Shown piece after piece: positions 1-64,000 of a DNA stretch of 64,000 bases. The position numbers were made by a program, and so were the translations under genes. The stretch spans positions 1-64,000 of the forward strand of contig JANQVH010000012.1 of the NCBI GenBank assembly GCA_030730425.1, in the 5' to 3' direction. The stretch comes from Candidatus Nanopelagicaceae bacterium. Lineage in GTDB: Bacteria; Actinomycetota; Actinomycetes; Nanopelagicales; Nanopelagicaceae. Positions within the stretch are counted from its first letter, which is position 1; each line of letters starts with the position of its first letter. Under the pieces are notes generated by a model that saw nothing but the letters and a program-made list of their open reading frames with translations, searched no databases and had not been told where the DNA came from.

Positions 1-179
1 ACATATAGACCGCCAATAATCAATATTAGCCCTGTGACAATCACAGATAACTTAGCTGCTGGAACTTTCTTATATTGCGCATATCCCGTCATGGCCTCAA
101 GCTTTGTTAAGCGAGCAACTCCTGATGCGATGAACAGAAGAGAGAATAGAACTCTTCCAAGTATTAAAACGATATCCAT
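1..179 (-). CDS. DoxX-like membrane protein (N-terminal part, cut by window edge)
   Basis: The minus strand reads from an ATG at 179 to the window edge and gives 59 residues beginning MDIVLILGRVLFSLLFIASG. A hydrophobic first helix is followed by a short polar stretch (around LTKLEAMTGYAQYKKVPAA) and a second hydrophobic segment ending IIGGLYV. This helix-loop-helix pattern with an early Arg is typical of the DoxX/TQO-small-subunit-like family of four-helix membrane proteins. A weak purine-rich site (TAGGGGT) lies just upstream. The C-terminal half is outside the window, so the family call rests on the first two helices only. The exact role of this branch is unknown. Confidence 0.6.
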   Translation of the reverse strand, partial: MDIVLILGRVLFSLLFIASGVARLTKLEAMTGYAQYKKVPAAKLSVIVTGLILIIGGLY

Positions 180-234
180 TAAGACCCCTAATCTAGAAAG
201 ATCTAGTAAATGAAGGGTAGAACACTAGACATGA

Positions 235-285
235 AAATCCCCGCTAATTCATCGGCCGTGTTGCTACCTAAATTAGCGGGGATTT
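235..285 (-). terminator. Stem-loop terminator candidate after the nucleotidase gene
   Basis: A perfect 15-bp inverted repeat (235-249 and 271-285, core CCCCGCTAATT/AATTAGCGGGG) with a 21-nt loop lies 17 bases past the stop codon of the minus-strand nucleotidase gene. It separates that gene from the DoxX gene on the same strand. The U-run on the minus side is short, so it may act as a weak terminator or as an mRNA 3'-end stabiliser. Confidence 0.55.
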
Positions 286-301
286 ATATCAAATTACTTC
301 T

Positions 302-2287
302 TTAGGGTAGCCAAGTGAAACGACCATCCCCAGTTGTCTTGCTATAGCGAACATCACTTGATGGTATCTCTGGAAGCCCCGCAGCATTCTTTGGGAAACT
401 TAAGAGATAGTCATAGAGCGCTTGTTCGTAGGAGACGCCAAACCCAACCTTTACTAGTTTGGCTAGCGTTGGATAGTTATCTCCACCATCTGCAGTGAAG
501 GTATTTGTCACAACTGTTACAGCTGGAGCATTTGCTACTACTGCTCCATCTTTAACAAGTGCGCGACCATCCAAGAGAGTGACATCCTTTACTCTAGTTC
601 CGACAGTAGTCACATTTCCAGCATAAGAATCACCGGTTGGATTTGAAACTACTATCGCAGTTCCAGCTCTTGAGCAGGTTACCTTCATTCCGGCCACTTG
701 CAGGAATTGTCCGCCACCAGATGTACCAACAGAGCAGGATCTCTCAAGAGTTTCCTTGATGTCTGCAGCGCTAACACTTGTAATCGCAACTAGTCGATTA
801 TCAAAGGGTAGAAGATCAAAAGTGTTGCCTCGGCTAATTGCTCCTGCAGCGCCAGTTGTTGGCAGAGTTACTCCACCATTTTGTCTGATACCTCCACCAT
901 TTTGTAGCGCTACAACTGGATTAGCACTTCCTGCAGCAGGCAGATTTGCTCCAGCTGCTCTAGTGCTATAGGCATGTAGGAAGGAATCGGCAATTAAGTT
1001 TCCACCATTTGTCTCAGCAGTTCTTACTCCAAGCACTGTTGAGCTACCACGGTCGGTAGCAAAGACAATCTGACTTGAGGCAATTGGTTTAGCAAGTCCT
1101 GTCAAGCAGGCATTTAATGGCACTTCAACAGCACTTACAATCCTGGCATCAGGAGTTACTGCATCGCTTACACCTAGAGCCTTTGAGACAGAGGATGAAG
1201 GAATAACTCGCCTTGGATAAGAAGTTGTTTTGTTATAGGAACTCACTTTGCCTTTGGCATCAAATGTGACATCAAAGCGACCTAGATAGCTGTAATTTCC
1301 TTTAGCTGTGATGAGGGGAACATCCACGCCATCGGCATCCTTAACCATCTCAGGATATTTGCCGACTGGCTTGCCCTCACCAGGAATTAATTGGATTGAT
1401 TCAGCTACATCTGGGTTTGTTAATAGGTCATCGCCGCCTCCAGCGATAGCGACATCAACGTTCTTTAGAAGCGCAATTAGCTGCTTGTCATAGGCAACGC
1501 CCTGTAAGTGGCTGACCAAAATGATTTTATTAACACCCTTTGCCTGAAGTTCTGCCGCTTGCTTATTTACCAAGGCTGCAGTTGTGGCGATATCTGAAGT
1601 TGTTAGCTTAGAAGTTCCAGGTGAGGAGATTGTTCTAAGAGTGGGAGTAATGGCGCTTACCACACCAAAGACTGCTCCAGTGGTGTAATCCTTATGGACA
1701 TAAGATTGACCAAGTTTTTTGCCAATCATAATTCCGCGAAGAATCGGCTCTCTCTTGCTTACCATGGAAGATAGGTCAGCATTAGCTGTAAAATCCATAT
1801 TTCCTGAAATGAATGGATAGCGATTCTTGCTAGAGAAGGATTCGATATAGCGTTTTAGGAATCCAGTTCCATAATCAAATTCGTGATTGCCTAGGACATG
1901 AACGTCATATGGCATCAGAGATTGCGCAACGCCATCATAGACAGTTGCAGTGGATGCATTGTTAGCAGGCTCAGAACAGATCAAGTTCTTGCTAGCAAGG
2001 AATGAGTCGCCTGCATAAACAGAGAGCAGAGCATTTCTTGCAGATTTAGCGGCTTTGACCTCACGCTTCATAACCGATGAAAAGGCTGCAGCGCTGCCAA
2101 AAATAAGTGTTCCTTGCGCTGTTTTAAATGACCGATCAGGCAAGAGAGCAGATTCGCCATCGTTGTTATGCAGGATGGTTAGAGTGACGGCAGATCCAGG
2201 ATCTGAATAAAAACTGGCATTGGCAAGTGACATCTGAGCAATTAGCGAGGTTGCTGCTAGCGCCACAACTATTTTCTTAAGTTTCAA
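302..2287 (-). CDS. Secreted 5'-nucleotidase / metallophosphatase family protein
   Basis: Two-domain enzyme of the UshA/5'-nucleotidase family, predicted to hydrolyse phosphate esters such as nucleotides outside the membrane. The N-terminal metallophosphatase domain shows HNNDGES, YAGDSF, LGNHEFDYG and VSHLQG. The C-terminal domain has NGGGIRQNGG and LLPFDNRL, the substrate-binding signature. The N-terminus (KLKK, hydrophobic core, SLANA) is a Sec signal peptide. The longest frame starts with ATG at 2299, but a perfect GGAGG (2293-2297) sits 5 nt before an in-frame TTG at 2287. I take the TTG as the start, giving about 661 residues. Two usual metal-ligand motifs are altered: D-x-H is DGE, and the late GHxH is GGGDD. 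Phosphate or nucleotide scavenging is inferred. Confidence 0.88.
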   Translation of the reverse strand: MKLKKIVVALAATSLIAQMSLANASFYSDPGSAVTLTILHNNDGESALLPDRSFKTAQGTLIFGSAAAFSSVMKREVKAAKSARNALLSVYAGDSFLASKNLICSEPANNASTATVYDGVAQSLMPYDVHVLGNHEFDYGTGFLKRYIESFSSKNRYPFISGNMDFTANADLSSMVSKREPILRGIMIGKKLGQSYVHKDYTTGAVFGVVSAITPTLRTISSPGTSKLTTSDIATTAALVNKQAAELQAKGVNKIILVSHLQGVAYDKQLIALLKNVDVAIAGGGDDLLTNPDVAESIQLIPGEGKPVGKYPEMVKDADGVDVPLITAKGNYSYLGRFDVTFDAKGKVSSYNKTTSYPRRVIPSSSVSKALGVSDAVTPDARIVSAVEVPLNACLTGLAKPIASSQIVFATDRGSSTVLGVRTAETNGGNLIADSFLHAYSTRAAGANLPAAGSANPVVALQNGGGIRQNGGVTLPTTGAAGAISRGNTFDLLPFDNRLVAITSVSAADIKETLERSCSVGTSGGGQFLQVAGMKVTCSRAGTAIVVSNPTGDSYAGNVTTVGTRVKDVTLLDGRALVKDGAVVANAPAVTVVTNTFTADGGDNYPTLAKLVKVGFGVSYEQALYDYLLSFPKNAAGLPEIPSSDVRYSKTTGDGRFTWLP

Positions 2288-2468
2288 GGTTTCCTCCATA
2301 GGCTCCGGTTGATTTTTTGCTAATTGTTAATTCGGGAAGGGGAGGGCCCGCTGAACGTGCGAAGGCTATCTCGAGGGCTTGCTTGAGAGATGGAGGGGTT
2401 GGTTAAAGGCGGGTAAAAGTCTGATTACATATGGATAGCAAGGAGATTTGAGGGGGTCAGGGGGTAGG

Positions 2469-2492
2469 TATAGTATTCGAACAAATGTTCGA
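2469..2492 (+). promoter_or_regulatory. LexA/SOS box overlapping a -10 element
   Basis: A perfect palindrome TCGAACAAATGTTCGA (2477-2492) matches the actinobacterial LexA box TCGAAC-N4-GTTCGA. It directly abuts -10-like hexamers TATAGT (2469-2474) or TAGTAT (2471-2476). The first possible start codon of the next gene (ATG 2485) lies inside the box. LexA bound here would cover the transcription start, and a transcript would be nearly or fully leaderless. This makes the three downstream genes DNA-damage inducible by inference. Confidence 0.85.
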
Positions 2493-2799
2493 AAAGATGG
2501 AGAATCAGAGGCCGGAGATCTACCTATCTGGCGGTGAGCCAATTGAGTTCACCTATAAAGGTCAGCGCTATCGAATTTACGCCCTTCTTAACTCTTGGCG
2601 TGAATCTGGTGGTTGGTGGAATAGAGCTAGCGATGGCTTATTTCGCCCAGATGATGGTGGACGGATTTTATGGCGCGTAGAGGCAGCTCCTATTGGAGTG
2701 ATGAAAACTTTTGAAATAGAACGTATTGAAGTAATTCCAGAGGGGGCTAGCAATACCCCTGGCCTTTGGCAGATTCGCCCCACCTCAAGACCAGCATGA
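2485..2799 (+). CDS. Small DUF6504-like protein of the SOS mutagenesis cassette
   Basis: A 104-residue protein with no signal peptide or membrane segment. It is rich in aromatic residues and contains FTYKGQRYRIYALLNSWRESGGWW and an LWRVEA strand. This resembles the small actinobacterial proteins annotated DUF6504 that accompany translesion polymerase genes; the name is from memory of the family. It is the first gene behind the LexA box and overlaps dnaE2 by 4 nt (ATGA at 2796-2799), so the two are probably translationally coupled. ATG 2485 falls inside the LexA box; ATG 2497 (residue 5) is an alternative start. No clear ribosome site exists for either. Function is unknown; an accessory role to DnaE2/DinB is inference. 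Confidence 0.75.
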   Translation: MFEKMENQRPEIYLSGGEPIEFTYKGQRYRIYALLNSWRESGGWWNRASDGLFRPDDGGRILWRVEAAPIGVMKTFEIERIEVIPEGASNTPGLWQIRPTSRPA

Positions 2800-5700
2800 G
2801 TTTTACTCATCTTCATCTTGCTAGTGGATTTTCATTTAAATATGGAACCACTCTTCCTCATCTTCTAGTTGAGAAGGCGCGCGACTTTGGCATGAGCTCA
2901 CTTGCTCTAACTGATCGTGATGGCTTATATGGCGCAATTCGATTTACTCAGAGCTGCGTTGAAAATGGAATTACTCCAATTATTGGAGTTGATATCACTT
3001 GCAAGAATCAGAGCCGGATCACATTACTTGCTACCCCAGGTAAAGGCTGGAGATCTTTAGTAAGGGTAGTTAGCGAACTTAAAAGCTATGGTGAGTGTGA
3101 TTTAGACTTTCTAAAGAAACACTCTAACTACACCAGTAATCTGATATCGCTACAAGGCCCTGACTCTTTAATTGCTAGAGCTATTACCAATCGTCAATAT
3201 GAAAAAGCGTTATCGCTATATAACGATAGCCGTGAACTATTTCAAAGCCAAGTAATTGAAATTGTCTCTCATTTAATTTATGGAGATGGACCAAGATCGA
3301 CTACCCATGCCTCAAGGATGTTTGGTTTTGCTCAAGATAATGATCTTCCAGCGATACTTAGTAATGCTGCCAGGATGTGTTTAAGGCAGGATGCGCCGAT
3401 AGCAGATATTCTCGATGCAAGTCGAAGGCTCTTGCCGCTTCATAAAAATGTCGTAGAGCGCGAAAATAGCGAGGCCTTTCTTAAAAGCTCTCAAGAGATG
3501 CATCACTTAGCAGAGATAATTACTCGCGCTTCGGGGCAGAGAAATAGCCGTAAATTACTAAGTACTACCCAAGACCTTGCTAAGCAGGCAGAGCTATCAC
3601 CTAGCCAAGATATTGGCCTTGGATCTATCCATCTTCCAGAGCCTGAGCTTTTAGGGGCTAAAAACCAAGATGAGCTAACTCTTCAACTAAGGCAGCGCTC
3701 AATTGCTGGCATTAATTGGCGCTACGGCCAGAGCAATAGTGAAGTAAACCAAAGACTAGAAAAAGAGTTAGAGATTATTAAGAGTCTAGGTTTTGAATCA
3801 TATTTTCTAACTGTTGCCGATATTACAGATCGCGCGCGAGCCTCTGGAATTAGAGTAGCGGCAAGAGGAAGCGGGGCTGGATCATTAATCTGTCATCTCT
3901 TAGGAATTTCTGGAGTTGAACCGCTCTCACTAGGTTTATTGATGGAGCGCTTCTGCTCTCCACTTCGAAGAGCTCTTCCTGATATCGATATCGATGTGGA
4001 ATCTGCTAGAAGGTTAGAAATTTATGATCAGGTATTTGCAAATTACCCGATGCGATCTGCAACAGTTGCAATGTTTGATACCTATAGAGCTCGCCATGCC
4101 ATAAGAGATGTGGGAGCAGCTCTATCACTTGCTCCTATGGAGATAGATCTAGTTGCTAAATCACTTCCTCATATCAGAGCTCGCAATATTTCACAGGCGC
4201 TAATTAATCTTCCTGAACTTGCTAATTTAAATATAACTAGCCCAATCTGGAAGATGGCAGTAGGTCTTGCAGAGCGCCTAGATGGCCTACCTAGAAATGT
4301 TGCAATGCATCCCTGCGCAGTAGTGATCTCCAGCGCTGAGCTATATCAGAGAGCCCCAATTGAGATAAATGCTAGTAATTATCCGATGGTGCAGTGGGAT
4401 AAAGATGATGTGGAAGCTATTGGGCTTTTAAAGCTAGATATTTTAGGAGTTCGAATGCAATCATCTCTGGCCTATGCCATATCTGAGATAGAGCGAAGTA
4501 CTGGAAAAGTAATAGATATTGATGCAATAGCTTTAGATGATAGTGAAACATTTTCGCTCATCCAATCTGCTCAGACTTTGGGTATCTTTCAAATAGAGAG
4601 CCCAGGCCAGCGTGAATTAGTTGGAAAGTTAACCCCAGAGACTTTTACTGATTTAATAATTGATATCTCACTTTTTAGACCAGGGCCAGTAAAGAGCGAC
4701 ATGATCACTCCATTTCTAAATGCCCGCCAAGGTTTTAAAACTAGGGAGATATTCCACCCTGATTTAGCTGAAATCTTGAGTGATACCCAAGGGGTAGTGG
4801 TATTTCACGAGCAAGTTATTGAAATTATCGCCACCCTAACTGGCTCCTCTCTTGGCCAAGCCGATGAGAAACGAAGAGCTCTTGGTAGTAGAGAGGGGCA
4901 GCAGGAGGTCTGTGATTGGTTCTTTGCCCAAGCTATATCAAGAGGCTATGAGTTAAAAGTTATTACTCAAATCTGGGATGTCTTAAGAGCCTTTGCCTCC
5001 TTTGGATTCTGCAAAGCCCATGCCGCTGCCTTTGCTCTTCCCACTTATCAATCTGCTTGGTTAAAACGCCATTACCCAGCAGCATTTCTTGCCGGAGTTC
5101 TAACTCATGAACCTGGAATGTATCCAAAGCGCCTTCTATTAGATGAGGCTAGACGAAATGGATTAACTATCGCCCCTCTAGATATTAATCACTCTGATAT
5201 TAGCTATCGAGTGGAAGGTGATAATCAGAGAAGTATCAGGCTATCGCTTAGCGATATCTCAGGAATTAGTAGCGTAGAGATATCAGCAATTATCGCTAAT
5301 CGCCCTTATTTAGATCTAGCTGACTTTGTCCATCGCAGCTCAGTTAGCAGACCAACTTCTGAAGCTTTATTAATGGTGGGGGCCTTTGATCGCCTCTATG
5401 GCGCTGAGATAAATCGTAGAGATTTATTACTACATCTAAATGATTTATATAAATGGTCTGGTGGTAGTAGAACTAAAGTAGTTACTGGTTCGCAGTTAAG
5501 CCTAGGTTTTACCCCCACTTTATCTAAGACAGGGCTACCTGATCTAGAAGATCATGAACTGGTAAGAAATGAAGTTAAGTATCTAGGGATGGATATCTCT
5601 CACCATATGATTGAGTTTTATGCTGACTTTCTCAATCAGATAGGAGCAATAAAATCTAACCAGCTCCTAGAACAAAGATCAGGATCTTTAGTATTGGTAG

Positions 5701-5972
5701 CTGGGGTTAAAGTAGCGCTACAAACCCCACCAGTTCGCTCTGGCAAGAGAGTTATCTTTCTAACTCTTGATGATGGATATGGCTGTAGCGATGCAACATT
5801 TTTTGAAGACGCTCAACATAGCTATGCCGAGGTGCTCTATAACTCGCAGCTACTATTAATTCGCGGGGCTACCCGTAGAACTGGGCTACGCGGTATCTCA
5901 CTTAGAGCTATTGGGGCATGGGATTTATCAGCTGCTTATCAAAAGTGGCGTAGCCTAGCTATCTGTGAGTAA
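2796..5972 (+). CDS. dnaE2: Error-prone DNA polymerase III alpha subunit DnaE2
   Basis: C-family polymerase of 1058 residues, shorter than the replicative DnaE1 in this window. The N-terminus MSFTHLHLASGFSFKYGT is the PHP domain start. The palm holds ARGSGAGSLICHLLGISG and PDIDIDVE, keeping the catalytic aspartates. Later blocks include LFRPGPVKSDM, FHEQVIEIIA and FGFCKAHAAAFA, then a tandem HhH region and an OB fold. The frame is open upstream to 2766, but ATG 2796 overlapping the previous stop begins exactly at the family N-terminus. QLSLGF (residues about 900-905) sits where a beta-clamp motif is expected. DnaE2 in relatives is SOS-induced and mutagenic with ImuB; here it overlaps a DinB gene by 8 nt instead. 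Confidence 0.93.
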   Translation: MSFTHLHLASGFSFKYGTTLPHLLVEKARDFGMSSLALTDRDGLYGAIRFTQSCVENGITPIIGVDITCKNQSRITLLATPGKGWRSLVRVVSELKSYGECDLDFLKKHSNYTSNLISLQGPDSLIARAITNRQYEKALSLYNDSRELFQSQVIEIVSHLIYGDGPRSTTHASRMFGFAQDNDLPAILSNAARMCLRQDAPIADILDASRRLLPLHKNVVERENSEAFLKSSQEMHHLAEIITRASGQRNSRKLLSTTQDLAKQAELSPSQDIGLGSIHLPEPELLGAKNQDELTLQLRQRSIAGINWRYGQSNSEVNQRLEKELEIIKSLGFESYFLTVADITDRARASGIRVAARGSGAGSLICHLLGISGVEPLSLGLLMERFCSPLRRALPDIDIDVESARRLEIYDQVFANYPMRSATVAMFDTYRARHAIRDVGAALSLAPMEIDLVAKSLPHIRARNISQALINLPELANLNITSPIWKMAVGLAERLDGLPRNVAMHPCAVVISSAELYQRAPIEINASNYPMVQWDKDDVEAIGLLKLDILGVRMQSSLAYAISEIERSTGKVIDIDAIALDDSETFSLIQSAQTLGIFQIESPGQRELVGKLTPETFTDLIIDISLFRPGPVKSDMITPFLNARQGFKTREIFHPDLAEILSDTQGVVVFHEQVIEIIATLTGSSLGQADEKRRALGSREGQQEVCDWFFAQAISRGYELKVITQIWDVLRAFASFGFCKAHAAAFALPTYQSAWLKRHYPAAFLAGVLTHEPGMYPKRLLLDEARRNGLTIAPLDINHSDISYRVEGDNQRSIRLSLSDISGISSVEISAIIANRPYLDLADFVHRSSVSRPTSEALLMVGAFDRLYGAEINRRDLLLHLNDLYKWSGGSRTKVVTGSQLSLGFTPTLSKTGLPDLEDHELVRNEVKYLGMDISHHMIEFYADFLNQIGAIKSNQLLEQRSGSLVLVAGVKVALQTPPVRSGKRVIFLTLDDGYGCSDATFFEDAQHSYAEVLYNSQLLLIRGATRRTGLRGISLRAIGAWDLSAAYQKWRSLAICE

Positions 5973-7161
5973 GCAGATGGGCGAGCATTCCACCATTCTC
6001 CATGTTGATATGGATGCTTTCTATGCCTCAGTTTCAGAGTTGGATTATCCGCAATATAAAGGAAAGCCTTTAGTAGTTGGCGCAGGGGCTAGGGGAGTAG
6101 TTCTTTCGGCAAATTATGCTGCTAGAAAATTTGGTATTAAAGCTGCCATGCCAGTATCAAGAGCGCAGCGAATGGCGCCAAGTGCAATCTTTATTCCGCC
6201 AGATCATGAGAGATACTCACAGGTCTCTAGAAAAATTATGGAGATATTCTTTGAATTTAGCCCGCATGTTGAGCCGCTCTCCCTGGATGAGGCATTTATC
6301 GATGTCACAGGTTCAAGGAAATTATTTGGAAGTGGTCGACAGATTGCAGAGTTGATAAGGAAGAGAGTTTTTGCATCAGAGAAGATAACCTGCTCAGTTG
6401 GAATTGCTACTACTAAATTTATTGCCAAATTAGCATCAGGGCGCTGCAAACCAAATGGGATACTTGAAATTGCACATGATCGAGTCTTGACCTTTCTTCA
6501 TCCACTTCCAGTTTCAGAAATCTGGGGGGTGGGGCCAAAAACTAATGAAGAGCTTCAAGCTCTGGGCCTTAGAACAGTTGCCGATATTGCCAACACCCCA
6601 CTTGAAACTTTAAAGCGAGCGCTTGGTCCAAGCGCTGGAGTATCACTCTATGAACTTGCTTGGGCTAGAGATTATCGAGAAGTAATTTCAGATGCTCCAG
6701 AGAAAAGTATTAGCGCGGCAGAAACATTTGCCTATGATTTAGAGGATAAAGATGAGATATTTAGAGAGCTCCTTGGTTTAACCGAGAGAGCTGCCGCTCG
6801 TCTAAGAGCTCGCCAATTGCGTAGTAAAACTATCGGCCTTAAGGTGCGCTTTGCTGACTTTTCAAATCTAACTAGATCAAAAACTCTGCCTCACTCTATA
6901 AGTGGTAGCCATGAAATTTATGAAGTAGTTAAAGACCTCTATCTAGCGCTCAAGATTGCTGGCTCAAGAATCCGACTTCTAGGAGTCTCACTTGAGCAAT
7001 TAGTTGATCAAAGTGGAGCAGTTGAGCAGTTAGAGCTTGGCGAGCGGGAGCTTGGATGGAGCCAGGCGCAGGTTGCTATCGATCGGGCTATTGCTCGCTT
7101 TGGTAGCGGCTCTATAAAACCTGCTCGCCTAATTGGAGAGAGCGATGAAGAAGATTCATAG
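5965..7161 (+). CDS. dinB: Y-family DNA polymerase IV (DinB)
   Basis: 398-residue translesion polymerase. The palm motifs are intact: HVDMDAFYAS (Asp15, Asp17; Tyr20 near the steric-gate position) and LSLDEAF (Asp108, Glu109). Fingers residues SANYAARKFGI, the thumb HhH region (SEIWGVGPKT) and a little-finger domain follow. The acidic triad means this is an active Pol IV rather than the catalytically dead ImuB usually found beside DnaE2. QLELGE near residues 350-355 could contact the beta clamp. The start is GTG 5965, overlapping dnaE2 by 8 nt; ATG 5977 is possible. It shares the SOS promoter upstream by inference. Confidence 0.93.
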   Translation: MSKQMGEHSTILHVDMDAFYASVSELDYPQYKGKPLVVGAGARGVVLSANYAARKFGIKAAMPVSRAQRMAPSAIFIPPDHERYSQVSRKIMEIFFEFSPHVEPLSLDEAFIDVTGSRKLFGSGRQIAELIRKRVFASEKITCSVGIATTKFIAKLASGRCKPNGILEIAHDRVLTFLHPLPVSEIWGVGPKTNEELQALGLRTVADIANTPLETLKRALGPSAGVSLYELAWARDYREVISDAPEKSISAAETFAYDLEDKDEIFRELLGLTERAAARLRARQLRSKTIGLKVRFADFSNLTRSKTLPHSISGSHEIYEVVKDLYLALKIAGSRIRLLGVSLEQLVDQSGAVEQLELGERELGWSQAQVAIDRAIARFGSGSIKPARLIGESDEEDS

Positions 7162-7201
7162 CAACTTCTAACCCTTTCGACTTTCCAGATGGGCCCGCCT
7201 C

Positions 7202-7207
7202 TACTAT
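7202..7207 (+). promoter_or_regulatory. -10 element for the DUF3040 gene
   Basis: TACTAT ends 10 nt before ATG 7218, and there is no Shine-Dalgarno site. The predicted transcript starts a few bases before the ATG, or at it, making it effectively leaderless. No convincing -35 box is visible. Confidence 0.4.
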
Positions 7208-7217
7208 TCTCACACCT

Positions 7218-7583
7218 ATGCCACTATCTGAGCATGAAAAAAGGCTTCTAGCCGAGATGGAAGAGGCGCTGGCTGCTGATGATCCTCGCCTAATTTCAAC
7301 TTTTAGCGGCAAGAACCCTTCAAGGAGCCGGGTTGTAATTGGTTTTGGCCTAATTCTTATAGGCATTTTTATCCTCTTTGGCGGCCTAATTTCTCAAGTG
7401 CCACTTGTTGGGGTTGCTGGATTTATCGCCTCACTTGTTGGGGCAGTTCTTGCCATCTCAAATCTTGGGGGCCTTATGAATGGGGTCATCTCCAAGGCTC
7501 AGAATATTGGGCCTAAGAAAGGGCCAGGTAAGTGGAGCCAAGGCTTTGAGCAGAGATGGGATCGTCGTAATCTCGGTGAGTAG
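7218..7583 (+). CDS. DUF3040 family membrane protein
   Basis: A 121-residue protein beginning PLSEHEKRLLAEMEEALAADDPRL, the hallmark start of actinobacterial DUF3040 proteins. Two adjacent hydrophobic helices follow (about residues 39-59 and 63-85), then a basic, soluble tail. It probably sits in the cytoplasmic membrane with both ends inside. The molecular function of the family is not known. It stands between the mutagenesis cassette and mraZ, the same neighbourhood as in other actinobacteria, and is closed by a strong terminator at 7607-7629. Confidence 0.85.
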   Translation: MPLSEHEKRLLAEMEEALAADDPRLISTFSGKNPSRSRVVIGFGLILIGIFILFGGLISQVPLVGVAGFIASLVGAVLAISNLGGLMNGVISKAQNIGPKKGPGKWSQGFEQRWDRRNLGE

Positions 7584-7606
7584 TTAATTAGATTCAAGTA
7601 GCCCCC

Positions 7607-7629
7607 ACCCGCCTCTGGCGGGTTTTTTT
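7607..7629 (+). terminator. Rho-independent terminator after the DUF3040 gene
   Basis: ACCCGCC-TCT-GGCGGGT forms a 7-bp GC-rich hairpin with a 3-nt loop, directly followed by seven T residues. This is the clearest intrinsic terminator in the window. It insulates the mraZ promoter from upstream transcription. Confidence 0.92.
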
Positions 7630-7678
7630 ATGCCCAAAAGAGCTTGGTGGAGGAGCCCTTTTCCAGAGCAGCTTGCGC

Positions 7679-7728
7679 GTGGGGAGAGGTGGTTGAAAAT
7701 GGAGGAAAAGGGAGTAAAGTGGGGAATT
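7679..7728 (+). promoter_or_regulatory. MraZ operator: five 10-bp repeats overlapping the dcw promoter
   Basis: Five contiguous decamers share the pattern RKGGNGNAAA: GTGGGGAGAG, GTGGTTGAAA, ATGGAGGAAA, AGGGAGTAAA and GTGGGGAATT. MraZ is known to bind direct repeats of a TGGG/GTGG-type core at about 10-bp spacing in front of its own operon. A promoter is embedded: TTGAAA (7693-7698), a 16-nt spacer, then TAAAGT (7715-7720). MraZ bound here would sit on RNA polymerase contacts, giving autoregulation of the division cluster. Transcription would begin near 7727, leaving a leader of about 50 nt. Confidence 0.82.
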
Positions 7729-7778
7729 AAGCAGGACGGGGGTTCTGCGAGGTAAGTCAAATAGGGGAGGTCAATTAA

Positions 7779-8210
7779 GTGTTTCTTGGCACCCATGAAC
7801 CTCGCTTAGATGAAAAAGGGCGGTTGATTCTTCCCGCCAAATTCCGTGATGAATTGGCATCAGGTTTAGTAATTACTAAAGGACAAGAGCGTTGTTTATT
7901 TGTATTTCCATCTGCTGAATTTGCGCGAATTACTGAACAGCTAAAACAAGCGCCACTTACTGCAAAAGCAGCTCGCGATTACATGCGCGTGATGTTTGCC
8001 GGTGCACATGATGAGATTCCAGATAAGCAAGGTCGCGTAATGATTCCTGCTGGCTTAAGAGAGTATGCAGATTTAGAGAAAGAGTGCGTAGTAATTGGCG
8101 CAAATACTCGAGTTGAAATTTGGGATTCCAAAGCATGGAAGAGCTATCTAAAAGATCGTGAAAAAGGCTTTGCCGATGTTTCCGAGGAGGTATTTCCAGG
8201 CCTCTTCTAA
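7779..8210 (+). CDS. mraZ: Transcriptional regulator MraZ
   Basis: 143 residues with two tandem SpoVT/AbrB-like MraZ repeats, each carrying its D-x-x-G-R motif: [17 protein letters not shown] near residues 7-23 and [17 protein letters not shown] near residues 77-93. The protein forms ring-shaped oligomers that bind the repeated operator upstream (7679-7728). The GTG start at 7779 has a strong GGGGAGG site 8 nt before it. It is the first gene of the division and cell-wall cluster and represses it in other bacteria; that role here is inferred from the operator. Confidence 0.96.
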
Positions 8211-8233
8211 CAAGGGGCAAAAATAAATAACTC

Positions 8234-8335
8234 CTCTCTTCTCTGGCCACCGCCGACCTTCAAATAAACGGCGCCCCTTCCCCGGTGCCGTTTATCCCCC
8301 GCAATCCGTCGGCCGGCGGTGACCAGAGAAGAGAG
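8234..8335 (+). ncRNA. mraW RNA motif (structured 5' UTR of rsmH)
   Basis: The spacer between mraZ and rsmH folds into a long hairpin. A 13-bp perfect outer stem (8234-8246 with 8323-8335) continues through CACCGCC/GGCGGTG (8248-8254 with 8315-8321). An internal asymmetric loop holds GGCC (8311-8314). The apical stem of 12 bp (8264-8275 with 8284-8295, one G-U pair) closes a pyrimidine-rich CCTTCCCC loop. This position and shape fit the actinobacterial mraW RNA motif, a conserved structure in 5' UTRs of rsmH (mraW) operons whose ligand is unknown. There is no U-run, so it is not an intrinsic terminator. Confidence 0.75.
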
Positions 8336-8383
8336 TAAGAAAAAAATTAGTAATAACAACGATTAAGAAAAGGAGTTGCAGGG

Positions 8384-9331
8384 ATGAAACTAGAACACAC
8401 ATCAGTTCTACTAAATCGCTGCATCACTGTTTTATCAACCTCGCTAGAGAATAAAGAGACGCCAGTATTAGTTGATGCAACCTTAGGTCTAGGCGGTCAT
8501 TCACTTGCGCTATTAGAGAAGTTTCCAAAGTTGAAGATAATTGGTATTGATAGAGATAAGAGCGCAATTGATAAAGCTAGTCAACGACTCTCTTCTCACT
8601 TAGATCGCATCACTATTTTTCATGCTGTTTATGACCAGACCCCAAAACTCCTTGATTCACTTGGGATTTCATCGGTTGATGGAATTCTCTTTGATCTAGG
8701 AACTTCATCGATGCAACTGGATCAATCTGAGCGTGGCTTCTCCTACGCTCAGAGCGCGCCACTTGATATGCGTATGGATCAAAGCAGTGGCATTACAGCC
8801 CAAGAGGTAATAGATAGCTACTCCAGAGGCGAGTTGATTCGCATTATTCGCACCTATGGCGAAGAGAAGTTTGCTCAAAGAATTGTCGATAACATCATTG
8901 AGGCAAGAGGCGATAATTCAATAAAGAGCACTAGTGATCTTGCAGATTTAATCAAGCGATCTATTCCAGCTCCTGCAAGACGCCTTGGGGGAAATCCTGC
9001 TAAGCGGACTTTCCAAGCGCTTCGTATAGAAGTTAATCAAGAGCTAGCAATATTAGAGAGAGCAATTCCTGCCTGCCTAGAGCGTTTAAATATTGGTGGA
9101 CGTATGGTTGTGATGTCATTTCAATCTTTAGAAGATAAAATTGTTAAGAACTTCTTCACTCAAGCAACTGAGTCAAAGACCCCACTTGGCCTTCCAGTTG
9201 AGATTAAAGCCTTATCTGCAAAATTCTCCCTGGTATTTAATGGAAGTCAGAAAGCTAGTGAAGATGAGATCTCAGATAACTCTCGCGCAAAGTCGGTAAG
9301 ACTTAGAGCTATACAGCGGGTGGCTGCCTGA
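8384..9331 (+). CDS. rsmH: 16S rRNA (cytosine1402-N4)-methyltransferase RsmH (MraW)
   Basis: 315 residues. Methylates C1402 of 16S rRNA using S-adenosylmethionine. It begins with the family signature KLEHTSVLLNRC, followed by the SAM-binding VDATLGLGGHS and GIDRDKSAI. The central FDLGTSSMQLDQSERGFSY and APLDMRMD blocks and the late RTFQALRIEVNQEL and SFQSLEDKIVK blocks are all intact. AGGAG lies upstream of the ATG. Its leader is the structured mraW-type RNA. Its stop overlaps ftsL by one base (TGATG). Confidence 0.97.
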   Translation: MKLEHTSVLLNRCITVLSTSLENKETPVLVDATLGLGGHSLALLEKFPKLKIIGIDRDKSAIDKASQRLSSHLDRITIFHAVYDQTPKLLDSLGISSVDGILFDLGTSSMQLDQSERGFSYAQSAPLDMRMDQSSGITAQEVIDSYSRGELIRIIRTYGEEKFAQRIVDNIIEARGDNSIKSTSDLADLIKRSIPAPARRLGGNPAKRTFQALRIEVNQELAILERAIPACLERLNIGGRMVVMSFQSLEDKIVKNFFTQATESKTPLGLPVEIKALSAKFSLVFNGSQKASEDEISDNSRAKSVRLRAIQRVAA

Positions 9332-9753
9332 TGGCTCTCTCAGTTCTTAGCCCAGCCTTTGAGCGTTCAAAGAAATTAGCAATTGAGAAATCATCAAGAG
9401 CAATTCTCAAACTTGTTCCAGAGCTTCGCCCAACACCAGGGGCGCAAGCAACAGATCGCCTCTTCTATTCAATAGTTGGGGCGACCTTGGCGCTGGGCCT
9501 GCTCGGTCTTTTAGGGGTAAATATTCTTCTAGGAAATGATGCAGAAAGAGTTAGAGAGTTAAAAATTGAAGCAATACTCGTTAATGAAGAGCGCGAAGAA
9601 GCCCTTAGGCAAGTAGCTCTACTCTCAACTTCAGAGGCGCTAGCAGAGCGAGCATTCGCTCTTGGAATGATTCCAAGTAAATCACCAACTTTTCTTGATA
9701 TTTCAGCTCCCGCAGCAGTTGAGCCAGTGAAGGTGGTTAAAGAAAAACCATGA
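9331..9753 (+). CDS. ftsL: Cell division protein FtsL-like
   Basis: 140 residues of low sequence conservation but clear by architecture and position: a cytoplasmic basic N-terminus of about 50 residues, one membrane helix (about residues 50-68, ATLALGLLGLLGVNILL), then a periplasmic-side coiled coil (RVRELKIEAILVNEEREEAL) and an ALGMIP segment typical of FtsL/DivIC proteins. It lies between rsmH and ftsI and overlaps both by 1-4 nt. It is expected to scaffold FtsW-FtsI with FtsQ. Confidence 0.85.
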   Translation: MALSVLSPAFERSKKLAIEKSSRAILKLVPELRPTPGAQATDRLFYSIVGATLALGLLGLLGVNILLGNDAERVRELKIEAILVNEEREEALRQVALLSTSEALAERAFALGMIPSKSPTFLDISAPAAVEPVKVVKEKP

Positions 9754-11597
9754 GCCACCATAAGTTAGTTGAGAGAAGAATTAGCTACTTAGTTGCGATC
9801 TCACTAGTTATTCTCCTTGCTTTTGCAGTTCGTTTAATTGATATTCAGGGAGTTAGAGCGGCAGGCCTTGCAAATAAAGCTAGCAATGAATTGACTAAAA
9901 AGTCAGTAATTATGGCTCCTCGGGGAGCAATTACCGATATCAATGGTATTGAGTTTGCTAGAAGCGTTAGCGCCTATCGAATCCTGGTTGATCAGGAGAT
10001 AGTTGATCACCCTAAAGCGTTAGCAAAAATTGCAGCTCCGATATTAGATGTTGATCAGGATTGGCTAAAAGAACAATTAATTGGCGAGAGAAGATATGTT
10101 GTAATCAGCCAGAGCGTTAAACCACGAGTTTGGAGAGAATTAGAAGCGGCAGTTGATTCATACAATGATGAGATTGCAGAGAAAGAAAATGGCCTAGCTA
10201 AAAGGCTAATGGGATTTTTTGCTGAGCGGATCTATGTCCGCGAATACCCGGAAGGCGAGCTGGGAGCAGCAGTGATTGGCTTTATAAATAGAGCTGGCAG
10301 CGGGGCAGCCGGGCTCGAATACAGCATGAATTCAACTCTGAGCGGCATTGATGGCCATTACACCTATGCCAATGCGGCCGGAACAATAATTCCTGGAACC
10401 CAGAAGATAACTACAGAGGCAGTTCGTGGAAATACCGTCAAGTTAACTATTGATAGAGATGTGCAATGGGTAGCACAAGAGGCGATAAGAACCGTTGTTA
10501 AGAGCTCTAGAGCGCTATCAGGCACAGTAGTTGTTATGGATCCAGCAACTGGGCAGGTGCTAGCTCACGCAACATATCCTTCTTTCACACCTGGCGATAC
10601 GAAAGATGTAGATCCCTATCGCTGGCAGAACCCTTCAGTGCAAGAAGTCTATGAACCAGGCTCTACTGGAAAAGTAATGACAATTGCTGCTGCAGTTGAA
10701 GAGGGAATGATTTCACCTGAGAGCGTTATGACTATTCCATGGAAACTAAAACGCTCTAATAAAGTATTTAGTGATCATGATAAGCATCCAACTCAGAGGC
10801 TAACTCTCACCGGCGCACTTGCCGTCTCTAGTAATACTGGTGCGATAAAGGTGGGGGAGATGCTCTCTAATGACAAGCTTCACTCATATTTAAAGAAGTT
10901 TGGAATTGCTGAAAAAGCAAACTCTGGCCTTCCTGGCGAGGAGAGTGGCAAGCTACTTGATGTTAAAGAGTGGTCAGGAACTACTGCCCCAACGGTGGCA
11001 TTTGGTCAGGGTTATTCGCTAACCGCCCTTCAGGCTACATCTGTTTTTGCAACCATTGCCAATGATGGCCTTCGAGTAACGCCAACTGTTATTGCAGGAA
11101 TTAGCGATGGGGCAGGCAGATATACCCCGGCAAGTCAGCAGAAGTCGGTAAGAGTTATTAGCGCAGATACTGCCAAAAAAATGCGACTTATGATGGAGAG
11201 CGTTGCTAGCGCTAGAGGAACGGCGGCATCAGCGGCTATCGATGGCTACCGCGTAGCTGGAAAGACTGGAACTGCGATGAGATATAACCCTAAGTGTGGT
11301 TGCTATAGCGGATATACCGCTTCATTTATTGGCTTTGCTCCTGCAGATAAACCCGAGTTTGTAGTTTCAGTAACAATTCAAGATCCTAAGGGACTTCATT
11401 GGGGTGGCTATTTAGGTGGCCCTGTATTTAACAAAGTTATGAGTTTTGTCCTAAAAGATAAAGCAATTCGCCCTACAGCTCCAGCAACTACCACTTATGC
11501 TCTTAATGAGAAAGAGTTGAAAGCAAAGATTGAGTTAATGACCGGGGGAGCTCAAGCATCAGGGGCTAAGAGAGTTAAAGCGAGTGAAAATGGCTGA
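9750..11597 (+). CDS. ftsI: Septal peptidoglycan transpeptidase FtsI (PBP3-type)
   Basis: 615-residue class B penicillin-binding protein. One N-terminal membrane helix (about residues 12-31) is followed by the PBP dimer domain (MAPRGAITDINGIEFA). The transpeptidase domain has SxxK at 305-308 (STGK), SxN at 360-362 and KTGT at 505-508. No PASTA repeat follows. A Cys-Gly-Cys pair (about 516-518) lies just after KTGT in the extracytoplasmic domain. It cross-links septal peptidoglycan together with FtsW. The ATGA overlap with ftsL suggests coupled translation. Confidence 0.95.
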   Translation: MSHHKLVERRISYLVAISLVILLAFAVRLIDIQGVRAAGLANKASNELTKKSVIMAPRGAITDINGIEFARSVSAYRILVDQEIVDHPKALAKIAAPILDVDQDWLKEQLIGERRYVVISQSVKPRVWRELEAAVDSYNDEIAEKENGLAKRLMGFFAERIYVREYPEGELGAAVIGFINRAGSGAAGLEYSMNSTLSGIDGHYTYANAAGTIIPGTQKITTEAVRGNTVKLTIDRDVQWVAQEAIRTVVKSSRALSGTVVVMDPATGQVLAHATYPSFTPGDTKDVDPYRWQNPSVQEVYEPGSTGKVMTIAAAVEEGMISPESVMTIPWKLKRSNKVFSDHDKHPTQRLTLTGALAVSSNTGAIKVGEMLSNDKLHSYLKKFGIAEKANSGLPGEESGKLLDVKEWSGTTAPTVAFGQGYSLTALQATSVFATIANDGLRVTPTVIAGISDGAGRYTPASQQKSVRVISADTAKKMRLMMESVASARGTAASAAIDGYRVAGKTGTAMRYNPKCGCYSGYTASFIGFAPADKPEFVVSVTIQDPKGLHWGGYLGGPVFNKVMSFVLKDKAIRPTAPATTTYALNEKELKAKIELMTGGAQASGAKRVKASENG

Positions 11598-13095
11598 GAT
11601 GCGACGCTTCGAAGCTAATGTTAAAAGGCTTGGCGATGTCGCATCTTTTCTAGGAATTGAAATTAGTGAAGAGTTTAAATCTCTTGAGATAACTGGTATT
11701 TCTAGCTCTTCCAATAAAATCAATGAGGGGGAGCTATTCATAGCACTTGCCGGCGAAAAACATCACGGAGCTCAATTTGCTCTAGATGCCAAAAGAGCTG
11801 GCGCAACTGCATTACTAACAGATAAAGAGGGCCAAGATATTGCCTTAGGCAAACTTGGCGATTTCCCAATTCTTACCATCGAAAACCCTAGAAATAAGAG
11901 TGGATATTTAGCAGATTGGTTTAACCAATCTCCAAGCAGAGCGCTTTTTCTAGCAGGAATAACTGGCACTAATGGCAAGACCACAACCTCATTTTTATTA
12001 AAGCAGATATGGGAATTTGCCTGGATGGAGGCTGGTCTAATTGGAACTATTGGAATTGAGATTGGCCAGGATAGATTTAGCGCTAGCCACACCACTCCTG
12101 AAGCTGATCAACTTCATAACATTCTCTCTATTATGCAAGAAAGACATATTCGCGCAGCAGCTATTGAGGTAAGTAGCCATGCGCTATCTCTTAATCGAGT
12201 AGATGGCGCTTACTTCTCTGCTGCTGCCTTTACTAACTTGACGCAAGATCACCTGGATTTTCATGGCGATATGGAGAGTTACTACCAAGCTAAAAAGAAG
12301 CTATTTAATGCTCAGAGCTGCCAAGCTGCCTTTATCAATGTGGATGATGCCTATGGAGCGCGGCTTGCAGGTGAGATAGCAATGGTTCCAACGACTATCT
12401 CTCGTAGGGATAGTAAAGCCCATTGGTATTACCAAGAGATTAAGAGCTCATCTAAAGGATATGAAGTTGAGGTGCGAGGTAGAGATGGAATTCTCATCTC
12501 AGGTCAACTAAATCTCATCGGTGAACATAATCTAGATAATGCACTCATGGCTATGGCGATAGCTTTAGAAAGTGGCGTTGATCCATTAGTGATTGGAAAC
12601 TCCCTGATAACTCTTAAGGGAGCTCCAGGGCGCTTGGAGAGTATTGATTGTGGTCAAGAATTCTTAGCCTTAGTTGATTACGCTCACACGCCAGATGCTG
12701 TTGAGAAAGTGCTGGCAACGCTTCGGAAAATTAGCAGCGCAAAGATAATTGCAATCCTTGGATGTGGAGGCAATCGCGATAAATCAAAGCGCCCTCTGAT
12801 GGGCAAGGCCCTACTTTCTGGAAGTGATATTGCAATATTTACTAGCGATAATCCAAGAGATGAAGATCCTGGGGAGATATTAAAAGAGATGCAAGGCTTC
12901 CTTGCAGTTAACTCACCTAGCGCTGTAATCGCAGATCGCCATTCAGCAATTAAGTATGGCGTTGAAAGAGCTGAAGCTGGAGATATTTTGGTGGTCTTGG
13001 GTAAGGGCCATGAAGTTGGTCAAGAAATTAAGGGAGTTAAACTTCCATTTAGCGATCAAGATGTTTTGCAAAAGTGCATTGAGGCCGAACTATGA
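11590..13095 (+). CDS. murE: UDP-MurNAc-L-Ala-D-Glu:meso-diaminopimelate ligase MurE
   Basis: ATP-dependent ligase adding the third stem-peptide residue. The ATP loop TGTNGKTT is at about residues 125-132, with HTTPEADQ and NLTQDHLDFHG in the central domain. The C-terminal domain carries DNPR at about 420-423, the signature for meso-diaminopimelate rather than lysine, followed by LGKGHE. The start could be GTG 11584 or ATG 11590; both overlap ftsI and no strong ribosome site decides. Length (about 501) is normal. Confidence 0.96.
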   Translation: MAEMRRFEANVKRLGDVASFLGIEISEEFKSLEITGISSSSNKINEGELFIALAGEKHHGAQFALDAKRAGATALLTDKEGQDIALGKLGDFPILTIENPRNKSGYLADWFNQSPSRALFLAGITGTNGKTTTSFLLKQIWEFAWMEAGLIGTIGIEIGQDRFSASHTTPEADQLHNILSIMQERHIRAAAIEVSSHALSLNRVDGAYFSAAAFTNLTQDHLDFHGDMESYYQAKKKLFNAQSCQAAFINVDDAYGARLAGEIAMVPTTISRRDSKAHWYYQEIKSSSKGYEVEVRGRDGILISGQLNLIGEHNLDNALMAMAIALESGVDPLVIGNSLITLKGAPGRLESIDCGQEFLALVDYAHTPDAVEKVLATLRKISSAKIIAILGCGGNRDKSKRPLMGKALLSGSDIAIFTSDNPRDEDPGEILKEMQGFLAVNSPSAVIADRHSAIKYGVERAEAGDILVVLGKGHEVGQEIKGVKLPFSDQDVLQKCIEAEL

Positions 13096-14477
13096 TTCAA
13101 ATGAGCATTGCAGAGATGGCTCAGATCATGGGGGGTAGAGCCCATGGCGATGTTGAGCTATCAAATCAAGCGCAATTTCACTTTGACTCCAGAGAGGTCA
13201 GAGCAGGGGATATCTTCTTAGCTTTAAAAGGTGAGAGAGCTGATGGCCATGACTATGTAGCTGATGCAATATCGAGCGGGGCGGCGTTAAGTATTGTCTC
13301 TCAAGCGGTATCTAGCCCTCACATTTTGGTTGGTGATGTGTTGGTAGCGATAGCAAAATTAGCTTCTCATGTAAGAGGTGAGTTAAAAGATTTAAAGGTA
13401 ATTGGAATTACTGGAAGCCAGGGAAAGACAACAACTAAAGATCTACTCTTTTCTATCCTTAGCAATGAAGGTGAAACTATTGCCTCACTTGCCTCCTTTA
13501 ATAATGAACTTGGAGTTCCCTTAACTCTGCTGCGCTGCACAGATAAGAGTAAATATTGCATCCTTGAGATGGGCGCTAGAAAGAGCGGAGATATCGCTGC
13601 TTTAACCTCACTTGCAAATCCTGATGTTGGCGCAGTGCTAAAGGTAGGAAATGCTCATCTTGGCCAATTTGGTTCTCAAGAAATGATTGCCAAGACCAAG
13701 GGTGAGTTAATTGCTGGATTAAAGAGTGGCGCAGTTGCAGTATTAGGAACCTATGACTCCTTTACTCCAGAGATGGCAAGTGCGAAAGGTGTTATGCGAG
13801 TGACTTTTGGCGATAGCGCTAAATGTGATATTCGCGCAGCTGATATTGAAGCCAGGGGAGGCTTTGCCCACTTTGATTTAGTAATTGGAAGTGATCGCCA
13901 TGCAGTGGAGCTACAAATTCTTGGCCTCCATCAGATATCAAATGCCCTCGCCGCAGCAGCGATTGCTAGCTCTCTCGGAGTAAGCGTTAATAGAATTGCA
14001 TCGGCTCTTTCAAATCATGCCCCACTTAGTAAGTGGCGCATGGAGTTAGATGAGGCAAATGGCTTGACTCTTATCAATGATTCTTACAACGCAAACCCAG
14101 AGAGTATGGAGGCAGCTCTTAAGGTTTTATCTCTTCTCGCCCAAGAAAGAGGCGGGCGCTCTTGGGCCTTTCTTGGTCTAATGCATGAGTTGGGGGAGGC
14201 CTCAGATCAGATGCATGAAGAAATTGGAGTAATAGCGCAGAATTTAGGAATTGACTATTTAGTTGCTATCAATAGTAAGTCTTATCTAAAGCAGATTAAT
14301 CCCTCAATAGTTACCGCGCGACACTTTGATAACTGGAAAGAATCGTTATCGCTATTTTCAGAGTTTAATCCAGGCGATGTAATTCTAGTTAAGGCCTCAA
14401 GAGCTGAAGGGCTTGAAGAGTTAGCTAGCGCAATTAAAACCAGCGTCATGATCGAGGCAGAAGGAGAGAGCATATGA
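13092..14477 (+). CDS. murF: UDP-MurNAc-tripeptide:D-Ala-D-Ala ligase MurF
   Basis: 461 residues. Adds D-Ala-D-Ala to the UDP-MurNAc-tripeptide. N-terminal domain with FDSREVRAGDIFLALKGERADGHDY, ATP loop ITGSQGKTTTKD, then FNNELGVPLTLL, EMGARKSGDIA and the C-terminal NDSYNANPESM motif are all present. It overlaps murE and mraY by 4 nt each. No D-Ala-D-Ala ligase gene is in the window. Confidence 0.96.
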   Translation: MIQMSIAEMAQIMGGRAHGDVELSNQAQFHFDSREVRAGDIFLALKGERADGHDYVADAISSGAALSIVSQAVSSPHILVGDVLVAIAKLASHVRGELKDLKVIGITGSQGKTTTKDLLFSILSNEGETIASLASFNNELGVPLTLLRCTDKSKYCILEMGARKSGDIAALTSLANPDVGAVLKVGNAHLGQFGSQEMIAKTKGELIAGLKSGAVAVLGTYDSFTPEMASAKGVMRVTFGDSAKCDIRAADIEARGGFAHFDLVIGSDRHAVELQILGLHQISNALAAAAIASSLGVSVNRIASALSNHAPLSKWRMELDEANGLTLINDSYNANPESMEAALKVLSLLAQERGGRSWAFLGLMHELGEASDQMHEEIGVIAQNLGIDYLVAINSKSYLKQINPSIVTARHFDNWKESLSLFSEFNPGDVILVKASRAEGLEELASAIKTSVMIEAEGESI

Positions 14478-15532
14478 GAGGTATTTTAATTTCAGGGGCT
14501 ACGGCCTTTCTAATTAGCTTCCTTCTTACCCCGGTATTTATCAAGTTCTTATCGCGCAAGGGCTACGGCCAGCAGATAAGAGATGATGGACCAAAGAGCC
14601 ATCATATAAAGCGTGGTACGCCAACTATGGGCGGTGTGATTCTGATTCTGGCAGCAATTGCTGGATATCTACTCTCTCATCTATTTACTGGAGCAGCGCT
14701 GACAACTTCAGCGGTTTTGGTAATTGCTTTGATAGTTTGCCTTGGTCTGATTGGGTATTTAGATGATTGGCTAAAGGTAGTAAAGCAGCGCTCACTAGGT
14801 CTAAAGGCGAGAGAAAAACTGCTAACACAAGGAATTGTTGCTGGTGGATTTGGTTATTTAGCCACCAGATTTCCTGATGATCTTGGGCTCACTCCAATGT
14901 CGCAGTATCTATCAACTGTTAAAGATACTTCGATAAAGCTTGGCATGGTGCTAGTAATTCTTCTAGCAATCTTGATGGTGCTTGGCGCAAGTAATGGAGT
15001 TAATTTAACCGATGGTTTAGATGGCTTAGCAACTGGGGCTGCAGTAATGTCATTTCTAGCCTTTGTCTTAATTGGGGTCTGGGAGTTTGGTCAGCGCTGC
15101 GAAGTGGTTGGTAGCGGTAATTGTTATAACGTGCGAGATCCACTAGATCTTGCAGTTCTCTCAGCTGCCCTTGCTGGATCTTGCGCAGGATTTCTCTGGT
15201 GGAACGCCTCTCCTGCAAGAATATTTATGGGCGATACCGGCTCACTTGCGATAGGTGGCGGCCTAGCTGGCCTTGCTATGACTCTAAGAACTGAGCTTCT
15301 ACTAATTCCTCTAGGTGGTTTATTTGTGATCATCACTCTCTCAGTGATCATCCAGACTAGCTACTTCAAGTTAAGCGGCGGCAAGAGAGTATTTAAAATG
15401 GCGCCTTTGCAACATCACTTTGAATTACTGGGATGGGGCGAGGTCACAATTGTTATTCGCTTCTGGATTGTGGCAGGGCTCTGCGTTGCTGCAGGTCTTG
15501 GACTCTTTTATGCTCAATGGGTGGTTGCGTGA
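14474..15532 (+). CDS. mraY: Phospho-MurNAc-pentapeptide translocase MraY
   Basis: 352-residue polytopic membrane enzyme with about ten helices. It transfers phospho-MurNAc-pentapeptide to undecaprenyl phosphate to form lipid I. Visible signatures are HHIKRGTPTMGG, the Asp-rich GYLDDWLKV, NLTDGLDGLA and FMGDTGSLAIGG, plus FKMAPLQHHFELLG on the last cytoplasmic loop. Start and stop overlap its neighbours by 4 nt. Confidence 0.97.
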   Translation: MRGILISGATAFLISFLLTPVFIKFLSRKGYGQQIRDDGPKSHHIKRGTPTMGGVILILAAIAGYLLSHLFTGAALTTSAVLVIALIVCLGLIGYLDDWLKVVKQRSLGLKAREKLLTQGIVAGGFGYLATRFPDDLGLTPMSQYLSTVKDTSIKLGMVLVILLAILMVLGASNGVNLTDGLDGLATGAAVMSFLAFVLIGVWEFGQRCEVVGSGNCYNVRDPLDLAVLSAALAGSCAGFLWWNASPARIFMGDTGSLAIGGGLAGLAMTLRTELLLIPLGGLFVIITLSVIIQTSYFKLSGGKRVFKMAPLQHHFELLGWGEVTIVIRFWIVAGLCVAAGLGLFYAQWVVA

Positions 15533-16896
15533 GTCAGAGTTTTATTGATTCCCTAAGTGGAGCCAGATGCATTCTCTTTGGAGCTGGCATCACCGGGGCC
15601 CCGACATTAAAGTTTTTGAAATCACGGGGAGCAATTGTCATTTCAGTTGATGAAAAAGTTATAGGCCCTGAGATAAAGAGTGAGTTAAAGGCTGAGGATT
15701 TAGTTGGAGTAAAGTTGGCAGTTGTTTCGCCAGGATGGAGAGTTGATCATCCATTAATTAAGGTGGCATTAAGGGCTGGGATTGAAATAATTAGTGAAAT
15801 TGATCTTGCCTGGAGAGTCAAGGAGCAGATCGCTCCAAATCAGCGCTGGATCGCTCTGACTGGCACAAATGGAAAAACAACCGCTATTCAGATGCTTGAA
15901 TCAATGCTTATTCAATCTGGAATCAAAGCAAAAGCATGTGGAAATCTTGGGTATACCGCAATTGAGGCGGTAGTTGAATCTGGCTCAGATATTTTGGCCC
16001 TTGAGCTCTCATCATTTCAATTGGAGTGGAGCAAGCTGGCTCACTTTGAATCAGTTGCAATATTAAATGTTGCTCAGGACCATATCGATTGGCATGGAAG
16101 CTTTGAAAATTACCTTGCTGCAAAGTTAAAGATCGCAGATCTAGCTGATTTAGTTATTCTCAATAGAGATGATCAATACCTTGCAGAGAGTGGCAAGAAG
16201 CTCTCAAAGAAGGTTATCTGGATATCGCTCCAAGTTCCAGGCAAAAATGAGATTGGTCTTGTTGAAAATATCATTGTTGACCGAGCATTTATCAATGGCG
16301 ATGCTGAGGCTCTATTTGAACTCGGCGATGTCACTCCATCTGTGGGCCATAATGTTTCTAATGCGATGGCTGCTGCGGGCCTTGCTAGAAGTATTGGAGC
16401 AAGCCCTAGCGCGATAGCTCAAGGGTTAAGAAGCTTTAAGTTAGATCACCATCGACTTGAAGTTGTTCTCACTAGTGGCGGGATAACTTTTATAGATGAT
16501 TCAAAAGCTACAAATCCTCATGCCGCAATTGCAGCCATTCAATCTCAACTGGAGTCAATCTGGATAGCTGGAGGCCTTGCAAAAGGAGCGGCCATGGATG
16601 AGTTAGCTAGGAGATCTAAAGGTCGAATTAAAGCTGCAATATTAATTGGAAGTGATGCCACAATTATTCAAAGTGCGCTACTAAAAGAGAGCCCTAATCT
16701 TGCTATCTATATGACCGATTCGAATTTAACGGGAATAGATGTGATGGCTCAGGTGATGGGAATTGTAAAAAATATTGCAGTAAGCGGGGATGTTGTCCTG
16801 CTAGCCCCAGCTTGCGCATCAATGGATCAATTCAAGAACTATGCCGATCGCGGCGATATCTTTACCCAAGCGGCAAAGGAGGCATTTGGTGAGTAA
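15529..16896 (+). CDS. murD: UDP-MurNAc-L-Ala:D-Glu ligase MurD
   Basis: About 455 residues. Adds D-glutamate to UDP-MurNAc-L-Ala. It has an N-terminal Rossmann-like domain (LFGAGITGAPTLKFL), ATP loop ALTGTNGKTTAIQML, LELSSFQLEWS, NVAQDHIDWHGSFENY and the C-terminal FIDDSKATNPHA. The reading frame is open back to 15433 inside mraY, but GTG 15529, overlapping the mraY stop as GTGA, starts at the family N-terminus and is chosen. It overlaps ftsW by 8 nt. Confidence 0.95.
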   Translation: MSQSFIDSLSGARCILFGAGITGAPTLKFLKSRGAIVISVDEKVIGPEIKSELKAEDLVGVKLAVVSPGWRVDHPLIKVALRAGIEIISEIDLAWRVKEQIAPNQRWIALTGTNGKTTAIQMLESMLIQSGIKAKACGNLGYTAIEAVVESGSDILALELSSFQLEWSKLAHFESVAILNVAQDHIDWHGSFENYLAAKLKIADLADLVILNRDDQYLAESGKKLSKKVIWISLQVPGKNEIGLVENIIVDRAFINGDAEALFELGDVTPSVGHNVSNAMAAAGLARSIGASPSAIAQGLRSFKLDHHRLEVVLTSGGITFIDDSKATNPHAAIAAIQSQLESIWIAGGLAKGAAMDELARRSKGRIKAAILIGSDATIIQSALLKESPNLAIYMTDSNLTGIDVMAQVMGIVKNIAVSGDVVLLAPACASMDQFKNYADRGDIFTQAAKEAFGE

Positions 16897-18067
16897 ATCA
16901 AAGCCATTATTTGCCACCCCCGCATCTGCTTATTATTTGATTTTAGGCTCAGTAGTGGCCCTATCTTCGCTGGGGCTAGTGATGGTTCTAAGCGCATCCT
17001 CGGTTAAGTCTTTAAGAGAGTCGGGTAACTCATTTAGTTTTGTTGCCCGACAAGCTCTCTTTCTAATTCTGGCAGCAGGACTTGCCTGGGTAGCTATGAA
17101 GCTTAGATATGAGCTCTGGAAACCGATAGCTCAAGTCTCACTAGTTTTCTCCTGCGCACTTCTAATCCTTCCTCAGATTGGTGGAATCGGTAAAACTGTT
17201 GGTGGAAATACCAACTGGATTGAAATTGGAAGCTTTACCCTCCAGCCCAGTGAGTTTGCAAAACTTGGTTTGATTCTTTGGTGCGCCCTAAGGCTACGTA
17301 TTCATGATCAGAGGGCTAGTGAGTCACTACCAAGCAATCCTGCTCGATTGATAGTTCCTGGTTTTGCCTTGATTATGACCTTAATCATGATTGGCAATGA
17401 TCTTGGTACGGCGGCAGTGGTATCTGGAATCATCGCGGGAATTCTCTTCATTTCCGGATTGCCGCTAAGAGTATTTGGAATTTTAAGCCTTGTGGGCAGC
17501 GCAATATTTGCTGCCTTTATTCTGCCAAACGCCAATCGCATGAATCGCTTCTCTGCATTCTTTGATCCATTTGCTGACGAGAATTATCAAGGTGTTGGTT
17601 GGCAGCAAGCTCATAGCATCATGGGACTTGCTTCAGGTGGGGCGCTTGGAACGGGCCTTGGAAGTAGTAAGCAGAAGTGGGGCAGCCTTCCTGAAGTTCA
17701 TACTGACTTTATATTTGCAGTAATTGGTGAGGAGTTTGGGTTACTAGGAACTCTGGCAACTCTTGGTCTATTTGGAATCTTGATACTTGGAATATTTAAA
17801 GTTGCGCTAAATGCACAGAATTCATTTGATCGCTATGTCTGCGCTGGTATTGGATGTTGGATTGCAGTGCAAGTACTTCTTAATATCGGAACAGTAATTA
17901 GCGTGATTCCAGTAGTTGGAGTGACTCTGCCGCTGATTTCCTATGGTGGCTCCTCTCTTATCGCCACCTTCATCGCCCTTGGCTTTGTGCTCGGGGTTTT
18001 GCGCCGAGACCCTCAGATTGCTTCAGAGATTCGCCAGCGTAAGGCGGCAAGAACTGCGAGAGGATAA
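16889..18067 (+). CDS. ftsW: Septal peptidoglycan glycosyltransferase FtsW (SEDS family)
   Basis: About 392 residues with roughly ten membrane helices. The SEDS protein polymerises lipid II at the septum with FtsI. Family motifs include LQPSEFAKLGLI, the large extracytoplasmic loop WQQAHSIMGLASGGALGTGLG, SLPEVHTDFIFAVIGEE and GVTLPLISYGGSS. GTG 16889 is preceded by AAAGGAGG (16875-16882), which fixes the start inside the end of murD. Confidence 0.95.
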   Translation: MSKSKPLFATPASAYYLILGSVVALSSLGLVMVLSASSVKSLRESGNSFSFVARQALFLILAAGLAWVAMKLRYELWKPIAQVSLVFSCALLILPQIGGIGKTVGGNTNWIEIGSFTLQPSEFAKLGLILWCALRLRIHDQRASESLPSNPARLIVPGFALIMTLIMIGNDLGTAAVVSGIIAGILFISGLPLRVFGILSLVGSAIFAAFILPNANRMNRFSAFFDPFADENYQGVGWQQAHSIMGLASGGALGTGLGSSKQKWGSLPEVHTDFIFAVIGEEFGLLGTLATLGLFGILILGIFKVALNAQNSFDRYVCAGIGCWIAVQVLLNIGTVISVIPVVGVTLPLISYGGSSLIATFIALGFVLGVLRRDPQIASEIRQRKAARTARG

Positions 18068-18072
18068 AGCCC

Positions 18073-19161
18073 ATGGCGCTTCGGGTGATCTTTGCAGGTG
18101 GGGGAAGCGCAGGACATATTGAGCCAGCGCTAGCAGTTGCTGAAGCCCTCCAAGCTAGAGACCCGAAAATTTCTTGTGAGTTTCTTGGAGTTTTAGGTGG
18201 ATTGGAATCTCTACTGATTCCCAAGAGAGGTTATCGAATCCATTACATTCCAAAGGCCTCATTTCCTAGAAAACTCTCACCAAGGATTATTCTCTTTCCA
18301 TTTCTCTTACTTCAAGCAATACTCAAGTCAAGAGCAATTATCAAGAGAGCTGATTTAGTAATTGGTTTTGGGGGATATGTTTCAACTCCGGCATACCTGG
18401 CAGCCTGGAGCCAAAAAGTTCCGATAATGATTCATGAAGCTAATGCAAAACCAGGCCTTGCTAATAGATTAGGTAGGCGCTTTGCAAAAGTTATCGCAGT
18501 TAATTTCAAAGGGGTAGCAGAGCAATGGCCAGGTGCAGTCTTAACTGGCATGCCAATTCGCCAATCGTTAAATAATCTTGCAGAGCTAGATGATAAGTCA
18601 GGCTTTAGAGCGTTAAATTGCAAGAGCTTGGGATTTGATCCTAATCGCCCAGTGGTTGCAGTATTTGGCGGCTCACTTGGCTCTGCCCATATCAACTCAG
18701 TTATCGAGGAGTTTCTCGCCAAATATCAAGACCGTTATCAAGAAGTTCAGATTATCCATGCGCTAGGAATCAATAATGAACTACCAAAAGCAAATAGTAG
18801 CTACCTGCCCCAGCCCTACTTTCACGATATGGCATCTATCTATGCAAGCGCAGATCTACTAATCACTCGCTCCGGGGCTGTTACCTGCTCAGAGCTAGCC
18901 TCTCTTGGAAAGTATTCGATACTTATTCCGCTGCCCCATGGCAATGGCGAGCAATTTGATAATGCAGCTGCCTTGGTAGCACAAGGCTCTGCCATGATGG
19001 TTGCAAATGATGATTTCTCATCAATGTGGCTGGATCAAAATTTATCTAAGGCTCTTATTAACGCGGCCAACTATCAGCCTAAATCAATTGGTTCTAACTC
19101 AGAGTCCGCGATGAAAATTGCTGAATTGGCTCATGATTTACTCAAGGAGAGGGCAGAGTAA
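18073..19161 (+). CDS. murG: UDP-GlcNAc:lipid I N-acetylglucosaminyltransferase MurG
   Basis: 362 residues, GT-B fold, membrane-associated on the cytoplasmic side. Converts lipid I to lipid II. The glycine-rich N-terminal motif is GGGSAGHIEPALAVAEAL. GFGGYVSTPAYLAAW, IHEANAKPGLANR, FGGSLGSAHIN and SRSGAVTCSELA (UDP-GlcNAc site) follow in normal order. The next gene, murC, starts immediately at the stop codon. Confidence 0.96.
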   Translation: MALRVIFAGGGSAGHIEPALAVAEALQARDPKISCEFLGVLGGLESLLIPKRGYRIHYIPKASFPRKLSPRIILFPFLLLQAILKSRAIIKRADLVIGFGGYVSTPAYLAAWSQKVPIMIHEANAKPGLANRLGRRFAKVIAVNFKGVAEQWPGAVLTGMPIRQSLNNLAELDDKSGFRALNCKSLGFDPNRPVVAVFGGSLGSAHINSVIEEFLAKYQDRYQEVQIIHALGINNELPKANSSYLPQPYFHDMASIYASADLLITRSGAVTCSELASLGKYSILIPLPHGNGEQFDNAAALVAQGSAMMVANDDFSSMWLDQNLSKALINAANYQPKSIGSNSESAMKIAELAHDLLKERAE

Positions 19162-20559
19162 ATGAGCACTCAGATAATTCGTGATTGGAGTAGGGCACAG
19201 GTCCACTTTGTTGGTATCGGTGGCTCAGGTATGAGTGGGATTGCAAGGATTATGGCTTCACGAGGCGCTCAAGTTTCAGGCTCTGATTTAAATGACTCAT
19301 CAACTCTTAATGGACTTAGAAGTCTTGGAGCAAAGATTTATATTGGCCATAGCCTAGATAATCTTGGTAGCCCAGACTTAGTGATTAAATCAAGTGCTAT
19401 TCCTGCCAATAATCCAGAGCTTGAAGAGGCACATAAAAAAGGAATTACAGTACTGGAGCGGGCAGCAGCGCTTGCTGAATTAATGATCGGCACTCGCTCT
19501 GTTGCTGTTGCAGGAACTCATGGAAAGACAACAACTACCTCAATGTTAACTGTGGCGCTTCAACATGTAGGCCTTGATCCATCCTTTGCAATTGGCGCAA
19601 CTGTTAGTAACTCTGGAACTAATGCTCATCAAGGCTCTGGAAATACTTTTATAGTTGAAGCCGATGAGTCAGATGGCTCCTTTACTGCCTATAAACCACT
19701 TGGCGCAATAATTACCAATATTGAGTTAGATCATGTAGATAACTTTGCAACTCTTGCCCAGATAGATCAGATATTTGATGATTTTGCCGCCACCATCAGA
19801 GCAGAGGGCTTCTTGGTGCTCTGTAGCGATGATCCTGGAGCACTTCGCTTAATGGCGAGAGTAAAAGAGAAGAACCTTCCAATTTCGATTACTACCTATG
19901 GAATAGATAGTCAGGCAGATCTTCGCCTTGATCGAATTCACCTCCAGCCAAAGAGCGCTGAGGCCAGGGTTAGTTATAAGGGTCGAGTATTAGCAGTGAT
20001 GGAACTTGCCATTACTGGCCGCCATAATCTTTTAAATGCCGCAGCCGCTCTTCTAGCAGGACTTGAACTTGGAGCAAATGCCAACGATCTAATCAAGGGC
20101 TTATCGCTATTTAGCGGAGCTAGAAGACGCTTTGAAATTAAAGGAATCTCAAAGGGAATAACAGTTATCGATGATTATGGCCATCATCCAACTGAGGTGA
20201 AAGCAACCCTTGAGAGCGCAGAAATCTATGCTCAAGGCGGTCGAGTTATCACAGTTTTTCAGCCTCATAGATACTCGAGAACTCAAGTATTTGCTAGTGA
20301 ATTCGCTAAAGCCCTCTCAGCATCTGATTACACCTATTTACTTGAGATCTATCCAGCAAGTGAGCGAGAGATTGCAGGTGTTAGCTCACTCCTTATCTCT
20401 AAGGAGATGGATAGCGCAATTCATAGCTATCAACCATCTATGCCAGAGGTTATTGAATCAGTTGCAAAGATGGCAAAGAGTGGAGATGTCATTCTCACAC
20501 TTGGAGCCGGAGATGTTAGTTCGCTGGGTAAATTGATTTTAGAGGCAATCGAATCCTAA
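19162..20559 (+). CDS. murC: UDP-N-acetylmuramate:L-alanine ligase MurC
   Basis: 465 residues. First amino-acid ligase of peptidoglycan precursor synthesis. Signatures: VHFVGIGGSGMSGIARI, GSDLNDSS, the ATP loop AGTHGKTTTTSML, VEADESDGSF, NIELDHVDNF and IDDYGHHPTEVKATL. ATG 19162 abuts the murG stop without spacer, so translation is probably coupled. Confidence 0.97.
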   Translation: MSTQIIRDWSRAQVHFVGIGGSGMSGIARIMASRGAQVSGSDLNDSSTLNGLRSLGAKIYIGHSLDNLGSPDLVIKSSAIPANNPELEEAHKKGITVLERAAALAELMIGTRSVAVAGTHGKTTTTSMLTVALQHVGLDPSFAIGATVSNSGTNAHQGSGNTFIVEADESDGSFTAYKPLGAIITNIELDHVDNFATLAQIDQIFDDFAATIRAEGFLVLCSDDPGALRLMARVKEKNLPISITTYGIDSQADLRLDRIHLQPKSAEARVSYKGRVLAVMELAITGRHNLLNAAAALLAGLELGANANDLIKGLSLFSGARRRFEIKGISKGITVIDDYGHHPTEVKATLESAEIYAQGGRVITVFQPHRYSRTQVFASEFAKALSASDYTYLLEIYPASEREIAGVSSLLISKEMDSAIHSYQPSMPEVIESVAKMAKSGDVILTLGAGDVSSLGKLILEAIES

Positions 20560-20563
20560 TTGC

Positions 20564-21331
20564 ATGAGATTACATCCAAGGATAATCCTTCTAATATCAA
20601 TTATTATTACCGGAGCGCTTGCTTATCTCTTAGGCTTTAGCCAGGTCTTTGTTGTCAAAGAGATAAAGATAGATATCAAAGATAAGAAGATTGCTAGAGA
20701 GGTAGAGGCGAAATTAGCTCAAGCGCCTTCTGTAGTTAAACTTGGTGATCAGATTGCAAGAGTTGATCGTCGCGAAATTGCCAATCGACTCCGCCAATTT
20801 GCCTGGGTTGAAAATATTGAATTAGATCGCAATCTAATTAATGGCAAGCTGCTTATAAAGATTCTTTCTAGAACTCCGATAGCCCGCCTTACCTCAACTT
20901 CAAGTCCACAGGGGGCAAGTATTGGGTTTATGGGCGATGATCTTGATTACTTCTATCTACCAAGACAGGCTATTGATCAGGCGATCAGCTCAGGAGATAA
21001 GAGTTGGCAGCAGATACCTGAGCTAACTCTGCCTGCCGGGTCAGCAGATGAGGCTAATAAAGAATTAAAGGCTGGGGCTAGAGAGTTATTAGAGCTATTT
21101 AGCCAAGATCTTGCGGCGAGAGGATTTGAAATAAAACGAGTTAGCGCCAGAGATAACGCGAGTTTCATCACCTCTGCCAACTATTTTGGGCGCAGGATTG
21201 AAATCTCCTGGGGCAGCATTAATGATCTTGGGGTAAAAGTTGAAGTATTAGAGCGTTTATTGGCGCAAGATGAGAATAAAAAAGTTCGGAGAATCAATCT
21301 AATTGATCCATTAAAACCAACAGTTCGATAG
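20564..21331 (+). CDS. ftsQ: Cell division protein FtsQ (DivIB)
   Basis: 255 residues: short cytoplasmic tail, one membrane helix (about residues 6-27), then a POTRA domain (VFVVKEIKIDIKDKKIAREVEAKL) and the beta domain (FAWVENIELDRN, KILSRTPIARL). It recruits FtsL and partners to the septum. The order murC-ftsQ-ftsZ is standard for actinobacteria. Confidence 0.9.
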   Translation: MRLHPRIILLISIIITGALAYLLGFSQVFVVKEIKIDIKDKKIAREVEAKLAQAPSVVKLGDQIARVDRREIANRLRQFAWVENIELDRNLINGKLLIKILSRTPIARLTSTSSPQGASIGFMGDDLDYFYLPRQAIDQAISSGDKSWQQIPELTLPAGSADEANKELKAGARELLELFSQDLAARGFEIKRVSARDNASFITSANYFGRRIEISWGSINDLGVKVEVLERLLAQDENKKVRRINLIDPLKPTVR

Positions 21332-21422
21332 AAAAGTATTTCCTTAACTAATCGTGTCGGTCTTTGCCAGAGGAGCGCTACGCAACTACTTTTGCGCGCA
21401 TAGTAAACAGAAACTCTAAGTC

Positions 21423-21458
21423 TAAAGTTGAGAATTAGGGTTTGGAGAGAGGCGAAAA
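21423..21458 (+). promoter_or_regulatory. Candidate ftsZ promoter -10 and ribosome site
   Basis: The 130-bp spacer between ftsQ and ftsZ is the longest gap inside the division cluster. TAAAGT (21423-21428) could be a -10 hexamer, and a purine-rich GGAGAGAGG follows a few bases before GTG 21462. No good -35 box is visible. ftsZ in actinobacteria usually has promoters of its own here. Confidence 0.35.
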
Positions 21459-21461
21459 AAA

Positions 21462-22589
21462 GTGGCAACACCACAGAATTATTTAGCAGTCATCAAAGTA
21501 GTTGGTATTGGTGGCGGCGGAGTTAATGCAGTTAATCGCATGATCGATGCGGGGTTAAAAGGCGTTGAGTTCATTGCAATTAATACTGATGCGCAAGCTC
21601 TTCTGATGAGTGATGCTGATGTGAAATTAGATATTGGTCGTAAATTAACTCGTGGTCTTGGCGCAGGAGCAGCGCCAGAGATTGGTAAGCAAGCAGCGAT
21701 TGATCACACTGAAGAAATTGAAGAGGTACTTCGCGGCTCAGATATGGTTTTTGTTACTGCAGGAGAGGGCGGCGGAACTGGAACTGGTGGCGCGCCAATT
21801 ATTGCAAAGATTGCTAAAGATGCAGGAGCGTTAACGGTTGGCGTAGTGACTCGACCATTTAGTTTTGAAGGTAAGCGTCGCGCAATGCAAGCAGATGAAG
21901 GAATTGAAAATTTAAGAAAAGAAGTTGACACACTCATTGTTATTCCAAATGATCGCCTCCTTTCAATCTCTGATCGCTCTATCTCAGCGCCTGAGGCTTT
22001 TAAGACAGCAGATCAAGTACTGCTCTCTGGAGTCCAAGGAATTACTGATTTAATTACAACGCCAGGTTTAATTAATCTTGACTTTGCTGATGTAAAGAGC
22101 GTTATGGATGGAGCAGGTTCTGCTCTTATGGGAATTGGGTCTGCAAGAGGTGAGGCAAGGGCTACTAGAGCAGCCGAACTTGCAATTTCCTCGCCACTTC
22201 TTGAGGCATCAATTGATGGAGCCCATGGCGTACTTCTCTCAATCGCTGGTGGATCAGATCTAGGTCTATTTGAAATTAGTGAGGCGGCAGAGTTAGTTGC
22301 TAAATGCGCTCACCCTGATGCCAATATCATCTTTGGAACTGTTATCGATGACGCTCTAGGCGATGAGGTAAGAGTTACCGTTATCGCTGCTGGCTTTGAT
22401 GGGGGAGCGCCAAAGAGACTTTCTGTTCCAGTTATCTCAACGGCTGCCTTAAATGGTCAAGCCGATCCGATTGCAGCAAATGATCCAATAGCTGTTGCAA
22501 TGGATACACCAGTGACTCCAAGAAGAAAGATTACATTTGAAGAGTTAGTGGCTGAAGATGAGATTGATATCCCTGATTTCATGAAGTAG
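21462..22589 (+). CDS. ftsZ: Cell division protein FtsZ
   Basis: 375-residue tubulin-like GTPase forming the Z ring. The GTP-binding GGGTGTG loop is at residues 103-109, with [11 protein letters not shown] at the N-terminus and FAINTD-type [11 protein letters not shown] near 38-48. The T7 loop region [11 protein letters not shown] is present. The protein ends in the conserved DIPDFMK peptide that binds SepF and other partners. The linker before that peptide is short. The start is GTG. Confidence 0.98.
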
Positions 22590-22600
22590 CAAGCAGTTAA

Positions 22601-23284
22601 ATGTCGAGGTCGCTATTTACCTCGCGCCATGGCGGTTTTAGTAGAAATGAATATGAGAGTTTTAATCTAGCAAAGCATGTTGGCGATGATGCAGAGGTAG
22701 TTGAGAGCAATCGTGAGCTGCTTGCAAAAGAGCTGGGAATTGATCGAAGTAACTTATTTTTTATAAATCAGGTCCATGGCGCAAGAGTTGTTGAGATTGA
22801 TGAGAGCTCTTCTTATCTACAAGAGCTAGATGCTGATGCCTTGTTTACTAGAAGAAGCGGGGTAGCACTCGCCGTTTTAACTGCAGATTGCATACCACTA
22901 CTTCTCTCATCGCCATCAGCTATCGCTGCAGTGCATATCGGCAGAAAAGGACTTATCGCCGGGGTACTTGAGGCAACTTTAGAGAAATTTCAAAGCTATG
23001 GGATTGCTTCAAATCAGATCAGCGCATCTCTTGGAGCATCAATATGTGGCAACTGTTATCAAGTCAGCCTTGAGATTTATCGCCAAGTGGTGGGTCAGAT
23101 AGAGCAATGCGCAACAGATGAGAGCAGAAGATGCCTTGATTTAGAGGCTGGAGTAATCTCGATACTTAAAGATAGAGAAATTACCTGGAGTTCTAAAGGC
23201 GAGTGCAGTAAACATAGTCTGGGATATTTCTCCTTTCGTCGTGATAACAAAACTGGAAGGCAGGCGGGGGTGATTATTAGATGA
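22601..23284 (+). CDS. pgeF: PgeF/YfiH-family peptidoglycan editing factor (laccase domain)
   Basis: 227 residues of the multicopper-oxidase-like YfiH/DUF152 family. The metal-ligand motifs NQVHGARV, LTADCIPLLL and AAVHIGRKGL are present, with HIGRKG replacing the common HAGWRG. Relatives act as purine nucleoside phosphorylases, or edit UDP-MurNAc peptides carrying a wrong first residue. Its place between ftsZ and yggS is conserved in actinobacteria. It overlaps the next gene by 4 nt. Confidence 0.88.
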   Translation: MSRSLFTSRHGGFSRNEYESFNLAKHVGDDAEVVESNRELLAKELGIDRSNLFFINQVHGARVVEIDESSSYLQELDADALFTRRSGVALAVLTADCIPLLLSSPSAIAAVHIGRKGLIAGVLEATLEKFQSYGIASNQISASLGASICGNCYQVSLEIYRQVVGQIEQCATDESRRCLDLEAGVISILKDREITWSSKGECSKHSLGYFSFRRDNKTGRQAGVIIR

Positions 23285-23949
23285 GCGCTAGAGAGATCCA
23301 AATAAAGAGCGCTCTAGATAAAGTTCGCGCCGAGCTAAAACCAGAGGTTGAATTAATCGCTGTTACTAAGAATTTCCCAATTAGCGATCTGGAGACTCTC
23401 TATTCTCTGGGCGAGCGTCAATTTGGAGAGAATCGAGAGAATGAATTAACCCTAAAGGCGGAGGCTCTGCCTAAGGATATTAATTGGCATTTTCAAGGAA
23501 CTCTGCAGAGCAATAAATTAAGAGCGATAGTTTCAGTAGCGAGCTATATCCACTCACTTGATGAACTTCGCCACGCATCTAAGATCTCAGAGCTAGCCCA
23601 TGAAATGGGCAAGAAACAGAGCTGCTTTATTCAAGTGAATTTGGATCCAGATGAGATAGCCAGCCAAGAAAGTAATCGAAGTGGGATAAAGCCAGCGAAA
23701 TTTATAGCCTTTGCCGAGAGCCTCCTAGAGCTTTCTGGAGTAGAAATTGTTGGAGTTATGGGGGTTGCTCCTTTAGATAAAGATCCCAGACCAGGCTTTG
23801 AGACCCTTAGGAATTTGAAGCAAGAACTATTGAAAATGGCTCCAGGAGCTGGCTATATCTCATCGGGAATGAGTGGGGATTATCAGATTGCGATGGAATA
23901 TGGCGCGACACATATCAGGCTTGGTAGCTCAATCCTCGGACAGAGATAG
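23281..23949 (+). CDS. yggS: YggS/PROSC-family PLP homeostasis protein
   Basis: 222-residue alanine-racemase-like TIM barrel. The PLP-binding lysine lies in LIAVTKNFP. Conserved FGENRENELTLK, WHFQGTLQSNK, FIQVNLDPDE, VGVMGVAP and SSGMSGDYQIAMEYG segments follow. The protein binds pyridoxal phosphate and buffers its level; it is not an enzyme of the cell wall. ATGA overlap with pgeF. Confidence 0.93.
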   Translation: MSAREIQIKSALDKVRAELKPEVELIAVTKNFPISDLETLYSLGERQFGENRENELTLKAEALPKDINWHFQGTLQSNKLRAIVSVASYIHSLDELRHASKISELAHEMGKKQSCFIQVNLDPDEIASQESNRSGIKPAKFIAFAESLLELSGVEIVGVMGVAPLDKDPRPGFETLRNLKQELLKMAPGAGYISSGMSGDYQIAMEYGATHIRLGSSILGQR

Positions 23950-23958
23950 ATAGGCGAG

Positions 23959-23964
23959 TAAAAT
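23959..23964 (+). promoter_or_regulatory. -10 element of a leaderless sepF promoter
   Basis: TAAAAT ends 6 nt before ATG 23971, which is the distance expected when transcription starts at the A of the start codon. No Shine-Dalgarno sequence is present. Confidence 0.5.
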
Positions 23965-23970
23965 TTCGGT

Positions 23971-24420
23971 ATGTCTAATGCCTTGAGAAAAATGACCAAC
24001 TATCTCGGTCTAACCGAAGATGACCTATCTAGCGAAGTTGCATCACCAAGAAGCAGAGTGGCCCCAGTAAAGCGTGAGAGTAAATCACTAACTGTTGCTT
24101 CTTCTACGCCAACTCTTTCAAAGAGCGCAGATGCTGCTCCAATTGATCGCATCGTGACTATCACTCCAAGGTTTTATAGCGAGGCTCGAGCAATTGGTGA
24201 GTATTACCGTGAGGGAAATCCAGTAATTATGAACCTTAGCGATATGGAAGAGTCAGAGCGCAAGAGATTAGTTGACTTTGCATCTGGTTTAGTTTTTGGT
24301 CATGCTGGAACTATTGAGCGCGTAACCTCAAAGGTCTTTCTTCTCTCGCCACCAAATGTGATGGTCAGTTCAGAGGATAAGACGGCAGCAGCTAACGCTA
24401 GCCTCTTTAACCAAAGTTGA
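23971..24420 (+). CDS. sepF: Cell division protein SepF
   Basis: 149 residues: an amphipathic N-terminal membrane anchor (SNALRKMTNYLGL), a variable linker, and the SepF core (RFYSEARAIGEYYREGNPVIMNLSDME, then RKRLVDFASGLVFG). SepF bundles FtsZ filaments and ties them to the membrane, doing the job of FtsA, which actinobacteria lack. A possible own promoter lies immediately upstream. Confidence 0.94.
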   Translation: MSNALRKMTNYLGLTEDDLSSEVASPRSRVAPVKRESKSLTVASSTPTLSKSADAAPIDRIVTITPRFYSEARAIGEYYREGNPVIMNLSDMEESERKRLVDFASGLVFGHAGTIERVTSKVFLLSPPNVMVSSEDKTAAANASLFNQS

Positions 24421-24432
24421 TTTAAAACCGCT

Positions 24433-24711
24433 GTGATAAATATCAGCAGCTGGATTGTCCTTGCTCTAAACCTTTTCCTCTTTGCCCTATTTGCTCGTCT
24501 AATTCTTGATTATGTAAGAATGTTTCGTCCGGGCTGGCGTCCAACGGGAATCATTCTTCCAGTTGCTGAAATTATCTACATGATTACTGATAAGCCGCTC
24601 GGTTTTATTCGCAGGTTCATCCCGCCGCTTCGAATGGGACCTGTGGCACTTGATCTCTCATTTATTGTTCTCTTCTTTGGAACACAAATTCTTATTGCTT
24701 TTATTCGATAA
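24433..24711 (+). CDS. YggT family membrane protein
   Basis: 92 residues with two long hydrophobic helices flanking the conserved YggT loop (LDYVRMFRPGWRP, then YMITDKPLGFIRRFIPPLRMGP). The cellular role is unsettled; the gene is regularly found after sepF. The start is GTG 24433. In most actinobacteria divIVA (wag31) comes next, but here it does not. Confidence 0.9.
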   Translation: MINISSWIVLALNLFLFALFARLILDYVRMFRPGWRPTGIILPVAEIIYMITDKPLGFIRRFIPPLRMGPVALDLSFIVLFFGTQILIAFIR

Positions 24712-24757
24712 AACCTCCCCTTCAAAGGGCAACTTCTCAAGAACCTAACTCCTGACC

Positions 24758-24763
24758 TAGACT
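24758..24763 (+). promoter_or_regulatory. -10 element of a leaderless kynU promoter
   Basis: TAGACT ends 7 nt before ATG 24771. No ribosome site is seen. The same hexamer at the same distance occurs before trpB (43908-43913). Confidence 0.5.
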
Positions 24764-24770
24764 CAAGGTT

Positions 24771-26036
24771 ATGGAACGCAGCCAAGCGCAAGCTTTAGAT
24801 GCTCAAGATGAGTTGGGTAAGTATCGAAATCAATTTGTGATCACTGACCCTAATACTTGTTATCTAGATGGCAATTCTCTAGGTCGCCTGCCTCATGCGA
24901 CAGTCAAAGCCATTAGCGACTTTCTAACCCAAGAGTGGGGGCCAAAAGTTGTTACAGGTTGGGAGGATTGGATTGATGAAGCTCAAAGAGTTGGAGATTT
25001 GATTGGCAGAAGCGCACTTGGAGCAGGGGCAGGACAAGTATTAGCCTGCGATACAACTTCAGTAAATCTCTATCAATTAGCGCTAGCGGCCATTAAGGCA
25101 AGACCGGGTAGAAAAACCATAATTATTGATGCGGCTAATTTCCCAACAGATCGCTACATCATGCAAGGAATTGCCAAGAGCCTAGGTTTAAATCTGATCA
25201 CTATCGATAATGAAGATGGCGCTATTAGTGAGAATGAATTGATAACTCCCGAGCTACTTAAAACTTACTTATCAGATGATGTGGCCCTAGTTTCACTTCA
25301 AGTTGTGCAATATAGATCGGGGGCGAGGCAGGATATAGAGGCGCTTACTGAATTAGTAAAGAGTTATGGCGCATTAATGCTCTGGGACGCCGCTCACGCA
25401 GTGGGATCAGTAGTTCTTGATTTTGATAAGAATGGTGTAGATCTAGCAGTTGGATGTACATATAAATATGGAAACTCAGGCCCTGGCGCTCCCGCCTGGC
25501 TATATGTTTCAAAAGATATTCAAAGAGAGTTACAAGTTCCAATACAAGGATGGTTTGCCCAACGCGATCAATTTGCTATGGGTGATAATTTTGAAAAGAT
25601 TGAGGGAATTAGAGGTTTTCAAATAGCAAGCCCTTCGCTAATGGGTCTGCGCTGTGTTAAAAGTGCATTTGAAATGATTGAAGAGGCTGGAATCTCAAGG
25701 ATTGAAGGAAAAGCTGGCCAAGGAACTCAAATGATGATTGAGCTCTTTGACAAATGGTTATCACCTCTCGGATTTACGTTAAATACGCCAAGAGGGGCAG
25801 GTAATCGTGGGGGTCATATCTCGCTCTGTCATCCAGAGGCAAGCAAAATAGCTATTGCGCTGCGAAAATATGCCAATGTGATTCCCGATTATCGCGCCCC
25901 AAATTCGATCAGAGTTGCCATCTCTCCTCTAGTTAACTCCTATGTAGAAATTTATGATGGATTTCAAAGAATTAGAGATCTAGTCAGCACCCGTCAATAT
26001 GAAAAGATTGATGATGGTCAGGTCCGAGTCACATGA
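24771..26036 (+). CDS. kynU: Kynureninase
   Basis: 421-residue PLP-dependent fold-type I enzyme cleaving kynurenine to anthranilate and alanine. Signatures: YLDGNSLGRLP near residues 31-41, DTTSVNLYQL, DAANFPTDRY, WDAAHAVGS and the PLP-lysine block GCTYKYGNSGPGAPAW. The C-terminal RGGHISLCHPEA and PDYRAPNSIRVAISPL segments agree. It is the first gene of a two-gene unit with kynA (ATGA overlap). Kynurenine formamidase, needed between the two steps, is not in the window. Confidence 0.95.
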   Translation: MERSQAQALDAQDELGKYRNQFVITDPNTCYLDGNSLGRLPHATVKAISDFLTQEWGPKVVTGWEDWIDEAQRVGDLIGRSALGAGAGQVLACDTTSVNLYQLALAAIKARPGRKTIIIDAANFPTDRYIMQGIAKSLGLNLITIDNEDGAISENELITPELLKTYLSDDVALVSLQVVQYRSGARQDIEALTELVKSYGALMLWDAAHAVGSVVLDFDKNGVDLAVGCTYKYGNSGPGAPAWLYVSKDIQRELQVPIQGWFAQRDQFAMGDNFEKIEGIRGFQIASPSLMGLRCVKSAFEMIEEAGISRIEGKAGQGTQMMIELFDKWLSPLGFTLNTPRGAGNRGGHISLCHPEASKIAIALRKYANVIPDYRAPNSIRVAISPLVNSYVEIYDGFQRIRDLVSTRQYEKIDDGQVRVT

Positions 26037-26827
26037 GTCAAAACAATGATGCTGCCCTTACCTATAGCTCATACTTAAAAGTTGATGAACTCCTAGAGCT
26101 CCAACAGCCTCTCTCAGAGGGCCCAGAACATGATGAGCTTCTCTTCATTGTTATTCATCAAACCTATGAACTCTGGTTTAAGGAATTGATCCATGAATTT
26201 CTTGCTGCCCAGAAAAGTCTTGAGTCAGGTGATACTCACTACTCGTTATCAATTCTGGGTCGAATTAGAACTATTATGAAAATCTGCGTTGCCCAGATCG
26301 ACATTCTTGAGACGATGACCCCGCTGCAGTTCAATTCTTTCCGTGATCGCCTTGGAGCCTCCAGCGGTTTTCAATCGGCGCAGTTTCGACAAATCGAGGC
26401 AATTCTTGGAAGACGTGATCCAAAGGCTGCATCGCATTTACTACCTGCAGATAAGAAGCGCGTTGAGGATTTGATGAGTTCGCCATCTCTATGGGATAGC
26501 GCACTTAAGTATGTAGATAGCAGAGGATTTAAGATTGCAAAAGAAATCCTTAATCGCGATTTCACCTTGGCCTATCAACCAGAGGAGAGTGTTCAAGAAG
26601 CTCTCCTTGACCTTCATAGAAAAGATCCCGAAGGATCTCTAATCTGCGAGCGTTTAGTTGATATCGATGAAGGCTTGCAAGAGTGGCGTTATCGCCATGT
26701 AAAAATGGTGGAGAGAACTATTGGACATAAGAGCGGAACCGGTGGTTCAAGTGGCGCGACGTATCTTGCTTCAACTCTATTTAACCCAATATTTCCTGAT
26801 CTCTGGCAGATTAGAAGTAAGTTCTAG
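26033..26827 (+). CDS. kynA: Tryptophan 2,3-dioxygenase
   Basis: 264-residue haem dioxygenase opening the indole ring of L-tryptophan to N-formylkynurenine. The signature HDELLFIVIHQTYELWFKELIHE near residues 38-60 contains the distal histidine. The C-terminal WRYRHVKMVERTIGHKSGTGGSSGATYL holds the proximal haem-ligand histidine. Length fits bacterial enzymes. The stop codon shares the palindrome CTAG with the stop codon of ileS on the other strand. Confidence 0.96.
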   Translation: MSQNNDAALTYSSYLKVDELLELQQPLSEGPEHDELLFIVIHQTYELWFKELIHEFLAAQKSLESGDTHYSLSILGRIRTIMKICVAQIDILETMTPLQFNSFRDRLGASSGFQSAQFRQIEAILGRRDPKAASHLLPADKKRVEDLMSSPSLWDSALKYVDSRGFKIAKEILNRDFTLAYQPEESVQEALLDLHRKDPEGSLICERLVDIDEGLQEWRYRHVKMVERTIGHKSGTGGSSGATYLASTLFNPIFPDLWQIRSKF

Positions 26828-29800
26828 GCCTTATTTAGCTTGAGTTGAAGACCGAGCTCTTGCTCACCTGGTTTTAGATTTAAATCTCGCTCAAATGAGA
26901 GAGCAAGTACTTCCTCGCTTATCCAGGCAGCTCCATCTTCTATTGCCTGCGAAGATTGCTCATCAGAGTTCCACTTAACATGGATGCGATCACTAACATC
27001 AAAGCCTGATGCTTTTCTCTCATCTTGAATGGCTCGAATCGCCTCCCTAACAATGCCTTTTGCGATCAAATCACTTGTTAGGTTTAAATCAAGAGCTACG
27101 CTCTCTCCAGAGTGAGAGGCAACGGCCCATCCAGTTCTTGGGGTCTCAGTAATTACCAGATCATCTTCAGTAATTTCTGCAGATTTCAAACCATAGGTGA
27201 TTTGAGCTTTGCCATCACTTCTTACTTGGTTGACTAATTCTTGGGCATTTGTTGCAGTAATAGCCTTTGATATCTCTTGGACTTCGCCACCAAATTTTGC
27301 TCCAAGAGATCTGAAGTTAGCTTTAATTGAGATATCTACTAAATCTGCTCCAGCACTTGCCAGATCATCTAATGACTCAACATTTAACTCATCTGAGATC
27401 TGTTCACGTAATTCAGTAGATAGTAACTTCCAACCAGGGGCTGCAATTAGCGCCCGTGATAGTGGCTGGCGAATCTTGACTCCTGATTGCGCTCTTGATG
27501 CTCGCCCGAGCTCGACCAATCTTCTAGTCAGAGCTACTGATTTTGATAGCTCCTTATCAATTACTGAAGTATCACTAATTGGAAAATCGGCTAGATGAAC
27601 CGAGATAGGGCCATCTTTTTCAACGATGCGAATCAATTTTTGCCAGACATGTTCGGTGATAAATGGAACCATTGGAGCCATAAGCAGGGTAACATTTTTA
27701 AGGCAGTGATGCAGCGTTGAAAGAGCTGCGCTATCGCCATCCCAGAATCTTCTTCTTGATCTTCTTACATACCAATTTGATAAGTCATCGATAAATGTGG
27801 CAAGGGCAGATCCAGCTAACTGTGAATCAAAATCGCTTAGAGCTTGATCTACTGTTGCAATTAATTGATTCAATTCACTCAAAATCCAACGATCCATCGT
27901 TGAGAGCTCGCTGGTTTTAGTAATGGGGGAGGGTGAGTAATTGGCAGCTGAGGCGTAGAGAGTGAGAAAAGAAACTGTGTTCCAATAGGTAAGTAGAGTC
28001 TTTCTAACTACCTCAGAGATTGCATCGTGGCCAACTCGTCTGGCGCTCCAAGGAGAACCAGCAGCGAGCATGTACCAACGCACTGCATCTGCTCCATGTT
28101 TATCCATAAGAGCCATTGGCTCTAATACATTTCCTAGGTGCTTACTCATCTTGCGTCCATCTTTATCCAAGATGTGGCCAAGGCAGAGCACGGTTTTATA
28201 TGAAGATTTATCAAATACTAAAGTGCCAATTGCCATCAAGGTATAGAACCAGCCACGGGTTTGATCAATTGCTTCGCAGATAAAGTCAGCTGGATAAGCC
28301 TCTTTGAACTTCTCCTCTGAACCTTGCTTATGGGGATAGCCCCATTGCGCAAAGGGCATAGCACCTGAGTCATACCAACAGTCAATAACTTCTGGGGTTC
28401 GCACCATCTGCGATGAACAGCTAAGGCAGCTAAATACAATCTCATCAACAAAGGGGCGATGGAGTTCAAGATCAGTTAAATCTTTGCCATAACGGCTCTG
28501 CAGTTGAGCCTTTGAGGCAAAAGCTTCCTCATGTTTATTCTCGCATCTCCAAATTGGAAGGGGAGTACCCCAGTAGCGATTTCGCGAGAGAGCCCAATCG
28601 ATATTGTTATTTAACCAATCGCCATAACGACCATTTTTGATTGTCTCTGGATGCCAATCGGTAGCAGCATTTTCTCGAAGTAAGGCATCTTTGATTTTAG
28701 TTGTTCTGATGTACCAAGAAGGTTGAGCGTAATAGATAAGGGGAGTGTGACATCTCCAGCAATGTGGATAGGAGTGCTCATATTGTTGGTGTTTATAGAG
28801 CGCTCCAGATTTCTTTAGCTCTTTAATTAAGACCTTATCTGCTTGCTTAAAGAACATTCCTCCAACTGTTGCAATACCTGCTTCAAATTCACCATTTGGA
28901 GCAATTGGATTTACAACTGGCAGGCCATATTTGCGGCAGGTTTGCAAGTCATCTGCGCCAAAGGCTGGGGCTTGATGGACTAATCCAGTGCCATCTTCGG
29001 TGGTTACATAATCTGCCAGAACCACATAGTGAGCATCTGGAATATCGATAAATTTAAAGGGAGGTTGATATTTAATCTTCTCTAATTGACTTCCCTTTAA
29101 CTCTCTTAGAATTTCATAGCTGCTACCTACGAGCTCAACTAAATTCTTTGCTATCACCAATACTTCAGAGCTAACTTCTTTCTCAGGATCAGCTTTAGTT
29201 CTAACTACCAAGTAATCAACATCTGGGTTTACTGCAATTGCAGTATTTGATACCAAGGTCCACGGAGTTGTAGTCCAAACTAGAAGGGATGCGCCAAGAT
29301 CTTTTAGCTCCCCATCGGTGATTGGAAAGCGGAGATAAACACTTGGGTCAGTCACGCTCTCATAGCCTTGAGCTAGCTCATGATCTGATAGACCGGTGCC
29401 ACATCTTGGGCAATATGGAGCTACTCGATAATCCTGAACTAATAGACCTTTACTATGAATCTGAGCAAGTGACCACCAGACGCTTTCAATATATTCATTA
29501 GACATAGTCCAATAGGCCTGATCAAAATCAACCCAGAAACCCATCCGCTCGGTCATCTCAGTAAATGCGCCCACATGTCTCTGCACCGATTGACGACACT
29601 TCTCATTAAAGGCAGCAATTCCAAATTTTTCGATATCGCCTTTGCCAGAAAATCCCAACTCTTTCTCAACTGCAATCTCAACCGGAAGGCCATGGCAATC
29701 CCAACCTGCTTTACGGATTACATATTTACCTTTCATGGTTTGATAGCGAGGAAATACATCCTTAAAAACTCTAGCTTCAATATGGTGAGTTCCTGGCAGC

Positions 29801-29970
29801 CCATTTGCAGTTGGCGGCCCTTCATAAAAAGTCCAGCTCTCTCCACCTTGGCGCATTTGGACGCTGCTATGGAAAATATCTTGGGTTTGCCAGAAATCTA
29901 AAACTTCATGTTCTATTTTTGGAAGATCGATTGAGGCAGATAGCGGGAGATAAGGCGAAGTACTAGCCAC
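26824..29970 (-). CDS. ileS: Isoleucyl-tRNA synthetase, type 2 (IleRS2)
   Basis: 1048-residue class I synthetase charging tRNA-Ile. The first signature reads GPPTANGLPGTHHIEAR: the usual HxGH is GTHH (residues 60-63), a GXHH arrangement. KMSKH is the second signature. The CP1 editing domain is present (LLVWTTTPWTLVSNTA), as are zinc-type cysteine pairs (APYCPRCGTGLS; HCWRC). The long C-terminal region fits the eukaryote-like type 2 enzyme of actinobacteria. The GTG start at 29970 has GAGGGGG 8 nt upstream, and this ribosome site belongs to the T-box switch. Confidence 0.96.
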   Translation of the reverse strand: MASTSPYLPLSASIDLPKIEHEVLDFWQTQDIFHSSVQMRQGGESWTFYEGPPTANGLPGTHHIEARVFKDVFPRYQTMKGKYVIRKAGWDCHGLPVEIAVEKELGFSGKGDIEKFGIAAFNEKCRQSVQRHVGAFTEMTERMGFWVDFDQAYWTMSNEYIESVWWSLAQIHSKGLLVQDYRVAPYCPRCGTGLSDHELAQGYESVTDPSVYLRFPITDGELKDLGASLLVWTTTPWTLVSNTAIAVNPDVDYLVVRTKADPEKEVSSEVLVIAKNLVELVGSSYEILRELKGSQLEKIKYQPPFKFIDIPDAHYVVLADYVTTEDGTGLVHQAPAFGADDLQTCRKYGLPVVNPIAPNGEFEAGIATVGGMFFKQADKVLIKELKKSGALYKHQQYEHSYPHCWRCHTPLIYYAQPSWYIRTTKIKDALLRENAATDWHPETIKNGRYGDWLNNNIDWALSRNRYWGTPLPIWRCENKHEEAFASKAQLQSRYGKDLTDLELHRPFVDEIVFSCLSCSSQMVRTPEVIDCWYDSGAMPFAQWGYPHKQGSEEKFKEAYPADFICEAIDQTRGWFYTLMAIGTLVFDKSSYKTVLCLGHILDKDGRKMSKHLGNVLEPMALMDKHGADAVRWYMLAAGSPWSARRVGHDAISEVVRKTLLTYWNTVSFLTLYASAANYSPSPITKTSELSTMDRWILSELNQLIATVDQALSDFDSQLAGSALATFIDDLSNWYVRRSRRRFWDGDSAALSTLHHCLKNVTLLMAPMVPFITEHVWQKLIRIVEKDGPISVHLADFPISDTSVIDKELSKSVALTRRLVELGRASRAQSGVKIRQPLSRALIAAPGWKLLSTELREQISDELNVESLDDLASAGADLVDISIKANFRSLGAKFGGEVQEISKAITATNAQELVNQVRSDGKAQITYGLKSAEITEDDLVITETPRTGWAVASHSGESVALDLNLTSDLIAKGIVREAIRAIQDERKASGFDVSDRIHVKWNSDEQSSQAIEDGAAWISEEVLALSFERDLNLKPGEQELGLQLKLNKA

Positions 29971-30171
29971 TAAAAAAACCCCCTCGAAATTCGAATAAAA
30001 CGCTCTTCGATCTCTTGGAGGGGCGATCTTGCGACCGCGGTACCACCCACCTTGCAGCTTTCTGCTGCCGCTTTTAAAAAAACTTACTGCTGGTTCTAGA
30101 TGAGCTCTTGACTCACTTCTTCCAACTCGCTCACAGGTGATTGCCTGGTCATCGCGATAACTGATGTAAGC
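29971..30171 (-). promoter_or_regulatory. Translational T-box riboswitch controlling ileS
   Basis: The minus-strand leader contains the T-box core GGTGGGTGGTACCGCGG. The antisequestrator is GGTGGG, bulge TGGTACC, GCGGTC, tetraloop GCAA, GATCGC, CCCTCC (plus-strand 30017-30051). Bulge TGGT fits an ACCA tRNA end (discriminator A, as in tRNA-Ile). A short Stem I, GCTTACA/TGTGAGC (30165-30171 with 30129-30135), has Ile codon ATC (30139-30141) on its 3' side, followed by A, as candidate specifier. CCCCTCC of the core can instead pair with the ribosome site GAGGGGG (29979-29985), so uncharged tRNA-Ile would free translation. A -10 TAGAAT lies at 30178-30183. Confidence 0.88.
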
Positions 30172-30223
30172 GCGCTCATTCTAGCCTATAGCGGGGCGAG
30201 TGGCATTTAAATCAATAAACCTT

Positions 30224-30229
30224 TAGCCT
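30224..30229 (+). promoter_or_regulatory. Weak -10 candidate for the traR/dksA-like gene
   Basis: TAGCCT fits TANNNT and ends 8 nt before GTG 30238. It faces the ileS promoter (30178-30183), so the two transcripts are divergent. The call depends mainly on the repeated spacing seen at other genes. Confidence 0.3.
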
Positions 30230-30237
30230 TCGCCGTT

Positions 30238-31053
30238 GTGGCATTAAAAAAGAAAGTCCGCTCAGCGGTTGCGAAGTTTAAGAAGAAATCTAGCCCAGCG
30301 AAGGCAAAACCTAAGGCCAAGAGCGTTAAGCCAAAGGCTAAAAAAGCTCCAGCAAAAAAAATTGCAGCTAAGAAAGCTCCGGCGAAAAAAGCGCCAGTAA
30401 AGAAAGCGCCAGTTCGCCCAACTCTTGCTAAGAAGGCGCCTTTAAAGAAAGCCCCTGCCCAGATTATGAAGGGTGCGCATAAGACTGCTCTTACCAGCAG
30501 TACTGCAAAGGGCGGAGCAACAACAATTTCAGTTTATAAACCAGAGATAGAGGCAAGTGATCTTGTAGTTGTTCCAGAAAAACGTTTAGTAATGCCACCG
30601 CCAATTAGAACTCCAAAGTTAGGAAAGAAAGCCCCAGCGCTAAAGCCAGTGAAGGCAGCGCCTTCTCCCTTCGTTCTAGATGGCGAAGAATCTTGGAGCG
30701 CTACTGAGATGAAAGCAATTAAATCTGAACTTTCGAAAGATTTAGTAAGGTTGCAGAAAGAGCTCGAAGCAATTGAAAGTGAAATGGATGATCTAATTGA
30801 AGCTTCAGGAGTTGGAGCTGGCGATGATCAAGCTGATGCTGGCGCCAAGACATTTGAACGCGAACATGAGATATCGCTGGTCTATAACGCCAGAGACATG
30901 GTTCTTCAGACTGAGAGAGCGTTAGAGCGAATTGAAACAAAAACTTATGGGCGATGTGAGGATTGTGAAAGTGCGATTGGAAAAGCCCGTCTCCAAGTTT
31001 TCCCTCGGGCCACTCTTTGCATGTTATGCAAACAGAAGGAAGAGCGCCGATAA
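30238..31053 (+). CDS. TraR/DksA-type C4 zinc-finger protein with lysine/alanine/proline-rich N-terminus
   Basis: 271 residues. The first 90 or so are a basic tail with repeated AKKAP units (for example PAKKAPVKKAPV), like histone H1 or mycobacterial HupB tails. The C-terminal half is a coiled coil (LSKDLVRLQKELEAIESEMDDL) followed by a zinc finger with CxxC pairs at 240/243 and 261/264. DksA-family proteins enter the RNA polymerase secondary channel; the basic tail may add nucleic-acid binding, which is inference. Genes of this type sit before lspA in many actinobacteria. The start is GTG. Confidence 0.85.
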   Translation: MALKKKVRSAVAKFKKKSSPAKAKPKAKSVKPKAKKAPAKKIAAKKAPAKKAPVKKAPVRPTLAKKAPLKKAPAQIMKGAHKTALTSSTAKGGATTISVYKPEIEASDLVVVPEKRLVMPPPIRTPKLGKKAPALKPVKAAPSPFVLDGEESWSATEMKAIKSELSKDLVRLQKELEAIESEMDDLIEASGVGAGDDQADAGAKTFEREHEISLVYNARDMVLQTERALERIETKTYGRCEDCESAIGKARLQVFPRATLCMLCKQKEERR

Positions 31054-31544
31054 GGTCGTCGGGTGCTAACCGCGCGCGACGACTCTTTATAGCAATTACA
31101 GTAGTAATTTTTGCACTCGACCTAATTAGTAAGAATTGGGCCCTCTCCTATCTTCAATACCGAGAGCCAGTAAAGCTCATAGGAGACTTTCTTCAATTAA
31201 CTTTTGCCACAAATCCAGGTGCTGCATTTAATTTAATTGCTGATGCCACCTTAATTCTGAGCTCTTTAAAACTCTGCGTAGCCGCCTTCATTCTCTATTT
31301 CATTGGCAGAGTCACTAATGGGTCTTGGGCAATTGCCTTAGGCCTACTACTTGGTGGAGTTCTTGGAAATTTGATGGATCGAGCCTTTAGGCCGCCGGGA
31401 CCATGGAGGGGCGAAGTTATTGATTGGATAGAGCTACCTAATTGGCCAGTATTTAACATTGCTGATTCAGCGATTGTTACTTCAGCGATTTTAATGAGCC
31501 TTCTAGCAATTCGAAATATTGAGCCATATAAGAAGGTTATTTAA
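31026..31544 (+). CDS. lspA: Lipoprotein signal peptidase LspA (signal peptidase II)
   Basis: Membrane aspartyl protease that cuts prolipoprotein signal peptides after lipid attachment by Lgt, also encoded here. Four hydrophobic helices; motifs ATNPGAAFNL, GGVLGNLMDRAFR and FNIADSAIV supply the conserved Asn and the two catalytic aspartates. ATG 31026 gives 172 residues with a 28-nt overlap with the zinc-finger gene; a TTG at 31017 is possible. No clear ribosome site resolves the start. Confidence 0.94.
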   Translation: MQTEGRAPIRSSGANRARRLFIAITVVIFALDLISKNWALSYLQYREPVKLIGDFLQLTFATNPGAAFNLIADATLILSSLKLCVAAFILYFIGRVTNGSWAIALGLLLGGVLGNLMDRAFRPPGPWRGEVIDWIELPNWPVFNIADSAIVTSAILMSLLAIRNIEPYKKVI

Positions 31545-32473
31545 TGGAGCGCGAGAAGAGAGCGATTCAGATAGATCAAGCCCAAGATGGCCAGAGAGTT
31601 GATACAGCTTTAGCAAAAGTTTTAGAGCTATCAAGAAGCGTTGTGGCTGATCTACTTAATGCTGGTGAAGTTTTGCAGGGAAAGAAACCGCTTTCAAAAT
31701 CTGATCGGGTCAGCGCAGGAGATCGATTAACTGTTTTAATGCCAGCTATCTATGATCCACTGGAGTTAAAAGAAACCCCAATCGATACTCTTGAAATTAT
31801 CTATGACGATGATGATGTTGTCGTAGTTAATAAACCGGTGGGTTGCGCTGCGCATGCAAGTCCAGGCTGGATGGGACCAACTGTTGTCGGCGCACTTCTT
31901 GCCAGGGGTTATCGAATCTCAACAACTGGTCCCCAGGAGCGTCAAGGAATTGTGCAGAGGCTAGATGCCGGAACATCTGGGCTAATGCTCTTGGCAAAGC
32001 ATGAACGCTCCTACATTTCTATGAAGAATCAATTTAGAAATCGCAGTATCGAAAAGGTTTATCGCACACTCATTCAGGGACATATTGATCCAGTTGAGGG
32101 AAGTATTGATGCTCCAATTGGGCGCCACCCAAGAGAGGATTATCGTTTTGCTGTTGTCGCCGATGGCAAGGCGAGCATCACTCACTATGAATTGATTGAG
32201 TATTACCAAGGAGCATCTCTGTTAAAAGTAGTTCTAGAAACTGGAAGAACTCACCAGATTCGAGTTCATTTCAATGCCCTGCGCCATCCTCTAGTTGGCG
32301 ACCTTGCCTATGGAGGAGATCCTGTCCTTGCTGCACGCCTAGAGCTAAAGAGACCTTGGCTTCATGCGATGGAACTATCTTTTAATCAACCCTCAAGTGA
32401 TCAGCGAATCACCCTAAATGCCCCACTGCCTGATGATCTAACGCGCGCCCTTGCGTTGCTTGCCGTCAAGTGA
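31544..32473 (+). CDS. rluD: RluA/RluD-family pseudouridine synthase
   Basis: 309 residues. An S4-like RNA-binding domain (DGQRVDTALAKVLELSRSVVADLL) is followed by the pseudouridine synthase domain with VVVNKPVG, catalytic Asp in QRLDAGTSGLML, EKVYRTLI and ETGRTHQIRVH. Relatives modify 23S rRNA helix 69 (RluD) or other sites; the exact target cannot be told from sequence by eye. Start and lspA stop share one base (TAATG). Confidence 0.92.
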   Translation: MEREKRAIQIDQAQDGQRVDTALAKVLELSRSVVADLLNAGEVLQGKKPLSKSDRVSAGDRLTVLMPAIYDPLELKETPIDTLEIIYDDDDVVVVNKPVGCAAHASPGWMGPTVVGALLARGYRISTTGPQERQGIVQRLDAGTSGLMLLAKHERSYISMKNQFRNRSIEKVYRTLIQGHIDPVEGSIDAPIGRHPREDYRFAVVADGKASITHYELIEYYQGASLLKVVLETGRTHQIRVHFNALRHPLVGDLAYGGDPVLAARLELKRPWLHAMELSFNQPSSDQRITLNAPLPDDLTRALALLAVK

Positions 32474-32484
32474 GAGCAAGAGAG

Positions 32485-32490
32485 TAATCT
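32485..32490 (+). promoter_or_regulatory. -10 element of a leaderless dnaE promoter
   Basis: TAATCT ends 8 nt before GTG 32499. The hexamer lies just after the rluD stop and supports choosing GTG 32499 over the longer open frame that starts at 32451 inside rluD. Confidence 0.45.
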
Positions 32491-32498
32491 GCACGACC

Positions 32499-35400
32499 GT
32501 GAGCCAGGGTTTTGTCCATCTACATGTCCATACTGAGTATTCGATGCTCGATGGAGCAGCTCGCGTTGAAAAATTAGCTGAGGAAGTAGCCCGCTCTGGC
32601 GATGGCGCAATCGCTATGACTGATCATGGAAATGTTTTTGGCGCATTTGATTTCTATAAAACTATGAAGAGCGCAGGGGTTAAACCCATCATTGGAATAG
32701 AGGCCTATGTAGCTCCAGAGTCAAGGTTTGAAAAAAAGCGAGTCAAGTGGGCTGAGGGCGGGGAAGATGATGTCTCAGGAGGTGGGGCCTATACCCATAT
32801 GACGCTCTGGGCTGAAAATAATGTTGGCCTTGCTAATTTATTTCGCCTCTCATCTCTAGCATCGCTAGAAGGTTTTTACTACAAACCAAGAATGGATCGC
32901 GAGTTGCTCTCGCAATATGGCCAAGGACTAATTGCAACAACAGGCTGCGCGGCAGGAGAGATTCAAACTCGCATCAGAATGGGGGCATATAACGAAGCCC
33001 GGGCAGCGGCAGCAAATTACCGCGATATTTTTGGAGCAGATAATTACTTTGTTGAAATTATGGATCATGACATTGAAATTGAAAGACGCGTTAAAGATGA
33101 TTTACTAAAGCTCTCAAAAGAGCTAGGGCTTCCACTTGTTGCAACAAACGATCTTCACTACACCTATGCCGATGATGCTAAACATCATGAAGCACTTCTC
33201 TGTATTCAATCTGGAACAACTCTGGCTGATCCCAAGAGATTTAAGTTTGAAGGTAAAGAGTATTACCTCAAAGATGCAGCAACGATGCGCCGTATCTTTA
33301 AAGACCTTGAAATTGCCTGCGATAACACTCTTGCAATCGCCGAACGCTGCAATATTACGATGCGCGAGAATGAAAATTTGCTCCCTCAATTTGCAGTTCC
33401 TGAAGGCGAGAGTGAGAACTCTTGGCTAATTAAAGAAGGCGAACGAGGCTTATTAGAGAAATTTGGAGCAAAGAGCATGGATGAGATTGCGCCTCAGTAT
33501 CAGGCGCGACTTCATTTTGAATTAGATGTTATGACCAAGATGGGATTTGCAGGTTACTTCTTAGTTGTTGCAGACCTTGTAGCTCAAGCCAAGAGAGAGG
33601 GCATTCGTGTTGGTCCGGGGAGAGGCTCTGCCGCTGGATCTCTTGTTTCATACTCTTTAGGAATTACCGGACTTGATCCAATTAAACATGGATTGCTCTT
33701 TGAGCGCTTCTTAAATCCAGACCGTATCTCGATGCCTGATATTGACTTGGACTTTGATGAGCGTAGACGCTCAGAGATGATCAGATATGCCACCAATAAA
33801 TATGGCGATGATCGAGTTGCTCAGATTATTACCTATGGAACTATTAAATCTAAAGCTGCAATCAAAGATGCTGCCAGAGTTTTAGGCTATCCATATGCGC
33901 TAGGTGAGCGATTAACTAAAGCTCTACCTCCTTCAATTATGGGTAAAGATATTTCACTTCAAGGGGTATTTGATAAAGAAAATGAGCGCTTTGGCGAGGC
34001 GCAAGAATTTAGAAATATCTATGAGAGCGATCCTGATTCCAAAACTATCGTTGATATGGCCAAGGGACTTGAAGGACTCAAGCGACAATGGTCAGTTCAT
34101 GCCGCTGGGGTGATTCTTAGTAGAGAGCCTTTGATAGATGTCATCCCGATCCATCGAAGAGAGGCTGATGGATCAATTATTACTCAATTTGATATGGGCG
34201 CATGCGAAGCAACAGGGCTATTAAAGATGGACTTTCTCGGACTTCGTAATCTCTCAGTTCTAGATGACTGCCTAGAAAATATCAAGAGCAATCAGGCAAA
34301 GACAATTGTTCTAGAGTCTTTAGAACTCTCAGATAAAAAGACATTCGAATTGCTCTCAAGAGGTGAGACTCTAGGAGTATTCCAATTAGATAGCGCTCCA
34401 ATTCGAGCTCTACTTAGATCAATGGCGCCAGATTCATTTGAAGATATTTCAGCTGTTATCGCTCTTTATCGCCCCGGCCCTATGGGGGTTAATGCTCATA
34501 ATGATTATGCAGATCGCAAGAATAAACGTAAGAGAATTGAACCAATTCATCCTGAGTTGAGTGCAGCACTTGATGAGATTCTGGCAGATACCTATGGGCT
34601 TATTGTTTATCAAGAACAAGTTATGGCAATTGCACAGAAACTTGCTGGTTTCTCTCTAGGTCGAGCAGATTTACTACGTAAAGCCATGGGCAAGAAGAAT
34701 AAAGAGATTCTTGATAAAGAGTATGTTCACTTCGAAGAGGGCATGCGTAACAATGGATTCTCAAGTATTGCTATCGAAGAGCTATGGAAGACGCTGATTC
34801 CATTCTCTGATTACGCCTTTAATCGAGCACATAGCGCAGGCTATGGAGTTCTCTCGTTCTGGACCGCTTATCTAAAGGCAAATTATCCAACTGAGTACAT
34901 GGCAGCGCTACTTACTAGCGTCAGGGATGATAAAGATAAGTCAGCGCTTTACTTAAATGAATCTCGCCGAATGGGAATTAAGGTTCTGCCTCCTGATGTT
35001 AATTTCTCAAATGCGGAGTACACCCCAGGCGGTAATGACATTCGATTTGGTCTTACTGCCATTAGAAACATTGGGGAAAATGTTGTGGCATCGATTGTTA
35101 AAAATCGAAATGAGAAAGGTAAGTACACCTCCTTTAGCGATTTTCTAGCCAAAGTTGATCAAACGGTCTGTAATAAAAAGACTATTGAGTCCCTAATTAA
35201 AGCTGGGGCCTTTGATTCCCTTGGCCACTCTCGTAAGGGGCTCATGAGTATTTATCTTGAAGCCATTGATTCAGTATTAGAAGAAAAGCGCGCCCAGGCT
35301 ATAGGTCAATTTGATTTATTCGGTGGGGCAAATGAAATTAGCGTTAATGGCATCGCATCTTTAGCGCTTGAAGTCAGTGATCAAGAGTGGGAGAAGGCCC

Positions 35401-36020
35401 TTCTACTTGCCTATGAGAGAGAAATGCTGGGCCTCTATGTTTCAGATCATCCACTTCTTGGAGTGGAGCATGTATTAAGGAGCGCAACTGATACAACAAT
35501 TAGTCAGATTTTAGATGAAGGGGTAGTTCACGAGCAGATAATTACCATCGCTGGGTTAATTACAGCGGTTCAGCGAAAAGTGAGTCGGCAAGGCCAATCC
35601 TGGGCGATTGTTACAGTTGAAGATCTTGAAGGCGCGATTGATGTGCGCTTCTTTTCATCTACTTATCAAACACATGCCCTAAATCTAATTGAAGATCGCA
35701 TCGTAATTATTCGCGGAAGAATTGATAAACGTGAAGAGACGCCGCAAATTACCGCTCTAGAGTTAACTCTTGCTGACATTAATCAAGCACCGATTGGTCC
35801 CTTTGTTATAAAGCTTGAAGCCGAGCGATGCACACCTCCTGTTGTTGATCGAATGAAGGAGATATTGCGTTCCCATCCTGGAACTAGAGAAGTTCATCTA
35901 AAAATTGAAGGTGGAACAAAGAACACCATCCTCAAACTTGATGATGGATTGAAAATTACTGCCTCACCAAGCCTGAGTGCAGACCTCAAGTCAATTCTCG
36001 GCCCAGATTGTTTGGTTTAG
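32499..36020 (+). CDS. dnaE: Replicative DNA polymerase III alpha subunit DnaE1
   Basis: About 1173 residues. The PHP domain starts FVHLHVHTEYSMLDGA; the palm contains VGPGRGSAAGSLVSYSLGITGLDP and PDIDLDFDERRR with the catalytic aspartates; LYRPGPMGVN, YQEQVMAIAQ and FNRAHSAGYGVLSFWTAYLK follow. GQFDLFGG (35307 onward) is a consensus internal beta-clamp motif, in contrast to QLSLGF in DnaE2. The OB fold and C-terminal domain are complete. It is the main replicase. Translation from GTG 32499 removes 16 non-homologous residues of the open frame. Confidence 0.97.
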   Translation: MSQGFVHLHVHTEYSMLDGAARVEKLAEEVARSGDGAIAMTDHGNVFGAFDFYKTMKSAGVKPIIGIEAYVAPESRFEKKRVKWAEGGEDDVSGGGAYTHMTLWAENNVGLANLFRLSSLASLEGFYYKPRMDRELLSQYGQGLIATTGCAAGEIQTRIRMGAYNEARAAAANYRDIFGADNYFVEIMDHDIEIERRVKDDLLKLSKELGLPLVATNDLHYTYADDAKHHEALLCIQSGTTLADPKRFKFEGKEYYLKDAATMRRIFKDLEIACDNTLAIAERCNITMRENENLLPQFAVPEGESENSWLIKEGERGLLEKFGAKSMDEIAPQYQARLHFELDVMTKMGFAGYFLVVADLVAQAKREGIRVGPGRGSAAGSLVSYSLGITGLDPIKHGLLFERFLNPDRISMPDIDLDFDERRRSEMIRYATNKYGDDRVAQIITYGTIKSKAAIKDAARVLGYPYALGERLTKALPPSIMGKDISLQGVFDKENERFGEAQEFRNIYESDPDSKTIVDMAKGLEGLKRQWSVHAAGVILSREPLIDVIPIHRREADGSIITQFDMGACEATGLLKMDFLGLRNLSVLDDCLENIKSNQAKTIVLESLELSDKKTFELLSRGETLGVFQLDSAPIRALLRSMAPDSFEDISAVIALYRPGPMGVNAHNDYADRKNKRKRIEPIHPELSAALDEILADTYGLIVYQEQVMAIAQKLAGFSLGRADLLRKAMGKKNKEILDKEYVHFEEGMRNNGFSSIAIEELWKTLIPFSDYAFNRAHSAGYGVLSFWTAYLKANYPTEYMAALLTSVRDDKDKSALYLNESRRMGIKVLPPDVNFSNAEYTPGGNDIRFGLTAIRNIGENVVASIVKNRNEKGKYTSFSDFLAKVDQTVCNKKTIESLIKAGAFDSLGHSRKGLMSIYLEAIDSVLEEKRAQAIGQFDLFGGANEISVNGIASLALEVSDQEWEKALLLAYEREMLGLYVSDHPLLGVEHVLRSATDTTISQILDEGVVHEQIITIAGLITAVQRKVSRQGQSWAIVTVEDLEGAIDVRFFSSTYQTHALNLIEDRIVIIRGRIDKREETPQITALELTLADINQAPIGPFVIKLEAERCTPPVVDRMKEILRSHPGTREVHLKIEGGTKNTILKLDDGLKITASPSLSADLKSILGPDCLV

Positions 36021-36057
36021 GCAAGGTAATCCTCTGCGAGGTAATTGCTTGCTCAAT

Positions 36058-36063
36058 TAGAAT
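36058..36063 (+). promoter_or_regulatory. -10 element of a leaderless hisD promoter
   Basis: TAGAAT ends 6 nt before GTG 36070. No ribosome site is present. This is the most likely promoter of the his-trp block. Confidence 0.5.
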
Positions 36064-36069
36064 AGCTAG

Positions 36070-37425
36070 GTGAGTCAAGCCAATCTTGTTAGAACCTTAG
36101 ATCTAAGGGGTAAAGAGTTATCTAAAGCTCGATACCAAGAACTGCTCCCCAGGGCTGAGATGGATATCGCCTCTGCGATGAAGGCTATTGAGCCAATTAT
36201 TGAATCTGTGAGAAAGGGAAGTGAGCAGACCCTTCTTGATCTAAGTCTCAAATTTGATGGCGTTGCTCCTAGTGGCCTTAGAGTTCCTCAGAAAGAAATT
36301 GATAAGGCACTTGCGCAATTAGATCCAAATCTAGAGAGCGTAATTAATGAGGCGATAAGAAGAGTTCGAAGTGTTCATAAGGATCAAGTGCGATCACGTG
36401 CGACAACCAGAGTTGTTGATGGCGGGGAAGTTGAAGAGCGTTGGATTCCTGTTGATCGAGTTGGTCTATATGTGCCAGGAGGAAAAGCGGTTTATCCCAG
36501 TTCAGTGATTATGAATGTAGTCCCTGCTCAGATTGCGGGGGTTAAAAGTATTGCTCTGGCATCACCTGCTCAAGTCAATAACTCTGGTTGGCCAAATCCA
36601 ACAATCTTGGCAACCTGCGGAATCCTTGGAATTAATGAAATCTATGCAATGGGAGGCGCGCAAGCAATTGCAGCTTTTGCCTATGGAGTTAGTAGCGTTG
36701 TCGATGGAGTTACCCAAGAGATATTAGAGCCAGTTGATTTAGTTACCGGGCCAGGAAATATTTATGTAGCGGCAGCAAAGAGAGCGCTTCGCGGAAAAAT
36801 TGGTATTGACTCTGAGGCTGGACCAACTGAAATTGCAATTGTGGCTGATAAGAGCGCTAGAGCAGGTGAAGTAGCTGCAGATCTAATTAGTCAAGCAGAG
36901 CATGACAGTATTGCTGCAGCAGTTTTGATTACAGATTCTTTAGAGTTGGCAGATCAAGTGCAGATTGAGTTAAAGACGAGGGTAATGGCAACCAAACATA
37001 GTCAGCGAATACTCCAAGCGCTCAATGGCATTCAATCAGCAATCGTTATTACAGATAATCTTGAGCAATCTCTAGATGTAGCAAATGCATACGCTGCTGA
37101 GCATCTTGAGCTACTAACGACAGACCCTAAGAGAGATAGTGAGAAAATTAGAAATGCAGGAGCTGTATTTCTTGGCCGCACCTCACCAGTTTCACTTGGC
37201 GACTATCTAGCAGGCTCAAACCACGTTCTTCCAACGGGAGGATGTGCATGTCATTCAAGCGGGCTATCGGTGCAAACTTTCTTAAGGGGCCTTCACTTTA
37301 TCTCCTATAACGAAAAAGCCTTTAGCGAGATTGCACCTAGCGTTATTACCTTTGCAAATGCTGAAGATCTTCCAGCTCATGGTGAAGCGATATCTGCACG
37401 CTTTGAAGTGGGTAAGGATTTGTAA
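36070..37425 (+). CDS. hisD: Histidinol dehydrogenase
   Basis: 451 residues. Catalyses the last two oxidations from L-histidinol to L-histidine with NAD and zinc. Signatures: VGLYVPGGKAVYPSSVIMN, TCGILGINEIYAMGGAQAIAAFAYG, GPGNIYVAAAKR, SEAGPTEIAIVAD and AEHDSIAAAVLIT, with the catalytic GDYLAGSNHVLPTGG. GTG start. Its stop overlaps hisC by one base. Confidence 0.97.
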   Translation: MSQANLVRTLDLRGKELSKARYQELLPRAEMDIASAMKAIEPIIESVRKGSEQTLLDLSLKFDGVAPSGLRVPQKEIDKALAQLDPNLESVINEAIRRVRSVHKDQVRSRATTRVVDGGEVEERWIPVDRVGLYVPGGKAVYPSSVIMNVVPAQIAGVKSIALASPAQVNNSGWPNPTILATCGILGINEIYAMGGAQAIAAFAYGVSSVVDGVTQEILEPVDLVTGPGNIYVAAAKRALRGKIGIDSEAGPTEIAIVADKSARAGEVAADLISQAEHDSIAAAVLITDSLELADQVQIELKTRVMATKHSQRILQALNGIQSAIVITDNLEQSLDVANAYAAEHLELLTTDPKRDSEKIRNAGAVFLGRTSPVSLGDYLAGSNHVLPTGGCACHSSGLSVQTFLRGLHFISYNEKAFSEIAPSVITFANAEDLPAHGEAISARFEVGKDL

Positions 37426-38513
37426 TGAGTGATCGCTGGCCAAAATGGCTCAAATTGAATGAGAGCTTAAAGGATTTGAAGCCATATGGCGCGCCGCAAA
37501 TCTCTCTAGCAAATCGACTAAATACCAATGAGAATCCCTATCAACTAAGTGCAAGTTTGCAGGCGAGTATTAACGCAGCAATTGCTAAAGAAGTTAAAAA
37601 CCTTAACCGTTATCCAGATCGCGACGCGATAAAACTTAGGAGCGCACTTGCCGATGAGATTAAACGGCAGAGTGGTTTAAGTTTTGGAGTTGAAAATATC
37701 TGGGCAGCAAATGGAAGTAATGAGATTCTGCAGAGTATTGCACTTGCTTTCTCTGGCGATGCGATGGGTTTTGAGCCCTCTTACTCTATGCACCCTCTGG
37801 TTAATCGCTCTGTTGGCAAGAAGTGGATATCTATTCCAAGACAGGCCGACTTCTCAATTGATCTGCCTACCTCTTTAAAAGCCATTAGAGATTTAAAGCC
37901 TGGTCTGGTCTATTTAACAACTCCAAATAATCCAAGTGGCAATGCCACACCTATTGAGCACCTCGAGCAGATGGCTAAAACTTGCCAAGAAGTGGGAGCA
38001 ATTTTTGTAGTTGATGAGGCCTATGCAGAATTTTCAAATAATGTATCAGCTCTCTCTCTTTTGAATAGATTCCCAAATGTAATCATCTCAAGGACGATGA
38101 GTAAGGCCTTTGCATTCGCCGGAGTAAGAGTTGGATACATGATTGCAGATCCGATACTTATTGAAGCGATGTTATTAATAAGATTGCCATATCACTTAAG
38201 TTCTCTAACGCAGTCAGCAGCGCTAGCTGCTCTCACTCATAGCCAAGAGTTATCGGCGCAAATTGCAAAGATCATTGACTCCCGCAAGTTTCTAGCTAAA
38301 GAGCTAGAGAGCCTCGGCCTTATCGTTATTGGCTCTGAGGCAAATTTTCTGCTCTTTACTGGATTTAAAGAGAGCGCAAGTGAGCTATTTACGAAATTGG
38401 TAGATAAGGGAGTATTGATTCGTGATGTCTCAATACCTGGATATCTACGGGTAACAATCGGTACTGAAGATGAGAATAAGGCTTTCCTTAAGGCCTTAAC
38501 CTCGATTCTTTAA
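37425..38513 (+). CDS. hisC: Histidinol-phosphate aminotransferase
   Basis: 362-residue PLP aminotransferase. Contains NTNENPY, RYPDRDA, ANGSNEILQ, TPNNPSGNA, VVDEAYAEF and the PLP-lysine block SRTMSKAFAFAGVRVGY. Converts imidazole acetol phosphate to L-histidinol phosphate. It starts at the hisD stop (TAATG), consistent with coupled translation. Confidence 0.95.
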   Translation: MSDRWPKWLKLNESLKDLKPYGAPQISLANRLNTNENPYQLSASLQASINAAIAKEVKNLNRYPDRDAIKLRSALADEIKRQSGLSFGVENIWAANGSNEILQSIALAFSGDAMGFEPSYSMHPLVNRSVGKKWISIPRQADFSIDLPTSLKAIRDLKPGLVYLTTPNNPSGNATPIEHLEQMAKTCQEVGAIFVVDEAYAEFSNNVSALSLLNRFPNVIISRTMSKAFAFAGVRVGYMIADPILIEAMLLIRLPYHLSSLTQSAALAALTHSQELSAQIAKIIDSRKFLAKELESLGLIVIGSEANFLLFTGFKESASELFTKLVDKGVLIRDVSIPGYLRVTIGTEDENKAFLKALTSIL

Positions 38514-38569
38514 CCAACTTGGGCTAACAAGCCAAGATAATTGAGTCGCAAGTACTGGCCTTGATAGGG

Positions 38570-38575
38570 GATAAT
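38570..38575 (+). promoter_or_regulatory. -10 candidate before hisB
   Basis: GATAAT ends 7 nt before ATG 38583 in the 69-bp hisC-hisB gap, without a ribosome site. It may allow extra, leaderless expression of the second half of the operon. Confidence 0.35.
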
Positions 38576-38582
38576 TTCTCCC

Positions 38583-39176
38583 ATGGCCAATCCCAGAAAA
38601 TCTCGCGTGGAGCGCGTTACTAAAGAATCTAGCGTTGTAGTTGAGATAACCCTTGATGGCACTGGGGTGTGCAATGTAGAAACTGGCGTCCCATTCTTTG
38701 ATCATATGATTTCGCAACTGGGAAAGCATTCTGGTTTTGATTTAACAGTAAAAACCAATGGAGATATCTCTGTAGATTCTCATCACAGCGTAGAAGATAC
38801 CTCTCTGGCTATTGGACAAGCGCTGCGAGAGGCCCTCGGAGATAAATCGGGGATTAGAAGATTTGGCAACTCACTTGTTCCACTTGATGAAGTGTTGGTG
38901 CAAGCAGCTGTTGATTTATCAGGTCGTCCATATCTAGTTCATCGCGCACCTGAGATAGTTGAATTGATAGGAACTTTTGATACCACCCTTGGAAGACACA
39001 TTTGGGAATCAATAGTCTCTGAGGCAAGAATTGGGCTACACATCAGAGTTCTTGAAGGAAGAAATGCCCACCATGTTCTTGAGGCACAATTTAAAGCTGT
39101 AGCACAAGCTTTTAAGGATGCTGTTGCTCTAGATCCTCGCTCTGGAGGAATCCCTTCGACTAAGGGCGTTCTTTGA
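38583..39176 (+). CDS. hisB: Imidazoleglycerol-phosphate dehydratase
   Basis: 197-residue monofunctional IGPD, without the phosphatase domain found in enterobacterial HisB. Shows GVPFFDHMISQLGKHSGFDL, DSHHSVEDTSLAIGQAL, the EVGRHIWES-type GRHIWES, and NAHHVLEAQFKA with histidine metal ligands. Sixth-step enzyme of histidine synthesis. TTGA overlap with hisH. Confidence 0.96.
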   Translation: MANPRKSRVERVTKESSVVVEITLDGTGVCNVETGVPFFDHMISQLGKHSGFDLTVKTNGDISVDSHHSVEDTSLAIGQALREALGDKSGIRRFGNSLVPLDEVLVQAAVDLSGRPYLVHRAPEIVELIGTFDTTLGRHIWESIVSEARIGLHIRVLEGRNAHHVLEAQFKAVAQAFKDAVALDPRSGGIPSTKGVL

Positions 39177-39775
39177 TAGCCATCCTCGATTATGGCTCAG
39201 GAAATATTCGTTCTGCACAGAGAGCATTTGAAAAAACAAAACATCAAGTCATAGTCACATCTGATTATCAAGAGGCAGTTAGCGCTGATGGCTTGGTAGT
39301 TCCTGGGGTAGGCGCTTTTGGATCTTGCATGAAGGCTCTACTAAAAATAGATGGTGACAAAATTATTAAAGAAAGACAGCAAGAGAAGAAGAAAACTCTT
39401 GGAATCTGCGTTGGAATGCAAATTCTCTTTGAGAGTAGCGATGAGCTACTAAATGGTGAAAGCATTAAAGGGTTGGGAATCTTTCCAGGAAGAGTAGTTC
39501 GACTAGAGGCTCCAGTTATCCCACATATGGGCTTTAATGAAGTTGAGGTTGATGAAACAAGTAAATTGTTTAAAGGCATTGAAAAAGAACGTTTTTACTT
39601 CGTTCACTCATATGCTGCTAAAGATCCAGTAGTTGGCGCTAACTCTTATTGCGACTATGGCGGAGGATTTCTTGCTGCGATTGAGAGTCAAACAGTTAGC
39701 GCAGTGCAATTTCATCCAGAAAAGAGTGGAGCAGCAGGACTTGCTCTAATTGAAAATTGGGCATCTGGGTTATGA
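39173..39775 (+). CDS. hisH: Imidazole glycerol phosphate synthase, glutaminase subunit HisH
   Basis: 200 residues, class I glutamine amidotransferase. Motifs: [21 protein letters not shown] (oxyanion loop), nucleophile Cys in [14 protein letters not shown], and QFHPEKSG with the catalytic His and Glu. Supplies ammonia to HisF. The start is TTG 39173 overlapping the hisB stop. The nearest later start would lose the conserved LDYGSGN motif. Confidence 0.95.
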
Positions 39776-40497
39776 AAAAATTAGAACTTCTTCCCGCTGT
39801 TGATGTTCGCTCAGGCCAAGCTGTTCGCCTGGTCAAAGGAGAGCTATCTGCCCAGAGCAATTATGGTTCAGCACTTGATGCTGCCCTTGATTTTCAAAAG
39901 GCAGGCGCCGAATGGATTCATTTAGTGGACCTAGATGCTGCTTTTGGAACGGGATCAAATCATGAACTTCTTGCAGAGGTAGTTGGAAAATTGGATATCA
40001 AGGTTGAGTTATCAGGGGGTATCAGAGATGAGGAGAGCCTGGAGCGAGCCCTTGCCACGGGATGTCAGCGAATCAATTTAGGCACTGCAGCTCTTGAAAG
40101 CCCTGACTGGAGCGCATCGGTAATTAAGAGATTTGGAGAGAAGATTGCAGTTGGCCTTGATGTGCGAGGACAAACGCTAGCAGCAAGAGGTTGGACTCGA
40201 GATGGTGGCGATCTCTTTGAAACGCTAGAGCGCTTAGATAGTGATGGTTGCACTCGATATGTTGTAACAGATGTTAATAAAGATGGAACTCTTCAAGGAC
40301 CAAACTTGGAATTATTGAAAATGGTCTGTGCGGCAACTAGCCGACCAGTAATTGCTTCAGGGGGCATCTCCCAATTAAGTGATATTCAAGCCCTTCGCGA
40401 GTTAACTCATATTGGTATCGAAGGAGCAATTGTTGGAAAAGCACTTTATGCTCAAAATTTCACACTTGAGCAGGCTCTAGAGGTGGCATCTAAATGA
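39772..40497 (+). CDS. priA: Phosphoribosyl isomerase PriA (dual HisA/TrpF activity)
   Basis: 241-residue TIM barrel. The sequence ([52 protein letters not shown]) matches the actinobacterial PriA branch. Asp11, Arg19, Arg143 and Asp of [10 protein letters not shown] are the residues known to serve both ProFAR and PRA isomerisation. This explains the lack of a trpF gene in the adjacent trp block. The open frame reaches 39757, but ATG 39772 with ATGA overlap of hisH is the natural start. Confidence 0.95.
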
Positions 40498-41276
40498 GCC
40501 TTGCCACGCGAATAATTCCCTGTCTTGATGTTAAAGATGGTCGAGTAGTTAAAGGTATTAACTTTCTTAATTTAGTTGATGCTGGAGATCCAGTAGAGAT
40601 GGCTCAGATCTATAACAACGAGGGCGCTGATGAGATTACCTTTCTGGATATCACCGCTAGTAGTCAGGGCCGGAGCACAACCCTTGAGGTAGTGCGAAGG
40701 AGCGCAGATCAATTATTTATCCCCCTAACGGTTGGGGGAGGGATAAGTAGTACAGATGATGTGAATCAACTGCTAAGAGCAGGAGCCGATAAGGTCTCTA
40801 TCAATACTGCCGCCCTAAAGCGTCCAGAATTAATAAATGAAATTAGTGAGAGTTTTGGAAGTCAAGTTTTAGTTATTTCAATAGATGCAAAGAGATCTCG
40901 AAGTAGTAGTGGATTTGAAGTAACTACTCATGGTGGTTCTATCTCAACTGGCATCGATGCTCTTGATTGGATTAAAGAGGCAATCGAAAGAGGAGTAGGA
41001 GAGATTCTGCTTAACTCCATGGATACTGATGGAACTAGAGCAGGATATGACTTGGAATTAATCCGCTTAGTCCGTGCAATTTCTCCTGTTCCCATCATTG
41101 CAAGTGGTGGAGCTGGCGATATCTCAGATTTTGCTAAAGCTCTGGAATCAGGGGCTGATGCTCTCCTTGCCGCCAGCGTTTTTCACTTTGGCATCTATCG
41201 CATCTCAGATATTAAGCGTGATCTTGGTAGAAAAGGCTTTACTGTGCGCCAAGGCAATCAAATAGGTCAGAATTAG
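40494..41276 (+). CDS. hisF: Imidazole glycerol phosphate synthase, cyclase subunit HisF
   Basis: 260-residue TIM barrel. [16 protein letters not shown] with the catalytic Asp, [32 protein letters not shown], and the second catalytic Asp in LNSMDTDGT are all present. Forms the synthase with HisH. Overlaps priA by 4 nt (ATGA). Confidence 0.97.
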
Positions 41277-41279
41277 GCC

Positions 41280-41609
41280 ATGTCGCAGGAAATTATCAAT
41301 CGCTTGAGTAAGGCTGGAGAGTTAATCCCGGCAATTGTTCAAGACTGTGTAAGTAAAGAGGTATTGATGCTTGCATGGGTAAATCTGCAAGCCTATGAGG
41401 CAACTATTGCTAGCTCAAAAGCAACTTTTTGGAGTAGAAGTAGGAACCAACTCTGGGTTAAGGGGGAGAGTTCTGGAAATTACCAAGATGTTGTAGAAAT
41501 AAAATATGACTGTGACTCTGATTCACTACTTTTTCTAGTGCATTCACATGGCCCTGCCTGCCACACAGGGCAAACCTCTTGTTTCTATCGAAGCGTTGAG
41601 AGAATATAG
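41280..41609 (+). CDS. hisI: Phosphoribosyl-AMP cyclohydrolase
   Basis: 109 residues, single-domain HisI without the HisE pyrophosphatase part. Shows VLMLAWVNLQAYEATI, FWSRSRNQLWVKGESSGN, the Asp-rich YDCDSDSLLFLV and the zinc-ligand segment GPACHTGQTSCFYR. hisE and hisG are not in this window. The trpE start codon follows its stop with no gap. Confidence 0.95.
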   Translation: MSQEIINRLSKAGELIPAIVQDCVSKEVLMLAWVNLQAYEATIASSKATFWSRSRNQLWVKGESSGNYQDVVEIKYDCDSDSLLFLVHSHGPACHTGQTSCFYRSVERI

Positions 41610-43115
41610 ATGGAGCGGTTAAGTCTTGAACAATTTCGTGCTTATGCAAAAGAATATAACGTTATTCCCGTTGCCCAACTCCTACTTGCAGATAACGAAA
41701 CTCCTCTAACTCTCTATTCAAAGTTAGCTCAAGAGCGTGAAAATACATTTCTTCTAGAGTCAGCAGAACATGGTGGAGCATGGTCTAGATACTCATTTAT
41801 TGGCGTTAGAAGCGAAGCAACCCTTACAGAGAAAAATGGAGTTGCTCATTGGCTTGGAAGCATGCCAGCAGGTGCGCCGAGTGGAATTGATCCCTTAGAG
41901 GCGTTAATGATTGCCTCTAAACATCTTCGTTCGCCAAAGATTGAAAATCTGCCTCCACTAACAGGTGGCTTAGTTGGTTATATGGGATATGACGCGGTGC
42001 GAAGGCTTGAAAAACTTCCAACTCTAGGAGTAGATGAGTTAAAGCTTCCAGAAATTGCTTTCATGTTGACCACAGATTTAGCTGTCTATGATCACCTCCA
42101 AGGAACTGTAATTCTCATAGCTAATGCCATCAATTGGGATGGTTCAGATGAGCGAGTAGATCAGGCCTATCGATCGGCTATTAATAGATTAGATCAAATG
42201 CAGGAATCGCTCTTGAGCAAGTTAGATAGCAATATCTCCAAAATAGCGAAGAAGAGCCCACCTTCTTTTACTGCCAATTTTAGTAAAGAGCAATACTGTT
42301 TAAATGTTGAGAGCATAAAAGAGCAGATTAGATCGGGCGAGGCATTTCAAGTTGTCTTATCTCAGAGATTTACGATGGATTGCCAAGCATCCTCACTTGA
42401 TGCATATCGAATGCTAAGGCTCCATAATCCCAGCCCATATATGTATCACTTCAGATTTGCAGATGGATTAAGCGTTGTTGGCTCAAGCCCAGAGGCGCTA
42501 GTTAAAGTAACTGGCAGTGAAGTAATGGTTCATCCCATTGCCGGTACTCGTAAGCGCTCTACAAACCAAGAAGAGGATTTGAGGCTAGGCGAGGAGCTCT
42601 TGGCAGATCCTAAAGAGCGAGCTGAGCATTTAATGCTAGTAGATCTTGGAAGAAATGATTTGGGAAGAGTCTGCGCACCTGGCAGTGTTAACGTTGTTGA
42701 GTTCATGCAGATTGAGAGATATTCCCATGTCATGCATATTGTCTCAACTGTTATTGGCAGGCTGGATAGCTCGAAAACATCTGTAGAAGCCTTATATGCA
42801 GTATTTCCCGCAGGCACGCTCGCAGGAGCGCCTAAGCCAAGAGCGATGGAGATAATTGAAGAGTTAGAACCATCGAGACGAGGAATCTATGGTGGCGCTA
42901 TTGGATATATAGATTTCACTGGGAATCTTGATACCTGTATTGCAATTAGAACTGCAGTGATAAAGGATAAGAAAGCATATGTGCAAGCTGGGGCCGGAAT
43001 AGTTGCAGATTCAAATCCAGTTAGTGAATATGAAGAGTGTTTAAATAAAGCTGCAGCAGTCCTTGGAGCAATTGGAGCGGCAAACTCACTGGAACCAATT
43101 AGGCAAGAGGGTTAG
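41610..43115 (+). CDS. trpE: Anthranilate synthase component I
   Basis: 501-residue chorismate-utilising enzyme. LLES at residues 48-51 is the tryptophan feedback-binding element. The catalytic half shows SGEAFQVVLSQRF, NPSPYMYHFRF, HPIAGTRKR, DLGRNDLGRVC, FPAGTLAGAPKPRAMEII and YGGAIGYIDF. The glutaminase partner TrpG and TrpD are not in the window. It abuts hisI without spacer, joining the his and trp genes in one unit. Confidence 0.96.
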   Translation: MERLSLEQFRAYAKEYNVIPVAQLLLADNETPLTLYSKLAQERENTFLLESAEHGGAWSRYSFIGVRSEATLTEKNGVAHWLGSMPAGAPSGIDPLEALMIASKHLRSPKIENLPPLTGGLVGYMGYDAVRRLEKLPTLGVDELKLPEIAFMLTTDLAVYDHLQGTVILIANAINWDGSDERVDQAYRSAINRLDQMQESLLSKLDSNISKIAKKSPPSFTANFSKEQYCLNVESIKEQIRSGEAFQVVLSQRFTMDCQASSLDAYRMLRLHNPSPYMYHFRFADGLSVVGSSPEALVKVTGSEVMVHPIAGTRKRSTNQEEDLRLGEELLADPKERAEHLMLVDLGRNDLGRVCAPGSVNVVEFMQIERYSHVMHIVSTVIGRLDSSKTSVEALYAVFPAGTLAGAPKPRAMEIIEELEPSRRGIYGGAIGYIDFTGNLDTCIAIRTAVIKDKKAYVQAGAGIVADSNPVSEYEECLNKAAAVLGAIGAANSLEPIRQEG

Positions 43116-43120
43116 TTGCG

Positions 43121-43900
43121 ATGAGCGTTCTTGATTCGATTATCGCTGGTGTATTAGAAGATCAAGCAAGGCGCCAACTATCTAACTCTGAATTAGAGGA
43201 GAAGATGGCATTAGCTGCTAAGCCTCTTGATGTTTTCTCAGCTCTTAGCAGGCAGAAGTTTTCAATTATTGCTGAAGTTAAGCGCTCTAGCCCCAGTAAG
43301 GGATCTCTTGCTCAAATACCTTCTCCAGAAAAACTAGCAAGACAATATCAAGAGGGTGGAGCCGCAGCTATTAGTGTATTGACTGAGCAGAGACGCTTTG
43401 GTGGATCCCTAGAGGATTTTGCAAAAGTTAGAGAAGAGGTCTCGATCCCGCTGCTGCGCAAAGATTTTATAGTTAATGACTATTTAGTTCGAGAATCAAG
43501 AGCCTACGGGGCAGATCTCATCCTGCTAATCGTTGCAGCGCTAAGTGATGAAGAACTTGGGCGGCTCTATCAGCTAGTTATAGATCTTGGAATGCAAGCA
43601 CTTATAGAGGTTCACAATCAAGAGGAACTTGAACGAGCGCTTGCCATAGATCCAAAAATAATTGGAGTAAATGCGCGAAACCTAAAAACTCTAGAGATTG
43701 ATAAGAGTAATTTCTCAAAGCTTCTGCCTCTGATTCCAAATGGAATTATTCGCATTGCAGAATCTGGCATGTCAGAGCCGATAGATGGGCGAGGCGCCTT
43801 AGTGGCTGGAGCAGATGCGATCTTGGTAGGGGAGGCTCTTGTGAAATCAGAGAATCCCGCAGCTAGCGTTCGTGAATTCTTAAATGTCGCAAACTCTTAA
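43121..43900 (+). CDS. trpC: Indole-3-glycerol phosphate synthase
   Basis: 259-residue monofunctional TIM barrel. [15 protein letters not shown] contains the substrate-binding lysine and the SPSKG loop. [52 protein letters not shown] and RIAESGM follow. The preceding step is supplied by PriA. Confidence 0.96.
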
Positions 43901-43907
43901 GGGAAAG

Positions 43908-43913
43908 TAGACT
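43908..43913 (+). promoter_or_regulatory. -10 element of a leaderless trpB promoter
   Basis: TAGACT ends 7 nt before ATG 43921 in the 20-bp trpC-trpB gap. It is identical in sequence and spacing to the element before kynU. It would give a trpBA transcript separate from the his-trp block. Confidence 0.45.
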
Positions 43914-43920
43914 AAAGGGT

Positions 43921-45111
43921 ATGGAGCGCATTGAACTTGTTGGCCACTTTGGCCCCTATGGTGGGCGCTTTGTCCCAGAGGCACTAATTGGTGCGTTAGA
44001 TGAATTAGAGGCAGCTCATAACTCAGCTTCTAAAGATCCTGAATTTCAAAGAGAACTAAACGATCTACATAAGAGCTATACCGGTCGGCCATCAATTATT
44101 ACTGAGGCTAAGAGATTTGCAGAGCATGCTGGAAATGCAAGAATTCTTTTAAAGCGTGAAGATTTGAATCACACCGGTAGCCATAAGATAAATAATGTTC
44201 TTGGTCAAGCACTTCTCACCAAACGCATGGGTAAGAAGCGAATAATTGCTGAAACTGGCGCAGGACAACATGGCGTTGCTTCAGCAACTGCAGCAGCCCT
44301 GCTTGGTCTTGAGTGTGTGGTTTATATGGGCGAGGAAGATACTAAGCGCCAATCTCTAAACGTAGCCAGAATGAAGTTACTTGGCGCAACTGTTGTTCCA
44401 GTTACAACTGGCTCTAGAACTCTAAAAGATGCAATTAATGAAGCGATGCGTGATTGGGTAACTAATGTTTCAACTACTCACTACCTATTAGGAACTGTTG
44501 CTGGTCCTCATCCTTTCCCAACTATGGTTAGAGATTTTCATCGCATAATTGGAGTAGAGGCAAGGCAGCAAGTATTAGAGATGACCGGCAGACTTCCTGA
44601 TGCTGTTTTAGCTTGCGTTGGCGGAGGATCAAATGCGATAGGAATCTTCCATCCTTTCATTGATGATGCAGGGGTTCGCCTAATAGGTTTTGAAGCTGGC
44701 GGTTCTGGAGTTGAAAGCGGCAAACATGCTGCAACTATTGTCGGTGGAACCCCTGGAGTTCTCCATGGCACCAGGTCTTATCTACTTCAAGATAGCGATG
44801 GCCAAACCATCGAGTCCCATTCAATTTCTGCAGGTCTTGATTATCCAGGAGTTGGCCCAGAGCATGCATACCTTCATGACATTGGGCGAGCTGAGTATCG
44901 AGCAATTACCGATGATCAAGCGATGCATGCCTTCTCACTACTTTCAAAGAGTGAGGGAATAATTCCTGCGATAGAAACGGCTCACGCGCTAGCTGGAGCG
45001 CTTCAAGTTGGAAATGAATTGGGAAGTGGAGCAATCCTTCTTATCAATCTCTCAGGACGTGGTGATAAAGATGTACAAACAGCTGCGCAATACTTTGGAA
45101 TTCCTCTTTAG
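43921..45111 (+). CDS. trpB: Tryptophan synthase beta subunit
   Basis: 396 residues. [13 protein letters not shown] at the start, PLP lysine in [51 protein letters not shown] (phosphate-binding loop) and [19 protein letters not shown] are present. Condenses indole with serine in complex with TrpA. Confidence 0.97.
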
Positions 45112-45125
45112 GAATATTGCACTCA

Positions 45126-45929
45126 ATGAAAAAAGATAGTTTGGCGCAGGTCTTTGCACGAGCCAAGAGCGAGAATCGAGCAGCCTTAATAGGTTATATG
45201 CCAGCAGGTTTTCCAACTCTCGAGGGATCTAAGGAATTAATAAGGGCGCTAATTGATGGCGGGGTAGATATTGTTGAAGTGGGTTTTGCATATAGCGATC
45301 CAGTTATGGATGGAGCGATAATTCAAGAAGCTGCTGAGATTGCTCTCAGAAATAAAACTGGCGCTAAGGAAGTCTTGGAGGTGGTCTCTAGCGTAAGTGT
45401 GCCATCTTTAGTTATGTCTTATTGGAATCCAATTGAGCGATATGGCGTTAAGAATTTCACAGAGGCACTAGCTAGCGCTGGGGGAGTTGGAGTTATCACC
45501 CCAGATTTAACTATTGAGGAGTCAGGTGATTGGATTGAGGAGACAGAGAGAAATGACTTGCATCGTGTTTATGTTGTTGCTCCAAGTACAGATGATTCAA
45601 GATTAGCTAAAGTTGCAGGCAAATGTTCTGGCTTTGTTTATGCAGCAAGTCTTATGGGAGTAACTGGCGCGAGGAATTCTTTATCTGATAACGCTAGTGA
45701 GTTAGTTGCAAGGCTTCGCAAAGTAACAGATCTTCCAATTGCGGTGGGCCTTGGAGTTTCAACTGCTGAGCAGGCTGCAAGTGTTGCAAAGTTTGCCGAT
45801 GGGGTGATTGTGGGCTCAGCATTTATTAAGTTAGTACTACAGGCTCCTGATATCGCCCAGGCATGTAAAAGCGTAACCTTGCTAGCCCGCGAGTTGTCTG
45901 AAGGGGTCAGACAGGGCCGAGTCGGCTAG
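45126..45929 (+). CDS. trpA: Tryptophan synthase alpha subunit
   Basis: About 267 residues. The catalytic Glu lies in DIVEVGFAYSDP and the Asp in VMDGAIIQEAAE. GYMPAGFP, YAASLMGVTGAR, AVGLGVSTAEQA and DGVIVGSAFIKL follow. ATG 45126 is preferred; TTG 45117 leaves only 3 nt after the AGGA site. It splits indole-glycerol phosphate and passes indole to TrpB. Confidence 0.94.
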   Translation: MKKDSLAQVFARAKSENRAALIGYMPAGFPTLEGSKELIRALIDGGVDIVEVGFAYSDPVMDGAIIQEAAEIALRNKTGAKEVLEVVSSVSVPSLVMSYWNPIERYGVKNFTEALASAGGVGVITPDLTIEESGDWIEETERNDLHRVYVVAPSTDDSRLAKVAGKCSGFVYAASLMGVTGARNSLSDNASELVARLRKVTDLPIAVGLGVSTAEQAASVAKFADGVIVGSAFIKLVLQAPDIAQACKSVTLLARELSEGVRQGRVG

Positions 45930-45994
45930 TTTCTAGAACTTGGTTTAGACTTATAGCCATAACTGGTTGAGAAAATCAAAAGGAGTCAAAAAAA

Positions 45995-46741
45995 GTGCCA
46001 AAAGAACCGCGCCAACGGAAAGTAAATAACTCTGCTAAACCTGGAGATACTGTCACTAGAAATATTGTGATTGGCATGATTGCACTTGTGGTCTTATCTG
46101 GAGTTATCTTCACAGTCTTAGATAAGCGATCTGGTTCTAGCGTTGCACTTCCTGCATCGATTGAGAGCATCTCAACTGCTAACAATGGTGAGCCTTTAAC
46201 TCCAACGATCTCTCCTGAGGCAGATTATGGCGTGGTCTTTAATGCCGATAGCCCATTAAAAATAGATGTTTGGGAAGATTTCCAATGCCCATATTGCAAG
46301 TTCTTTGAAGATTCAATGGGTGATTATTTAGAGGATCTGATTAGAGAGAAGCAGGCAGAAGTAACCTTCCACATGGCATCATTTTTGGGGCAAGAGTCAG
46401 TTCGCGCCTCTAATGCTGCCAACTGCGCAGTTCCTGAGGGAAGATTTATTGAGTATCACAGAGCGCTCTTTGATATCCAAGGCGGAGAGAATAGCGGGCT
46501 ATTTTCCAATAAGAATCTAGTAGAGATCGGCACGCGACTTGGTATTACTAGCGAGAGCTTTGCTAACTGCGTTAACAATAATGAATCAGGCGATGTAGTT
46601 AAAAACGTTGCATCTTCAATGAAGAAAAATGGCGTAGAAGGAACTCCTACTGTATTTATCAATGGCAAGCCGTGGAATCGCACCACCTCTGAATTTAGGC
46701 TAGAGGAGTTTAAGGCGGCGGTCGAAGCAGCTAAGCAGTGA
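45995..46741 (+). CDS. Membrane-anchored DsbA-like thioredoxin-fold protein
   Basis: 248 residues: one N-terminal membrane helix (about residues 24-43) and an extracytoplasmic thioredoxin_4/DsbA domain. The redox centre is CPYC in WEDFQCPYCKFFED, and the cis-Pro loop is GVEGTPTVFING. It probably forms or rearranges disulfides in exported proteins. A TAGACT hexamer (45946-45951) and AGGAG before GTG 45995 give it a leadered promoter of its own. GTGA overlap with lgt suggests coupled expression. Confidence 0.9.
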   Translation: MPKEPRQRKVNNSAKPGDTVTRNIVIGMIALVVLSGVIFTVLDKRSGSSVALPASIESISTANNGEPLTPTISPEADYGVVFNADSPLKIDVWEDFQCPYCKFFEDSMGDYLEDLIREKQAEVTFHMASFLGQESVRASNAANCAVPEGRFIEYHRALFDIQGGENSGLFSNKNLVEIGTRLGITSESFANCVNNNESGDVVKNVASSMKKNGVEGTPTVFINGKPWNRTTSEFRLEEFKAAVEAAKQ

Positions 46742-47559
46742 TCTTTGCTGCTATTCCTTCTCCAGCTCAATCTCAAATAGAGATTGGTCCACTAACTTTT
46801 CATTTCTATGCGCTAAGCATCATCGCTGGGATCGTAGCTGCTGTATATATTGGTAATCGAAGGTATGTCGCACTTGGTGGCAGAGCAGGCGTAGTTAGCG
46901 ATGTAGCAATTTATGCAGTGCCATTTGGAATTATTGGCGGTCGCCTCTATCACGTGATTTCTTCCCCTCAGGCGTATTTTGGAGTCAATGGTGATCCGCT
47001 AAGTGCCCTCTATATCTGGCAGGGCGGTCTTGGTATTTGGGGCGCAATCTCCCTTGGACTTCTTGGCGCATATATTGGATATCGCAGGAATAAATCTCGA
47101 GGCGATGTTTCCTTTGCAAGCTTTGCTGATGCGCTAGCTCCAGGTCTGCTAATAGCTCAAGGTCTTGGCCGCTGGGGAAATTGGTTTAATAAAGAACTAT
47201 TCGGGCGGGAGCTAAATGCGCCATGGGCCCTTGAAATTCCTGCTGCTTATCGCCCTATTGGATATTCAAGCGTTGAGACATTTCATCCAGTATTTCTCTA
47301 TGAATCTATCTGGTGCTTTATTGCAGCCTTTATTTTGATAAAGCTGGGATCAGGTAAGAAGTTTGCTCCAGGTTCAATCTTTGCTCTCTATGTCGCCCTT
47401 TACTGCCTAGTAAGAGCTCTGATTGAGACGATTAGAATTGATGAAGCTAATTTGATTCTCGGCGTTAGGCTCAATGTTTGGACGAGCATAGTTCTACTCT
47501 TTGGCTCTCTAATCTATCTGCGTCAGAATCAATTACCAAGAGAATCGAGTGTAAAGTAA
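46738..47559 (+). CDS. lgt: Prolipoprotein diacylglyceryl transferase Lgt
   Basis: 273-residue polytopic membrane enzyme adding diacylglycerol to the lipobox cysteine. PFGIIGGRLYHVISSPQAYF, WQGGLGIWGAI, the signature QGLGRWGNWFNKELFGRE and HPVFLYESIW are present. With lspA at 31.0 kb the window has both core lipoprotein-maturation enzymes. The start is GTG. Confidence 0.95.
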   Translation: MIFAAIPSPAQSQIEIGPLTFHFYALSIIAGIVAAVYIGNRRYVALGGRAGVVSDVAIYAVPFGIIGGRLYHVISSPQAYFGVNGDPLSALYIWQGGLGIWGAISLGLLGAYIGYRRNKSRGDVSFASFADALAPGLLIAQGLGRWGNWFNKELFGRELNAPWALEIPAAYRPIGYSSVETFHPVFLYESIWCFIAAFILIKLGSGKKFAPGSIFALYVALYCLVRALIETIRIDEANLILGVRLNVWTSIVLLFGSLIYLRQNQLPRESSVK

Positions 47560-47563
47560 AGTC

Positions 47564-48271
47564 GTGAGCCAATCAGATTTAGAAATAAGAAATGCTGAGC
47601 ATCGCACCCATAGAGCAGGTTGGCTTAGAGCTGCCGTATTAGGTGTCAATGATGGGCTAGTTTCAACTGCAGCGCTAATGATTGGAATTGTCTCGGCACA
47701 AAAAAATGACTTTGTTTTAACCGTTGGCATAGCGGGAATTGCAGCAGGAGCGATGTCGATGGCAGTGGGCGAGTATGTCTCTGTTAGATCCCAAAACGAT
47801 ATTGAAGAATCAGATCGAATCTTGGAGCTAGAGCATCATCGAATTGATCCAGCAGGAGAGCTAGAAGAGTTGACTCAGATTTATCAATCAAGAGGTTTAT
47901 CGCGATCAACAGCTGAGAAAGTTGCTCAGGAACTTCATGCTCATGACGCACTCGGGGCTCATCTACGCGATGAATTAGGCCAATATGAGTTAACTAAGGC
48001 TCGCCCGATGCAGGCAGCAATCGCCTCTGCTCTTAGCTTTACTTTTGGAGGAGCGATTCCTCTTATTGGAGCGCTCTCGCCAAGCCTTGGCGGGAAAGCA
48101 GCATCAATTGTTGCTATTACATTCCTTGGCCTGCTTATTGCTGGAGTAATTAGCGCAAAGACTTCTGGTTCAACGATATGGCGACCAACCCTTCGGATCC
48201 TCTTTGGCGGCGCTCTGGGAATGGCGATAACAGCATCAGTTGGTCAGATTGCCCATATCTCTGGGCTCTAG
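47564..48271 (+). CDS. VIT1/CCC1-family transporter
   Basis: 235 residues. The N-terminal RAAVLGVNDGLVSTAALMIG and GAMSMAVGEYVSVRSQNDIE are hallmark helices of the VIT family, which moves iron or manganese. A hydrophilic middle segment with Glu/His-rich helices (ILELEHHRIDPAGELEEL) resembles the metal-binding domain; three further hydrophobic helices follow. Bacterial members are proposed to export Fe2+/Mn2+. The substrate here is not shown. Confidence 0.9.
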   Translation: MSQSDLEIRNAEHRTHRAGWLRAAVLGVNDGLVSTAALMIGIVSAQKNDFVLTVGIAGIAAGAMSMAVGEYVSVRSQNDIEESDRILELEHHRIDPAGELEELTQIYQSRGLSRSTAEKVAQELHAHDALGAHLRDELGQYELTKARPMQAAIASALSFTFGGAIPLIGALSPSLGGKAASIVAITFLGLLIAGVISAKTSGSTIWRPTLRILFGGALGMAITASVGQIAHISGL

Positions 48272-48400
48272 CACGCGCCAAAAAAGCTAGTTCTTGCTAG
48301 ATTACTCCCCTCTAAGGGCCGTCGTTGTCCCAGTAACTTTGAGAGTTAATCATTTAAGAAAAAACTCGAAGTAAACCAATTTTATTTATGGGAGTGATAA

Positions 48401-51400
48401 GTGGTCTTCTCATCTCTACCAAAAGCAGTGGGTCTCTATGACCCTGCCAACGAGCATGATGCTTGTGGTGTTGCGATGGTGGCTACCCTTAATAAAGTTG
48501 CAACTCATGACATTATTGCAAAAGGGCTAATTGCCTTAAGGAATTTAGAGCATCGCGGCGCATCAGGGGCTGAAGTTAATAGCGGTGATGGCGCTGGAAT
48601 TCTAATTTGCATCCCTGATCAATTCTTCCGTGAAGTTCTCCCATTTGAGTTGCCATCACCTCTTAGTTATGCAGCTGGTGTTGCCTTCTTGCCAAAGAAT
48701 TTTGCAAATAAATCACGAATTGAGCAGATTGCAAGCCAGGAGAATCTCAAAGTTCTTGGTTGGCGCCAGCTGCCGATCAACTCAACATCTATTGGAGCAA
48801 CAGCACTATCGGTTATGCCAGAGTTTGAACAGATATTTATCTCATCTGAAGATGGAGTTAGTGATTTAGATTTAGATCGAAGAGCATTCTGCTTTAGAAA
48901 GAGAGTTGAGCATGAGCTCTCAATTTATTTCTCTTCGCTCTCAAGTAGAACGATTGTCTACAAAGGCATGCTCACCACAGGGCAATTGGAGGAGTTTTTC
49001 CCTGACCTCTCAGATCCGCGACTACTTTCACCTCTTGCTCTAGTTCACTCAAGATTTTCTACCAATACTTTCCCTTCTTGGCCACTTGCCCATCCCTACC
49101 GATTCATCGCTCACAATGGTGAGATAAATACGGTAAGAGGTAATCGAAATTGGATGGCAGCTCGCGAAGCGCTACTTGAAAGTGATCTGATCCCTGGCGA
49201 TATATCTCGACTATTTCCAATCGTTGATCCTTCAGGAAGTGACTCTGCATCCTTTGATGAGGTTTTAGAGCTGCTCTATCTCGGCGGACGAAGCCTTGCG
49301 CATTCAATTCTTATGATGATTCCAGAGGCTTGGGAGAATCATGAAACGATGCCTGAGAAATTAAAGGAGTTCTATCGTTTCCATGCATCACTTATGGAGC
49401 CATGGGATGGACCAGCTTGCGTGACATTTACAGATGGAAAACAGATTGGCGCAGTATTAGATCGAAATGGATTACGTCCATCTCGCTACTGGGTGACAGA
49501 TGATGGCTTAGTAGTGCTGGCAAGTGAAGTTGGAGTGCTAGATATCCCACAAGAGAAAGTGATTCGAAAGGGAAGACTTCAACCGGGTCGCATGTTCCTA
49601 GTTGATATCCAATCTGGTCGCATAATTGAAGATGAAGAGATTAAGCAGAGCCTTGCAAATAACGCGCCATATGGAGAGTGGCTCCATGCTGGAATTGTTC
49701 GACTTTCAGATTTGCCAGCAAGAGAGCATATTATTTATCCGCACTCCTCCGTCTTAAGAAGACAGCGCGCATTTGGTTATACCGAAGAAGAGTTAAGAAT
49801 GATTGTTTCCCCAATGGCTAAGAGTGGTATCGAACCAATCGGCTCTATGGGAACTGATACTCCGATTGCAGCTCTCTCTGCCAAGCCAAGACTCCTCTTT
49901 GATTACTTCTCACAGCTCTTTGCTCAAGTTACTAATCCACCTCTTGATGCGATAAGAGAAGAGCTAGTCACCTCACTTGGGGGATCTATTGGCCCAGAAC
50001 ATAATCTTCTAGATCCTGGTCCAGCATCATGTAGACAGATTTCTTTAGCATTTCCAGTTATTGATAATGATGAGCTTGCCAAAATAATTCACGTTAACGC
50101 CGATAACAATCATCCTGGGCTATCAACACATGTAGTCCGAGGCCTCTTTCCAATTTCTAGAGGTGGCCAGGGGTTGCAGGAGAGAATTGAGGAGATTCGA
50201 GCAGAGGTATCTGAGGCGATCTCCCAAGGAGCGCGAATCATTATTCTCTCTGATCGCGATGGCGATGCAGAAAATGCCCCAATTCCTTCTCTACTTTTAA
50301 CCTCGGCAGTGCATCATCATTTAATTCGCGAGAAAACAAGAACAAAAGTTGGCTTAGTTGTTGAAAGCGGTGAGGTCAGAGAAGTTCATCATGTGGCGCT
50401 TTTAATTGGATATGGAGCAGCTGCTGTAAATCCTTATCTAGCGATGGAGAGCGCAGAAGATTTAGTCTTAACAGGAGTTATCACGGGAATTACTCCAGAG
50501 AAGGCAGTTAAGAACTTAATTAAGTCATTGGGTAAAGGCGTTTTGAAAGTTATGTCTAAGATGGGAATCTCAACAATTGCCTCATACACCGGAGCGCAAG
50601 TATTTGAAGCAATTGGGTTATCACAAGCTTTGGTCAATGAATATTTCGTTGGAACAACCTCGCGCCTTGGCGGGGTAGATCTTGAAGTAATTGCTCAAGA
50701 GACTATTGCGCGCCATCACATCGCCTATCCACCTGGGGGAGAAGTTCCTGGTTCTAAGCGACTACCAATTGGCGGGGAGTATCAATGGAGGCGAGATGGT
50801 GAACCTCATCTCTTTGATCCAGAGACAGTCTTTGCTCTCCAACATGCCACAAGATCAAAGCGCTATGACATCTTCCAGCGATATACCAAGAGAGTAGATG
50901 ATCAATCTAAATCCTTGATGACTCTTCGCGGACTCTTCTCGTTCAAGCAGGGGTTAAGAGCCCCAGTAGGAATTGATGAGGTTGAGCCGATCTCAGAAAT
51001 TGTTAAGAGATTTTCAACTGGAGCTATGTCTTATGGCTCAATTTCGCAGGAAGCTCATGAAACGCTAGCAATTGCGATGAATCGAATTGGCGCTAAATCA
51101 AATACTGGCGAAGGGGGAGAAGATCCTGAGCGCTTTACTCCACTGGCCAATGGAGATTCAGCAAGGTCTGCAATCAAGCAAGTTGCTTCAGGAAGATTTG
51201 GAGTAACAAGTGAGTATTTAGTAAATGCCGATGATATTCAGATAAAGATGGCGCAAGGCGCTAAACCTGGTGAGGGCGGGCAATTGCCTGGAAATAAGAT
51301 TTATCCCTGGATTGCCAAGGTTCGCTACTCAACGCCTGGGGTTGGCTTAATCTCACCACCGCCACATCATGACATTTACTCAATTGAAGATTTGGCTCAA

Positions 51401-52918
51401 CTAATCCATGATTTAAAGAACGCTAATAACCGAGCGCGTATCCATGTAAAACTTGTTGCTGAAGTTGGCGTTGGCACCGTTGCTGCAGGAGTTAGCAAGG
51501 CACATGCCGATGTAGTTTTAATCTCTGGCCATGATGGTGGAACTGGCGCTTCGCCACTAACTTCTCTCAAACATGCTGGCGCGCCTTGGGAGCTTGGTCT
51601 AGCTGAAACGCAACAGACTCTGATGCTAAATGGACTTAGAGATCGCATCGTGGTTCAAACCGATGGACAGATGAAGACGGGTAGAGATGTGGTTATCGCA
51701 GCTCTACTTGGAGCAGAAGAATTTGGCTTTGCTACCGCGCCTCTTGTTGTTTCAGGTTGTGTGATGATGCGAGTCTGTCACTTAGATACCTGCCCAGTTG
51801 GCGTGGCGACTCAGAATCCAGAGCTAAGAAAGCGCTTTACTGGAAAGCCAGAGTTTGTCGAAACTTTCTTTGAATATATCGCTCAGGAGGTAAGAGAGAT
51901 TCTTGCAAGCCTAGGATTTCGAAGCCTTAGCGAAGCAGTGGGAGAAGTTGAGAGCCTAGAAACTACAGCCGCAGTGGAGCATTGGAAGGCAAGTGGCCTT
52001 GATTTAACGCCCATACTTACTGCTCCAGCGTCTGCATCAAGTTCTGCGCGGAGAAGTACCACAACTCAAGATCATGGACTTGAATCAGCTTTAGATAATG
52101 AGTTAATAAGACTTTCAGGCGATGCTTTAGAAAATAGGAATCCAATTAAATTGCAGATGAAAATTAGAAATGGGAATCGCACAGTGGGAACGATGCTGGG
52201 CTCTGAAATTACTAGAAAGTATGGCGGCCAAGGACTTGCCGATGACACAATTGATATCACCTTCCATGGCTCTGCGGGTCAATCACTAGGAGCATTTATT
52301 CCACGCGGGCTAACTCTTCGCCTCTATGGAGATACCAATGATTATCTTGGAAAGGGCTTATCTGGAGGTCGAGTAATTCTGCGCCCTGATGAAAAGGCGA
52401 AGTTTGCCTCCCATGAAAATGTAATTGCCGGAAACGTTATTGGATATGGCGCAACTCAAGGTGAGATATTTGTAAGAGGAATAGTTGGTGAGAGATTCTG
52501 TGTAAGAAATTCTGGGGCGCTAGCAGTAGTTGAAGGCGTTGGCGATCATGGATGTGAGTATATGACTGGCGGAACTGTTGTAATCCTTGGCAAGACAGGG
52601 CGAAACTTTGCAGCTGGTATGTCAGGTGGTCGAGCATTTGTTCTTGACTTAATCCCATCTCTAGTAAATACCGAGATGGTAGATGTTCTATCTATCCCTA
52701 AAGATCAAGAGGAGAGACTCAAATCCATACTCTCTCGCTTCTATGCAGAGACTGGCTCTTTGATTGCTCATGAATTGCTAGGCGATTGGCAAGCAGCTCT
52801 CAAGAGGTTCTCACTAGTGATGCCGAGAGATTATGCCAAGGTGCTGGCAGTTATTGATAAGGCAGAGCGTGAAGGAAAATCTTCAGATGATGCAATTATG
52901 GAGGCGCTAAATGGCTGA
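48401..52918 (+). CDS. gltB: Glutamate synthase large subunit (GOGAT)
   Basis: 1505 residues. A short propeptide precedes the catalytic Cys of the class II glutaminase domain ([14 protein letters not shown], Cys about 22). [26 protein letters not shown], the FMN domain with [20 protein letters not shown], the [3Fe-4S] cluster segment [20 protein letters not shown], and the C-terminal beta-helix ([26 protein letters not shown]) are all in place. Makes two glutamates from glutamine and 2-oxoglutarate with GltD. The GTG start has GGGAG upstream. Confidence 0.97.
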
Positions 52919-54368
52919 TCCCCGTGGTTTTCTAAATACTGGAAGAGAAGTTCCTAAGCGTCGCCCAGTTGATGTTCGAATCAGAGATTGGCGTGAGGTC
53001 TATGAGGAGCAGGAGTTTTCATCTCTTCAAAAGCAAGCAGGAAGGTGTATGGATTGTGGGATTCCTTTCTGCCATCAGGGATGTCCGTTAGGAAATTTAA
53101 TTCCAGAGTGGAATGACCTGATTTGGCGAAATGAACGTAGCGATGCCTTAGATCGCCTCCATGCAACTAATAATTTCCCAGAATTTACTGGACGACTCTG
53201 CCCTGCTCCCTGTGAAACATCTTGCGTTCTAGGTATAAATCAAGATCCAGTAACTATTAAGCAAGTTGAGTTAAGAATTATTGAAGAGGGATTTCAAACT
53301 GGAAATGTGAAGCCACTTCAACCAGATCGGATGACTGGCAAAACCATTGCAGTAATTGGTTCAGGTCCAGCAGGACTTGCAGCGGCACAGCAATTAACTA
53401 GAGCGGGTCATACCGTTGTGGTCTATGAAAAGGGCGAGAAAGTTGGGGGATTGCTTCGATATGGAATTCCAGAGTTTAAAATGGAGAAATCAGTCCTTGA
53501 TCGCCGCATAAATCAGATGCAGCGGGAGGGAACAAGATTTAGAGCAGGCGTTAATGTTGGAGTTGATATCAGCGCTGCAGATCTTCGCGCCAAATATGAT
53601 GCAATAGTTTTAGCTGTAGGGGCAACGCAGTGGCGAGAATTAGATATCCCAGGAAGAACACTTAGCGGCGTCTATCAGGCGATGGAATATCTGCCATGGG
53701 GAAATAAACAAGCGCTAAATGAATTACCTTCCGAGCCACCAATTAATGCCAAGGGCAAGAATGTAATTATTTTGGGAGGTGGCGATACCGGAGCTGATTG
53801 CCTAGGAACTGCAATCCGCCAAGGAGCTGCAAGCGTTACTCAGATTGAGATTATGCCAAGGCCAAGTGATGAGCGTCCTGACTCACAGCCATGGCCAACA
53901 TATCCAATGACTTATCGAGTAAGTAGCGCCCATGAGGAATCAGGGGAGAGGCTTTATTCAATTTCAACGGAGGAATTTATTGGAGATAGTGATGGTCAAT
54001 TAACTGCCTTGAAAATTGTTGAGACCAAGTATGTTGATGGAAAGTTTGAAAAAATTCCAGGGACTTCAAAGAATCTCCCAGCCGATATGGTCTTACTTGC
54101 AATGGGCTTTACTGGCCCTGAGAAGAATGAATTAGTTAATGCACTCGAGTTAAAACTTGATCCTCGCGGAAATATTGCGCGCGATAATTCATATCGCACC
54201 AATGTTGATTCAGTCTATATCTGTGGCGATGCAGGACGCGGTCAATCACTAATTGTTTGGGCTATTGCTGAGGGGCGAAGCGCTGCTTCAGCTGTTGATG
54301 CAGATCTAATGGGACATACGCAGTTGCCATCACCGATTGAGCCAACGGCTAGACCGCTAACGGTTTAA
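52911..54368 (+). CDS. gltD: Glutamate synthase small subunit
   Basis: 485 residues. N-terminal [4Fe-4S] cysteines in [20 protein letters not shown] and [17 protein letters not shown] site [15 protein letters not shown] and NADPH site [15 protein letters not shown], then a C-terminal FAD motif [21 protein letters not shown]. Passes electrons from NADPH to GltB. Overlaps gltB by 8 nt. Confidence 0.97.
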
Positions 54369-54403
54369 TTCCTTGCTAATTACTCTTATGCCAGATAAGG
54401 CAA

Positions 54404-54409
54404 TAAAGT
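54404..54409 (+). promoter_or_regulatory. -10 element of a leaderless pyk promoter
   Basis: TAAAGT ends 6 nt before ATG 54416. No ribosome site is visible in front of the ATG. Confidence 0.5.
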
Positions 54410-54415
54410 AAGCAC

Positions 54416-55855
54416 ATGCGCCGCGCCAAAATTGTCTGCACTATGGGCCCTGCTGTTGAGAGCGTTGAGAAAGTCTCTGAGCTAGTCAAAGCAGGAATGA
54501 ATGTGGCCAGACTTAACCTCTCTCATGGCGGATATGAAGAACATCAAAATCGCCTAGATCTAGTAAGAGCTGAAGCTGCCAGAGTTAAAAAGCCTGTAGC
54601 GATAATGGTTGATCTTCAGGGACCAAAGATTCGCCTTGGAAGATTTGAAAACGGTCCTCATGAGTTATTCCGTGGAGATTCTTTCACGATTACCACCGAT
54701 GATATTGCTGGCGACAAATCTCGCGTCTCAACCACCTATAAAGGCCTTACCGGTGATTGCAGAGCTGGAGATTTAATTCTAATCGATGATGGCAAAGTCA
54801 CGGTTCAAGTTATAGAGGTTAAGGGTAGCGATGTCATAACAAAAGTAATTGAGCCAGGATTTGTCTCTAATAACAAAGGAATAAATCTTCCAGGTGTTGC
54901 AGTCTCTGTTCCTGCCATGAGCGAGAAAGATATAGAGGACTTGCGTTGGGGACTTAAAGCAGGCGCTGACTTCATAGCCTTATCATTTGTAAGATCTGCA
55001 AAAGATATAGATGATGTTCATAAAATTATGGATGAAGTTGGCCATCGCATTCCAGTCATTGCCAAGATTGAAAAACCTCAGGCGGTAGATAACCTAGAGG
55101 AGATAGTCCTAGCCTTTGATGGAATTATGGTTGCTCGTGGCGATCTAGGCGTTGAGATGCCGATTGAAGATATTCCACTTGTACAGAAGCGGTGCATCAC
55201 CCTTGCTCGCGAGAATGCAAAGCCAGTAATCGTTGCAACCCAGATGCTTGATTCAATGATTAATAGCTCCAGGCCGACAAGGGCTGAAGCAACAGATTGC
55301 GCAAATGCAGTTCTTGATGGAGCTGATGCCTTGATGCTCTCAGGAGAGACTAGCGTTGGAGCATTTGCTATTGAAGCTGTTGCAACCATGGCTCGAATTA
55401 TTGAAAAAACTGAGCAAGAGGCGCTTCACTTGATTCCAGCTCTTCAACACAACCCTAAAACTAAAGGCGGGGCAATAACAAAGGCAGCAACAGAGGTTGG
55501 TCTAACAATTGGCGCCCAGGTTTTGTCAGCATTTACTAAGAGTGGAGATTCAGCAAGAAGAATGTCGAGACTTAGATCACCGATTCCAATATTGGCCCTC
55601 ACTCCAGATACCGCCACCTATAACCAGATGGCACTTACTTGGGGGGTTGAGCCACTTCTTACCCCTTTAGTTACCACCACTGATGAGATGGTTAAGCAGG
55701 TAGATACGATTTTGATTGAGAGTAAGAGAGTAGCTATTGGTGAGTTAATCATGATCGTTGCTGGTTCTCCGCCAGGAATTCCTGGCTCAACCAATGCGAT
55801 GCGCGTTCATAAGGTGGGAGATGCTGTTAGTGGCGTGGCTCCTGCCTATCGCTAG
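54416..55855 (+). CDS. pyk: Pyruvate kinase
   Basis: 479 residues. RRAKIVCTMGPAVES, NLSHGGYEEH, DLQGPKIRLG, IAKIEKPQAVDNLEEI (catalytic Lys and Glu), MVARGDLGVEMP and ATQMLDSMINSSRPTRAEATD give the full catalytic barrel; the C-terminal allosteric domain is present. Converts phosphoenolpyruvate and ADP to pyruvate and ATP. A tRNA gene begins 21 nt after its stop. Confidence 0.97.
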   Translation: MRRAKIVCTMGPAVESVEKVSELVKAGMNVARLNLSHGGYEEHQNRLDLVRAEAARVKKPVAIMVDLQGPKIRLGRFENGPHELFRGDSFTITTDDIAGDKSRVSTTYKGLTGDCRAGDLILIDDGKVTVQVIEVKGSDVITKVIEPGFVSNNKGINLPGVAVSVPAMSEKDIEDLRWGLKAGADFIALSFVRSAKDIDDVHKIMDEVGHRIPVIAKIEKPQAVDNLEEIVLAFDGIMVARGDLGVEMPIEDIPLVQKRCITLARENAKPVIVATQMLDSMINSSRPTRAEATDCANAVLDGADALMLSGETSVGAFAIEAVATMARIIEKTEQEALHLIPALQHNPKTKGGAITKAATEVGLTIGAQVLSAFTKSGDSARRMSRLRSPIPILALTPDTATYNQMALTWGVEPLLTPLVTTTDEMVKQVDTILIESKRVAIGELIMIVAGSPPGIPGSTNAMRVHKVGDAVSGVAPAYR

Positions 55856-55876
55856 AATAATCTTTAATTCAAACTA

Positions 55877-55949
55877 GCCTCGGTACTCCAACGGTAGAGA
55901 GGGCGGTCTCAAACACCGCATAGTGTCGGTTCAAATCCGACTCGAGGCA
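55877..55949 (+). tRNA. tRNA with anticodon CAA (Leu by codon), class I shape
   Basis: A 73-nt cloverleaf. Acceptor GCCTCGG/TCGAGGC (7 bp, one G-U); anticodon stem GCGGT/ACCGC with loop CTCAAAC, anticodon CAA at 55910-55912; T arm GTCGG-TTCAAAT-CCGAC; discriminator A. The variable loop is only ATAGT, although tRNA-Leu normally has a long variable arm. The D stem is short (CTC/GAG, 3 bp). CCA is not encoded. TTTAAT (55863-55868) ends 8 nt upstream and may be its -10. The amino-acid identity is therefore uncertain. A degenerate or specialised tRNA is possible. Confidence 0.8.
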
Positions 55950-55950
55950 C

Positions 55951-56547
55951 GTGAGTACTAATATTAAATCTGGAGCGCATCGCATCCTAATTGCTGAGGA
56001 TGAAACTTTAATCCGTATGGATTTAGTTGAGATGCTAAGTGAATCTGGATATGAAGTAGTTGGCCAGGCAAGCAATGGCCAAGAGGCAATAGATCTTGCT
56101 AAAGAGTTAAAACCTGATTTAGCAATCCTTGATGTAAAGATGCCAATCCTTGATGGAATCTCTGCTGCTAGTCAGATAATTGATATCTCTCCAGTTCTAA
56201 TGCTCACCGCTTTTAGTCAGAGAGATTTGGTAGAGCGGGCAAGTGATGCTGGAGCGATGGCATATGTTGTTAAGCCATTTACAATTAATGATTTGATTCC
56301 AGCAATTGAGATCTCAATTAGCCGACATAGGCAGATGAAATCTTTAGCACTTGAGGTAAGTGATCTTCATGAAAGACTTGAGAGTAGAAAATTAATTGAC
56401 AGGGCTAAAGGAATTTTGATGAAGGCGCTAAACCTTTCAGAGCCTGAAGCATTCTCTTGGATTCAGCGGGCAGCGATGGATCGGCGAATTTCAATGAAAG
56501 AGGTGGCTAGGGCGGTAATTGACCCCTCGGCTGCTCCTAATAAGTAG
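55951..56547 (+). CDS. ANTAR-domain response regulator (PdtaR/AmiR-NasT type)
   Basis: 198 residues. Receiver domain RILIAEDETLIRMDL with phospho-acceptor Asp61 (LAILDVKMP), TAFS and VVKPF, then a coiled linker and an ANTAR RNA-binding domain (RAKGILMKALNLSEPEAFSWIQRAAM) near residues 130-180. ANTAR proteins bind paired hairpins in mRNA leaders and prevent termination or change translation. GTG 55951 is the only usable start before the receiver core, and it lies one base after the tRNA 3' end. No ribosome site exists outside the tRNA. The partner histidine kinase is not in the window. Confidence 0.94.
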   Translation: MSTNIKSGAHRILIAEDETLIRMDLVEMLSESGYEVVGQASNGQEAIDLAKELKPDLAILDVKMPILDGISAASQIIDISPVLMLTAFSQRDLVERASDAGAMAYVVKPFTINDLIPAIEISISRHRQMKSLALEVSDLHERLESRKLIDRAKGILMKALNLSEPEAFSWIQRAAMDRRISMKEVARAVIDPSAAPNK

Positions 56548-56607
56548 GAGCACCTCGCTTTTCATCAAAAAGTAACAGGAATGTAATTCTCCAAGCAATG
56601 AACCCGG

Positions 56608-56637
56608 TTGCCTTGCAGTTGAACCTAAGGCTAACCT
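56608..56637 (+). promoter_or_regulatory. Promoter of the ABC importer operon
   Basis: TTGCCT (56608-56613), an 18-nt spacer and TAACCT (56632-56637) form a plausible promoter. The predicted leader of about 42 nt contains a small hairpin (CCCTG-TCC-CAGGG) and GAAAGG 6 nt before ATG 56686. Unlike most first genes here, this one has a leader and a ribosome site. Confidence 0.45.
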
Positions 56638-56685
56638 TCACTCCTCCCTGTCCCAGGGGGCATGATCATGAATGAAAGGTACTAA

Positions 56686-57834
56686 ATGAAAAAGCGTGGA
56701 TTAATTTCGGTTGCTGCAGCGGCCGCATTGGCTGTGTCGTCACTAGTTGGCTTCGCACCAGCATCGCATGCAAAAGCTAAGACAATCACCCTCGCGTTTC
56801 AGGGTCCTCTAACTGGCGAAGAAGCATCAGTTGGTCAGGATGAATTGGCTGGCATGCAATATGCCATCAAACTCTTTAACGCAAAGAATAAAGGTAAGTA
56901 CAAAGTCAAGGTAGTTCAAGCTGATGACCAGGGCGATCCAGCGCAATCTGCAAAGGTTGCTCCAGGAATCGCATCAAACAAGAAGATTATTGGTCTTGTC
57001 GGAGCTGCTTACTCAGGTGCAACTATTGCAGCACTTCCTTATTACAAGCAGCGTGGTCTTGCAATGGTTTCACCATCTGCAACTCGTGTGTCAATCACTG
57101 ACCCAGCTGATGGAAATATTGGTTTCCCAGTGTTCCACCGTGTAGTTCCTACCGATAAGGTTCAGGGACCAGCGCTATTTAAACTAGCGACAAAGGGTGT
57201 TTCATCACCTAAGGTATACATTGTTGATGACCAATCTGCTTACGGCGTTGGTCTTGTTGATTACATGAAGCCAACAATTCCAGCAGGTCAAGGAGCCGGC
57301 TTTGATAGCGTCTCTGATAGGACAACTGACTGGTCTGCAACAATCGCCAAGGTTAAGACCGCTGGCGCAAACGTTGTTATTTACACCGGTTACTTCCCAC
57401 AGGCTGCACCATTCTTCAAGCAGCTACGTGATAGCGGGTATACCGGAATCCTTGCAGGCGGCGACGGCGTACTAAGCCCAACTTTCGTAACTCTTGCTCC
57501 AGCATCAGTTCTTGAAGGTGTTCGTCTAACTGCAGGAACAGTCCCACTTGCTGAAATCGATGCAGCTCTTGAAGCAGATTTCGCAAAGAAGATGGGTAAG
57601 GCCTCAGGCGTTTACGCTGCTGAGTCCATTGATGCTACAAACGTATTCCTAAGCTGTGTTGCAAAGGGTATTTCAAAACGCCCTGCAATGCTTAAGTGCG
57701 TTAAGGCATATAGCGGCAAGTCACTTACAGGCACCACCATTAAGTTCAATCAATATGGTGATGTTGCTGGTGGCGTCATGAATGGCTTCGAAGTCAAGAG
57801 TGGCGTTATCAAGTTCACAGGAGCAGTAAAGTAA
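56686..57834 (+). CDS. Branched-chain amino-acid-type ABC transporter substrate-binding protein (LivJ-like)
   Basis: 382 residues of the Peripla_BP_6 family. Signal peptide MKKRGLISVAAAAALAVSSL ending at an AxA-like site (SHA); there is no lipobox cysteine. Mature N-terminus ITLAFQGPLTGEEASVGQDELAGMQYAI is typical. VPTDKVQGPALF and VYIVDDQSAYGVGL lie near the hinge. It binds the solute for LivHMGF-like partners. The substrate could be branched-chain amino acids, other amino acids or urea-like compounds and cannot be fixed by eye. Codons are visibly more C-ending than in neighbours, suggesting high expression. Confidence 0.92.
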   Translation: MKKRGLISVAAAAALAVSSLVGFAPASHAKAKTITLAFQGPLTGEEASVGQDELAGMQYAIKLFNAKNKGKYKVKVVQADDQGDPAQSAKVAPGIASNKKIIGLVGAAYSGATIAALPYYKQRGLAMVSPSATRVSITDPADGNIGFPVFHRVVPTDKVQGPALFKLATKGVSSPKVYIVDDQSAYGVGLVDYMKPTIPAGQGAGFDSVSDRTTDWSATIAKVKTAGANVVIYTGYFPQAAPFFKQLRDSGYTGILAGGDGVLSPTFVTLAPASVLEGVRLTAGTVPLAEIDAALEADFAKKMGKASGVYAAESIDATNVFLSCVAKGISKRPAMLKCVKAYSGKSLTGTTIKFNQYGDVAGGVMNGFEVKSGVIKFTGAVK

Positions 57835-57853
57835 TAAAGTAGGAAAAAATGGT

Positions 57854-57889
57854 TTTCGGCAGGTTCTCGTAATAGAGGGCCTGCCGAAA
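57854..57889 (+). terminator. Intercistronic hairpin between binding protein and permease genes
   Basis: TTTCGGCAGG (57854-57863) pairs perfectly with CCTGCCGAAA (57880-57889) around a 16-nt loop. No long T-run follows. A hairpin here could protect the 3' end of the binding-protein mRNA and partly stop transcription, so that the binding protein outnumbers the membrane subunits. Confidence 0.6.
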
Positions 57890-57924
57890 CTCTAATTCAA
57901 AGTTTTAGATAGGAATCAGGCGCC

Positions 57925-58875
57925 TTGATAGGAAACTTTCTAGATCAGTTCTGGTCGCTGACATTTGGTGGCTTGAGCTTGGGCTTCATCTATATTCTTA
58001 TAGCCCTTGGCTACACAATGGTTTATGGCGTCCTGCGCATGATCAATTTTGCTAACTCAGAGATATTTATGGTTGGAACTTTTGCAACCATAATAATAAT
58101 TAGAGATGTCTTTCAATTCACACAAACATCAGAGTATGCAACAGGCTTTCGCCTCTGGCTAATACTTGGAACAGCGCTAATTTCTGCGATGTTAGTCTCA
58201 GGAATTCTCTCCATGCTGGTTGAGATGGTGGCCTATCGCAGATTACGAAGGATGAACTCTGGAGTTCTTGCTCCTTTGATTTCAGCAATCGGGGTCTCAA
58301 TGGTGCTATCAGAATCTGTTCGAATCCTTACTGATTCCAGGCCAGTAGCAAGCCCTAGGGCAATGGAGAAAAAGTTTCTTGGTCAATTCTTTGATGCTGG
58401 CATCAGAATTGATAACACGATAATTGTTATATCAGCTCTTATTCTTTTTGGAATTCTTGTTACCTTTGTTAATAAGACTCGTATGGGCAAAGCTATCCGC
58501 GCGGTATCAATGAATCCAAATGCAGCTCGCTTAATGGGCATAAATATAGATGGAGTAGTTTCAGCAACATTTTTAGTTGGTGGCTTAATGACAGGGGCTG
58601 CAGGATTTTTCTACACCTTAAAATATGAAAATACCTCGGCATTTATTGGATTTGAATTGGGAATTGCAGCATTTACCGCTGCTATCTTGGGTGGAATTGG
58701 AAACATTAAGGGAGCTTTCTATGGCGGCCTTGCGCTAGGCCTGCTTGAAACCTATGCCTCATTCTTCCTTGGCACTCAATGGAAGGCTGTAACAGTATTT
58801 GTTGTTCTTGTACTAGTTCTCTACACCAGGCCGAACGGGTTATTCGGTGAAGCTCTAACCCAGACGAGGGCATAA
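57925..58875 (+). CDS. Branched-chain amino-acid-type ABC transporter permease (LivH-like)
   Basis: 316 residues with about eight membrane helices. GLSLGFIYILIALGYTMVYGVLRMINFANSEIFMVG is the conserved N-terminal block of LivH; RMGKAIRAVSMNPNAARLMGI and AAILGGIGNIKGAFYGG follow. The TTG start 57925 is preceded by weak purine-rich sequence (AGGAA 57912-57916). Its stop overlaps the next permease by one base (TAATG). Confidence 0.93.
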   Translation: MIGNFLDQFWSLTFGGLSLGFIYILIALGYTMVYGVLRMINFANSEIFMVGTFATIIIIRDVFQFTQTSEYATGFRLWLILGTALISAMLVSGILSMLVEMVAYRRLRRMNSGVLAPLISAIGVSMVLSESVRILTDSRPVASPRAMEKKFLGQFFDAGIRIDNTIIVISALILFGILVTFVNKTRMGKAIRAVSMNPNAARLMGINIDGVVSATFLVGGLMTGAAGFFYTLKYENTSAFIGFELGIAAFTAAILGGIGNIKGAFYGGLALGLLETYASFFLGTQWKAVTVFVVLVLVLYTRPNGLFGEALTQTRA

Positions 58876-59894
58876 TGTTTAATCTTCGCGATAAGGGAGC
58901 AGAGATCTGGGAGAGCCAGGGACGCGTTGGTCGCGTGGCTATCGCCGTGGGCGCAATTGCTATTGTTGCTGCGCTGCCATTTATGGGCGGAACTTTTCTT
59001 AATACCCCAGTAGCTGATTACGAATCAGTTCTGGTTTATCCAATTGCCATGTTTGTTTTAATGGCCATTGGCTTAAATATTGTTATCGGAAAGAGCGGTC
59101 TATTAGATCTTGGCTATGTGGCCTTTTTTGCAATTGGTGCATACACCATGGGATTACTTGGAACCAAGACTGATTTAAATACCTGGGAGATTCTGCCAAT
59201 TGGAATTGCTATGGCTATGTTCTCGGGAATTATTCTAGGTGTTCCAGCTCTAAAGCTTCGTGGCGATTATCTGGCAATTATCACTTTGGGTTTTGGTGAA
59301 ATTGTTAGGATCGTTGCGCTAAATCTTGGAGCTTTGGGAAGGTCTGAGGGAATCCAAGGAATTCCAACTCCTCCTGGGATATTTGGTATTGAATATGCCT
59401 TTGATAGCCATCGCATCTATTACTGGACTCTTTTGATTCTTATCTTGCTTGCCATCTGGATGGTAAGACGACTATCTGCGCGCCGCGCTGGCCGTGCTTG
59501 GGAATCTATCCGCCAAGATGAAGATGCGGCAGAGTTACTAGGCGTTCCAACATTTAAATATAAAGTTTGGGCCTTCGTCCTTGGGGCATCTGTCGGCGGA
59601 GCTGCTGGAGTTATCTATGCATCAAAGACTCTCTTTATCGCTCCAGATAATTTCACGCTTCAAATTTCGATATTAATCCTTGCCTGCGTGGTCTTTGGTG
59701 GAATGGGAAATATCTGGGGAGTCATTCTTGGCGCAGTAATCCTTGGTTATCTTCCTGACCGTATTCGCTTCTTATCAGATGCCCGTCTCCTTGTTTTTGG
59801 CTTGGTTTTGGTCCTCATGATGAATCTTCGTCCAGATGGAATTCTTCCTAGAAAGAAGCGAGAAAAAGCAATTGTGAAAAAGGATGCCTCATGA
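58875..59894 (+). CDS. Branched-chain amino-acid-type ABC transporter permease (LivM-like)
   Basis: 339 residues, about nine helices. [28 protein letters not shown] and [19 protein letters not shown] are LivM signatures; [21 protein letters not shown] is the EAA-like loop contacting the ATPases. Pairs with the LivH-like subunit. ATGA overlap with the first ATPase gene. Confidence 0.94.
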
Positions 59895-60667
59895 GTACAT
59901 CCTTAATTGAGCTAAAGAATGTCACTATGAAATTTGGTGGCGTAACCGCGCTTGGCGATGTGAGCTTTGATGTTAAAGAGAAGGAAATTCTTGGCCTGAT
60001 TGGACCTAATGGCGCAGGAAAGACAACTGTATTCAATGTAATTACTGGCGTATATCAAATAACTTCAGGCGAGATTATTTTTGATGGAAAATCTCTAGCC
60101 GGCGTTAAGCGCTATAAGATTACAAAAAGGGGAGTGGCTAGAACTTTCCAGAACATTCGTCTCTGGGGAGATATGACTGCTCTTGAGAATGTTATGACGG
60201 CGGCTGATACCCATAAAAAATCTGGTTTAGTCTCAGGTTTATTTGGTTTCCCAATTTCACGGCGCGAAGAAAAGCGTGACAAAGCAAGAGCGCAAGAACT
60301 TTTGGATTTCATAGGAATTGGCGAGTACTCAGATCGCCTTGCAAAGAATCTTCCCTATGGCGTGCAGAGAAGACTTGAGATTGCAAGAGCGATGGGAGCA
60401 GAGCCAAAGTTACTTCTCCTTGATGAGCCAGCGGCAGGTTTTAACCCTGCAGAGAAAGTTGAGTTAGCGGCAACAATTAGAAAGATTCGTGATGCTGGAT
60501 ACACAGTACTTCTCATTGAGCATGACATGTCTCTAGTTATGAAGGTTTCAGATCGAGTTGTAGTTCTAGATTTTGGACAGAAAATTGCTGATGACTCACC
60601 ACGCAAGGTTCAAGATGATCCAAGAGTTATTGAAGCTTATTTAGGAGTACCTGAAGATGCGTCTTGA
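59891..60667 (+). CDS. Branched-chain amino-acid-type ABC transporter ATPase (LivG-like)
   Basis: 258 residues. Walker [10 protein letters not shown], the LivG-specific [19 protein letters not shown], a divergent signature [15 protein letters not shown] in place of LSGGQ, Walker [14 protein letters not shown] and the H-loop [14 protein letters not shown]. Energises the importer with the LivF-like partner. Confidence 0.95.
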
Positions 60668-61385
60668 AATTAATGATCTTCGTGTTGCCTATGGAAAAAT
60701 TGAGGCAGTAAAAGGTATTTCACTTGTAGTAAATCAGGGCGAAATTGTCTCTCTCATTGGAGCCAATGGCGCTGGAAAAACTACTCTTCTAAAGACTATC
60801 TCTGGGTTATTGAATCCAACCTCAGGGACTATCACCTACGATGGTGAAGATATTTTGAAATATAAGGCGCATCAGAGAGTTTCACTTGGAATATCTCAGG
60901 CTCCTGAGGGTCGTGGAATATTTCCTGGTATGAGCGTTCTTGAAAACCTAGAACTTGGTAAATACCACCTTAAGATGAAGAAGTCTGAGATTGCAGAGGA
61001 CTTGGCAACGGTCTATGAACTATTTCCTCGCCTCAAAGAGAGATCTACTCAGGCCGGAGGAACTCTTTCTGGCGGTGAGCAGCAGATGCTTGCTATTGGG
61101 CGAGCGCTGATGTCCAAACCAAAAGTGCTCCTTCTTGATGAACCTTCAATGGGACTTGCCCCGCAGATGATTGCCAATATTTTCCGCATCATTACCCAGA
61201 TAAATAAAATTGGAGTAACTATTCTTCTAGTTGAGCAGAATGCTCAGCAAGCACTTCAACGTTCTGATCGGGCTTATGTATTAGAAGTTGGAAATATCAC
61301 CAAGGAAGCAAAGGGTAAGGATTTGTTAAACGATCCTCATGTTAAATCTGCTTATCTTGGGACTGGAGCGGGCGAACTAGATTAA
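60657..61385 (+). CDS. Branched-chain amino-acid-type ABC transporter ATPase (LivF-like)
   Basis: 242 residues. Walker A GANGAGKTT, ISQAPEGRGIFPGMSVLENL, signature LSGGEQQMLAIGRALM, Walker B VLLLDEPSMGLAP and VEQNAQQAL are intact. It overlaps the LivG-like gene by 11 nt. Its stop codon directly abuts the stop codon of the thioesterase gene on the other strand. Confidence 0.95.
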   Translation: MRLEINDLRVAYGKIEAVKGISLVVNQGEIVSLIGANGAGKTTLLKTISGLLNPTSGTITYDGEDILKYKAHQRVSLGISQAPEGRGIFPGMSVLENLELGKYHLKMKKSEIAEDLATVYELFPRLKERSTQAGGTLSGGEQQMLAIGRALMSKPKVLLLDEPSMGLAPQMIANIFRIITQINKIGVTILLVEQNAQQALQRSDRAYVLEVGNITKEAKGKDLLNDPHVKSAYLGTGAGELD

Positions 61386-61790
61386 CTAGCGCTGAGAAAG
61401 GATAAGGCAGGTAATTCTTGCAGTGCAGGTCTTCTCACCCTTATCGTTTGTAATCTCTACGTTATAGGTGCAGAGAGTTTTTCCAAGAGTTACCGCTGTT
61501 GCAACTGCAGTCACATATCCCTCCGTTGCGCTTTTATGATGACTTGCACTTATCTCAATTCCAACAATTTTCCTAGAAGGCCCTGCATGTAGATGTGTTC
61601 CAACCGAGCCTAAACTTTCAGCTAGAACAACATTTGCTCCGCCATGAAGCAGGCCAAATGGTTGAGTATTTCCCTCAACTGGCATTCTGCCAACTAGGCG
61701 CTGAGGGCTAGCTTCGGTGATTTCGATTCCCATCTTCTTATCTAGGGCCCCGCGGCCACGATCATTTAATATCTCATTGAAGTCTGTCAT
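61386..61790 (-). CDS. PaaI-like hotdog-fold thioesterase
   Basis: About 134 residues with the hotdog core: PFGLLHGGANVVLAESLGSVG (the HGG loop and following acid residue used in catalysis), GIEISASHHKSATEG and LGKTLCTYNVEITNDKGE. Relatives hydrolyse acyl-CoA thioesters, often aromatic ones such as hydroxyphenylacetyl- or benzoyl-type CoA; the substrate is unknown here. The frame is open to a TTG at 61811, but ATG 61790 with TACAAT 7 nt upstream is the better start. Confidence 0.88.
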   Translation of the reverse strand: MTDFNEILNDRGRGALDKKMGIEITEASPQRLVGRMPVEGNTQPFGLLHGGANVVLAESLGSVGTHLHAGPSRKIVGIEISASHHKSATEGYVTAVATAVTLGKTLCTYNVEITNDKGEKTCTARITCLILSQR

Positions 61791-61797
61791 GTGGGCA

Positions 61798-61821
61798 ATT
61801 GTATGTGGCAATGCCTAAGAT
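61798..61821. promoter_or_regulatory. Compact divergent promoter between thioesterase and polA
   Basis: Two -10 hexamers face apart in the 39-bp gap: TACAAT on the minus strand (61803 down to 61798), 7 nt before ATG 61790, and TAAGAT on the plus strand (61816-61821), 8 nt before ATG 61830. Each would give a leaderless mRNA, and the two RNA polymerases would compete for the same DNA. Confidence 0.5.
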
Positions 61822-61829
61822 TAAGAGCG

Positions 61830-64000
61830 ATGAAGAAGAAGTTGCTCATACTCGATGGCCATTCAATGGCCTTTAGGGCTTTCTATGCCCTGCCAGTTGA
61901 GAACTTCGCAACCTCTGCCGGTCAACCCACAAATGCAATCTATGGTTTTGCCTCGATGCTGATAAATCTAATCAGAGATGAGAAGCCAACTCATATTGCA
62001 ACAGCATTTGATGTATCTCGCAAGACCTTTAGATCAGAGAAGTTTCCAGAATATAAAGCAAATAGAGCGGCAACTCCTGAGGAGTTTCGCTCCCAGGTCT
62101 CCTATATCAATGAGCTCCTAGATGCCTTTGCCATTCCACACTTTGAACTTGAGGGATATGAGGCTGATGATGTAATCGCAACTTTTGTGAAGCACTTTAG
62201 CGATGATGCAGAGATATATATCTGCTCTGGAGATCGTGATTCATTTCAATTAGTTAGTGATCAAGTAACTGTTCTCTATCCTAAAAAAGGCGTAACCGAA
62301 TTAGCAAGAATGACGCCAAGTGCAGTTTTAGAAAAATATGGGCTAACACCAAAACAATATCCTGACTTTGCCGCCCTTCGGGGTGATCCAAGTGATAACT
62401 TGCCTTCGATTCCTGGGGTCGGTGAGAAGACAGCAACTAAGTGGATTCAGGAGTTTGGCTCTCTTTCAGAGATAATTGCCAAGGTTGATACCGTTCCAGG
62501 TAAAGCAGGCGAGGCGCTACGGACAGCTCTTCCTTCAGTAATTACTAATCGTGAGTTAACTCAGTTAAGAAGTGATTTGCCACTATCACCTGATCTAGCA
62601 GATCTTTCATGGAGCGGTGTTGAGATTTCAAAGGTGAATCAATTCTTTGAAAAATTAGAGATTAAAGCTCTTAAAGCAAGAGTTGCTCCTTTTGCTAAAG
62701 ATGGGCAAGTAAAAGAAATTACTGCGAAAAAAGTAAGCGTTCGCGAGGTAAATAGAGTTGAATTTGAAAAAGCGCTCACTTCTAGCACAGGCCTTGTGGG
62801 CTTACTTCTTTCAGAGAGTCAAGCAGCAATTTCGGTAGAGCCAGAGGTGGTATTAGTTGCTGAGATTGGTCAGGTAGCAGATGTGATTTCTAGCTTTAAA
62901 GGATTTATCTTCCATGGAGCAAAGCAAGCGATTTCTTCCAAAGTCTTAAGTGCGGTAGCTGTTGATACTGAAGTTGCCGCTTATTTAATCAATGCTGGCT
63001 CAAGAGAGATTGCACTTAGTGATCTTTTGCAAAAGCATCTTGGTGTTGAGTTCGATAACTCACCTGGCGACCTATTCACTTCAGATTGGGATCCAAGTAT
63101 CACCTGCTATCTTCAAGAGCTCTGGAGAGCGCTTTCAAAAGAACTTGAAGCTATGAGCTGCCTAGATTTATATAACCAGATAGAGATGCCAACAATGCAT
63201 GTTTTGGCTGCAATGGAGGCAACTGGAATTGCTATTGATAGCAAGGAGATGAAATCACTGCTGGACTTCTTTGGAAAAGAAGAGGCAGAGGCAACCTCGC
63301 TTGCTTATAAAGAAGTGGGCCATGAATTTAATGCAGCCTCTCCTAAGCAACTACAGGTAGTTCTATTTGAAGAGTTAAAGCTTCCTAAAACGAAGAAGAT
63401 CAAAACTGGCTTTAGTACTGATGCCGAATCTTTAGAGTGGCTCTTTTCAACAACAAAGCATCCAGTTCTAGCATCACTTCTCCGAATTCGCGAAGTTGGA
63501 AAGCTAAGAACTACAGTTGAGGGGCTACTTAATTCAACTAAAGCTGATAGCAGAATCCACACCACTTTCCAGCAGACCACAACTGCAACAGGCCGACTTT
63601 CATCAACAGAGCCGAACCTGCAAAATATCCCGATTAGAAGTGATGAAGGGAGAAGAATTAGAAACTGTTTTATCGCTCAAGAGCCATTTGTTGATCTTTT
63701 GACTGCTGATTACAGCCAGATTGAAATGAGAATCATGGCCCATTTATCAGATGACAAAGGACTACTCGAGGCCTTTAGGACAGGGGAGGACTTGCATTCA
63801 ACTGTTGGCGCACAAGTATTTGATGTACCGGTATCAAAAGTTGATGCAGATATGAGAAGGCAGATTAAAGCTATGTCTTATGGACTGGCCTATGGCCTAT
63901 CTTCATATGGACTTGCAAACCAATTAGATATCTCACCAACTGATGCCAGCATTTTGATGAGTAAGTACTTCGAGAGATTTGGTGGAATTCAAGATTATTT
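61830..64000 (+). CDS. polA: DNA polymerase I (C-terminus beyond window)
   Basis: 723 residues visible. N-terminal 5'-nuclease domain: LLILDGHSMAFRAFYALP, EYKANRAATPEEFR, LEGYEADDVIAT, CSGDRDSFQLVSD and GDPSDNLPSIPGVGEKTA. The middle domain has no visible DxE proofreading motif, so 3'-5' exonuclease activity is probably lost, as in other actinobacterial PolA. Polymerase part: TGRLSSTEPNLQNIPIR, motif A LTADYSQIEMRIMAHLS, and the O helix RRQIKAMSYGLAYGLSSYGL with Tyr where many PolA enzymes have Phe. The gene continues past 64000. Starts at ATG 61830. Confidence 0.97.
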   Translation, partial: MKKKLLILDGHSMAFRAFYALPVENFATSAGQPTNAIYGFASMLINLIRDEKPTHIATAFDVSRKTFRSEKFPEYKANRAATPEEFRSQVSYINELLDAFAIPHFELEGYEADDVIATFVKHFSDDAEIYICSGDRDSFQLVSDQVTVLYPKKGVTELARMTPSAVLEKYGLTPKQYPDFAALRGDPSDNLPSIPGVGEKTATKWIQEFGSLSEIIAKVDTVPGKAGEALRTALPSVITNRELTQLRSDLPLSPDLADLSWSGVEISKVNQFFEKLEIKALKARVAPFAKDGQVKEITAKKVSVREVNRVEFEKALTSSTGLVGLLLSESQAAISVEPEVVLVAEIGQVADVISSFKGFIFHGAKQAISSKVLSAVAVDTEVAAYLINAGSREIALSDLLQKHLGVEFDNSPGDLFTSDWDPSITCYLQELWRALSKELEAMSCLDLYNQIEMPTMHVLAAMEATGIAIDSKEMKSLLDFFGKEEAEATSLAYKEVGHEFNAASPKQLQVVLFEELKLPKTKKIKTGFSTDAESLEWLFSTTKHPVLASLLRIREVGKLRTTVEGLLNSTKADSRIHTTFQQTTTATGRLSSTEPNLQNIPIRSDEGRRIRNCFIAQEPFVDLLTADYSQIEMRIMAHLSDDKGLLEAFRTGEDLHSTVGAQVFDVPVSKVDADMRRQIKAMSYGLAYGLSSYGLANQLDISPTDASILMSKYFERFGGIQDY

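Follow-up and report, generated by a model that had tools for sequence, protein, structure and literature searches.

The window, a stretch of 64,000 nucleotides of DNA from a Candidatus Nanopelagicaceae bacterium, carries a single tRNA gene of 73 nt at positions 55877-55949 of the forward strand, with the anticodon CAA and an intact cloverleaf. It was called as tRNA-Leu(CAA) by ARAGORN, at 55877-55950, and matched the Rfam family RF00005 over 55877-55949 with 54.5 bits, the gathering score being 29. The gene lies between those for pyruvate kinase and a response regulator, and the features of the locus are the following:

54416..55855, + strand: gene for pyruvate kinase (pyk), the upstream neighbour, kept in close relatives
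55877..55949, + strand: class I tRNA-Leu(CAA) gene, CCA not encoded (sequence, ARAGORN, Rfam)
55877..55883, + strand: acceptor stem, 5' strand GCCTCGG, pairing with 55942-55948 and including a G7-U66 wobble (sequence, covariation)
55886..55888, + strand: D stem, 5' strand CTC (positions 10-12), pairing with 55899-55901
55889..55898, + strand: D loop CAACGGTAGA, read as C13 A14 A15 C16 G18 G19 U20 A20a G20b A21, of the leucine type
55899..55901, + strand: D stem, 3' strand GAG (positions 23-25)
55903..55919, + strand: anticodon arm with the stem GCGGT/ACCGC and the loop CTCAAAC, the anticodon CAA being at 55910-55912
55920..55924, + strand: short variable loop ATAGT (positions 44-48), 5 nt
55925..55941, + strand: T arm GTCGG-TTCAAAT-CCGAC (sequence, covariation)
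55942..55948, + strand: acceptor stem, 3' strand TCGAGGC, with GAGG at 55944-55947 shortly before the pdtaR start
55949..55949, + strand: discriminator base A73
55951..56547, + strand: gene for a PdtaR-type response regulator with an ANTAR domain (pdtaR), the downstream neighbour

Positions 8 and 9 of the tRNA are U8 and A9. With a variable loop of 5 nt in an intact cloverleaf, the molecule belongs structurally to the class I tRNAs (loops of 4-5 nt) and not to class II, in which a tRNA-Leu has a variable arm of at least 10 nt. The initial annotation had pointed to a leucine anticodon combined with no more than ATAGT in the variable loop, which departs from what is normally expected of a bacterial tRNA-Leu, and the sequence, ARAGORN and Rfam all agree with it. 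It had also called the stems perfect, which is slightly generous: they are well kept, and the acceptor stem is fully paired once the G-U pair 7-66 is counted. The D stem of 3 bp that had been singled out is present as described but is not odd, since the long-armed tRNA-Leu(UAG) and tRNA-Leu(GAG) of the same genomes share this form of D arm, with a 3-bp stem and a loop ending in GGYAGA.

The absence of the arm expected for this isotype would fit a pseudogene in decay, or an ordinary tRNA-Leu whose variable arm was recently deleted. Both are contradicted by conservation at the locus, where homologues of 95-100 % identity are present in most of the window's family, usually in the same place, and by the recurrence of the same loop length in many families and in several phyla. 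Among 121 distinct short tRNAs for UUR codons, the stems were 96-100 % paired, compared with 58-81 % when the 3' partners were shuffled, a control in which relatedness remains; 17 of the 20 stem pairs had undergone changes on both sides. The broken stems and unselected pairing that mark a tRNA pseudogene were not seen. On the strength of conservation and covariation the pseudogene was rejected, as the initial annotation had anticipated, and the probability of decay or recent deletion is close to negligible.

Some positions do not vary at all. In 126 short UUR sequences C12-G23, C13, A14 and A15 are invariant, and positions 46-48 read AGU in 113 of them. U48 and A73 are invariant as well; both were part of the pattern with which the named loci were fetched, so that the constancy of G18 G19, Y20-A21, U48 and A73 in those loci is partly a result of selection by the pattern. 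U48 also holds among the class-survey matches listed, for which it had not been demanded, and A73 is found in every one of the CAA loci L001-L030, for which similarity was the sole criterion of retrieval. The anticodon loop and A37 are likewise kept in the short UUR family.

The window's own genome (54 contigs, 94.6 % complete) was inventoried for tRNAs by family searches, which yielded, besides the CAA tRNA, tRNA-Leu(UAA) in the short form and tRNA-Leu(UAG) in the long form. The whole set of tRNA-Leu genes could be seen in a complete relative, G024, which has only four leucine tRNAs: CAA and UAA, both short, and UAG and GAG, both long. In the sampled genomes of the window's family, a UUR pattern allowing any arm length and a pattern restricted to 5 nt gave equal counts (two, once three), with one exception, an evident chance match in genome G219. 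From these equal counts it follows that, as far as the patterns can see, this family has none but short tRNAs for UUA and UUG.

The meaning of these two codons was assessed with the gltB gene of the window (1505 aa; 14 UUG and 32 UUA codons), which was set against 21 copies from other actinobacterial genomes. The aligned positions were leucine in the relatives for 59 % of UUG and 67 % of UUA, against 52-65 % for the four CUN codons. The leucines of the relatives that match leucine codons of the window's gltB are mostly encoded by CUC and CUG, and the CUN tRNAs are long-armed where the full set could be seen, in the complete relative. Leucine is as frequent at UUG and UUA positions as it is at those of CUN, and UUR therefore means leucine. 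UUA can be read by the short UAA tRNA only, which must therefore carry leucine, and the CAA tRNA shares all the leucine determinants of this UAA tRNA. The CAA tRNA is not strictly the sole possible reader of UUG, because the UAA tRNA could wobble to this codon; it is a leucine isoacceptor in the sense that its anticodon reads a codon that means leucine here.

These results bear on the suggestion in the initial annotation that the tRNA might be charged with another amino acid at UUG, in which case UUG, or UUR as a whole, would be reassigned or ambiguous in the lineage. A class I shape with a leucine anticodon favours such a reading. So does overall resemblance: when the variable region is left aside, similarity to long-armed leucine tRNAs is about 0.60, a weak signal that some other isotypes equal approximately. 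The same identities, computed to look for descent from another isotype by remolding, give too faint a signal in either direction. Reassignment of the codon was rejected by the alignment of gltB codons with those of relatives; the leucine determinants, A73 and A15-U48 among them, are present, and members of the family occur across much of the phylum. That the tRNA receives another amino acid is thus very improbable.

According to a review, the leucine determinants in E. coli are A73, A15-U48, G18 G19 and A20a, A14 is a determinant for the mitochondrial tRNA-Leu(UUR), and a tRNA-Leu without its long arm is still charged by E. coli LeuRS (PMC9976931). The premise of the initial annotation that the long arm sets identity is weak for this last reason. 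All of these determinants are present in the window tRNA. A set consisting of A14, A15, G18 G19, YAG in the D loop, U48 and A73 was found in 126 of 129 short and in all three long tRNAs annotated as leucine, and in none of the sampled tRNAs annotated with other amino acids. One LeuRS gene, a complete open reading frame of 819 aa, exceeds the family cut-off in the genome; a second, unusual LeuRS was sought there and was not found. A single ordinary bacterial LeuRS would then charge the window tRNA, recognizing A73 together with the D loop and elbow (A14, A15-U48, G18 G19, A20a) and not the variable arm. SerRS depends on a long variable arm, and the absence of one would keep this enzyme away. 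The short CAA and UAA tRNAs would in this way serve the UUR half of the leucine codons and the long-armed tRNAs the CUN half. That LeuRS supplies the leucine is predicted from the single LeuRS gene and from the meaning of UUR. Taken together, the locus very probably (roughly 0.93) encodes a functional class I tRNA-Leu that reads UUG, is presumably charged by LeuRS and belongs to a family of class I tRNA-Leu(UUR) that is widespread and seems to have gone unremarked.

The 5-nt UUR pattern was matched in 157 of 197 genomes of the class, representing 67 of 82 genera, while a control with the reversed pattern gave one match. In many actinomycetes of this class survey a short UUR tRNA is paired with a long one; in others both are short. 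Which of the two anticodons, CAA or UAA, is borne by the short tRNA varies among actinomycete families, which suggests that short and long genes have been swapped repeatedly. With a stricter pattern that required U48 and A73, 46 of 197 genomes of a phylum-wide sample were matched, and many families had no match. A scan of the named GTDB collection with a pattern requiring G18 G19, Y20-A21, U48 and A73 returned at least 117 stretches. Actinomycetota hold most among the matches listed, with Mycobacterium, Nocardia, Gordonia, Corynebacterium, Bifidobacterium, Nocardioides, Streptomyces, Candidatus Planktophila and others. Both UUR tRNAs are short in Mycobacterium asiaticum, a Corynebacterium and Planktophila versatilis; in Streptomyces lincolnensis the CAA tRNA is short and the UAA tRNA is long. 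Elsewhere the short form is sporadic; well-formed short UUR tRNAs among the matches listed came from contigs assigned to Christensenellaceae, Planctomycetota, Rokubacteria, Gemmobacter, a Deltaproteobacterium and a tRNA array of Chloroflexaceae, although single outsider contigs could be misplaced, as these are mostly metagenome bins. The five outsiders among the matches listed that are not in an array also have a long UUR tRNA in the genome, usually with the anticodon CAA.

The Chloroflexaceae contig (L212) contains a dense array of about 30 tRNAs, among them both short UUR leucine tRNAs, and the array perhaps stems from a mobile element or phage. Short variable loops were also seen in tRNAs with CUN anticodons that are called leucine, in Microcoleus (L242), Acidobacteria (L255) and Dactylosporangium (L259); some of these sit among several tRNAs on one contig. 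In mycobacteria, a short loop in one tRNA-Leu(TAG) that belongs to a tRNA cluster has been noted as a departure from the expected form (PMC6582537).

The downstream neighbour lies close by: the start codon of pdtaR follows A73 after 1 nt (55949-55951). Most relatives that have the order pyk-tRNA-pdtaR share the string A73-C-ATG/GTG. This junction is present in most of the loci L001-L030, L151, L168, L174, L184 and L188. The GAGG within the 3' strand of the acceptor stem is too near the pdtaR start for an ideal ribosome-binding site, and a scan for promoters and terminators around the tRNA found none. Judging from the spacing between A73 and the start codon, a pdtaR mRNA with almost no leader would result if the transcript were cut after A73. 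The initial annotation had offered a regulatory tRNA-like RNA as one possibility; such an RNA would act on the adjacent pdtaR instead of decoding, a view to which the 1-nt spacing in many relatives and the preserved gene order among close relatives lend some weight. It is hard to reconcile with the complete relative, in which this is the sole CAA tRNA found, or with the other actinomycetes, in which the same tRNA is usually not beside pdtaR. The family is moreover kept over the class, with its anticodon loop and A37 intact and its stems covarying. A purely regulatory RNA is accordingly highly unlikely, while a secondary regulatory role of the tRNA, exerted through its processing, is possible.

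A wider proposal builds on the functional class I tRNA-Leu. Under it, class I tRNA-Leu(UUR) would be a second kind of bacterial leucine tRNA, ancient and of phylum scale. This kind would be recognizable by C12-G23, C13, A15-U48 and a variable loop in which AGU is the usual ending, would exist beside class II tRNAs for CUN and would share one LeuRS with them. In the window's lineage, 3' maturation would in addition release a nearly leaderless pdtaR mRNA and so tie tRNA processing to synthesis of the regulator. As a whole this proposal is tentative, and we regard it as rather more doubtful than probable.

The short form resembles the bacterial class II tRNA-Leu (E. coli, the UAG tRNA of the same genome and the GAG tRNA of the relative) in its 3-bp D stem, in A14 A15 .. 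G18 G19 Y20 A20a G20b A21 of the D loop, in U48 and A73 and in reading leucine codons. It differs at several points: the variable region is 5 nt long where class II has its arm, C12-G23 and C13 stand in place of G12-C23 and A/G13, and position 9 is A in most members where class II has G. The tRNA-Leu(UUR) of animal mitochondria likewise reads UUR without a long arm and has its identity set by A73 and A14 (PMC9976931); that tRNA is organellar and floppy, whereas the window tRNA is a regular bacterial cloverleaf that would be charged by a bacterial LeuRS. For M. tuberculosis, only Leu-2, -3 and -5 are given as long-loop tRNA-Leu, and the rest are implied, without comment, to be short (PMC11541572), which would place them in the same group. 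The tRNA-Leu(UAA) encoded by bldA of Streptomyces is likewise an actinomycete isoacceptor for UUR, but it is long-armed. In the open-access literature searched, no published description of a bacterial class I tRNA-Leu was found. The sequences themselves are not new, as they are in public genomes and are called tRNA-Leu by tRNA finders; the generalization on short UUR tRNA-Leu appears to be.

In conclusion, the window tRNA is a genuine, conserved class I variant of tRNA-Leu, common in actinomycetes, that by all indications inserts leucine, and the general statement in the literature that bacterial tRNA-Leu carries a long arm is contradicted here. Actinomycetes include major pathogens and antibiotic producers. 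If UUR tRNAs lack the arm across this group, models of LeuRS recognition would be affected, as would annotation pipelines in which absence of the arm counts as an isotype conflict, and the finding would bear on studies of LeuRS inhibitors and of mycobacterial toxins that target tRNAs. The natural pairs of long and short leucine tRNAs within one cell make the role of the arm directly testable.
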